A stretch of 35,462 nt of DNA from an uncultured Lamprocystis sp. GTDB lineage: Bacteria > Pseudomonadota > Gammaproteobacteria > Chromatiales > Chromatiaceae. Shown here one piece after another: positions 1-35,462 of the stretch (positions within the stretch are counted from its first letter, which is position 1; each line of letters begins with the position of its first letter). Under the pieces are notes generated by a model. The model was given only the letters and a program-made list of their open reading frames with translations, was not told the origin of the DNA and did no database searches. The stretch covers positions 1-35,462 of the forward strand of contig NZ_CAIZIZ010000373.1 in assembly GCF_903933125.1 (NCBI RefSeq), read 5' to 3'. The translations under genes were made by a program, and so were the position numbers.

Positions 1-86
1 ACGACAGACTGGACCGCCAGTTTCCGAATATAGCTCATTGGTTCGCCAGGAATCTTTCTTGCGTCATTAAGCCATTCGTTACTCAT
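1..86 (-). CDS. Partial CDS, N-terminus only; possible IS630-type transposase/HTH protein
   Basis: An open frame on the minus strand starts at ATG 86-84 and runs off the window edge. The visible product is 28 residues and begins MSNEWLNDARKIPGEPMSYI. A good Shine-Dalgarno (GAGGAG) lies about 8 bases upstream of the ATG. The N-terminus resembles that of IS630-like transposases, which continue into a helix-turn-helix, but this comes from memory of such proteins and the diagnostic DDE part is outside the window. The coding start is fairly sure; the family is a guess. A mobile element beside the nif genes would fit the repeat-rich character of the window. Confidence 0.5.
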   Translation of the reverse strand, partial: MSNEWLNDARKIPGEPMSYIRKLAVQSV

Positions 87-252
87 GATCGACTCTCCTC
101 GTAATCCAAAACCTAACTCTAAGTATAGACTATGCTAGAATCGTCCGAGGTGGTTGATGGTCCTCTTGGCCGCAGGCGGCCCTGGTCAGGCTCACGCTGG
201 GAACCGTGCGCGGCTCCCGTACACACCGGCCGGAACGCGGACCAAGGCTCGA
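87..252. other. Intergenic region between nifS end and the partial minus-strand gene
   Basis: This short gap holds the AT-rich upstream region of the leftmost gene (about 90-145) and a small perfect hairpin, GGCCGC-AG-GCGGCC at 168-181. The hairpin lies downstream of nifS on the minus strand but has no following T-run, so it is only a weak terminator candidate. I see no other gene here. Confidence 0.4.
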
Positions 253-1464
253 TCAGGCGTAAGCCGGGACAAACGCCCGCTCAGGATCGGTGACCGGGCC
301 GTTCTCGCCCCAATAGGGGGAGAGCTTGCGCAACTGCGCGACAATCGGGGGCACGGCGCGGATCACCTGATCCACCTCATCCATGGTGTTGTAACGGGAA
401 AAAGAGAAGCGCACGGTGCCGTGGGCGGCGGTGAATGGGATGCCCATGGCGCGCATCACGTGCGAGGGTTCGAGTGAGCCGGAGGTGCAGGCCGACCCGG
501 AGGACGCCGCGATGCCCTGCTTGTTGAGGAGCAGCAGGATGGCCTCGCCCTCAATGTACTCGAAGGCGATGTTGCAGGTGTTCGGCAGGCGGTTGTTCGG
601 GTCGCCGGTGACGAAGCAATGCGGCACGGCCGCCAGGATGCCCCGCTCCAGCCGGTCGCGCATCTGGCGCACCGCGGTCTTTTCATACTCCATATGCTGC
701 ATGGCTTCCTCGCACGCCTTGCCCAAGGCGACGATGGAGGCGGTGTTCTCGGTTCCGGCACGTCGGCCGCGTTCCTGGTGACCACCGCGCAGCAGTGGCC
801 GGAAGCGGGTATTGCGGCGCAGGTACAGCACACCGACACCCTTGGGCGCATGGAGTTTGTGCCCGGAGAGCGACAGCATGTCGATGCAGGTGTCCTTGAG
901 ATTGATCGGCACCTTGCCCACGGCCTGGACCGCATCGGTATGGAACATGACCCCGGCAGAGCGTGCCAGATCGGCCATCTCCTCCACCGGAAACAGGGTG
1001 CCGGATTCATTGTTGGCCCACATCGCCGAGACGATCGCCACCCGATCCGACAGCAGGTCCATGTATTCGTGAATGTCCAGCCGCCCGCGGCTGTCGACCT
1101 TGAGACGATGGATCTTGTAGCCCTCCTTTTCCAACTGTTCGCAGAGTGCCAGCACCGCCGGGTGCTCCACCACGGTGGTGATGATCTCCTTACGCTCGGG
1201 CTGCGCCCGCAGCGCCGAGAGGATGGCGGTGGAGTCCGACTCGGTCCCACAGGAGGTAAAGACGATCTCGGAGTCGTGTTCGGCGCCGAGCAGGGTCTGC
1301 ACCTGAGCACGGGCCTGCTTGAGGGCCAGGCCCACCCGATTGCCGAACTGATGCATCGAGGACGGATTGCCGAACTGCTCGGTGAAGAAGGGCAGCATGG
1401 CCTCCACCACGGCCGGCGAGACCATGGTGGTGGCGTTGTTGTCCAGATAGATACCTTGGGTCAT
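253..1464 (-). CDS. nifS: Cysteine desulfurase NifS
   Basis: PLP-dependent cysteine desulfurase that takes sulfur from L-cysteine to form a persulfide and delivers it to the NifU scaffold for nitrogenase Fe-S clusters. The 403-residue product has the family's usual length. The PLP lysine is Lys203 in SGHKLHAPKG, and the catalytic cysteine is Cys326 in SSGSACTSGSLEPSHV, the group I loop. The reading frame extends upstream to 1653, but that part overlaps nifU; the start at 1464 gives MTQGIYLDNNATT, matches the family, and has GAGG about 9 bases upstream. It lies 73 bases after nifU on the same strand, so the two probably share the nifU promoter. The divided NifU partner and the nif-type promoter favour NifS over housekeeping IscS. 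Confidence 0.95.
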   Translation of the reverse strand: MTQGIYLDNNATTMVSPAVVEAMLPFFTEQFGNPSSMHQFGNRVGLALKQARAQVQTLLGAEHDSEIVFTSCGTESDSTAILSALRAQPERKEIITTVVEHPAVLALCEQLEKEGYKIHRLKVDSRGRLDIHEYMDLLSDRVAIVSAMWANNESGTLFPVEEMADLARSAGVMFHTDAVQAVGKVPINLKDTCIDMLSLSGHKLHAPKGVGVLYLRRNTRFRPLLRGGHQERGRRAGTENTASIVALGKACEEAMQHMEYEKTAVRQMRDRLERGILAAVPHCFVTGDPNNRLPNTCNIAFEYIEGEAILLLLNKQGIAASSGSACTSGSLEPSHVMRAMGIPFTAAHGTVRFSFSRYNTMDEVDQVIRAVPPIVAQLRKLSPYWGENGPVTDPERAFVPAYA

Positions 1465-1537
1465 GGGGTCGCCTCGGTTGAATCGTCGCTCGACAAAAGG
1501 GCTCAGTCGCGTCTGCGGTGAATCGTCTTGACCGTCC

Positions 1538-2413
1538 TCAGACCCGATGCTGCATGGCGCTGGCCGGCAGCACGCGCACGAACTCGCCCAAGTCCTCGAC
1601 GATGCGCTGCTGTATGCCGTCCAGCGTGGTGGATGCCATCTGACAGCCGACACAGGCCCCGGTCATGTTCACATAGACATTTTTGCCGTCGACCTCGACC
1701 AGTTCGACATCGCCCCGATCTCGTTGCAGGTTGGGCCGGATCGCCTCGATCGCTCCTTCGATCCGGCGGATACGCTGGAGATTACTGAGTTTCTTGCCCT
1801 TGGCGAGCACCGGGGCGGCACCCGTGGGATCGAAGACGCGGCCCTGTTCCTTGAGGACCCGGGTCAGGATTTCCTCGACCCCCTCGTGACAGGCCGAACA
1901 GCCGCCGCCGGCCTTGGTGTAGTTGGTCACGTCTTCCACGGTGGAGAGCGCATTGGCGCGGATGGTCTCCTCGATCATCACCGCGTCCACCGCGAAGCAC
2001 TTGCACACCAGCGCGCCTTCCGCGTGGTCGTCCTTCCACACCTCGCCGCGATAGTTGGCCACGGCGGCCTGCAGGGCTTCGCGCCCCATCACCGAGCAGT
2101 GCATCTTCTCGGGCGGAAGACCATCGAGAAAATCGGCGATGTCCTGATTGGATACCGTGAGCGCCTGATCCAGCGTCATGCCCTTGATGATCTCGGTCAG
2201 GGCGGAACTGGAGGCGATGGCCGACCCACAGCCAAAGGTCTGAAACCCGGCGTCTTTGATGATCTGCGTTTCGGGATCGACCCGCAGCGTGAGCCGCAAC
2301 GCGTCACCGCACGACAGCGACCCCACCTCGCCAACGGCGTTGGCACCGGTCACCGCACCGGCATTGCGGGGGCTGAAGAAGTGCTCTTTAACCTTGTCCG
2401 AGTAATCCCACAT
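1538..2413 (-). CDS. nifU: Fe-S cluster assembly scaffold NifU (three-domain)
   Basis: Scaffold on which NifS-derived sulfur and iron are assembled for nitrogenase maturation. The 291-residue protein has the full modular NifU layout. An IscU-like domain (about 1-125) carries Cys35, Cys62 and Cys106. A central 2Fe-2S Bfd-like domain (about 130-190) carries Cys137, Cys139, Cys172 and Cys175. A C-terminal Nfu domain (about 210-285) carries the CxxC pair Cys254/Cys257. All cluster ligands are present. The start [19 protein letters not shown] is typical. nifS follows 73 bases downstream. A sigma-54 promoter (2474-2488) and a NifA-type site (2551-2566) lie just upstream, so expression is probably tied to nitrogen fixation. 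Confidence 0.96.
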
Positions 2414-2473
2414 GACAGTTCTCCGGAGTGCTCCGTTTGGCTTGAGTCTTGCTAAATCGATGAGAGAATTTCA

Positions 2474-2488
2474 GCAATCTCCATGCCA
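2474..2488 (-). promoter_or_regulatory. Sigma-54 (-24/-12) promoter of nifUS
   Basis: Read on the minus strand the site is TGGCATGGAGATTGC. It has GG and GC at the exact 10-base spacing of the consensus TGGCAC-N5-TTGC, with one deviation at the -21 region. Transcription would start near 2462, giving a leader of about 50 bases before nifU. Sigma-54 control is established for nif operons; here it is inferred from the motif and its position. Confidence 0.82.
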
Positions 2489-2550
2489 CCGGGAAATCAT
2501 TCGGTGGAACATTGACTTAAAAAGGAAAACCACAGCGTTGCCGACCCGCT

Positions 2551-2566
2551 TGTCGGCTCTGCGACA
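2551..2566. promoter_or_regulatory. NifA upstream activator sequence
   Basis: The sequence is TGT-CGGCTCTGCG-ACA, a perfect TGT-N10-ACA, the consensus NifA enhancer. Its centre is about 95 bases upstream of the predicted nifUS start point, the normal distance. It lies between divergent nifU and the nifZ-like gene, so it could act on both. Confidence 0.75.
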
Positions 2567-2649
2567 GTCCGACGCACCAATTGGGTGGGATATCCGACAG
2601 CACCGGGCAGACACCCGGAATCCGCTACTTTTTCTCAGGAGCCAGCACC

Positions 2650-2925
2650 ATGACACTCGACCAACTGAGCCCCGGCGACCTGGTCTACGCCGCGACGCAA
2701 ATCATCAACGACGGCGGCATCCCGGACCTGGCGGAAGACGCGGTTATCGCCGACGCCGGCACCCGCGGCGTGATCCTCAACATCGGCCATCTGGAGGAAG
2801 ATCCGGAGCGTCCGCTCTATCTGGTCCGCTTCGAGGGACCGGATCTGGTGCTGGGACCGCCGACCGGATGCTGGGGAGAGGAACTCACGACGGAAGGGCC
2901 TGGAGCAACTGTGGGGCGACTGTAG
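2650..2925 (+). CDS. nifZ: NifZ-like protein
   Basis: This 91-residue protein resembles the NifZ domain. An N-terminal LSPGDLVYAATQIINDGGIP stretch is followed by a GVILNIGHLEED turn and a YLVRFEG strand. NifZ acts in nitrogenase MoFe-protein P-cluster maturation in diazotrophs; that role is family knowledge. The start at 2650 has AGGAG 8 bases upstream. It is divergent from nifUS, and the shared spacer holds a NifA-type site, which supports a nif role. The last residues (ATVGRL) and the stop codon are encoded by a repeated GGGGCGACT motif that begins a hairpin, so the C-terminus may have been reshaped by repeat insertion. NifZ proteins are often somewhat longer. Confidence 0.75.
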   Translation: MTLDQLSPGDLVYAATQIINDGGIPDLAEDAVIADAGTRGVILNIGHLEEDPERPLYLVRFEGPDLVLGPPTGCWGEELTTEGPGATVGRL

Positions 2926-2945
2926 GGGCGACTTCAGTCGCCCCT
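2913..2945. repeat. Short palindromic repeat at the end of nifZ
   Basis: Two direct copies of GGGGCGACT (2913-2921 and 2925-2933) are followed by the inverted copy, forming the hairpin AGGGGCGACT-TC-AGTCGCCCCT at 2924-2945. There is no T-run, so it resembles a REP-type element more than a standard terminator, though it could stop or stabilise the nifZ transcript. Confidence 0.65.
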
Positions 2946-3161
2946 GAAGCCCCTCCGGATCTTGCAGAAATGCGCGGTCGGGTTGTTTACCAAATTTGGG
3001 CGGCATCGCGCGGCCCCTGGTGGATGCGGCGCGCGCGACCGCCGTGCCGAGTCCCTATCACCGAGCGGCGCGCCTTATCCACCCTACTGCTCCAGCGGAG
3101 CCGTTTTTGTAGGGTGGATAAGCGCAGCGCATCCACCATCCCGCTTGCCCGGTCTCTCGGT
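2946..3161. repeat. Dispersed palindromic repeat, copy A (GTAGGGTGGATAAG family)
   Basis: This non-coding stretch contains arms CTTATCCACCCTAC (3074-3087) and GTAGGGTGGATAAG (3109-3122), followed by AGCGCAGCGCATCCACC, itself a partial reverse complement of the arm. Upstream at about 2991-3007 is the module CCAAATTTGGGCGGCAT. The same arms, the same GGCGCGC left flank and the same module (inverted) recur at 16031-16146, and a reduced form lies at 7431-7457. I see no gene here. Confidence 0.75.
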
Positions 3162-3821
3162 TCAGCCCCCGAACCCGTGCTCGGCCAGGAACTCGCGGGT
3201 CAGACCGCTCCCGCCGGATTCAGCCGCCCGCTCGCGCAGGAGCAGGCGTTCCAGATAGCGGGCGATCAGATCGACTTCGAGATTGACCCGCGTGCCGATC
3301 CGGTAACCGGCGGTGATGGTCTCGTCCAGGGTATGCGGAACGATATTGAGTTCGAACGCGGCACCTTCGACGCCATTGACCGTGAGACTCACCCCATCGA
3401 CACAAATCGACCCCTTGTGCGCGATGTAGCGGGCTAACTCGGCCGGGGCCTGGATGCGCAGGCGCCAGGAACGGGCGTCCTGCGCACGCTCCATGATCCG
3501 GCCGACCCCGTCGACATGACCGCTCACCAGGTGCCCGCCGAGCGGAGTGGACAGGGTGAGCGCTTTCTCCAGGTTGACCGGACTGCCGGGGGCCAGCCCC
3601 CCGAGGGTGGTCAAGGATAAGGTCTCACGCGACACGTCGGCCGCGAAGCCGTCGGCGGCGAGGACCACGGCCGTGAGACAGACGCCGTTGACGGCGATGC
3701 TGTCGCCCAAGGCGGCGTCGGCGAGGGGGAGTTTGCCGGTCCCGATGGTGAGCCGCACATCCCCGCCGCGGGGCTCCAGGCGACGGATCTGACCGACGGA
3801 TTGAATGATTCCGGTGAACAT
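3162..3821 (-). CDS. ribE: Riboflavin synthase, alpha subunit
   Basis: Converts two 6,7-dimethyl-8-ribityllumazine molecules to riboflavin and a pyrimidine, the last step of riboflavin synthesis. The 219-residue product has the family's two lumazine-binding barrels: the first begins MFTGIIQSVGQI, the second around GHLVSGHVDGVGRI (about residue 98). The start is fixed by the MFTGII motif; no clear Shine-Dalgarno precedes it. It follows ribD on the same strand, but 406 bases of repeat-bearing DNA separate them, so it may use its own promoter in the AT-rich stretch at 3822-3900. The gene is also called ribC in some species. Confidence 0.95.
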   Translation of the reverse strand: MFTGIIQSVGQIRRLEPRGGDVRLTIGTGKLPLADAALGDSIAVNGVCLTAVVLAADGFAADVSRETLSLTTLGGLAPGSPVNLEKALTLSTPLGGHLVSGHVDGVGRIMERAQDARSWRLRIQAPAELARYIAHKGSICVDGVSLTVNGVEGAAFELNIVPHTLDETITAGYRIGTRVNLEVDLIARYLERLLLRERAAESGGSGLTREFLAEHGFGG

Positions 3822-4227
3822 AGTGATGTGTCGGAAATAAGTTAAATAACGAATACAATCGTTGTCGTAATCGGATAATCGTTCTTCATCTGTGACTTCT
3901 GTGGATCACACCGAGTGGCCGCTTTGGCCGGAACGGCGATCATGGCCCTCGCGGGGGCCTTGATCGTAATCCCGGCCGGCGGTATGCGTAGTCAGGGCTT
4001 CCAGCCCTGACGGTGTCAGGCCAGGATGGCCTGACTACGCACCCGGCGCGCCCAAATGGCCGGAATCTTGATCGAGGCCCTCGCGGGTGTCATCACCTCG
4101 ATTACGACAACGACCGAGACGCCAAAGGCGTTCTCTGATGGGCTTGCTTAACGCATGAGTGAACGGCTCATCGCGAACGACGACGCGTTCCTGAGCCGCC
4201 GCCGCGGACCCGCCGGCCCGAGGCCAC
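3822..4227. other. Intergenic region between ribD and ribE: AT-rich leader plus repeats
   Basis: About 3822-3900 is AT-rich compared with its surroundings and is the likely promoter region of ribE. It includes two direct AATCGTT motifs exactly 20 bases apart (3857-3863 and 3877-3883). The rest is a palindromic repeat cluster (3925-4087). I looked on the minus strand for an FMN riboswitch core and did not find one. No supported gene lies here. Confidence 0.5.
3925..4087. repeat. BIME-like cruciform repeat flanked by an imperfect direct repeat
   Basis: Outer arms TGCGTAGTCAGG (3985-3996) and CCTGACTACGCA (4030-4041) are perfect inverted copies. They enclose two further hairpins, TCAGGGCT-TCC-AGCCCTGA (3992-4010) and GTCAGGCCA-GGA-TGGCCTGAC (4015-4035), so the DNA can form either a long stem or a three-way cruciform. 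On both sides lie 31-base imperfect direct repeats (3925-3955 and 4057-4087), which share TGGCCGGAA at one end and GGCCCTCGCGGG at the other. The pattern is like REP/BIME elements. Confidence 0.7.
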
Positions 4228-5376
4228 TCACCGGGCCCCGGCGGTTCCCGGCCGCAGCAACAGCCGCAAATCGGGACCGATCCGCCGCACATCATTGATG
4301 ACCAGCGGGATACGGTGCTCCATGTGCTCCAGTCCGGGGAGTTGGAACAACCCGCGCGCGCCGTCGCCCATGAGGTGCGGGGCCAGATAGAGAATCAGCT
4401 CGTCGATCAAGCCGCCGGTCAGCGCTGCCCCGGCCAGGATCGGTCCGGTCTCCAGCAGCACCTCATTGATCTCTTCGTCGGCGAGCCAGTTCATCAAGGC
4501 ACGCAGGTCGACCAATCCATGATGGTCCGGAAACTGTTTCACCCGGGCGCCGGCCATCTCCAACTGACTCACCCGCCGCTGATCGGCCGGGGCTGAGCAA
4601 GCGATCACGGTGATCCCGGGCAAGCCGAGCAGTCGGGCACCCACCGGGGTGCGCAGGCGGGTGTCCACCACCACACGCCAGGGCTGGCGCACGGGTTCGC
4701 CGGGTTCCATACCGGGCAGATCAGCGGCGGTCAGACGCACGTTGAGCGAGGGGTTGTCGCCGAGCAGGGTCCCGACCCCGGTCACGATGGCCGAGTGTCG
4801 GGCGCGCAGATGCTGCACGTCAAGGCGCGAGAACTCGGAACTGATCCAGCGGCTCTCGCCGCTGGCCATGGCCGTACGCCCGTCGAGGCTGGCGGCAAGC
4901 TTGCAGCGGCAGTACGGCAGGCCGTTAGACATCCGTTTGATAAAGCCGGGATTGAGTCCCCGCGCCTCGGCTTCCAGCAGACCGGTCCAGACCTGAACAC
5001 CGGCGGCACGCAAGGCGGCCAGCCCCTGACCGGATACCAGCGGGTTGGGATCGACCATGGCACAGTGCACCGTCGCCACCCCGGCCTCGATCAGCGCCTG
5101 GGTGCAGGGCGGAGTGCGGCCCTGGTGACAGCAGGGCTCCAGCGTCACATAAGCCGTGGCCCCGCGCGCCCGTGGACCGGCCGCGGCCAGCGCGATGCGC
5201 TCGGCATGCGCCTCACCGGCGCGCCGGTGCCAACCTTCACCCACGACGTCACCGGCCTGCACCAGAACACAGCCGACCCGCGGATTGGGGTCGGTGGTAA
5301 AGAGCCCGCGAGCGGCAAGGCGGATAGCCCGTGCCATCAGTTCCTGATCGGCCGCGGTCGGATCAGCAGCGGTCAT
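4228..5376 (-). CDS. ribD: Bifunctional riboflavin biosynthesis deaminase/reductase RibD
   Basis: Deaminates the GTP-derived pyrimidine and then reduces its ribosyl chain with NADPH in riboflavin synthesis. The 382-residue protein has the usual two-domain build. The N-terminal deaminase (about 1-150) has zinc ligands His57 (HAE, with Glu59 as general base), Cys82 and Cys91 in PCCHQGRTPPC. The C-terminal DHFR-like reductase (about 155-370) begins CKLAASLDGRTA. The start gives a standard N-terminus before DQELMARAI-type sequence. It lies 24 bases downstream of nrdR, so glyA, nrdR and ribD are likely co-transcribed, a conserved gammaproteobacterial order. Confidence 0.95.
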   Translation of the reverse strand: MTAADPTAADQELMARAIRLAARGLFTTDPNPRVGCVLVQAGDVVGEGWHRRAGEAHAERIALAAAGPRARGATAYVTLEPCCHQGRTPPCTQALIEAGVATVHCAMVDPNPLVSGQGLAALRAAGVQVWTGLLEAEARGLNPGFIKRMSNGLPYCRCKLAASLDGRTAMASGESRWISSEFSRLDVQHLRARHSAIVTGVGTLLGDNPSLNVRLTAADLPGMEPGEPVRQPWRVVVDTRLRTPVGARLLGLPGITVIACSAPADQRRVSQLEMAGARVKQFPDHHGLVDLRALMNWLADEEINEVLLETGPILAGAALTGGLIDELILYLAPHLMGDGARGLFQLPGLEHMEHRIPLVINDVRRIGPDLRLLLRPGTAGAR

Positions 5377-5400
5377 ACGCGTGTGGTCTCCTGCGTGCGG

Positions 5401-5916
5401 TCATTTGGGTTTGGGTTCCAGACCATCGAGCAGGTCGAGTTGTTGCCGTCGGACCTCAGGGGTCGGTTGCCGCTCCAGCCGATCGATCTCCTCGCGGAAG
5501 GCGGCCACATCCTCGAATTTACGATACACCGAGGCGAAGCGGACATAGGCGACCTGATCGAGCCCGCGCAGCTCATCCATCACCAACTCCCCGATCCGCC
5601 GGGACGGCACTTCGGACTCACCGCTCGACATCAGCCGCCGCTGGATCCGCGCCTGGGCGGCATCGATCTGCTCGGTGCCCACCGGGCGCTTCTCCAGCGC
5701 ACGCATGATGCCCGAGCGCAGTTTACGCCCGTCGAAGGGAACACGGCTGCCGTCACGCTTCACCACGCGCGGCAGATTGAGTTCCGCCGCCTCATAGGTG
5801 GTGAACCGCTCCTTGCATACCTCGCACTTGCGGCGGCGACGGACCTGATCACCCTCGCCGGCCAGACGCGAGTCAACGACCTTAGTATCCTCGGCGCCAC
5901 AAAAAGGACAGCGCAT
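5401..5916 (-). CDS. nrdR: Transcriptional repressor NrdR
   Basis: Zinc-ribbon/ATP-cone repressor of ribonucleotide reductase genes, sensing ATP/dATP. The start at 5916 ([18 protein letters not shown]) is chosen over the longer frame because the zinc ribbon is N-terminal in this family. Cys3, Cys6, Cys31 and Cys34 are the ligands. The ATP-cone spans about residues 46-136. The product is 171 residues, about 20 longer than the E. coli protein because of a charged C-terminal tail ending LDGLEPKPK. It sits between glyA and ribD as in many gammaproteobacteria. Confidence 0.94.
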
Positions 5917-5973
5917 CCCGTCACGCCCCCGGTCGGCCGTCGCCAACCGCCATCGGGAAACGGACCCTGATCA

Positions 5974-7230
5974 TCACCGCTGGTAGACCGGCAGCCGCCG
6001 ACACAGGTCCAGCACCCGCGCCTTGGCGGCCGCGATCACCGCCGGGTCGCCACGTCCGTCGATGACGTCGCACATCCAATCCGCCAGGTCGCGGGCCTCC
6101 GCCAGGCCGCAGCCGCGCGTGGTCATGGCCGGAGTACCGACCCGGATACCGCTGGTGACGAAGGGTGACTGCGGGTCGTTTGGCACCGCGTTCTTGTTGA
6201 CCGTAATATTGGCGGCGCCGAGCCAGGCGTCCACGTCCTTACCGGTCAGCCCCTGATGGATGAAGCTGACCAGGAAAAGGTGATCGTCGGTACCGCCGGA
6301 CACCACGTCGTAGCCGCGGGCGAGAAAGACCTCTGCCATGGTCTGCGCATTCAGCACCACCTGGCGCTGGTAATCCTTGAAAGCGGGCTCCAGTGCCTCT
6401 TTGAAGGCCACCGCCTTGGCGGCGATCACATGCATCAGCGGGCCGCCCTGGGTGCCGGGGAAGACCAGCGACGACAGCTTCTTCTCGATCTCCGGGTTGG
6501 ACTTCGCCAGGATCAGGCCGCCGCGCGGGCCGCGCAGGGTCTTGTGCGTCGTGGTCGTGGTTACGTCCGCGATCTGCACCGGGCTCGGGTAGACCCCGGC
6601 CGCCACCAGACCGGCCACATGCGCCATATCGACGAACAGGTAAGCGCCGACCGCATCGGCAATGGCACGGAAGCGCGCCCAGTCGACCACCCGCGAGTAG
6701 GCGGAGAAACCGGCGATCACCATGCGCGGCTGGTGCTCCTGGGCCAGACGCTCGACCTCGGCGTAGTCGATCTCACCGGTCGCGGGGTCCAGGCCGTACT
6801 GCACCGCGTGGTAGAGCTTGCCGGAAAAGTTGGGCTTGGCGCCGTGGGTCAGGTGTCCGCCATGCGCCAGGCTCATGCCGAGAATGGTGTCGCCCGCCTG
6901 GCACAGGGCCATGAACACGGCGGCATTGGCCTGGGAGCCGGAATGGGGCTGGACGTTGGCATAGGCGGCACCGAAGAGCTGCTTGGCCCGGTCGATGGCC
7001 AACTGCTCGGCGATATCCACGAACTCGCAGCCGCCGTAGTAGCGCTTGCCTGGATAGCCTTCGGCGTACTTGTTGGTCATGACGCCGCCCTGGGCCTCCA
7101 GGACGCGCGGACTCACATAGTTCTCGGAGGCAATCAGCTCGATGTGCTCCTCCTGACGGCGTTCCTCGCCCTCGATCGCCGCCCAGAGTTCCGGGTCGTA
7201 GTCACGAATCGTCATGGATTGGTCAAACAT
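5974..7230 (-). CDS. glyA: Serine hydroxymethyltransferase
   Basis: PLP enzyme that converts serine and tetrahydrofolate to glycine and 5,10-methylene-THF, the main one-carbon source. The 418-residue product has full length. The PLP lysine is Lys230 in [17 protein letters not shown], and the N-terminal [13 protein letters not shown] and [13 protein letters not shown] motifs are intact. The start at 7230 ([15 protein letters not shown]) has GGGAG about 10 bases upstream; a second in-frame ATG (MTIRDYD) is an alternative. It is first in the glyA-nrdR-ribD run. Confidence 0.97.
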
Positions 7231-7655
7231 GGGAGGTCTCCCGGCAGGAAAAGCCGTTTAGTTTAGTCTGTTCCAGGCGGATGCGCTTGAGTTCCGAGCG
7301 GATGGTTTGCCACCGCAGCGCAGCCCATCCCCGCCTGGCGCAGGATCTGTTCGATCTGTCCCGCCTCGGGTGCCTTGATCACGGTTCCGGCCACGGGACA
7401 TCGTAGTCCACCAGCGGCGGCGCGGGATTCGGTGGACTGCGCTCGCGCTTGTCCACCCTACGGCCGGAACCATGACCAAGACCCGTCAGGATACAGGGGC
7501 GCAGTCGCGACGAACCGAAGGCGTTGACCAACGTCAGGCGGCCGACCCTTGACACGACAGCCGCAGCCAAAATATGGGGTATTGTTCCATGTTTGGGCGC
7601 CCCATCATCTAAAATGATCGGCTTGTCTATCCCAGCCAACCAGGTTCTTGCAGCC
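7231..7655. repeat. glyA-ubiG intergenic region with a reduced copy of the dispersed repeat
   Basis: This divergent spacer of about 425 bases should hold the promoters of glyA (minus) and ubiG (plus). It contains the palindrome GGTGGAC-N13-GTCCACC at 7431-7457, followed by CTACGG, similar to the arm/tail part of the repeats at 3062-3140 and 16031-16100. The open frame continuing upstream of ubiG has no family similarity and I do not count it. I found no RNA gene or riboswitch. Confidence 0.5.
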
Positions 7656-8393
7656 ATGACCGAGACGATTCATCACAGCGACCACCACGCGAACGTCGAC
7701 CCCGGCGAAATCGGCAAGTTCGAGGCCCTGGCCTCCCGCTGGTGGGACCCGCAGAGCGAGTTCAAGACCCTGCACGACATCAACCCGCTGCGGTTGGAGT
7801 ATATCGAGCGGACCGGCACCCTGGCGCAGCGCGCGGTGGTGGATGTTGGCTGCGGCGGCGGACTGCTCTCCGAGGGCATGGCCGCGCGCGGCGCGCGGGT
7901 GTTGGGGATCGATATGGGCGCCATGCCGTTGCGGGTGGCTGAACTGCATACCCTGGAGACCGGCGTGGCGGTCGACTACCGGCGCATCCCGGTGGAGGCA
8001 CTGGCGGCGGAACGTCCCGCGAGCTTCGATCTCGTCACCTGCATGGAATTGCTGGAACATGTCCCCAACCCGGCCTCCGTGGTCAGCGCCTGCGCACGCC
8101 TGGTACGCCCCGGTGGTCACGTCGTTTTTTCAACCCTGAATCGCAACCCCAAGTCCTACCTGTTCGCCATCCTCGGCGCCGAGTACCTGCTCGGGATGTT
8201 GCCCAAGGGCACCCATGACTTCGCCCGCTTCATCCGGCCGGCCGAACTGGCGCGTTGGATCCGCGCCGCGGGCTTGCGCGCCACCGATATCACCGGGATG
8301 ACCTACAACCCCTTGACCCGCACCTATCGGCTCACGCCCGATGATGTGGACGTGAATTATCTGGTGACCTGTGTGCGTGACGCCGATGACTGA
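7656..8393 (+). CDS. ubiG: Ubiquinone biosynthesis O-methyltransferase UbiG
   Basis: SAM-dependent methyltransferase for both O-methylation steps of ubiquinone synthesis. The start at 7656 gives [20 protein letters not shown] and a 245-residue protein of normal length; the longer frame upstream is not conserved-looking. The typical [15 protein letters not shown] block is present, motif I is [16 protein letters not shown] (about residue 63), and the end NYLVTCVR is typical. No strong Shine-Dalgarno is seen. It is followed by two plus-strand genes that may form an operon with it. Confidence 0.95.
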
Positions 8394-8438
8394 GACCAGC
8401 CCCGGGCAGCGCAGCGCGACGCGCGGAACCACACCCTG

Positions 8439-9320
8439 ATGCCGGGCGACTGGGGCTTCCCCAACCCCGCCACGCCGCCGGGTTCGTCCACCTATTACAG
8501 CCTGCGCCTCGCCCCGATCAGCCGGCGGGACGGGCTCGCCGCGTTGTACGGTTGGCGCTATCAGCTCCAGTCGGTGCTGGTTCAGGTCACTGATGCCGCG
8601 GTCGCCGCGGCGAAACTGCGCTGGTGGCAGGACGAGTTGGCACGTACCGTCGCCGGCACGGGAAGCCACCCCTTGACCCGGCAACTGGGTCCGGTCATCG
8701 ACCGGCTCGGACTGCCCGCCGCGCCCTTCCTGGCGATGACCCACGGGGCCGCGGCCATCATCGAACGCCGTCGGCCGCGCGATCCGGACGCCCTGACCGC
8801 CGCGGCCGAGCAGGATCTGGGGGCACTCTTCGAACTCCTGACCCGCGCCGCGGGTGACCAAGACCCGGCACAGATCGATCGGGCACGGCGGCTCGGCGCC
8901 TACACCACCCTCGTCTACCAGATCCGCGACTGTGGCTGGCTGCTGCGTCGGGAACGTTACGAATTCGTGTCGACCGCGCAACTCACCGCACGTGGACTCC
9001 AGCCCGCTGACCTGACGCGGCCGACGCATCGGCAGCACCTGCCGGTCATCCTGTCCGAACTGGCGGCCCATGCGCGCCGACTGCGCGGCGAGCGCCGGGA
9101 CCCGGAAGGACTGCCGACCCCGATCCGCATCCGCGTGCGCCTTGCGGATCTGCTGCTCGACGAACTCGCGGCCAGCGCGTTCGACCTCGCCGATCAACGG
9201 ATCGCACTCACCCCGCTGCGCAAGCTCTGGCATGCCTGGCGCGAAAGCCGGCAACCGCCACCCCGCTCACCAAACGCCATTGAGAACCCGCACCCATGGA
9301 ACAAGAACCCACACCCCTGA
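8439..9320 (+). CDS. Squalene/phytoene synthase-fold protein, probably non-catalytic
   Basis: The 293-residue protein aligns by eye with the squalene/phytoene synthase family: the N-terminal block PPGSSTYYSLRLAPISRRD, a YGWRY helix, KLRWWQDEL, and YQIRDCGWLLRRERY. The two Asp-rich DxxxD substrate-binding motifs of true prenyl synthases are not recognisable: the first position reads LYGWRYQLQSVLVQVTD and the second keeps only one Asp. That resembles the NDUFAF6-like branch, which in mitochondria is an assembly factor for complex I. A role beside ubiG in quinone or respiratory-complex biogenesis is inference. Its TGA overlaps an ATG of the next gene, which suggests translational coupling. Confidence 0.75.
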   Translation: MPGDWGFPNPATPPGSSTYYSLRLAPISRRDGLAALYGWRYQLQSVLVQVTDAAVAAAKLRWWQDELARTVAGTGSHPLTRQLGPVIDRLGLPAAPFLAMTHGAAAIIERRRPRDPDALTAAAEQDLGALFELLTRAAGDQDPAQIDRARRLGAYTTLVYQIRDCGWLLRRERYEFVSTAQLTARGLQPADLTRPTHRQHLPVILSELAAHARRLRGERRDPEGLPTPIRIRVRLADLLLDELAASAFDLADQRIALTPLRKLWHAWRESRQPPPRSPNAIENPHPWNKNPHP

Positions 9321-10018
9321 TGCAACCACTACAGGACCGGATGATCCTGGTCACCGGCGCGGCCGAGGGCGTCGGACGCGCGGTCGCCTTGGCCGCCGCG
9401 ACCAGGGGCGCGACCCTGGTCCTGAGTGACCACCCCGATGCCGACCTCGCCGCCGTCTATGACCAGATCGAGGCAAGCGGCGGGGCCCAGCCCGCCATCC
9501 TGCCGCTGAACCTGGATACGGCCGATGAGAAGGGCTGCCGCACCGCGGCCGATTTGGTGGGCAACTGCTGCGGGCGACTCGACGCGCTGGTCCACTGCGC
9601 CGCCTTTGCACCCTACCTCGCCCGCATCGACGACTACGACAGCGGCGAGTGGGAGCGCGTCCTGCGGGTCAACCTGACCGCACCTTTCCTGCTCACCCAG
9701 GCCTGCCTGCCGTTGTTGCGCGCGTCAGCGGACGCGGTGGTGATCTTCACCTCCGACCGGGTGGGCCGCACCGGCCTGGCCTATTGGGGCGCCTTCGCGG
9801 CAGCCAAGTTCGGCATTGAGGGCTTGGCGCAGGTGTTGGCGGACGAGACCCGCGACAGCAGCCCCATCCGCGTCGCCTGCCTCGATCCGGGGATCGTTCG
9901 CACGGGCCTGCGCGCCCGCCTTTACCCCGGCGAGGATCCGTTCACCCTGCCCGCGGCCGAGAGCGTTGTGCCGCGCTACCTGGACCTGCTCGAAGGCTCC
10001 GGATTCAGCCGCTCTTGA
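9296..10018 (+). CDS. YciK-like short-chain dehydrogenase/reductase lacking the catalytic Tyr
   Basis: Rossmann-fold SDR of about 240 residues resembling YciK. The nucleotide-binding motif TGAAEGVG is intact, as are the QPAILPLNLDTA and VNLTAPFLLTQA segments. The catalytic YxxxK is FAAAK here: in the block that reads WGAYAVSK in relatives, this protein has WGAFAAAK. The Ser 13 residues before it is Asp. It may bind nucleotide without standard oxidoreductase chemistry. The start may be 9296 (used here) or the ATG at 9320, which overlaps the previous stop as TGATG. Its end overlaps the convergent Fe-S gene by 14 bases. Confidence 0.82.
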   Translation: MEQEPTPLMQPLQDRMILVTGAAEGVGRAVALAAATRGATLVLSDHPDADLAAVYDQIEASGGAQPAILPLNLDTADEKGCRTAADLVGNCCGRLDALVHCAAFAPYLARIDDYDSGEWERVLRVNLTAPFLLTQACLPLLRASADAVVIFTSDRVGRTGLAYWGAFAAAKFGIEGLAQVLADETRDSSPIRVACLDPGIVRTGLRARLYPGEDPFTLPAAESVVPRYLDLLEGSGFSRS

Positions 10019-10685
10019 AGCCGACCGTCTGGTGACTGCCGTCGCAAAAGGGTTTGTTCTTCGACGCCCCGCACCGGCACAGGGCGACCTGAGTCCCCTC
10101 CCAGGCGACGCGTCCGCTGGCGGCACGGATGCTCAGGTTGCCCTTGACCAGCAGCGGCCCATCCACCAGCGACTTGATACGCAGCGGACCGCCCAAGGCC
10201 GTGAGCGGCGCCCCCCGCTCCCCGACAGACCCGAAGTCCTCGAACCCGGCCTTGAGGTGGCTGTTGTCGCAGAAGGGCTTGTTGGCGGATAGACCGCAAC
10301 GGCAAACGGCGGCGCGGAACCCTACCCCCGGCATATCCGCGGGCGCCCCCTCGATCTCCAGATCGCCGCGGGCGTACAACGGGCCGTTGTAGGCGACCGT
10401 CACCGTGTTCTCCCCAGGGGCCACCTCGGGCCGGTCGTCATGGTCGTGGTACGACAGGGCCCCACTGGGACAACGTTCGATAATCTCGCGCACCTCCGCC
10501 TTGCTGCACTGGTCCGGAATGCACCAGGGCTCACGTCCGCTGACGAACAAGGTGCCGGCCGCGTTGCCGCACTCGCCGATATGGATGCACAGCCGTGCGT
10601 CCCAGTGAACGTCGATCGCGGCACCTGGATACTCAACCACCGCGTCCCGGCTCTCGTCTTGCGGATTCTCGTCTTGCTCGCTCAT
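10005..10685 (-). CDS. Fe-S protein: divergent 4Fe-4S domain plus two CDGSH domains
   Basis: The 226-residue acidic protein has three cluster-binding parts. About residues 20-85 are a Fer4_19-type mono-cluster domain (ARLCIHIGECGNAAGTLF, then IIERCPSGALSY). About 125-155 is a first CDGSH-type motif (CRCGLSANKPFCDNSH). About 195-220 is a second (CRCGASKNKPFCDGSH). Each CDGSH site has the CxC-x-C-x-H ligand set for a labile 2Fe-2S cluster. The start has GAGG 9 bases upstream. The gene is convergent with the SDR gene and overlaps it by 14 bases. The substrate or partner is unknown; a redox or iron-sulfur transfer role is inferred from the domains. Confidence 0.88.
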   Translation of the reverse strand: MSEQDENPQDESRDAVVEYPGAAIDVHWDARLCIHIGECGNAAGTLFVSGREPWCIPDQCSKAEVREIIERCPSGALSYHDHDDRPEVAPGENTVTVAYNGPLYARGDLEIEGAPADMPGVGFRAAVCRCGLSANKPFCDNSHLKAGFEDFGSVGERGAPLTALGGPLRIKSLVDGPLLVKGNLSIRAASGRVAWEGTQVALCRCGASKNKPFCDGSHQTVGFKSG

Positions 10686-10808
10686 CTGGCTGACCTCTAT
10701 GCTGGCTTTGACTCACGTACCGGCCGAACGGTAGACTCCGCGCGCACCAGTTTCAAGCGCCGGGAGAATCCTTGAGGGTCGGCAGTGCCAAACCTCGCCT
10801 AAGACGCC

Positions 10809-11870
10809 ATGCAAGCAACCGCAAATCTCAACATCGCGGCGTTCGACACGATGCCCGCACCGGAGGAGATCCTGCGCCGCGTTCCCATCACGGATCGGGC
10901 CACGACCACCGTGCTGTCCGGGCGCGCCACGTTGGAGGCCATTCTGGATCGACGCGATCCGCGGCGGTTCGTGGTGATTGGCCCCTGCTCGATGCATGAC
11001 CCGGTCGCCGGCCTGGACTATGGGCACCGACTGCGCGGGCTCGCCGATGAAGTCGCCGACGTGCTGGTGCTGGTCATGCGCGTCTATTTCGAGAAACCCC
11101 GCACCACGACCGGCTGGAAGGGATTTATCAATGACCCGTTCCTGAATGATACCTTTCATATCGCGGATGGTATGCAGATGGCGCGGAGCTTTTTATTGGC
11201 CGTCAATGAACTGGGGCTGCCCGCCGCGACCGAGGCGCTTGACCCGATCGCACCACAATATCTGGGCGATCTCATCGCCTGGACAGCAATCGGCGCACGG
11301 ACCGCCGAATCGCAAACACATCGCGAAATGTCCTCGGGATTATCGACTCCCGTCGGTTTCAAGAACGGCACCGACGGCAGCATCGACACCGCCATCAATG
11401 CCATCCTCTCGGCGGCGCAACCCCACAGTTTTCTCGGCATCAACGCGCTCGGCCAATCATGCATCGTCAGGACCCGCGGCAACCGCTATGGCCATTTGGT
11501 GCTGCGGGGTGGCGACAGTCGTCCGAACTACGACACCGTCAGCGTTGCCATGGCGGAGCAGGCGTTGCTCAAAGCCCAACTGCCGGCCAATCTCGTCATC
11601 GATTGCTCCCACGCGAACAGCCATAAGCGGCCGGAACTGCAACCGCTTGTCATGCAGGATGTCGTCAATCAGATCCACGCCGGCAATCATTCGATCCTGG
11701 GCATGATGGTCGAAAGCTTTATCGAAGCCGGCAACCAACCGATTCCCGAAGACCCGGCACGGCTGAGGTACGGCTGCTCGGTAACCGACGCCTGTATCTC
11801 CTGGCCGACGACCGAGCACATGATCCGCGAAGCCGCCGCCGCACTGCGCACACGTGAGCGCGCGCGATGA
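10809..11870 (+). CDS. 3-deoxy-7-phosphoheptulonate synthase (type I DAHP synthase)
   Basis: Condenses phosphoenolpyruvate and erythrose 4-phosphate in the first step of the shikimate pathway. The 353-residue length matches the AroF/G/H class. The metal ligands are all in place: Cys60 in GPCSMHD, His in CSHANSHK (about 267), Glu in MMVESF (about 301) and Asp in SVTDAC (about 325). PEP-binding KPRTTTGWKG is intact. Which feedback class (Phe, Tyr or Trp) it belongs to cannot be read reliably, so I give no symbol. The N-terminal residues needed for allostery are shorter than usual. It has no strong Shine-Dalgarno. Confidence 0.95.
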   Translation: MQATANLNIAAFDTMPAPEEILRRVPITDRATTTVLSGRATLEAILDRRDPRRFVVIGPCSMHDPVAGLDYGHRLRGLADEVADVLVLVMRVYFEKPRTTTGWKGFINDPFLNDTFHIADGMQMARSFLLAVNELGLPAATEALDPIAPQYLGDLIAWTAIGARTAESQTHREMSSGLSTPVGFKNGTDGSIDTAINAILSAAQPHSFLGINALGQSCIVRTRGNRYGHLVLRGGDSRPNYDTVSVAMAEQALLKAQLPANLVIDCSHANSHKRPELQPLVMQDVVNQIHAGNHSILGMMVESFIEAGNQPIPEDPARLRYGCSVTDACISWPTTEHMIREAAAALRTRERAR

Positions 11871-11918
11871 TAACAGCCACTCGCCGCCTGTCGTCGTCCG
11901 GGTGACGGTCAAACCACT

Positions 11919-13163
11919 GTGACTCAAGCCACCGCTTTCTGCTTTGACGGCCACCCTCTTCCGCGGACCTTTCGGGAGTGCTGCCTTGGCTTGAGCGTTG
12001 TGACGTGTCTGCTGTGTTCCGGCGCGGCGACGGCAGCGGACAGCGTCTGGAGCACCATTCAACTGCATGGGTTCGCCGCCCAGAGCGTCATCAAGACGAG
12101 TGACAACCGGTTCTTTGGCGACAGCCCCGAAACCTCATTCGACTCGACCGAGATCGGCATCAACGCATCGGTTCGACTCGATCCGAAAGTTCTTCTGGCC
12201 GGGCAGGTCCTGGCGCGACGAGCCGGCGACATGTATGACGGCACCCCATCGCTCGACTATGCACTGGCCGACATCGCACTGATCGCCTCCCCCGAGCGCA
12301 TCCTCGGGATTCGCCTTGGACGCGTCAAGAACCCGCTCGGCCTCTACAACGAGACGCGCGACGTCCCATTCACGCGTCCCGGCATCTTTCTCCCCCAGGT
12401 GATCTATTACGACAAGGTGCGCAATATCGTGCTCTCCTCCGACGGAGCCGCCGTCTATGGCTCCCTGTACAACGACCTGGGGGAGTTTTCGCTGACGCTC
12501 ATCGGCGGCTGGCCAGTGCTCGATGAAAACGTTCAGTGGACCTACCTCGGCGGGGACTTCCCCGGCACACTCAGACCAAACGGCTCGGTGTGGACCGGCA
12601 GCCTCTGGTACGCGACGGTCAACGAGCAATTGCGGTTCGGATTGAGCGGCGCACTCGCGTCCCTGCGCTACGCCCCCCACCAGAACGACATCCTCGGCCC
12701 GGGACAGACCGACATCGTTTACGGCATCGCTTCGCTGCAATACAGCGCGCAGCGCTTCACGCTTTCCGCTGAATACGGTCTGGAACCGGTGAAGTGGCGG
12801 AGCTATGGGCCATTGCTACCGCGACAGAAAGTCACCTCCGAGGGCTACTATCTGCAAGGCACCTATCGGATCCGTTCGAATCTTGAATTCATGGCATGCT
12901 ACGAAGAGGGGGTCGCCGACCGCGACGATCGCGACGGCAGTGAGTTCGCAGGAGTGACTGGCGGAATGGTTCCCGCACATGCAATGTTCTCAAAAATCGC
13001 CACTGTCGGCCTGCGTTGGGATCTCACTCCCAACCTCATGCTGCGCGCCCAGTACCAATGGAACCAGGGCACCCTCGTGCTTTCCCAGCTGGAGAATCCG
13101 GACTTCACGCGCCAGCGTGAATACTGGAATCTGCTGGCGCTGCAAGTCGCGTTTCGCTTCTGA
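11919..13163 (+). CDS. Outer-membrane porin-like beta-barrel protein
   Basis: The 414-residue product has an N-terminal signal-like segment (CLGLSVVTCLLCSGAATAAD, cleavage about residue 40) and then alternating hydrophobic strands with aromatic girdles. It ends in LALQVAFRF; a C-terminal Phe is typical of BAM-inserted barrels. I could not place it in a characterised porin family. The next gene, 12 bases downstream, encodes a PstS-like periplasmic protein, so the pair is likely co-expressed and may handle a small anionic solute; that is inference. The ATG at 11919 may not be the true start: the signal peptide would be more usual if translation began nearer residue 15. Confidence 0.75.
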   Translation: MTQATAFCFDGHPLPRTFRECCLGLSVVTCLLCSGAATAADSVWSTIQLHGFAAQSVIKTSDNRFFGDSPETSFDSTEIGINASVRLDPKVLLAGQVLARRAGDMYDGTPSLDYALADIALIASPERILGIRLGRVKNPLGLYNETRDVPFTRPGIFLPQVIYYDKVRNIVLSSDGAAVYGSLYNDLGEFSLTLIGGWPVLDENVQWTYLGGDFPGTLRPNGSVWTGSLWYATVNEQLRFGLSGALASLRYAPHQNDILGPGQTDIVYGIASLQYSAQRFTLSAEYGLEPVKWRSYGPLLPRQKVTSEGYYLQGTYRIRSNLEFMACYEEGVADRDDRDGSEFAGVTGGMVPAHAMFSKIATVGLRWDLTPNLMLRAQYQWNQGTLVLSQLENPDFTRQREYWNLLALQVAFRF

Positions 13164-13175
13164 GGTCGCAACGCG

Positions 13176-13634
13176 GTGACTCATCGAATCGCCAGCAACT
13201 TAATCCATTGGCCGCAATGGATCACCATACTGGCCTTCACTGTCTTGGTGATGGCGTTCAGTCCCAGACGGGGTCTGACACAGGAAGTCATCGCGAATTC
13301 CGGTTTGCCAAACACCACCATCACCCGCAACGAGGCCCGGTTGTTCTTCTCGATGAAACTCGGCATTTGGCCGAACGGAGCGCCGGTTCAGGTCTACGTC
13401 CTGCCAGACGATCACCCGCTGCATCGTGAGTTCTGCACCCAGGTGCTCGGTTTGTACCCTTACCAACTCCGCCGCGTCTGGGATCGCCAGGTCTTCTCCG
13501 GCACCGGCCAATCACCCGTCACGATTTCGAGCGAAGCGGAACTGATCGAACGCACGGCGGCTTCGCCGGGCGCGGTGAGTTACGCGGCGAAGCCCCCGGA
13601 AAACCCGCGGGTCCGCGTACTGACCGTTAAGTAG
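13176..13634 (+). CDS. Short PstS-like substrate-binding protein
   Basis: The 152-residue protein starts at GTG. A hydrophobic signal segment (ITILAFTVLVMAF, about 16-28) is followed by one periplasmic-binding-type domain. The segments TRNEARLFFSMKLGIWPNGAPVQVYVLPDDHP and FPYQLRR-like GLYPYQLRRVWDRQVFSGTGQSP are characteristic of short phosphate-ABC-transporter substrate-binding-like proteins. It is about half the size of a true PstS and no transporter subunits are nearby, so it is more likely a sensory or porin-associated periplasmic protein. It begins 12 bases after the porin-like gene. Confidence 0.75.
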   Translation: MTHRIASNLIHWPQWITILAFTVLVMAFSPRRGLTQEVIANSGLPNTTITRNEARLFFSMKLGIWPNGAPVQVYVLPDDHPLHREFCTQVLGLYPYQLRRVWDRQVFSGTGQSPVTISSEAELIERTAASPGAVSYAAKPPENPRVRVLTVK

Positions 13635-13648
13635 CTACGGCGGTTGAA

Positions 13649-14338
13649 TCAAACCGGTTCCGGCGGTTTGCGCAGAAGCACATTGTAGGCGTTGCCGGAG
13701 ACCTCTTCCGCGACCATCGCAAGGCCGGACGCAATCAACTTCTCGCGGATTTCGGCGTGATGATAAGGCGTATAAAGGATGCCTTTGCGCATTCCCCACT
13801 GGTTGATTCGCTCGGCGATCCGTCGCAGTAACCACGGACCGCGCGGATACAGGAGGACATTTGCCGCCAGGGTGCCGCCGGGTTTGAGAACACGGACAAC
13901 CTCCGCCAGGGCGCCGTCGAGATCAGGAAAACAGTGCACGGCATTGGCGATGTTCGCGCTATCAAAACAGGCATCCGCGAAGTCGAGCGACGACACGTCC
14001 GCGTGCAGCAGTGCCAGCTCGGGCCTGCCGGAGAAGCGTTGCCGCGCGCCGACGAGCATCGGCTCCGCGTAGTCAAAGCCGACAATCCGCACCCGCGGCA
14101 GTCCCTTCCAGCGCCGCCAGCGCAGGATGATAGCGAGCAGACTGCCGCTGCCGATGGCGACTTCAAGGTGATGAGCGCCAAGATTGCTCCCGAACAGTCG
14201 CACTTGCCGACCGAGGGTGCTCCGGTAGGCAAAAGTCAGAATGAAGAGTCCGCGGATGTCGTACCACCAGGGCGGCGATGAATAGGCGCGGGCGATGTTG
14301 TCGCGGGATTGATTCAACCTGGACGTTGACTGGACCAT
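13649..14338 (-). CDS. Class I SAM-dependent methyltransferase
   Basis: The 229-residue protein has a Rossmann methyltransferase core. Motif I reads LEVAIGSGSLLAIIL (about 58-72), a variant of the usual ExGxGxG. An acidic loop follows (IVGFDYAEPMLVGAR), then motif II around NIANAVHCFPD and the post-motif VVRVLKPGGTLAANVLLYP. The substrate cannot be read. It lies 32 bases downstream of the ThiF-like gene on the same strand and probably belongs to one operon with it and the acyltransferase, which would fit tailoring of a small molecule or lipid. Confidence 0.85.
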   Translation of the reverse strand: MVQSTSRLNQSRDNIARAYSSPPWWYDIRGLFILTFAYRSTLGRQVRLFGSNLGAHHLEVAIGSGSLLAIILRWRRWKGLPRVRIVGFDYAEPMLVGARQRFSGRPELALLHADVSSLDFADACFDSANIANAVHCFPDLDGALAEVVRVLKPGGTLAANVLLYPRGPWLLRRIAERINQWGMRKGILYTPYHHAEIREKLIASGLAMVAEEVSGNAYNVLLRKPPEPV

Positions 14339-14370
14339 CGTGTTCTATGACCTGTGACTAGGCGATCACC

Positions 14371-15231
14371 TCAACGCAGCAGACGCAGTGCTGACGCGAG
14401 GACGAGACGCTGAAGCGGATTGGCGTTGCCCCAAGGGCGCCAGGTCTTTGCGTAGCGGTTGCGATAGGGGTCGAACTGTTGTCCCCAAGGGGCAGCCAGC
14501 ACCTTGCCGCGGCACAGCAGAATCTTGAGCACTTGGGTCGCCGCCATTCCCGCGCAGATCTCACAGGCCATCGGCGTCGAGGGCCCCCGCTGACGCGCGA
14601 AATCGACCGCTTGCGGGTAGACCAGGTAACGCAGTTGCAACATCGCCGGCGAAAGGCCAACCAGAAAGCGGACCAGCTGCTCGTGTTCAGTCCGGCCTTG
14701 CAGGCGAAAATACGCCTCAAAGGTCATCTTTCCGGGCAGAAAGACCAGCATCGCGGCCCCCATGCCAAGCGGTGCCGCGGTGACTGAAGGTATGGCAAGT
14801 TCCGCGCACGCAGCAAAGACCGCACGCCGGGCGGCAACGGCGAAATAGTCCAGCCCGTCGAGATAGAGATCCGCATCACGCAGGAACTCAACCAGGTTAC
14901 CACCGTCGATCGCCGTGTCGAAGGTTCTGAGATCGAGATCAGGATTGATGTCCCGCGCCATCCGGGCGAGCACCTCGACCTTGCGCTGACCGAAGGTGCT
15001 CACATAGGCACCGACCTGGCGATTGAGGTTCACTGGTTCAAAGATGTCCGGGTCCGCAATGGTGAAGCGCTCAACACCAAGACGTGTCAAGGTAAGCAGG
15101 TGGCTGCCGCCGACGCCGCCAAGGCCCGCAATCGCGATCCGCTTCGTTCGAAGCACGGCCTGTTCAGCGGGCGTCAGCCAGCCAAGGTTGCGCGAGAACG
15201 CCTCAGTAGTGTGATGAGGTGGAGTCGACAT
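14371..15231 (-). CDS. ThiF/MoeB/E1-like adenylyltransferase
   Basis: Enzyme of the ThiF/E1 fold, which adenylates a carboxyl terminus (of a ubiquitin-like sulfur carrier, or another acid) with ATP. The start at 15231 gives 286 residues and begins 7 bases after the acyltransferase stop; an earlier in-frame ATG at 15264 would overlap that gene. The nucleotide-binding GLGGVGG is at about 36-42, Asp60 in IADPDIFEPVNLNRQ, Arg71 and Lys84. Only one CxxC pair is visible (CEICAG, about 213), so a four-Cys zinc site is doubtful. No ThiS/MoaD-like partner is encoded nearby, so the substrate is unknown. The C-terminal about 50 residues look family-specific. Confidence 0.88.
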   Translation of the reverse strand: MSTPPHHTTEAFSRNLGWLTPAEQAVLRTKRIAIAGLGGVGGSHLLTLTRLGVERFTIADPDIFEPVNLNRQVGAYVSTFGQRKVEVLARMARDINPDLDLRTFDTAIDGGNLVEFLRDADLYLDGLDYFAVAARRAVFAACAELAIPSVTAAPLGMGAAMLVFLPGKMTFEAYFRLQGRTEHEQLVRFLVGLSPAMLQLRYLVYPQAVDFARQRGPSTPMACEICAGMAATQVLKILLCRGKVLAAPWGQQFDPYRNRYAKTWRPWGNANPLQRLVLASALRLLR

Positions 15232-15238
15232 ACAGCCA

Positions 15239-16027
15239 TCAATCGATATCAACGCAGTGCGCATGCGGCGGCGCCAACCGCGTTTCCACTCGGAGGTTAC
15301 CGGGCATCGGACACGGGTTCAGGACGCTTGGAAGTTGCTGCGAGTTCTGTACGCTCTCAGTGATCCAACTGTATAACTGACGGAACTCCTGACCCATCGT
15401 CCTCACGAATTCATCTGTATCGATGGCATAAACGGCTCGTATCCCGTGATAGTCTATATCGCGACCGACGCGATGAAAGTGGACACCGAAGCGAGTCAGC
15501 AAGCGCGGCAAGAACGGCTCCATGAGTGCGAACAAATTCGGTCTCTTAAGCCGTTCCGCCATCACTGCGGCTCCGAGCGTCAATCCGACCGAAATCAGTG
15601 GGAAAGTACGCCGCTCCGAATCCGTAAGCTCCCATAAGAGGGCCTTGCCGAAGCGGGTCATCGCCTCGCCCGGGCGGCGGCGAAAAATGCCATCAACAGC
15701 AAAACGCGAAGCCTCACACAGGTGCTCGCGGGGTGCCCTGAAGGCGATGAGCGGAGCCTCGTCAAGACTCCCGCTACACCATTTCTCGTAAGGCATCACA
15801 TTGGAACTGCCTTTCACTGACGCCGGGCAGATTCGCACACAGCCAGCGGCCAATCCCGAGCCATTATGGGTCACCAAGCAGTGGGTCGCCGCCTCGTCGA
15901 ACTCGTCCGCTTCCATTCCGTCCGGAAAGCGTTCAGGGGACTCATACCCGAACTCTTCACAATAGACGCGATAACGTATCCGGAGCGTCTCTTCAAGGTC
16001 CGCAGGGGTCACCGCCAAACCGAACAT
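15239..16027 (-). CDS. PEP-CTERM/exosortase-associated acyltransferase (FeeM/N-acyl amino acid synthase-like)
   Basis: GNAT-fold protein of 262 residues resembling the acyltransferase that accompanies exosortase systems and the FeeM-type N-acyl amino acid synthases. Visible marks are the N-terminal IRYRVYCEEFGYE block, the AAGCVRICPA strand, and RFAVDGIFRRRPGE in the middle. The true start is taken at 16027 (MFGLAVTPADLEETL), because the frame upstream (to 16120) is only a translation of the dispersed repeat. It probably uses an acyl carrier as donor. It is followed 7 bases later by the ThiF-like gene. No exosortase gene lies in this window. Confidence 0.82.
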   Translation of the reverse strand: MFGLAVTPADLEETLRIRYRVYCEEFGYESPERFPDGMEADEFDEAATHCLVTHNGSGLAAGCVRICPASVKGSSNVMPYEKWCSGSLDEAPLIAFRAPREHLCEASRFAVDGIFRRRPGEAMTRFGKALLWELTDSERRTFPLISVGLTLGAAVMAERLKRPNLFALMEPFLPRLLTRFGVHFHRVGRDIDYHGIRAVYAIDTDEFVRTMGQEFRQLYSWITESVQNSQQLPSVLNPCPMPGNLRVETRLAPPHAHCVDID

Positions 16028-16030
16028 CGT

Positions 16031-16146
16031 GCGGCGCGCCTTATCCACCCTACAAAATTGCAGGTTTTGTAGGGTGGATAAGCGCAGCGCATCCACCATC
16101 AGCCCCGCCGACGGCTTCACGCTGGATGCTGCCGCCCAAATTTGGA
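16031..16146. repeat. Dispersed palindromic repeat, copy B (GTAGGGTGGATAAG family)
   Basis: Perfect 18-base inverted arms CTTATCCACCCTACAAAA (16040-16057) and TTTTGTAGGGTGGATAAG (16065-16082) enclose a 7-base loop. They are followed by AGCGCAGCGCATCCACCAT and, at about 16127-16144, the module GATGCTGCCGCCCAAATTT. The left flank GCGGCGCGC and the right tail match copy A (2991-3140), where the CCAAATTTGGGCGGC module is on the opposite side and strand. The element forms the end of the cyclic-nucleotide-binding gene and the 5-prime region of the acyltransferase gene. Confidence 0.82.
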
Positions 16147-16466
16147 ATTGCTGCGTTGATCTCCAACACGCTACCGTCGGTCAGGGCGCGAACTGTCGCG
16201 ATGCTCTCATAGTTGCCAATCAGGGCTGATTCACCGAAGACATCCCCAACCGACAATTCCGCAACAGTGACTTCCAGCGTCGACTGGTTCGGAATCTGCG
16301 CCCGACCCAGCACGGCCAACCCGCCCTGCTCGACGATGAACAAGGATTGACCGAGACGCCCCTCGGTCGTCAGATTCTCTCCCGCCACGAACGTACGGCG
16401 AACCCAGGCAGCACCGTCATTGAGGCGGGGACTGCGCAGCAAATCTTGCACGAATTCGAGAAACAT
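16050..16466 (-). pseudogene. Cyclic-nucleotide-binding domain protein, C-terminus replaced by repeat
   Basis: The 138-residue product starts MFLEFVQDLLRSPRLN and contains most of a CRP-type cNMP-binding barrel: the hydrophobic LGQSLFIVEQGGLAVL strands, the phosphate-binding cassette VGDVFGESALIG, and ATVRALTDGSVLEINAA. After about residue 106 it reads IPNLGGSIQREAVGG and onward, which is exactly the translation of the dispersed repeat at 16031-16146. The last helix of the fold is missing, so I call it a truncated gene, perhaps still expressed. The start is preceded by GAG at about 8 bases. It is upstream of the acyltransferase gene on the same strand and may once have regulated or anchored that pathway. 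Confidence 0.65.
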
Positions 16467-16681
16467 AGTGCCACTCGACTCCAACCGGTCCTGTGCCTGC
16501 CAGCACCGCCCCGCTGCCGGACGCTCCTGCTGCTGACCGCCAGCGAGGCCAATCCGACACCGCTCCGTTGCCTTGAGGCCGACGGGGAGAGCCGGTGGTG
16601 AGCCCGCTCGCTCTGGCTGAGCATAAACCCACCGTCTGGAGCGAAGCAATCGCCGACTCAGAAAATCTTGAACGGCAACCC

Positions 16682-17686
16682 TCAGCGCAGACTGCCGACA
16701 CCTTCAAGACCGAATGTCTGCAAAACGCCGCCGGCGAGGCTCGCCCCGAGGCGTTCAGTGAAGCGCTCGAACAGATCTTTCCTCTTAGTATACTCGACCA
16801 GGGTCTCGGCGCCGATCAGCTCCCGCGCGACAAAGCTGGAATTCCCCAGGCCGTCCGCCAGCCCCAAGGCGAGCGCCTGATCGCCGCTCCAGAAGAGCCC
16901 GCTGAAGACCTCCTCCCCCCCTTTCAGGCGGTCGCCGCGTCCGGCCTTGACGGCCGCAATGAACTGACGATGCAGATCGTCCAACACGACCTGGATGAAC
17001 ACCCGCTGCGACTCTGGGAGTGGGGAGAACGGATCGAGGATACCCTTGTTGGCCCCGGCAGTGAGCAGGCGCCGCTCGACCCCAAGGTCCTTCATGGCAT
17101 CGACGAAACCGAAACCGTCGATGCGTACGCCAATCGAACCGACCAGGCTCGCCTTGTCCACGTAAATCTGATCCGCCGCCGCGGCGATGTAATAGCCACC
17201 GGAGGCGCACAGATCCACGGCCACGGCGTAGACCGGCATCTCCTTTTCATTGTCTTTCTTATATTTTTCCTTGAGCCTGCGGATCTCGTCAGCGATGTAC
17301 CCGGACTGTACCGGACTGCCGCCGGGACTGTTGATCCGGATGATGACGCCTTTCACATGGTCCGCCTCGAAGGCATCGCGTAACGCCGTGATCACGCGGT
17401 CGGCGCTTGCCTCCGTCTCGGAGGAGATGACCCCCTTGATCTGGATCAGGGCCGTATGATCTTCACCGGTCTTGATACCCTCCCAGGTATTGCGCGCCAG
17501 GGCGGCCGCCAGAAGCCCAATCAAATACAACAGAATCAAAAGCTTGAAGATGTAGCCCCAACGTCTTCCGCGGCGCTGGTCGCGCAGGTGCTCCAAGGCC
17601 ATCCGATTGATCAAAGACCGCTCCCAGTCCGGGTCACCGGGCGCCGGCATCGGCGCCTCGTCGCGTTTCCAGAATCGCCAATTCAT
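16682..17686 (-). CDS. sppA: Signal peptide peptidase SppA, S49 family
   Basis: Inner-membrane serine protease that degrades cleaved signal peptides. The start at 17686 (MNWRFWKRDEA) is chosen because AGAGGA lies about 6 bases upstream. The 334-residue protein is the short, single-S49-domain form. A cytoplasmic N-terminal stretch is followed by one membrane segment (about 45-65), then the protease domain with VIIRINSPGGSP at about 114. The catalytic pair is Ser162 (CASGGYY) and Lys214 (AGANKGILDPF). It is flanked downstream by the truncated cNMP gene and upstream by a MITE-like insert. Confidence 0.93.
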   Translation of the reverse strand: MNWRFWKRDEAPMPAPGDPDWERSLINRMALEHLRDQRRGRRWGYIFKLLILLYLIGLLAAALARNTWEGIKTGEDHTALIQIKGVISSETEASADRVITALRDAFEADHVKGVIIRINSPGGSPVQSGYIADEIRRLKEKYKKDNEKEMPVYAVAVDLCASGGYYIAAAADQIYVDKASLVGSIGVRIDGFGFVDAMKDLGVERRLLTAGANKGILDPFSPLPESQRVFIQVVLDDLHRQFIAAVKAGRGDRLKGGEEVFSGLFWSGDQALALGLADGLGNSSFVARELIGAETLVEYTKRKDLFERFTERLGASLAGGVLQTFGLEGVGSLR

Positions 17687-17776
17687 CGCTGGTCCTCTAC
17701 TCATGCGCGGGATAATGATGCGAAAGGGTTGAAGCGAAAACCGTGCCGGCTTCCGGGTCAATCAGGGTTGCCGGAC

Positions 17777-17897
17777 CTAGCAGTTTGTCGGACTTGCAGC
17801 GTAAGAACTTGATTATAGAAGATAAAAAATTTGCGCCAAAAAAGCTGAAACTCTTTAACTTCAATCGGTTACCTCATCAAGTCCGACAGGCTGCTAG
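17777..17897. mobile_element. MITE-like element, about 113 bp, with CTAG target duplication
   Basis: The ends are CAGTTTGTCGGACTTG (17781-17796) and CAAGTCCGACAGGCTG (17878-17893), an inverted pair with two mismatches. Both ends are bordered by CTAG (17777-17780 and 17894-17897), a likely 4-bp target duplication of the YTAR type used by IS5-group elements. The interior is AT-rich, unlike its surroundings, and has no coding frame. The family is inferred from the target site; a full-length parent is not in this window. Confidence 0.72.
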
Positions 17898-17898
17898 G

Positions 17899-17917
17899 GG
17901 CGGGTTTCAAACCCGCC
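17899..17917. repeat. Small perfect hairpin next to the MITE
   Basis: GGCGGGTTT-C-AAACCCGCC is a 9-bp perfect stem with one loop base, directly after the MITE's right end and 26 bases beyond the stop of the HAD gene on the minus strand. It could act as a transcript end for the rluC-HAD unit, though no T-run follows. Confidence 0.55.
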
Positions 17918-17942
17918 GCTAAACCAACGCCATGTTTGGCTA

Positions 17943-18623
17943 TCAGGTGCGAAGACGCCGATCCGCAGCGTGCGAACGCGTCGCTAACCAGTCCGGGATG
18001 GCGGCGAGCGACTGCACACACGCCAGCGGCCCGCACGCCAGCAAGCGCTCCGGAGTATGGACTCCGTAGCAGACGGCCAAAGCACCGACGCGGGCATTGG
18101 CGGCCATGTGCAGGTCGTATTCGGTATCGCCGATCATCAGGGTCTGCGCTGGTTCAACGTCCAATTCGTCCATCAGCTCCAGGAGCATCAGCGGATCCGG
18201 CTTGGAAGCGGTTTCATCAGCACAGCGGGTGGCCTCGAACAACCCGGCAAGCCCGGTCTCCGCCAACGACAGGTCGAGCCCGCGCCGACTCTTGCCGGTC
18301 GCAACCGCGAGCAAATAGCCTTGCGCACGCAACTGTTCGAGGGTCTCGCGCGCACCCGGGAACAAGGCGGCGGGGGTCTGGTCGGCGAACAGGAAGCGTT
18401 GCCGGTAATGCCCTGCAACCAGCCGCCGCTGCGCGGCGTCAGCCGTCGGCCACAGGCGCGCCATGGCCTCATCCAACCCCAGGCCGATGATGTCCGCGGC
18501 CGCCGCACGGCTGGGCGGCGGTTGGCCTGCATCAATGAAGGCACCCAACAGGCAGTTGACGATCCGCACCTGCGAGTCCATCAATGTGCCGTCCCAATCG
18601 AAACAGAGTAATGCGAAACTCAT
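17943..18623 (-). CDS. HAD-superfamily phosphatase, phosphoglycolate phosphatase-like
   Basis: Haloacid-dehalogenase-type hydrolase of 226 residues. Motif I is FDWDGTLMDS with nucleophile Asp9 and acid/base Asp11, motif II is VATGKSRRG, motif III Lys is in TASKPDPLML, and motif IV is MIGDTEYDLHMA. An alpha-helical cap lies at about 16-80, as in the Gph family. The ATG at 18623 overlaps the rluC stop codon as TGATG, so the two are translationally coupled; rluC followed by a HAD gene is a common arrangement. The substrate may be phosphoglycolate or another small phosphate ester. Confidence 0.88.
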   Translation of the reverse strand: MSFALLCFDWDGTLMDSQVRIVNCLLGAFIDAGQPPPSRAAAADIIGLGLDEAMARLWPTADAAQRRLVAGHYRQRFLFADQTPAALFPGARETLEQLRAQGYLLAVATGKSRRGLDLSLAETGLAGLFEATRCADETASKPDPLMLLELMDELDVEPAQTLMIGDTEYDLHMAANARVGALAVCYGVHTPERLLACGPLACVQSLAAIPDWLATRSHAADRRLRT

Positions 18624-19669
18624 CAACCGGTCACCTCGACAGTTGCCGCTGCGGTGAGACGCACGAGCACCTGCTCCAACTCCGCCGGGAGGGGTGCGTC
18701 CACGCGGAGTTGCTGCTCCATGTAGGACGCGCGAAAGCTCAGGGTCCCGGCGTGCAGAAAGAGTCGATCGAGGCCCACGGCCTTGAGACGCCGATTGGCC
18801 TCGAAGTCACCGTACTTGGGATCACCCGCCAGGGGCGCCCCCAGATGGGCCGCGTGGACACGGATCTGATGGGTGCGTCCGGTGATCAGGCGCGCCTCGA
18901 CCAGGGTCACCACCCCAAGCCCAGTGACTTCACTGAGCGGACCGTTGCAGACAAAGCGGCGTAACCGCTTGAATAGGGTTCGGGCCGACTTGCCGGCGAC
19001 CCGGTCCACTTTCACCACCCGCTCCCCCCCCGACTGCCCATGCTTGGCCAAGGGCGCATCGACGGTGAGCGTCTGGCTCGGCAGATCGCCGAGAATCAGG
19101 GCAAGGTAACGCTTTTCCACGTCGCCGTCGCGCAATAACTGGTGCAGGTCGCGCAAGGTGCTGCGGCGCTTGCTGACCAGCAGGCAGCCCGAGGTGTCGC
19201 GATCCAGCCGGTGGACCAACTCCAACTCGGCGCCCGGACGCAGTTGGCGCAGGTTCTCGATCAGGCCGTAGCTCAAGCCGCTGCCGCCATGCACGGCGAG
19301 CCCGGCGGGCTTGTCGATGACCAGCAACCGCTCATCTTCGAACAGGACCGCCGCGGCCAGGCGCGCCAATGATCGCTCGGGCGCCCGCACGGGCTGCGTT
19401 GGCGCGGACATCCGCAGGGGTGGGAGCCGCACAAGGTCACCGGCCTGCAACCGGTAGTCGGCCTTGACCCGGCCCTTATTGACACGGACCTCGCCGCGAC
19501 GCAGCACCCGGTAGAGGTGACTGCGCGGGACGCCCTTCAGATGACGGACCAGGAAATTATCGATGCGTTGCCCGACCGACTCCGCGTCGACACGGACCAG
19601 GGTGACGGCCGGGGCGCGATCATCGGAAGTCGGGAGGGGTAAGGCGGGGGTTGGATGGGTCGGAGTCAA
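18623..19669 (-). CDS. rluC: 23S rRNA pseudouridine synthase RluC
   Basis: Makes pseudouridine in 23S rRNA (positions 955, 2504 and 2580 in E. coli). The protein has an N-terminal S4 RNA-binding domain (about 30-95, QRIDNFLVRHLKGVPRSHLYRVLRRGEVRVNKGR-type sequence) and the RluA-type catalytic domain, with the active-site Asp in HRLDRDTSGCLL and later GRTHQIRVHAAH. The annotated start is a TTG at 19669; no in-frame ATG or GTG is available before the S4 domain, so TTG appears real. It is divergent from rne, the same layout as in E. coli, and coupled to the downstream HAD gene. Confidence 0.93.
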   Translation of the reverse strand: MTPTHPTPALPLPTSDDRAPAVTLVRVDAESVGQRIDNFLVRHLKGVPRSHLYRVLRRGEVRVNKGRVKADYRLQAGDLVRLPPLRMSAPTQPVRAPERSLARLAAAVLFEDERLLVIDKPAGLAVHGGSGLSYGLIENLRQLRPGAELELVHRLDRDTSGCLLVSKRRSTLRDLHQLLRDGDVEKRYLALILGDLPSQTLTVDAPLAKHGQSGGERVVKVDRVAGKSARTLFKRLRRFVCNGPLSEVTGLGVVTLVEARLITGRTHQIRVHAAHLGAPLAGDPKYGDFEANRRLKAVGLDRLFLHAGTLSFRASYMEQQLRVDAPLPAELEQVLVRLTAAATVEVTG

Positions 19670-20316
19670 CGGGGTTGCATCCGGCCTTGCGGCTCAATTG
19701 CTGCCATAGATATTCACTGTTAGTATTCGGGCCTTGCGCAGGCGAGCGAAAGACTCAAGAACTTGCCGCAAGCGACGCGTGCATTCCGGAAGCCTTGACG
19801 GCCTTGATGGTGCGACGCGATGGTTTGGTGCCGATTGGCAGCTAAAGTGACTTGGCTGCCATCTGGACCGAGGCCGGGTCAGCCCGGCGAGACACTGAAA
19901 TGAGTCGGCGAAGCGCTTGGGCGAGCTGCGGCACGTCCCACGGGTTCGGTCAGGTCGGGTGGATTCTACACCCGGACCGCCGTGCCCGCCCGCGGCCCCT
20001 GACCGGTGTCCCCAAACGGGGACGCCGGGCACTCGGCCCAACCCTCGCCACTGAACGAATCCGGGACGCCGTCGCCACTGGCGCGTCCCAAGAGACGCGG
20101 GCGACTTCAACAACTTGCCCGTAACCCTAAGAAACGGATGTGCATGTCCGTCCCGGTCCGCCCGCGCGCAGTGCGCCGGGCCCAGGGATCCCGAGCCGCG
20201 ATGGCGGTGCTGCCCCGAATGCGGCGACACCCACACGGTACGTCCAGCAGCGGGCCAAGTCCGCGCCGCGGACGGTGTTGAAGACGGACCATGCGCCCTG
20301 TGCGAGAAGGAACAAG
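19670..20316. promoter_or_regulatory. rluC-rne intergenic region and probable long rne leader
   Basis: The 647-base spacer between divergent rluC and rne has no convincing gene; the open frames in it look like chance frames in GC-rich DNA. A weak sigma-70-like pair, TTGCTG (19698-19703) and TAGTAT (19721-19726) with 17-base spacing, could start rne and would give a leader of nearly 600 bases. In E. coli the rne leader is long and mediates autoregulation by RNase E, so a long leader here fits. The promoter call is low confidence. Confidence 0.35.
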
Positions 20317-23300
20317 ATGAAAAGAATGCTGATCAACGCGACTCAGCCGGAAGAGTTGCGCGTAGCGACGGTCGACGGCCAGGTCCTCTACAACCTCGAT
20401 ATCGAATCGCCTGGCCGCGAGCAGAAAAAAGCGAATATTTACAAGGGTACTATCACCCGCGTCGAACCCAGCCTGGAGGCCGCCTTCGTCGACTACGGCG
20501 CGGAACGTCACGGCTTTCTGCCCCTGAAGGAAATCTCGCGGATCTACTTCGAGGCGGACACCGCCAAACCCGGCAGCCGCATCAACATCAAGGACGTGCT
20601 CAAAGAAGGGCGCGAGGTGGTGGTACAGATCGACAAGGAAGAGCGCGGCAACAAGGGCGCCGCGCTCACCACCTTCGTCTCGCTCGCCGGCCGCTACCTG
20701 GTGCTCATGCCCAATAACCCGCGGGCCGGCGGGGTCTCCCGCCGCATCGAGGGCCAGGACCGCAGTGAACTGCGGGACGTCATGAGTCAGCTCCAGATCC
20801 CCGAGGACATGGGGCTGATCGTGCGCACCGCGGGGGTGGGCAAGAACACCGAGGAACTCCAGTGGGACCTGGATTACCTGCTCCAGCTCTGGCGGGCGAT
20901 CGAAACCTCCGCCGCGGGGCGCAAGGCGCCCTTCCTGATCTACCAGGAAAGCGACGTCATCATTCGCTCCATCCGCGACTACCTGCGGGTGGACATCGGC
21001 GAGATCGTGATCGACGACCGGGCGGTCTACGAGCGGGCCGAGGCCTTCATGCGCCAGGTCATGCCCGGTAACCTGAAGAAACTGCGGATTTACCAGGACG
21101 AAGTCCCGCTCTTCACCCGCTATCAGATCGAGAGCCAGATCGAAACGGCGTTTCAGCGCGAGGTGCGTCTGCCGTCCGGCGGATCTATCGTCTTCGACCA
21201 CGGCGAGGCCCTGACCTCCGTCGATATCAACTCCTCACGCGCCACCAAGGGCGCGGACATCGAGGAGACGGCGCTCAACACGAACCTCGAGGCCGCCGAC
21301 GAAATCGCACGGCAATTGCGCCTGCGCGACCTGGGCGGACTCTTCGTCATCGACTTCATCGACATGACCCCGCCGAAGAACCAGCGGGCGGTGGAAGATC
21401 GGCTGCGCGATGCCCTCAAGCACGACCGCGCCCGCGTCCAGGTGGCGCGGATTTCGCGTTTCGGGCTGCTGGAAATGTCACGCCAACGCCTGCGCCCATC
21501 GCTGGGAGACTCCACCACCAGCGAGTGCCCGCGCTGCCATGGTCAGGGCAAGATCCGCGGGGTCGAGTCGCTCGCCCTGTCCATCCTGCGTATCATCGAA
21601 GAGGAGGCGATGAAGGACAGCACGGAGCGCATCATCGCCCACCTGCCGGTCAGCGTCGCCACCTTCCTGCTCAACGAGAAGCGGCGGGCCATTCTGGATC
21701 TGGAAGCGCGCCAGGAGGTCCAGGTCGTCCTGCTGCCCAGCGAGCAGATCGAGACCCCGGACTACCAGATCGAGCGGGTCCGGACCCAGGATATGGCCAA
21801 ACAGCCGGATGATCGCCCCAGCTTCGAGCTGGTCGCGCCCACCCAAGCGGTCGCCAACCCCTATGCGCGTCAAAGTGAGCCGGTGCGCGGCGAGGAGCCG
21901 GCGGTCAAGCAGGTCACTCCCACCTGCCCCATGCCGACGCGCGAGCCGCCGCCGGACGCGGACGAGCGGCCCTATTCCCCCCGCGGCACCGAGCGCGTCG
22001 CCGAGCAGCCCGCCGAACGGCACCCGGACTTCCGCACCGGCACGGAGTCGGAGCGCCCGCCCCACGAGAACCTGCTCAAACGCATCTGGACCGGGCTGTT
22101 CGCGCCGCGCGGCGTGGAACCGGCCGAGCCTCCCTATGAACGGGACGGGCAGGCGGATCAGCAGGGCTCGCGCGCCGAGCGGCCCAATCAGGCAGGCCAG
22201 CAGCGGCGGCCGGACGTGGGGCAACGCCCTCGCGGGGAAGACACGCGACGCGACCCACGCGACAACCGGCGTCCACCGGGAGCCGTGAGCCCCGGTCGCG
22301 GCGAGGCGGAACGTCAACGCAGCAGCGGTCGCAACCCCGAGCGCGCGGTCGATCGACCTGCTGAGCGACCGCCGGAGCGGCCCAGCGAGCGGGGTGCGGC
22401 CCCGAATGGCAACCGGGACAACCAACGGACCCAGCCCCGTCCGGACGCTAATCGTTCAGAGAACGGACGTTCCGATACCTTGCGCGCGGATACCGGACGC
22501 GCGGACAACGGCCGTCCGGAGTCATCAGACGAGCAGCCGCGGGAACGCCGTGAGGGCGACCCGCGCAGCCGCCGCGGGGGTCGCGGTCGCGGTCGACGCG
22601 ACGAGCCGCGGGCCGCCGCCGATGGCGCCCAGGCCGGCGGCACGCCCGGCGGCCAACGCGATCAGCGCCGGGATCTTCAGGAACCGAGTCAGGAAAGCCG
22701 TGGGCTCCAGCCCCAGGCGCTCCCGCCGACCGAGCCGGTCGAGAATCGGCAGGCCCCGACCGATCGCCAGGAACCGGGTGCCATGCCGCGCACCGAGCCC
22801 CGCATGGAGCCGCTCGCCGAGCCGACCAGATCGACGGAACCACGCGACGCGCAGCCGCTTGCGGAAACTCCCGCGCTGGTGATTCCCGCGTCGACGGCGG
22901 TCGAACCGACCCAACCGCCAACCGCGACGCACGAAGCGCACCAGACACCGGCATGGCAGCCCAATCCCGCGGTCAGCACCGAGACCAGCCCGCCACGCGA
23001 TGTCATCGAGCGGCCGCCGGAGTTGGAGACCAGCCACCCGCGCTGGCCCGCGGCCGCGGCCGAAATCGTGCCCGAGCGCAGCGACTGGGATCACTCCCCG
23101 ACGACCCCGGCGAGCGACACGACACCGGTCGAGACCCCGCGTGCAGCAGCCGAGCCGTCCACCAACCGGGCTTCCGGATCATCGACCTGGTGGCCTACGG
23201 ATCGCGCACCGACCGCGGATCCGGTCGTCGCACCGACGGCTGGCGTCGCGGCGGGCGCCGAGCCCTCACGCGACCTTGAGTCCGCAAGCCCAGTCGCCGC

Positions 23301-23985
23301 ACAAGACGTCCCGGTTATCTCAAGCCCGAGTCCGGCCACGGCGATCACCGGCGAGCCACGCGTACCCCAAGAGCGCCAAACACGCGACTGGGATCGTCAG
23401 CGACCGGTCGATACATCGCCAGAGGCGGCAGGCCAGCCGACCGCGAGAACGTCCGGGGGCGCGACGCCGGGCGACGTCGAGCCGGAGGCCTGGGTCGGCT
23501 ATGACGAGGACGACGACGAGGATACGGACGATGTCGGCGGCGCCGACGTGGTCCAGACCGAGGCGTCCCCGACGGAACCGCCCCGGACGTCCCGGCGGCG
23601 GCGCGGCGGCAGTCGCAATCGGCGGCGTCCGAGCGCCAATGGTGAACGTGCCCCGTCAACGGACGAGTCCGCACCCGACACCCGCGCGGACACTGGCGCG
23701 GAATCCAACACGGTCGATAGCGGCGAGGCTGGCTGGACCGCGCAACCGGAGGCGGATGAACCAACGCCAATGCGTCCAGCCGCGCGGCAGCGCAGCGGCA
23801 GTGACCGGGTCGCGCCGGCGGCACCGGTCGCCGCTCCGGTGACGATTCCCGTTCCGACACGGGAGGACCCGCCGCCCTTCGCCCCGGTCGCGTCCCCGAT
23901 GAACCTCGGCGGCGAGCAACACGCCGACACCGAGCCGTCGGCGGAGCGACGGACCGCTGAGACCAAGGACGACTCACCCGCTTGA
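20317..23985 (+). CDS. rne: Ribonuclease E
   Basis: Endoribonuclease central to mRNA turnover and rRNA/tRNA processing, and scaffold of the degradosome. The start at 20317 has AAGGA 6 bases upstream and gives [17 protein letters not shown]. The catalytic half (1-520) has the S1 domain (about 35-125), the DNase-I-like subdomain with Asp303 ([13 protein letters not shown]) and Asp346 (FVIDFIDM), and the Zn-link Cys404/Cys407 (CPRCHGQ). These match E. coli numbering exactly. The C-terminal half (about 550-1222) is low-complexity, rich in Pro, Arg, Glu and Ala, and includes an Arg-rich RNA-binding patch ([10 protein letters not shown], about 753). At 1222 residues it is longer than the E. coli protein. 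Confidence 0.97.
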
Positions 23986-23994
23986 GGGACTGAC

Positions 23995-25530
23995 GTGGCC
24001 GCCCAGCGTCGCCCGACCACCCGCCATCCCGGCGCCCTTAACTGGGGGCGCCGGCTGTTCGGCGTACTCGTCGCGGCTCTGGGCCTGGCGCACGCCGAGC
24101 CCTTGCCGGTCGCCATTGACAAGGCGCTGCGGCTCCAGCAGATCAACCAGGTCGATCTGAGCCTGTACCTGCGCGAGGTCACCCAGACGCAACCGCGGAT
24201 TGCGGTCAACGCGGACACTCCGCGCCAGCCCGCTTCCACCATCAAGCTCCTGACCAGCATCGCTGCCCTGGGCCGACTGGGACCCAACTTCCGCTGGCAA
24301 ACCCGCGCCTGGCTGGATGGTCCACTGGTGAACGGCCGGCTGGCCGGGAACCTGATCATTCAGGGCGGCGGCGACCCCAGCCTGCGCCTGGCCGACCTGT
24401 GGCGGTTCCTCCGGGCCTTGCGCGCCCAGGGTCTGCAAACGATCGGCGGCGACCTCATCATCGACAACAGCGCCTTCGACCCACCCGAGACTACCCGCGC
24501 GGCGTTCGACGGCAAGGGACAGTCCGGCTATAACGCCCTGCCGGTGGCCTTCAGCATTGATGAGCAACTGACCCAGGTCGAATTGCGGCTCGACCCCAAG
24601 TCCGCGGCGCTGAGCGCCTGGCTGGAGCCCCCGGTCGCTAACCTGGATATCCAGAATCAGTTGAAAGTGGTCAAAGCGCCCTGTCAGACCAAGCACCATC
24701 GGGTGCATGCCGCGCTGACCGGCGAGCACGCCCCAACCATCATGACACTGACCGGAACCTTCGCCTCCGAGTGCCAACGTGACAGTGTCGCGGGGCTCCT
24801 GCTGGACCCGGTACAGCAGGCGGGCCGTGCCGTTCTGGCCCTGTGGCAGGACCTGGGCGGGCGCCTGGAGGGCACACTGCGTGAGGGCGTCCGCCCCAAG
24901 GGTGCCACCCTGCTGCATGCGATCGAGTCACCGGAACTCCCCGTCGTCCTGCGTGATGTCAACAAATGGAGCAACAACCTGATCGCCCGCACCCTGTTCC
25001 TGACTATCGGCATGGAACGCTACGGCCGCCCGGCCACCTTGGAGAAAGGTCGAGACGCGATCAAAGAATGGCTGGACCAACAGGGTCTGGACTTCCCCGA
25101 ACTGGTGCTCGACAACGGCAGCGGCCTGTCACGGTCGGACCGCATCGCGGCACAGAGCATGGGGCGGCTCCTCGCCTGGGCCTACACCCATCCCGGCATG
25201 GCGGAACTGATGGCCTCCCTGCCCATCCTGGGCGTGGACGGCACCCTGCACCGCCGCTTCAAGCGCGAGCCCCTACGCGCCCAGGGCCACCTCAAGACCG
25301 GCACCACCCGGGGCGTCACGGCGCTGGCCGGATTCCTCGACGACGCCCGCGGCCGGCGCTGGGTGTTGGTCTCGTTGATCAACAACCCGCGCCTGGCCAC
25401 CTGGCGCGGCAAGGCGGTGGAAGACGCCATCCTGCGCTGGGTCTATGACGAAACCGGCGGCGAACGGCGCGGCGCCGGGGGCTCGGGTCCAGCCGGCAAG
25501 GCGGCGAAGCTGTCGGAGCGCGGTGATTGA
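23995..25530 (+). CDS. dacB: D-alanyl-D-alanine carboxypeptidase/endopeptidase (PBP4, DacB)
   Basis: Periplasmic penicillin-binding protein of the S13 family that trims and cleaves peptidoglycan cross-links. The 511-residue product starts at GTG 23995 and has a signal segment (RRLFGVLVAALGLAHA, about 19-34). The catalytic motifs are SxxK at Ser81-Lys84 (PASTIKLLTS), SxN (KWSNNLIAR, about 325) and KTG (HLKTGTTRG, about 437). A large inserted domain lies between the first two motifs, as in PBP4. It begins 9 bases after rne and may be co-transcribed with it. The C-terminal tail (GERRGAGGSGPAGKA) looks disordered. Confidence 0.94.
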   Translation: MAAQRRPTTRHPGALNWGRRLFGVLVAALGLAHAEPLPVAIDKALRLQQINQVDLSLYLREVTQTQPRIAVNADTPRQPASTIKLLTSIAALGRLGPNFRWQTRAWLDGPLVNGRLAGNLIIQGGGDPSLRLADLWRFLRALRAQGLQTIGGDLIIDNSAFDPPETTRAAFDGKGQSGYNALPVAFSIDEQLTQVELRLDPKSAALSAWLEPPVANLDIQNQLKVVKAPCQTKHHRVHAALTGEHAPTIMTLTGTFASECQRDSVAGLLLDPVQQAGRAVLALWQDLGGRLEGTLREGVRPKGATLLHAIESPELPVVLRDVNKWSNNLIARTLFLTIGMERYGRPATLEKGRDAIKEWLDQQGLDFPELVLDNGSGLSRSDRIAAQSMGRLLAWAYTHPGMAELMASLPILGVDGTLHRRFKREPLRAQGHLKTGTTRGVTALAGFLDDARGRRWVLVSLINNPRLATWRGKAVEDAILRWVYDETGGERRGAGGSGPAGKAAKLSERGD

Positions 25531-25649
25531 TCGCGGCGACGATGTGGCGGAGTGGACCACACCTCGATTCGCAAGACTTTGCAAGCGCCCGTCGAAGAAC
25601 GGCAGGGCCGCTTAGGGCTTACATCCGAAAGAGCCTCGATCGGCCTAAC

Positions 25650-26024
25650 TTAAGACAAAACAGACGCCGGAATCGACCGCAAGAACTCCACCAACCGCGA
25701 GCGGCACCCCGGCGGAAGTCGGGATAAGACAGCGAGCAGTTCCCGTTCCTCCCTGTTCAGTATCACAGGAGCCGGGATGTATCGCTCGGGCCGCTCGTCC
25801 ACCCCCGCGGGATCGTAGTCTCTAACCCCTCGCCCGGTTGCCAGCCACTCAAAGCGGACCGCCAGCACACCTGCCGCGCGCGCCAAGTTCTCCACGCTGG
25901 GCGTTGTTTTCCCTTGCTCCCAATGACCGCACGCACCGCGGGTTACGCCGACCTCGGCGGCCAACTCCGCCTGGGACAAAGCCCGGTGCTCGCGAGCTTC
26001 CCGGATACGTGCAGCAATTGACAT
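25650..26024 (-). CDS. XRE-family HTH transcriptional regulator
   Basis: The 124-residue protein has an N-terminal Cro/C1-type HTH (about 5-60: ARIREAREHRALSQAELA, VGVTRGACGHWEQGKTTPS) followed by a short C-terminal region that lacks the LexA-type Ser/Lys protease residues. The start at 26024 is the only good ATG; three palindromic sites lie just upstream, the nearest only 10 bases from the ATG, so autoregulation is likely. The gene is divergent from the Ter cluster and the operator region is shared, so it is the best candidate regulator of that cluster. It is convergent with dacB. Confidence 0.87.
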   Translation of the reverse strand: MSIAARIREAREHRALSQAELAAEVGVTRGACGHWEQGKTTPSVENLARAAGVLAVRFEWLATGRGVRDYDPAGVDERPERYIPAPVILNREERELLAVLSRLPPGCRSRLVEFLRSIPASVLS

Positions 26025-26033
26025 GCCTCACAG

Positions 26034-26097
26034 GATAGTATTGCTATCCCTCAGCGAAAACGATAGTATTAGCATCACTTCTTGGAGATACCGTATC
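26034..26097. promoter_or_regulatory. Three operator-like palindromes upstream of the XRE gene
   Basis: Sites: GATAGTATTGCTATC (26034-26048), GATAGTATTAGCATC (26062-26076) and GATACCGTATC (26087-26097). The first two are near-identical 15-mers 28 bases apart with GATAG/CTATC half-sites; the third is a perfect shorter palindrome. The nearest overlaps a TACTAT hexamer on the minus strand that could be the -10 of the XRE gene. This is the layout of a Cro/C1-type operator set, inferred from sequence. Confidence 0.7.
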
Positions 26098-26262
26098 TAT
26101 CCTCCGCTTAGCCTTGGGTCGTAGCTTCCGGGTTGGCTGCGCGCGGCCATCCTTACCGAAGGACTAAGCCCTAGATAAACGGCAAGCCGTTGCCCCGCCG
26201 CCGCGATAGGGATCGAAGAGAAACAATCAGTCTGGGTCAAAGGAACAAGTAAGGATGATCCC
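26098..26262. promoter_or_regulatory. Upstream region of the Ter cluster
   Basis: The region has no gene. It contains a perfect 6-bp stem palindrome AACGGC-AA-GCCGTT (26178-26191) and the strong ribosome-binding site AAGGA (8 bases before the ATG at 26263). No clear sigma-70 promoter is visible to me. Confidence 0.4.
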
Positions 26263-27303
26263 ATGAAAGATTTCCGTCTCTCGATCGTTGTTACTCTGGC
26301 GTGCCTGGCGGTTGCGGGCTACTGGGGTGCTCAATCGGGCCAGGGAGCGGTTCCGGCGATCTTCCTCGCCTTCATCCTGGGTGTCATGGAAGTGAGCCTC
26401 TCCTTCGATAATGCCGTAGTGAATGCTAGCGTCCTCAAGGACATGGAAGAAAAATGGCAGCGAATCTTCCTCACTATCGGCATTCTCATTGCCGTCTTCG
26501 GGATGAGACTCCTCTTCCCCATTTTGATCGTCACCGTCGCCACCGGCCTCGGCATGGGTGAGGTCGCCACGATGGCTCTTGACCGCCCCGAAGAATATGC
26601 CCGCCACCTACAGGAAAGCCACGTCGGCATCGCCGCCTTCGGAGGCGTGTTTTTGATGCTCGTTTTCCTCTCTTTTCTCTTCGACGAGAGTAAAGAACTC
26701 CACTGGCTGGGAACAATCGAAGAGCGCCTGTCCAGACTCGGAAAGCTCGGCTCTATTGAAGTCATGGCCGCGCTCCTGATCCTCTTTGTCCTGCAATACG
26801 TCCTCCCCCTTGAACCCTTGGAGCGCCTCACGATGCTGGTTGCCGGTGTCGGCGGCGTCATCCTTTATATCGCCGTCAGCAGCGTCGGCAGTCTGTTCGA
26901 AAACGACGAGGACGGAAACGCTGCCGTGACCGCCGCCAAACGCAACGGCGTAGCCGGCTTTCTTTACCTTGAAATTTTGGACGCATCGTTCTCGTTCGAC
27001 GGCGTGATCGGCGCATTCGCCATCACCCGTGACGTCATCATCATCATGCTCGGGTTGGCGATCGGTGCCATGTTCGTTCGCTCCCTCACAGTCCACCTGG
27101 TCCGTAAAGGCACGCTCGATGAGTACGTCTACCTTGAACATGGCGCCCATTACGCCATTGGCGTACTCGCCGGCATCATGTTAGCCGGGATCGTTTACCA
27201 CGTCTCCGAAGTGGTCACCGGACTGATTGGTATTGGATTTATCCTGCTCGCTCTGGTCTCATCGGTACGTCACCGAGCGAAGACGCTGATTGCGGAAAAC
27301 TAA
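26263..27303 (+). CDS. DUF475/TerC-like integral membrane protein
   Basis: The 346-residue polytopic membrane protein resembles the DUF475 branch of the TerC family, with about eight hydrophobic segments. Two acidic intramembrane motifs, SLSFDNAVVN (Asp49/Asn50) and SFSFDGVIGAF (about 244), are the family's likely metal-coordinating sites. A cytoplasmic loop (about 105-145) is charged. TerC-family proteins are linked to tellurite resistance and Mn export; which applies here is not known. It is the first gene of the cluster, with AAGGA 8 bases before the ATG, and lies 54 bases before the first TerD gene. A membrane anchor for soluble TerD/TerY complexes is inferred. Confidence 0.9.
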   Translation: MKDFRLSIVVTLACLAVAGYWGAQSGQGAVPAIFLAFILGVMEVSLSFDNAVVNASVLKDMEEKWQRIFLTIGILIAVFGMRLLFPILIVTVATGLGMGEVATMALDRPEEYARHLQESHVGIAAFGGVFLMLVFLSFLFDESKELHWLGTIEERLSRLGKLGSIEVMAALLILFVLQYVLPLEPLERLTMLVAGVGGVILYIAVSSVGSLFENDEDGNAAVTAAKRNGVAGFLYLEILDASFSFDGVIGAFAITRDVIIIMLGLAIGAMFVRSLTVHLVRKGTLDEYVYLEHGAHYAIGVLAGIMLAGIVYHVSEVVTGLIGIGFILLALVSSVRHRAKTLIAEN

Positions 27304-27357
27304 TTTCTTTCCTAACCCCTATCATTAAACCGACATCCGATCGAACTGGAGGAACGC

Positions 27358-27936
27358 ATGGCGGTAACGCTCAAGAAGGGAGGCAATCTCTCCCTTTCCA
27401 CGACCAGCCCCAACCTAAAAACCATCCTGGTCGGACTCGGCTGGTCCGCCCGCGGCACCGATGGCGACGATTTCGATCTCGACGCAAGCGTCTTTATGGT
27501 AACCGACAGCGGCAAAGTGCGCCGAGATGAGGACTTCATCTTCTACGGCCAATTACTTTCCGTCTGTGGATCAGTCAAGCACACCGGTGACAACCGAACC
27601 GGCGAAGGCGACGGTGACGACGAGGCCATTGAGATCATCCTTGCCAAGGTTCCCGACGTCATCAAGCGCCTGATCGTCACGGTAACCATTTATGACGCAG
27701 AAGTCCGTCGCCAGAACTTCGGCCAAGTCTCCGACGCTTTCATCCGCATCGTCAATCACGAAAATCACGAGGAAATCGCCCGCTTCGACCTCTCCGAAGA
27801 CTACAGCACCGAAACCGCGATGATCTTCGGCGAGATCTACCGCCACGGTGGCGAGTGGAAATTCAAGGCTGTTGGTCAGGGCTACTGCGGAGGAACGGAG
27901 GCCCTGTGCCGACAGTTTGGCGTCAACATCGCCTGA
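27358..27936 (+). CDS. TerD-family protein 1
   Basis: TerD/TerE/TerZ-type stress protein of 192 residues, the usual length. The start [14 protein letters not shown] has GGAGG 6 bases upstream. The acidic calcium-binding motifs are intact: [12 protein letters not shown] (about 36-48) and [18 protein letters not shown] (about 76-93). The central [26 protein letters not shown] and [32 protein letters not shown] blocks are typical. TerD proteins bind calcium and are part of tellurite/stress resistance clusters. It is followed 39 bases later by a TerY gene, and this pair is repeated further on. Confidence 0.95.
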
Positions 27937-27975
27937 CAATCAACTGAAAACAACCAACCCGACACGAGGCATCCC

Positions 27976-28617
27976 ATGTCACGCAGACTTCCGGTCTATC
28001 TGGTACTCGACACCTCCGGCTCTATGTCTGGCGAACCCATCGAGGCGGTCAAGGTCGGCGTCGAGACCTTGGTCTCCTCCCTCCGCCGCGACCCTTACGC
28101 GCTGGAAACAGCCTGGCTCTCCGTGATCACCTTCGACAGCACCGCCAAGCAAATCGTCTCTCTTACCGAACTGGCCGCCTTCCAAAATCCCTCCATCATT
28201 GCCAACGGCAATACGTCAATGGGGGCGGGGCTATCGCTGCTGGCCAAACGTATTGAAGCCGAGGTAACCAAGACCACCGCCACCGAAAAAGGGGATTGGA
28301 AGCCTTTGGTGTTCCTTATGACCGACGGAGGTCCGACGGACAATTGGCAAACCGGACTCAACGATCTAAGGAAGGTGAAAACTGGAATTCTTGTCGCCTG
28401 TGCTGCTGGGCCGGGTGCCGATACCACCATCCTCAAACAGATCACCGAGGCGGTCGTTCATCTCGATACGGCAGATTCCACCACCATTAGCGCATTTTTT
28501 AAGTGGGTCTCCTCGTCCATATCGGTCGGAAGTCAGAAAGTCGAATCTGGTCAAAAAGAAGTTGCCGGCCTGGGCGAACTTCCTCCCCCGCCCCCCGAAG
28601 TCAGCTTTGTGGTGTAA
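27976..28617 (+). CDS. TerY-type VWA domain protein 1
   Basis: The 213-residue protein is a single von Willebrand factor A domain with a complete MIDAS metal site: DTSGS (Asp12, Ser14, Ser16), NTSMG (about 75) and MTDGGPTD (about 115). It starts at 27976 with GAGG 8 bases upstream. The C-terminal tail is GLGELPPPPPEVSFVV, a polyproline plus hydrophobic end shared with the second TerY. TerY proteins are partners of the TerD family. It is 39 bases after TerD 1 and 37 bases before TerD 2. Confidence 0.93.
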   Translation: MSRRLPVYLVLDTSGSMSGEPIEAVKVGVETLVSSLRRDPYALETAWLSVITFDSTAKQIVSLTELAAFQNPSIIANGNTSMGAGLSLLAKRIEAEVTKTTATEKGDWKPLVFLMTDGGPTDNWQTGLNDLRKVKTGILVACAAGPGADTTILKQITEAVVHLDTADSTTISAFFKWVSSSISVGSQKVESGQKEVAGLGELPPPPPEVSFVV

Positions 28618-28654
28618 GTTAATCGCTTCGACTCGATCGTCTGGAGATATACGC

Positions 28655-29308
28655 ATGGCCGTCACCCTAAAAAAAGGACAAGGCGTCAGCCTAAAAAAAG
28701 CCGAAAACGATCTCTCGCAGGTTACCATCGGCCTTGGCTGGGACATCGCCGAACGAAAATCCGGAGGAATTCTCGGCGGTATTTTTGGCAAGAAGCAACC
28801 GGAGAACGAGGAATACGACCTTGATGTAGTCGCGTTCCTTTGCGGAGCGAACGGAAAAGTCAACGATATCGGAACGCAAGAAGAAAACCGCGGCCCAATC
28901 GGGGGCGACATCATTTTCTTCAACTCCATGCAGCACCCTACCGGCCAAGTTTGGCTGACTGGTGATAACTGCTCCGGCGCCGGTGAGGGAGACGATGAAC
29001 AGATCATCGCCAACCTCAACTCCCTTCCGGAGCGTTACCATCGAATTGTCTTTGTCGTACAAATCTATGACGGTATCCAGAAGCACCAAAGCTTCGGACA
29101 GGTGAAGAATGCATATATTCGCGCCGTAGACGCGAAGAACCGCGAGATGGCCCGCTTCGACCTCTCCGGCGATGCTTCCTACGCCAACTGCCGCTCAATG
29201 ATCTTCGCCGAACTGGAACGAGAAACCGCGGGGTGGAAACTAAGAGCGATCGGCACGCCCTTTGAGAAAGACTCTTTCGGATACATTCTAACACAGTATT
29301 ATCTATAG
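28655..29308 (+). CDS. TerD-family protein 2, with a loop insertion
   Basis: The start at 28655 ([19 protein letters not shown]) is chosen over the longer frame because it matches TerD 1 and has GGAGA 8 bases upstream. The 217-residue protein keeps the acidic motifs EYDLDVVAFL and TGDNCSGAGEGDDEQI, and the block RFDLSGDASYANCRSMIFAELERETAGWKLRAIG. Compared with TerD 1 it has an insertion of about 16 residues after GLGWDIAE that reads RKSGGILGGIFGKKQPE, rich in glycine and hydrophobic residues. It ends GYILTQYYL. It may form a hetero-complex with TerD 1, by analogy with other Ter proteins. Confidence 0.93.
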   Translation: MAVTLKKGQGVSLKKAENDLSQVTIGLGWDIAERKSGGILGGIFGKKQPENEEYDLDVVAFLCGANGKVNDIGTQEENRGPIGGDIIFFNSMQHPTGQVWLTGDNCSGAGEGDDEQIIANLNSLPERYHRIVFVVQIYDGIQKHQSFGQVKNAYIRAVDAKNREMARFDLSGDASYANCRSMIFAELERETAGWKLRAIGTPFEKDSFGYILTQYYL

Positions 29309-29379
29309 TCGAACTCGGCCGACCGACCGAACACCTCAAAACCGATCGCAAATTAGAAAATCAACCCAGAGATCGCTCG

Positions 29380-30015
29380 ATGAGACGGCTACCGGTATAC
29401 CTGTTACTCGACACTTCAGGCTCAATGCGGGGCGAACCAATTCACTCTGTGAACGTTGGCTTGAGTGCGATGATTACTGCATTACGGCAAGACCCCTATG
29501 CCCTCGAAACGGTCTACCTCTCTATCATCACTTTCGACATCGAAGCCAAAGAACTTCTACCCCTCACTCCGATTGCGGACGTAACCCTACCTGATATCCA
29601 AGTTCCAGACTCCGGGCCCACGTTTCTCGGGGCCGCGCTTGATCTGTTGGTGCAGCGCGTCGATCGCGATGTGATCCGTAGCACCGCGGAGCAAAAAGGA
29701 GACTGGCGTCCACTCCTGTTCGTGATGACCGATGGCAGTCCATCGGACCTTCAACGCTACCGTGAAATGATCCCAGAGGTAAAGGTTCGCAACTTCGGGC
29801 ACGTCGTCGCTTGTGCCGCTGGACCCAAAGCAAAATTGCCTCCACTGGCGGAGTTGACTGACACCGTCGTGACTCTGGATACCAGCGATAGTTCAACTTT
29901 CACGTCATTTTTTCGATGGGTTTCCGCCAGCGTCGCCTTTGGGAGCAGTAGCGCGGGCGTTACGACGCCAGTAGGCCTCCCGCCACCGCCAGACGAAATT
30001 CAAGTGGTTATCTAA
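29380..30015 (+). CDS. TerY-type VWA domain protein 2
   Basis: The 211-residue VWA protein is clearly paralogous to TerY 1: MRRLPVYLLLDTSGSMRG with MIDAS Asp11, Ser13 and Ser15, then FVMTDGSPSD in the middle, and the same length. It ends GLPPPPDEIQVVI, the same proline-rich plus hydrophobic tail. It follows TerD 2 by 71 bases, so the TerD-TerY pair is duplicated in tandem. The Shine-Dalgarno (AGAG) is weaker than for the other cluster genes. Confidence 0.92.
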   Translation: MRRLPVYLLLDTSGSMRGEPIHSVNVGLSAMITALRQDPYALETVYLSIITFDIEAKELLPLTPIADVTLPDIQVPDSGPTFLGAALDLLVQRVDRDVIRSTAEQKGDWRPLLFVMTDGSPSDLQRYREMIPEVKVRNFGHVVACAAGPKAKLPPLAELTDTVVTLDTSDSSTFTSFFRWVSASVAFGSSSAGVTTPVGLPPPPDEIQVVI

Positions 30016-30130
30016 CGTCACGTTTCGTGATGAATCGCGCTTCCTTGAACAGAAGAAACGTACCCGGCAATCTCGACGTATTATTTAACAACATCTACCG
30101 GCTCAACGGTCTCCCACATCCGGAGAACAC

Positions 30131-31186
30131 ATGCGTCGCCTTCCCATTTTCTTCCTCCTTGATGTTTCCGAATCGATGGCAGGTGCCAACCTACTCAAGA
30201 TGGAAGAAGCCCTTGGGCGGATTGTTACGTCGCTGCGCCGCGATCCACATGCGTTGGAAACGGTTTTCATCTCGGTGATCGCGTTCGCGGGAGTCGCCCG
30301 CACTCTCGCACCCCTTACGGACCTGGGTGCCTTCTATGCCCCCAAATTACCCATCGGTAGCGGCACCAGTCTTGGGGCTGTCCTGCGCCACTTGATGTCC
30401 GAACTGGACCAGGTCGTCCTCAAGAACACCGCGGACCAGAAAGGCGATTGGCGCCCCATCATCTACCTGTTGACCGATGGCAAGCCAACCGATGACGCGC
30501 AGCCGGCGATCGACGAATGGAATATTCGTTATAAGAGACGGGCTGACCTGATCGCTATTGGCCTCGGTCGCTTCGCCGATCTTCATGTGTTAGCGCGGAT
30601 CACCGACCATGTGCTTGTCTTCGAGGGCACGAGTGACGACGACTATTGTCGTTTCATCCATTGGATAACCGCATCAGTCACCGTGCAGAGTCGAAGTGTC
30701 GGGGCCGCAGAAAGCGATGGAGTCCGCCTCGCAAAGATCGACGACACCATCCTTAAAACGCTTGATAGCGACTCGCGGTTAAGACATTACGATAACGACT
30801 GTGTCGTACTCATCGGGAGATGCCAAAGAAACCGCGCCCCATATCTGATGAAATATGATCGGGAATCGAGCGCGCTTTCGACAAACGAATTTTCTTTCGA
30901 ACTAACCCAATATTTATTGAGCGGCTGCTATCCAGTCGACGAATCATTCTTTGCTTGGTCGGACCCAACCGGAACGGTGGAAACCGTGAATACATTGGCA
31001 CTCCGAGGAATACCAAGTTGCCCATATTGCGGTAATCCATCCGCTTTCGCACGCTGCGCTTGCGGAAACCTGCTTTGTATCAGCGGGCCGGGGCATACGG
31101 TCTGCCCTTGGTGCGGCGACTCGATTGAGTTCATAGCGTCGACAAACGATGGCGACGGCTTTGACGTCTGTAGAGGAAAGGGGTAA
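30131..31186 (+). CDS. TerY-type VWA protein 3 with C-terminal zinc ribbon
   Basis: The 351-residue protein has an N-terminal VWA domain (about 1-200) with a slightly altered MIDAS, DVSES (Asp11, Ser13, Ser15). A middle region (about 210-285) and a C-terminal zinc ribbon (about 298-335) with CPYC, CAC and CPWC pairs follow. This is the TerY-C architecture. The start at 30131 has GGAGA about 5 bases upstream. Only 3 bases separate it from the PP2C gene, and the kinase follows, so these three form the TerY-P triad, of which E. coli YegL, PphC and YegI are counterparts. It lacks the PPPP tail of TerY 1 and 2. Confidence 0.9.
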   Translation: MRRLPIFFLLDVSESMAGANLLKMEEALGRIVTSLRRDPHALETVFISVIAFAGVARTLAPLTDLGAFYAPKLPIGSGTSLGAVLRHLMSELDQVVLKNTADQKGDWRPIIYLLTDGKPTDDAQPAIDEWNIRYKRRADLIAIGLGRFADLHVLARITDHVLVFEGTSDDDYCRFIHWITASVTVQSRSVGAAESDGVRLAKIDDTILKTLDSDSRLRHYDNDCVVLIGRCQRNRAPYLMKYDRESSALSTNEFSFELTQYLLSGCYPVDESFFAWSDPTGTVETVNTLALRGIPSCPYCGNPSAFARCACGNLLCISGPGHTVCPWCGDSIEFIASTNDGDGFDVCRGKG

Positions 31187-31189
31187 TAG

Positions 31190-32812
31190 ATGAAACATGA
31201 ATCAGATCACCGCGCAAGACTAGCGAAAGAGCTATTGGAAAATCTCTTTCGCTATCACCCTTCGCATGGGGTCTTTGCCGAACGGTCACAGGAAGTGACC
31301 AAGGCGCAGTTTGATTGCTTCCTAGCTCAACCAGAACTTATCGATCTAGCCGATAGTTTCTTGTCCAACATCAGCCGCGCCTGGCGAAAACAGTTCCCTT
31401 CAGCAGATGAAGGAGAAGTTGATTCCTCAATGCAAGAAACCCTGATTATCGTTCCGCCGTCCGGCGATCAGCCGGCGCCGCTTACCCAAAGCTCCGGACC
31501 TCTCGACATCGGGACCGTTCTCAAAGATGCAGTAATGACAACCCACGAAATTGCGGAAACGTTCGGCATCGGCGCTGAACTGATCATCAAGTCACGCCCC
31601 AGAGTCGCTCCAGTGAGTACCGCAGATCAACCAACAACGCCTCGCAAGGTCGTCTTCTCCACCGAACGCAACGCAAGCGTCGGGAAGGAGTATCACACAT
31701 TCATCCGGGCGACCCCGGAGGTAGACATTATCGCTGTTGTCGTTCCAGATGGTATTGGTGTTTCGTTCGATCCCGAAACGAAGGAACTTTCCGGAACGCC
31801 GACGACGCCCGGAGAGCATCTCTTGAAGATTCAGTATCGCCATAGCGCGTCGTGGCACGCCAGCGAGCGTCCATCGTTGGAAGGTTGCTGCATCTTGGTG
31901 GCCAATCCCGATCCCCAGTCGCTTTGGCTGAACAGAGCGTCAGCCCAAGATGACCCCGACTGGAAGCCGGATGAGGCCAGTATTCTTTTGAAAGCGACCG
32001 GTACCTTGCAGATGGTTGCCGCGAGCAAACGAGGGCGTTCCCACGCCCATGTCGGCTCCTTTCGAGACGACGACTTCGCCGTCGCGTCTTTCGAGGGCTG
32101 GAATATTCTTGCGGTCGCTGACGGAGCGGGCAGCGCAAAATACTCACGTATCGGTTCGCGATTGGCGGTCAGTACCGCGGTAGCGACGATGAAGGAGAAG
32201 GTAATCGGCGATCAGGGAGATGAGCTCAGCGACGCACCAGCGACGATGAGTCAGAATCCAGTCGCCGGCAACATCCCGGCGTACCATATTCTCGGAGCGG
32301 CCGCATTTTCTGCGATGAAGGCGATCGAATTGGAAGCTGCCGCTAAAGGCAACGCGATTAAGGACTACTCGACAACTTTGATTCTCGCGTTACATAAATC
32401 CACTTCATTCGGCGAGTTGATCGCGACGTTCTGGGTCGGGGATGGGGCCGTAGCCGTTTATTCGCGGGAAACGAGACTTCTAAAGATTCTCGGGGAGGGG
32501 GATTCAGGTGATTACGCCGGTCAAACCCGCTTTCTTGATACAGCGCTGGTATCGGATAGCAGGGAAATTTCCAAACGGATTAGGGTTGAGCTTTTACCCC
32601 GTTTTGATACGCTGGCACTCATGACTGATGGCGTGACTGATCCCAAGTTCGAGACCGATCATAATCTGGCGTCGATTCATTTTTGGGACCAACTTTGGGA
32701 CGAGCTAACGCCGGTCTTAAAGGATGATCAGCCGGAGCAGTGCTTGCTATCATGGCTCGATTTCTGGAGCCCCGGCAATCATGATGATCGCACCATCGCG
32801 TTGTTATGGTAG
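31190..32812 (+). CDS. PP2C-type Ser/Thr phosphatase of the TerY-P triad, with internal Ig-like domain
   Basis: The 540-residue protein has three parts. Residues about 1-70 are helical (ARLAKELLENLFRYHP). About 150-220 read RKVVFSTERN to GVSFDPETKELSGTPTTPGEH, like a putative Ig-fold (He_PIG-type) domain. About 275-540 are a PP2C phosphatase: HVGSFRDDDFAV, AVADGAGSAKYS (metal Asp311), LALMTDGVTDPKF and NHDDRTIALLW at the end. The acidic metal residues are present, so activity is expected. It probably reverses phosphorylation by the next gene's kinase, as PphC does for YegI in E. coli; that is inference by analogy. It starts 3 bases after TerY 3. Confidence 0.9.
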   Translation: MKHESDHRARLAKELLENLFRYHPSHGVFAERSQEVTKAQFDCFLAQPELIDLADSFLSNISRAWRKQFPSADEGEVDSSMQETLIIVPPSGDQPAPLTQSSGPLDIGTVLKDAVMTTHEIAETFGIGAELIIKSRPRVAPVSTADQPTTPRKVVFSTERNASVGKEYHTFIRATPEVDIIAVVVPDGIGVSFDPETKELSGTPTTPGEHLLKIQYRHSASWHASERPSLEGCCILVANPDPQSLWLNRASAQDDPDWKPDEASILLKATGTLQMVAASKRGRSHAHVGSFRDDDFAVASFEGWNILAVADGAGSAKYSRIGSRLAVSTAVATMKEKVIGDQGDELSDAPATMSQNPVAGNIPAYHILGAAAFSAMKAIELEAAAKGNAIKDYSTTLILALHKSTSFGELIATFWVGDGAVAVYSRETRLLKILGEGDSGDYAGQTRFLDTALVSDSREISKRIRVELLPRFDTLALMTDGVTDPKFETDHNLASIHFWDQLWDELTPVLKDDQPEQCLLSWLDFWSPGNHDDRTIALLW

Positions 32813-32820
32813 CGGTTAAA

Positions 32821-34392
32821 ATGGCAAATATTGTTAAACTTAAAGCGCTGGACGGTCGCACGGTCGAGTTTGTTGACACCATCATTGGTCAAGGGGCCAT
32901 GAAGGATGTTTATTGCAGTCCAGACAAGTCCTATGTAGTCGCTTTTTTCCGTACCAAACAGAATGCGCAATCGCGCGACCGATTAAGCAACATCGTTGGC
33001 ACCTACCGTGAGAAGCTTTTCAATCAGCAAGGCGGCGATTATTGGAAGAACCTGTTTTGCTGGCCTGATAGCATAGTTGAATGGAACGGACTTTTGGGCA
33101 TCGTTATGCCGGCATATCAGGGCCATTATTTCTTTCAACACGGCTCGAAAAACGGCGATAACTTCGGTATCAAGGGCAACGAAAAGGAAGGAAAATGGTT
33201 TGCCAGTGCCAAGAACAGAAGCCGCTATCTGGATCCGCGGGAACTCGGTTCTTGGCAAAGCTATCTTACCATCGGCATCAAGATTGCAAGGGCGGTCAAA
33301 CGGCTACACGCTGCCGGGCTTGCGCACTCCGATCTATCTTACAAGAACGTGCTGGTCGATCCAGTCGGAAGCAACGCTTGCATCATTGATATCGACACGT
33401 TGGTCGTTCCTCAGAGATATCCTCCAGACGTCGTGGGCACGCCGGACTTCATTGCTCCAGAAGTGGTGATGACCAATCATCTGAACAAAGAGGACCCGAA
33501 GCGTCATCTGCCGAGTATTGCGACGGATCGTCACGCGCTGTCTGTGTTAATCTATATGTACCTTCTCTACAGACATCCGTTGCGAGGTGACAAGGTTCAT
33601 GATGTCAGCGATACCCAAAGAGATGAGACACTCTCTATGGGAGAGCGCGCATTATTTGTCGAGCACCCGACTGACGACTCGAATCGAATCCGAGTCAAGC
33701 ACCTTGAGGCTAGCGAGCTTCCTTGGAAAGATACCAAGAAGGTGCCCTACACTATCACTGGTCCTTACCTAGTCCCGCTATTTAACCGTGCATTTATAGA
33801 GGGCCTGCACGATCCGGCGAAACGCCCCAGTGCTGACGAATGGGAACAGGCGCTTGTCAAGACCGTCGACTTATTACAGCCGTGCCAAAACGCCGATTGC
33901 GAGCAGAAATGGTACGTTTTCGATAACTCGATCGCTCCCAAGTGTCCCTTCTGCGGCACATCATACCAAGGAAGACTACCAGTCTTGAATCTTTATTCGG
34001 CACGAAAGCAAGGCAGCTATATTCCAGACAACCATCGCTTAATGGTCTATACCAATCAATCGCTGTTCCCCTGGCACATCAACCGCAACATTTTTCCTAA
34101 CGAACGGTTAGCCCCTAAAGATCAGAAAAGAGGAGGATATTTTGTATTCCATAAAGATTCCTGGTGGTTGGTGAACGAGCGCATGCCGGACCTTGCGGAT
34201 ATGACCGCTGGCTCTCCCATTAAATGCCCGCCGGGCGGTAAGGTAGAATTAAAAGATAATCAAAAGCTTCTCCTATCAAAAGAAGAAGGGGGACGCGTGG
34301 TTGTTGTCCAAATGGTGGCGGGCGCAAGTGGACAACCATCGCTGATTGGAAACATACAAAGCGGTCTTCAGAAAATGCTTCATCGCACCTGA
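32821..34392 (+). CDS. YegI-like Ser/Thr kinase with zinc ribbon and C-terminal beta-rich domain
   Basis: The 523-residue protein starts at 32821 (MANIVKLKAL) or at ATG 32806, which overlaps the PP2C stop by 7 bases; neither has a clear Shine-Dalgarno. A kinase domain (about 12-350) has the Gly loop IGQGAMKDVY, catalytic loop HSDLSYKN (His169, Asp171, Asn176), the DFG-equivalent DID (Asp190) and APE (about 212). The beta-3 strand reads YVVAFF, with no Lys at the usual place (Lys46 is nearest). A zinc ribbon (Cys355, Cys360, Cys375, Cys378) follows, then a beta-rich tail possibly like a degenerate FHA fold. It is the kinase of the TerY-P triad. Confidence 0.9.
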   Translation: MANIVKLKALDGRTVEFVDTIIGQGAMKDVYCSPDKSYVVAFFRTKQNAQSRDRLSNIVGTYREKLFNQQGGDYWKNLFCWPDSIVEWNGLLGIVMPAYQGHYFFQHGSKNGDNFGIKGNEKEGKWFASAKNRSRYLDPRELGSWQSYLTIGIKIARAVKRLHAAGLAHSDLSYKNVLVDPVGSNACIIDIDTLVVPQRYPPDVVGTPDFIAPEVVMTNHLNKEDPKRHLPSIATDRHALSVLIYMYLLYRHPLRGDKVHDVSDTQRDETLSMGERALFVEHPTDDSNRIRVKHLEASELPWKDTKKVPYTITGPYLVPLFNRAFIEGLHDPAKRPSADEWEQALVKTVDLLQPCQNADCEQKWYVFDNSIAPKCPFCGTSYQGRLPVLNLYSARKQGSYIPDNHRLMVYTNQSLFPWHINRNIFPNERLAPKDQKRGGYFVFHKDSWWLVNERMPDLADMTAGSPIKCPPGGKVELKDNQKLLLSKEEGGRVVVVQMVAGASGQPSLIGNIQSGLQKMLHRT

Positions 34393-34529
34393 CAAGCGTA
34401 CAGTAGATCGACTTCCGCATTGTCACCTAACGCGTTTGGTTAGTGAGTTTATCGGTGCTTCTGTTGACGTCTAGAACAGATCCAGTAGCACAGATACCGC
34501 CAACCGGCACATATCCTAAAAGGAACTAA
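34393..34529. other. Spacer between the kinase and the membrane protein gene
   Basis: The 137-base spacer has no gene. CTAAC-GCGTTTG-GTTAG (around 34427) is a weak inverted repeat without a T-run. AAGGA (34519-34523) is a good ribosome-binding site for the next gene. Confidence 0.35.
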
Positions 34530-35462
34530 ATGATGGCTTCCATGTTAAACAAGTTTTTCGGAAGAGTGTCTCGAAAGTCTCTCTATTTCGGTATATTTGG
34601 AATGATCGGAGCGGCTATCGGAAGCGCTCTAGGACAACTTCCTTTTCTATTAGTCGAGCACCAGGGGATTGTACTTTCCGACAACATTATCGAGACTCAG
34701 CAGAGGGTTCAGCAAGCCGGAGGCAAGAGTGGACTAGTTCAGATTTCGCTGATGTGGAACAACCGCAATGACTTGGATCTCTATGTAACCGATCCGACGG
34801 GAGAGATAATATATTTTTCCCACAAGAAGGCTGGCTCCGGGGGTGAACTTGATGTTGATCGGAATGTTGGCGGAGAAACCGAAACCCCTGTAGAGAATGT
34901 CGTATGGACGAATAGTCCTCCCGACGGGGACTATCAGGTGCATGTCCGGTTTTTCGCCAAAAAGAATGGCGCCGAACTCGCGACACCTTTTCTGGTTGTA
35001 GTAAAGAATAGCGACCGGATCGATGAATTCCATGGCACTGTCACGGCACCGAATGATAAGCCGTTAGTGACGACTTTTCGATACTCTGGGGTGGCTGCGG
35101 ATAACCATGTAGTCGATGGCAGCTGGATTGTTTCCTTTTGGGGCCTTTGTGTTGCCATGGGCATGGCCTTGTTGCTCGTAATCGGTCAACGCAAGTTTCT
35201 GCGCCAGCCATTGTTTCCACTAAAGGAGTTGGCACTGACCGCGGGTGGCGGGGCGATCGCGGGATTGGTGTCAGGCTGGTTAGCCAACTACGCTTTCGTA
35301 CTGTTACTTCCAAGATTTCTTGCCTGGGTAGTCTTTGGCTTACTAATAGGACTCGTATTGACAAGAGTCGTTCCGAACTTGAAACCTAAGGTTGGATTAG
35401 TTGGCGGCTCCCTGGGAGGTTTGGTGGGCGGCATATCATTTTCTTTCATAACGATAATTTAC
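34530..35462 (+). CDS. Membrane protein with YfaP/DUF2135-like domain, glycine-zipper helices; open at window end
   Basis: I translated this frame by hand; it is open from ATG 34530 to the window edge (311 codons so far). One hydrophobic Gly-rich segment (about 18-42: YFGIFGMIGAAIGSALGQL) precedes a soluble domain (about 68-160). That domain has ISLMWNNRNDLDLYVTDP, SHKKAGSGGELDVDRNVGGE and PDGDYQVHVRFF, which resemble the DUF2135/YfaP beta domain. Four further hydrophobic segments follow (about 200-220, 234-258, 262-281, 288-311), with GxxxG-rich stretches such as GGSLGGLVGGI. The tail is missing from the window. AAGGA is 6 bases upstream. It follows the kinase by 137 bases and is a candidate membrane sensor or output of the triad. 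Confidence 0.82.
   Translation, partial: MMASMLNKFFGRVSRKSLYFGIFGMIGAAIGSALGQLPFLLVEHQGIVLSDNIIETQQRVQQAGGKSGLVQISLMWNNRNDLDLYVTDPTGEIIYFSHKKAGSGGELDVDRNVGGETETPVENVVWTNSPPDGDYQVHVRFFAKKNGAELATPFLVVVKNSDRIDEFHGTVTAPNDKPLVTTFRYSGVAADNHVVDGSWIVSFWGLCVAMGMALLLVIGQRKFLRQPLFPLKELALTAGGGAIAGLVSGWLANYAFVLLLPRFLAWVVFGLLIGLVLTRVVPNLKPKVGLVGGSLGGLVGGISFSFITIIY

What the first reader, a model, noticed from the sequence alone, without database searches (positions are those of the whole stretch)
26263..35462. Nine-gene Ter cluster with a complete TerY-P phospho-signalling triad and membrane partners
Seen: DUF475/TerC, TerD, TerY, TerD, TerY, TerY with zinc ribbon, PP2C, kinase and a DUF2135-like membrane protein, all on one strand with short gaps. 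Known: TerD, TerY and TerC families and the TerY-P triad (VWA, PP2C, kinase; E. coli YegL/PphC/YegI). Inferred: this exact composition, with paired TerD-TerY modules and a terminal YfaP-like membrane protein, forms a membrane-coupled system sensing metal or stress, or perhaps acting in defence. Its function is not established.
Basis: partly seen in the sequence, partly recalled or inferred. Interest (0 to 1): 0.82.

Follow-up and report, generated by a model that had tools for sequence, protein, structure and literature searches.

The report
Known Ter signalling cluster, rare extra
A purple sulfur bacterium has acquired a block of stress-signalling genes already well known from other bacteria, followed by a rare membrane-protein gene whose relatives mostly sit beside this kind of kinase and which may be a swappable sensor for it.

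Summary
In detail: nine genes on one strand at 26263-35462, domain calls confirmed. The first eight are not new together. DUF475-TerD-TerY-TerD-TerY-TerY_C-PP2C-kinase occurs in the same order on Caballeronia grimmiae plasmid p3, and the six-gene TerY-to-kinase core on an IncHI-type ter plasmid. The ninth gene is cut by the contig end. A unique exact 119-base overlap with contig C164 completes it to 426 aa: one TM helix, a DUF2135-like beta domain, about five TM helices, and a small C-terminal domain with only weak FHA/YscD resemblance. Its TM plus C-terminal part recurs directly downstream of TerY-P kinases in three other loci (no beta domain) and near VWA/FHA/PP2C genes on cyanobacterial plasmids (mostly with a VWA ectodomain). 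So it is a real but rare accessory. The cluster is an island of about 11 kb between an S13 peptidase and an MscS gene, which are neighbours in two of three testable congeners. Best reading: a variant of the known Ter/TerY-P stress phospho-signalling system. Function untested.

The parts
25544..26262 (.). left end of the acquired island; identity with congener G543 stops at about 25543; holds an HTH_3 gene 25650-26024 on the - strand
26263..27303 (+). DUF475 / TerC-family integral membrane protein (putative metal transporter), 346 aa
   Evidence: Pfam DUF475 1.1e-112, TerC 3.9e-20; 66% identical to Caballeronia p3
27358..27936 (+). TerD, 192 aa
   Evidence: Pfam TerD 9.7e-82
27976..28617 (+). 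TerY1, VWA domain, DxSxS metal site intact (DTSGS)
28655..29308 (+). second TerD, in the position of the plasmid TerX gene
   Evidence: Pfam TerD; order as; aligned with 14 homologs
29380..30015 (+). TerY2, VWA domain, DTSGS
30131..31186 (+). TerY3: VWA (DVSES, the SES conserved in the family) plus TerY_C metal-binding domain
   Evidence: Pfam TerY_C 1e-48
31190..32812 (+). PP2C phosphatase with long N-terminal extension; DGAGS, GDG, TDG and HDDRT motifs conserved
   Evidence: Pfam PP2C_2 1.1e-42
32821..34392 (+). atypical protein kinase with C-terminal zinc-ribbon cysteines (the ORF can start at 32806)
   Evidence: Pfam Pkinase 1.2e-9; H174, D176, N181, D197 in 39 of 39 rows
34530..35462 (+). 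5' part of the ninth gene: membrane protein, 311 of 426 aa; continues in contig C164 (start of L112)
   Evidence: hydropathy
34689..35090 (+). DUF2135/YfaP-like beta domain of the ninth protein, predicted periplasmic
   Evidence: A2 alignment; AlphaFold2 pLDDT 89, all beta after a short helix; DUF2135 hit in 4 of 8 aligned sequences, not the window's
35344..35462 (+). exact 119-base overlap with the start of contig C164

Best explanation
This is a horizontally acquired ter/TerY-P stress-signalling island. Shown: gene content and order, intact catalytic and metal-site motifs, an insertion relative to congeners, and recurrence of the ninth gene's membrane part beside TerY-P kinases. Inferred: the kinase and PP2C set the phosphorylation of partners among the VWA proteins TerY1-3 and the TerD proteins. 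The metal sites of TerY, TerY_C and the kinase zinc ribbon make the switch metal-dependent. DUF475 moves a divalent metal at the membrane. The ninth protein ties the switch to the membrane: its swappable periplasmic domain receives an envelope signal and its small cytoplasmic domain meets the kinase or phosphatase. The output would be tolerance to metal, oxidative or envelope stress, perhaps including phage attack.
For: Eight-gene order identical on Caballeronia p3; core block on an IncHI-type ter plasmid and a Polaromonas plasmid. MIDAS, PP2C and kinase residues conserved in alignments with 20 to 38 homologs. Insertion: the S13 and MscS genes lie 2.6 kb apart in G543 and under 3 kb apart in G547, and the segment C164:1135-1451 follows the S13 gene directly in G542. 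GC3 drops from 0.81-0.84 to 0.52-0.73; the kinase branches apart from its congeners' kinases. Membrane-part gene directly downstream of the kinase in G578, Azospirillum ramasamyi and G022. In Klebsiella, terC affects Te, Zn and Mn resistance and phage plaques, and the ter operon is Zn-induced (PMC12054061, passages).
Against: No experiment on any gene here. A relative of the ninth gene is absent from 23 of 24 family kinase loci with downstream sequence; one relative (G403) is unlinked. Relatives of its beta domain fetched (7 loci) have no other cluster gene near them. The gap before it is the longest in the cluster (137 bases). The FHA idea is weak: PF16697 below cut-off, no profile match to canonical FHA, usual phosphothreonine-binding residues missing. 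No TerD beyond these two in the genome, so the larger ter machinery may be missing. In congener G545 MscS was not found in the 15 kb after the S13 gene, so the site is not conserved everywhere. The window kinase is a long branch whose place the tree program calls unsure.
Confidence: 0.5

Rival explanations
1. The cluster is mainly an anti-phage defence system of TerY-P type; metal sensing is secondary.
For: TerY-P-like modules are reported as stand-alone anti-phage systems (PMC11090510 and PMC7699616, passages); it is an inserted island; terC affects phage plaques in Klebsiella (passages).
Against: In PADLOC none of the ten sequences given matched, except the kinase weakly to other defence kinases; whether PADLOC holds a TerY-P model was not checked. 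The tested systems are said to have an OB-fold on the kinase; this one has zinc-ribbon cysteines there. None of the ten genes read in the island (nine plus the HTH gene) is a nuclease.
Confidence: 0.2
2. Eight genes form the system; the ninth gene is an unrelated passenger at the island's end.
For: Of 39 kinase loci, 36 lack a relative of it (one of these, L078, has no downstream sequence); of the 37 not fetched by means of it, 1 has it (L052). Longest gap (137 bases).
Against: Four of five strong proteobacterial members (window, L052, L123, L133; exception L114) sit directly downstream of a TerY-P kinase on the same strand, on three kinase branches. In the three cyanobacterial plasmid loci read (L121, L122, L124) the family sits near VWA, FHA and PP2C genes.
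Confidence: 0.2
3. The island is a decaying or silent remnant that does nothing in this host.
For: GC far from that of its surroundings; no sigma-70-like site on the + strand in 25500-35462.
Against: All nine frames are open and catalytic motifs are intact; the promoter scan covers one promoter type only.
Confidence: 0.1

Closest known systems
terY/terX block with PP2C and kinase on IncHI-type ter plasmids (one read: E. coli pECO-109b; 'terY-CYXYW' in PMC12054061, passages)
   Same: same six-gene order TerY-TerD(TerX)-TerY-TerY_C-PP2C-kinase; kinase 64-66% identical in the 40 plasmid rows listed
   Different: that plasmid also carries terZ, further TerD genes, terB, terC and the ATP-grasp/PRTase/StiP/HpcH genes; here DUF475 and one TerD precede the block and a membrane gene follows it
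Caballeronia grimmiae plasmid p3 cluster (NZ_CP084276.1)
   Same: all eight genes DUF475 to kinase in the same order and strand
   Different: followed by HAD-IB and DUF805 genes instead of the ninth gene
TerY-P triad (VWA, PP2C, kinase)
   Same: all three components with intact motifs; kinase with zinc-ribbon cysteines
   Different: the anti-phage examples named in PMC11090510 (passages) have an OB-fold kinase; here three TerY and two TerD genes are present
Membrane-part family of unnamed proteins (Azospirillum WP_162630026.1, Gloeothece WP_013334915.1 and the VWA protein WP_245602838.1)
   Same: multi-TM region plus small C-terminal domain; beside TerY-P genes, or near VWA/FHA/PP2C genes
   Different: this member has a DUF2135-like ectodomain; the others have a VWA ectodomain or none

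Membership tests
TerY-P triad | TerY-like VWA protein with DxSxS site | tested here: met
   three VWA proteins; motif conserved
TerY-P triad | PP2C phosphatase with catalytic Asp motifs | tested here: met
   PP2C_2 1.1e-42; motifs at 90% or more among 38 homologs; which Asp are catalytic is recalled
TerY-P triad | Ser/Thr-type kinase with C-terminal zinc ribbon | tested here: met
   Pkinase 1.2e-9; catalytic residues 39 of 39 rows; two Cys pairs conserved (read by eye, no zinc-ribbon model hit)
TerY-P anti-phage type (OB-fold kinase) | match to defence models; OB-fold on the kinase | tested here: inconclusive
   no TerY-P hit in PADLOC, but it was not checked that PADLOC holds such a model; kinase structure prediction failed
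IncHI-type ter system | TerY-TerX-TerY-TerY_C-PP2C-kinase order | tested here: met
IncHI-type ter system | further TerD paralogs in the genome | tested here: not met
   only the two TerD of the cluster in the genome
IncHI-type ter system | TerB, TerW and the biosynthetic genes | not tested
   not searched in the genome; none lies in the island as read
YfaP / DUF2135 | DUF2135 Pfam match | tested here: inconclusive
   no match for the window domain, 4 of 8 aligned sequences match, best 7.5e-6; no DUF2135 match in own genome
FHA domain | profile match and canonical phosphothreonine-binding residues | tested here: not met
   only PF16697 at 0.0047, below cut-off; hhalign to three FHA proteins, probability 0.6; residues absent (canonical motif recalled)
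E. coli YegL/PphC/YegI | direct sequence relation to these three proteins | not tested

The most novel reading that the evidence does not exclude
The ninth gene belongs to an undescribed family of bacterial membrane transducers: a constant multi-TM region and small cytoplasmic domain, with an exchangeable ectodomain (VWA, DUF2135-like or none), that plugs into VWA/PP2C/kinase switches in Proteobacteria and, in parallel, Cyanobacteria. It would be the missing membrane receptor of some TerY-P systems.
Probability: 0.35. Interest if true: 0.6.

Novelty: new variant of a known kind. Interest (0 to 1): 0.38.

Why it matters
What ter clusters sense and how TerY-P kinases are switched is an open question. 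A membrane protein that recurs next to these kinases with different outer domains gives a concrete candidate for the input, testable by phosphorylation and pull-down assays. The rest of the cluster is ordinary for ter systems.

Tried and rejected
Considered and dropped: (a) 'new nine-gene system': eight genes are already found together. (b) FHA reader of kinase marks: not supported by profile comparison or residues. (c) A WNK-like moved catalytic lysine in the kinase: K33 in the glycine loop is invariant where covered (38 of 38 rows) but a K/R follows the usual lysine position in 37 of 38; the single-sequence kinase model was useless (pLDDT 32), so undecided. (d) Phage carriage: the one scan of viral contigs, which reaches close relatives only, found no relative of the kinase; the phage record collection was not searched. 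(e) Fold search of the beta domain: no PDB match at E 0.001 or better. (f) Promoters and terminators: 2 promoter-like sites (6.0 expected from shuffles) and 14 terminator-like sites (11.4 expected). (g) Papers: the listings show no title on this composition or on the ninth protein; the library is partial, and the main TerY-P paper (Anantharaman 2012) was not read.

Rows dropped: L079, L084 and L085 had no kinase ORF over 450 bits and were left out of the 39 loci; the window is not among the 39. Five family loci with under 5 kb upstream (L053, L057, L059, L064, L073) were left out of the counts of 25; L078 has no downstream sequence. Counts were made by hand; L054 prints in another order because its open frames overlap and was counted as the full order from its coordinates.

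Full report
WHAT IS THERE. Pfam supports DUF475/TerC, two TerD, three VWA (the third with TerY_C), PP2C_2 and Pkinase. Motifs are intact: DxSxS in all three TerY proteins (aligned with 20, 32 and 30 homologs), DGAGS/GDG/TDG/HDDRT in PP2C (38 homologs), and H174, D176, N181 and D197 of the kinase in 39 of 39 aligned rows. The second TerD starts at 28655.

THE HOST. The window is a whole contig (C373) of a 7.1 Mb genome in 589 contigs. A congener, G547, has a first contig of 6,837,296 bases, the size printed for the chromosome of 'Thiodictyon syntrophicum' Cad16T (PMC5944118, passages). So the genus is most likely Thiodictyon, a purple sulfur bacterium (inferred).

THE NINTH GENE GOES ON. It runs off the contig end. 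The last 119 bases of the window occur at one other place in the genome, the first 119 bases of contig C164, and the frame continues to 426 aa. Hydropathy suggests one N-terminal TM helix, a soluble stretch of about 150 residues, four clear TM peaks (a fifth helix is likely but below threshold), then a soluble C-terminus. The stretch 34689-35090 is modelled as an all-beta domain after a short helix (pLDDT 89). It has no PDB match at E 0.001 or better; 4 of the 8 sequences aligned there match DUF2135, the window's own does not. The C-terminal domain has a sub-threshold match to Yop-YscD_cpl (2 of 7 aligned proteins at 0.1) and no match to canonical FHA proteins or PDB sequences.

AN INSERTED ISLAND. 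In G543, which has no kinase match, the S13 peptidase gene and the MscS gene are 2.6 kb apart; in G547 they are under 3 kb apart. In G542 the contig ends near the S13 gene, which is followed at once by the segment found at C164:1135-1451 (97.8% identical). Against this, in G545 no MscS was found in the 15 kb after the S13 gene. In our genome S13 ends at 25530, identity with G543 stops at about 25543, and MscS starts at C164:1890. So about 11 kb is inserted, and the gene order independently supports joining C373 to C164. GC3 falls from 0.81-0.84 to 0.52-0.73 across the cluster and is 0.84 again in MscS. The kinase stands alone, apart from the TerY-P kinases of its congeners G544-G547, though it is a long branch whose exact place is unsure.

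THE FIRST EIGHT GENES ARE KNOWN TOGETHER. Caballeronia grimmiae p3 carries all eight in the same order. Polaromonas pPNAP04 and an IncHI-type E. coli plasmid carry the six-gene core. Of 72,556 plasmid records, 2344 match the kinase, 2190 of them over at least 80% of it. In the family, 50 of 210 genomes gave any match to the kinase, 28 of them (own included) over nearly the whole length. Of 25 family loci with at least 5 kb upstream, 22 have TerY, 18 TerD, 8 the full TerD-TerY-TerD-TerY-TerY_C-PP2C-kinase order, 2 DUF475 on the same strand, and 1 (of 24 with downstream sequence) the ninth gene's relative (counted by hand). TerY_C was found in 7 of 398 genomes of the phylum, own included, 5 over cut-off. 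Of six DUF475 plasmid neighbourhoods read, three had TerD close by and one the triad; in Polaromonas DUF475 lies about 9 kb from the kinase.

THE NINTH GENE IS A RARE BUT PROBABLY REAL COMPANION. Searching with its TM plus C-terminal part (A1) gave 3 of 398 phylum genomes: own, G022, and a weak G384 hit with no Ter genes near it. In the family it gave 3 of 210: own, G403 and G578. G022 and G578, plus Azospirillum ramasamyi, have it directly downstream of a TerY-P kinase on the same strand; G403 has it in a chemotaxis region. None of these four is long enough for the beta domain. Relatives of the beta domain itself turn up in most of the 19 of 210 family genomes matched by the window part of the protein, own included, and in 7 other loci in which no other cluster gene was found. 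In Gloeothece, Tolypothrix and Trichormus plasmids the membrane-part family has mostly a VWA ectodomain and lies near VWA, FHA-protein and PP2C genes, and in the first two also kinase genes. So a constant membrane and tail part carries different outer domains and mostly keeps company with VWA/PP2C/kinase switches. It is rare: plasmid searches with three members hit 7, 1 and 6 records.

HOW IT PROBABLY WORKS. Inferred: kinase and PP2C oppose each other on TerY/TerD partners; metal-binding domains make this metal-dependent; DUF475 acts on metal at the membrane; the ninth protein couples an envelope signal to the switch. Support from a relative: in Klebsiella, terC affects Te, Zn and Mn resistance and phage plaques, and the operon is Zn-induced (PMC12054061, passages). 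TerY-P triads are described as hypothesised metal-sensing phospho-switches, and OB-fold versions as anti-phage systems (PMC11090510, passages). No PADLOC TerY-P hit was seen (presence of such a model not checked), so defence stays a rival.

VERDICT. What is worth following is the ninth gene's family.

Noticed in passing
window 32821-34392 (kinase residues 28-49): Invariant Lys in the glycine-rich loop (38 of 38 rows that cover it) while the usual VAIK lysine position is F/Y, followed by K/R in 37 of 38: either a WNK-like moved lysine or a one-residue shift.
   Followed up: partly
window 3955-4079 and L112:1514-1638: A 125-base repeat, 93.6% identical, with an inverted self-match inside, occurs in the window and just beyond the island's right end: perhaps a small palindromic repeat element.
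   Followed up: no
L052:17582-17794 (G578:C1:3038581-3038805): A second, fragmentary copy of the membrane protein's C-terminal part, with a stop inside the match, lies upstream of the same TerD-TerY-P cluster in G578.
   Followed up: no
L121, L122, L124 (cyanobacterial plasmids): Similar clusters of VWA, serine hydrolase, ARC6-like, membrane-part proteins, zinc-ribbon FHA protein and PP2C (kinases listed in L121 and L122): a signalling system that I did not look up further.
   Followed up: partly
L050, L066, L075: TerY-P-type kinase and PP2C with no TerY gene recognised nearby at the thresholds.
   Followed up: no
L112:467-1134: Short stretch right of the ninth gene, before the segment shared with G542, that may hold transposase remnants (read by eye, not tested).
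   Followed up: no
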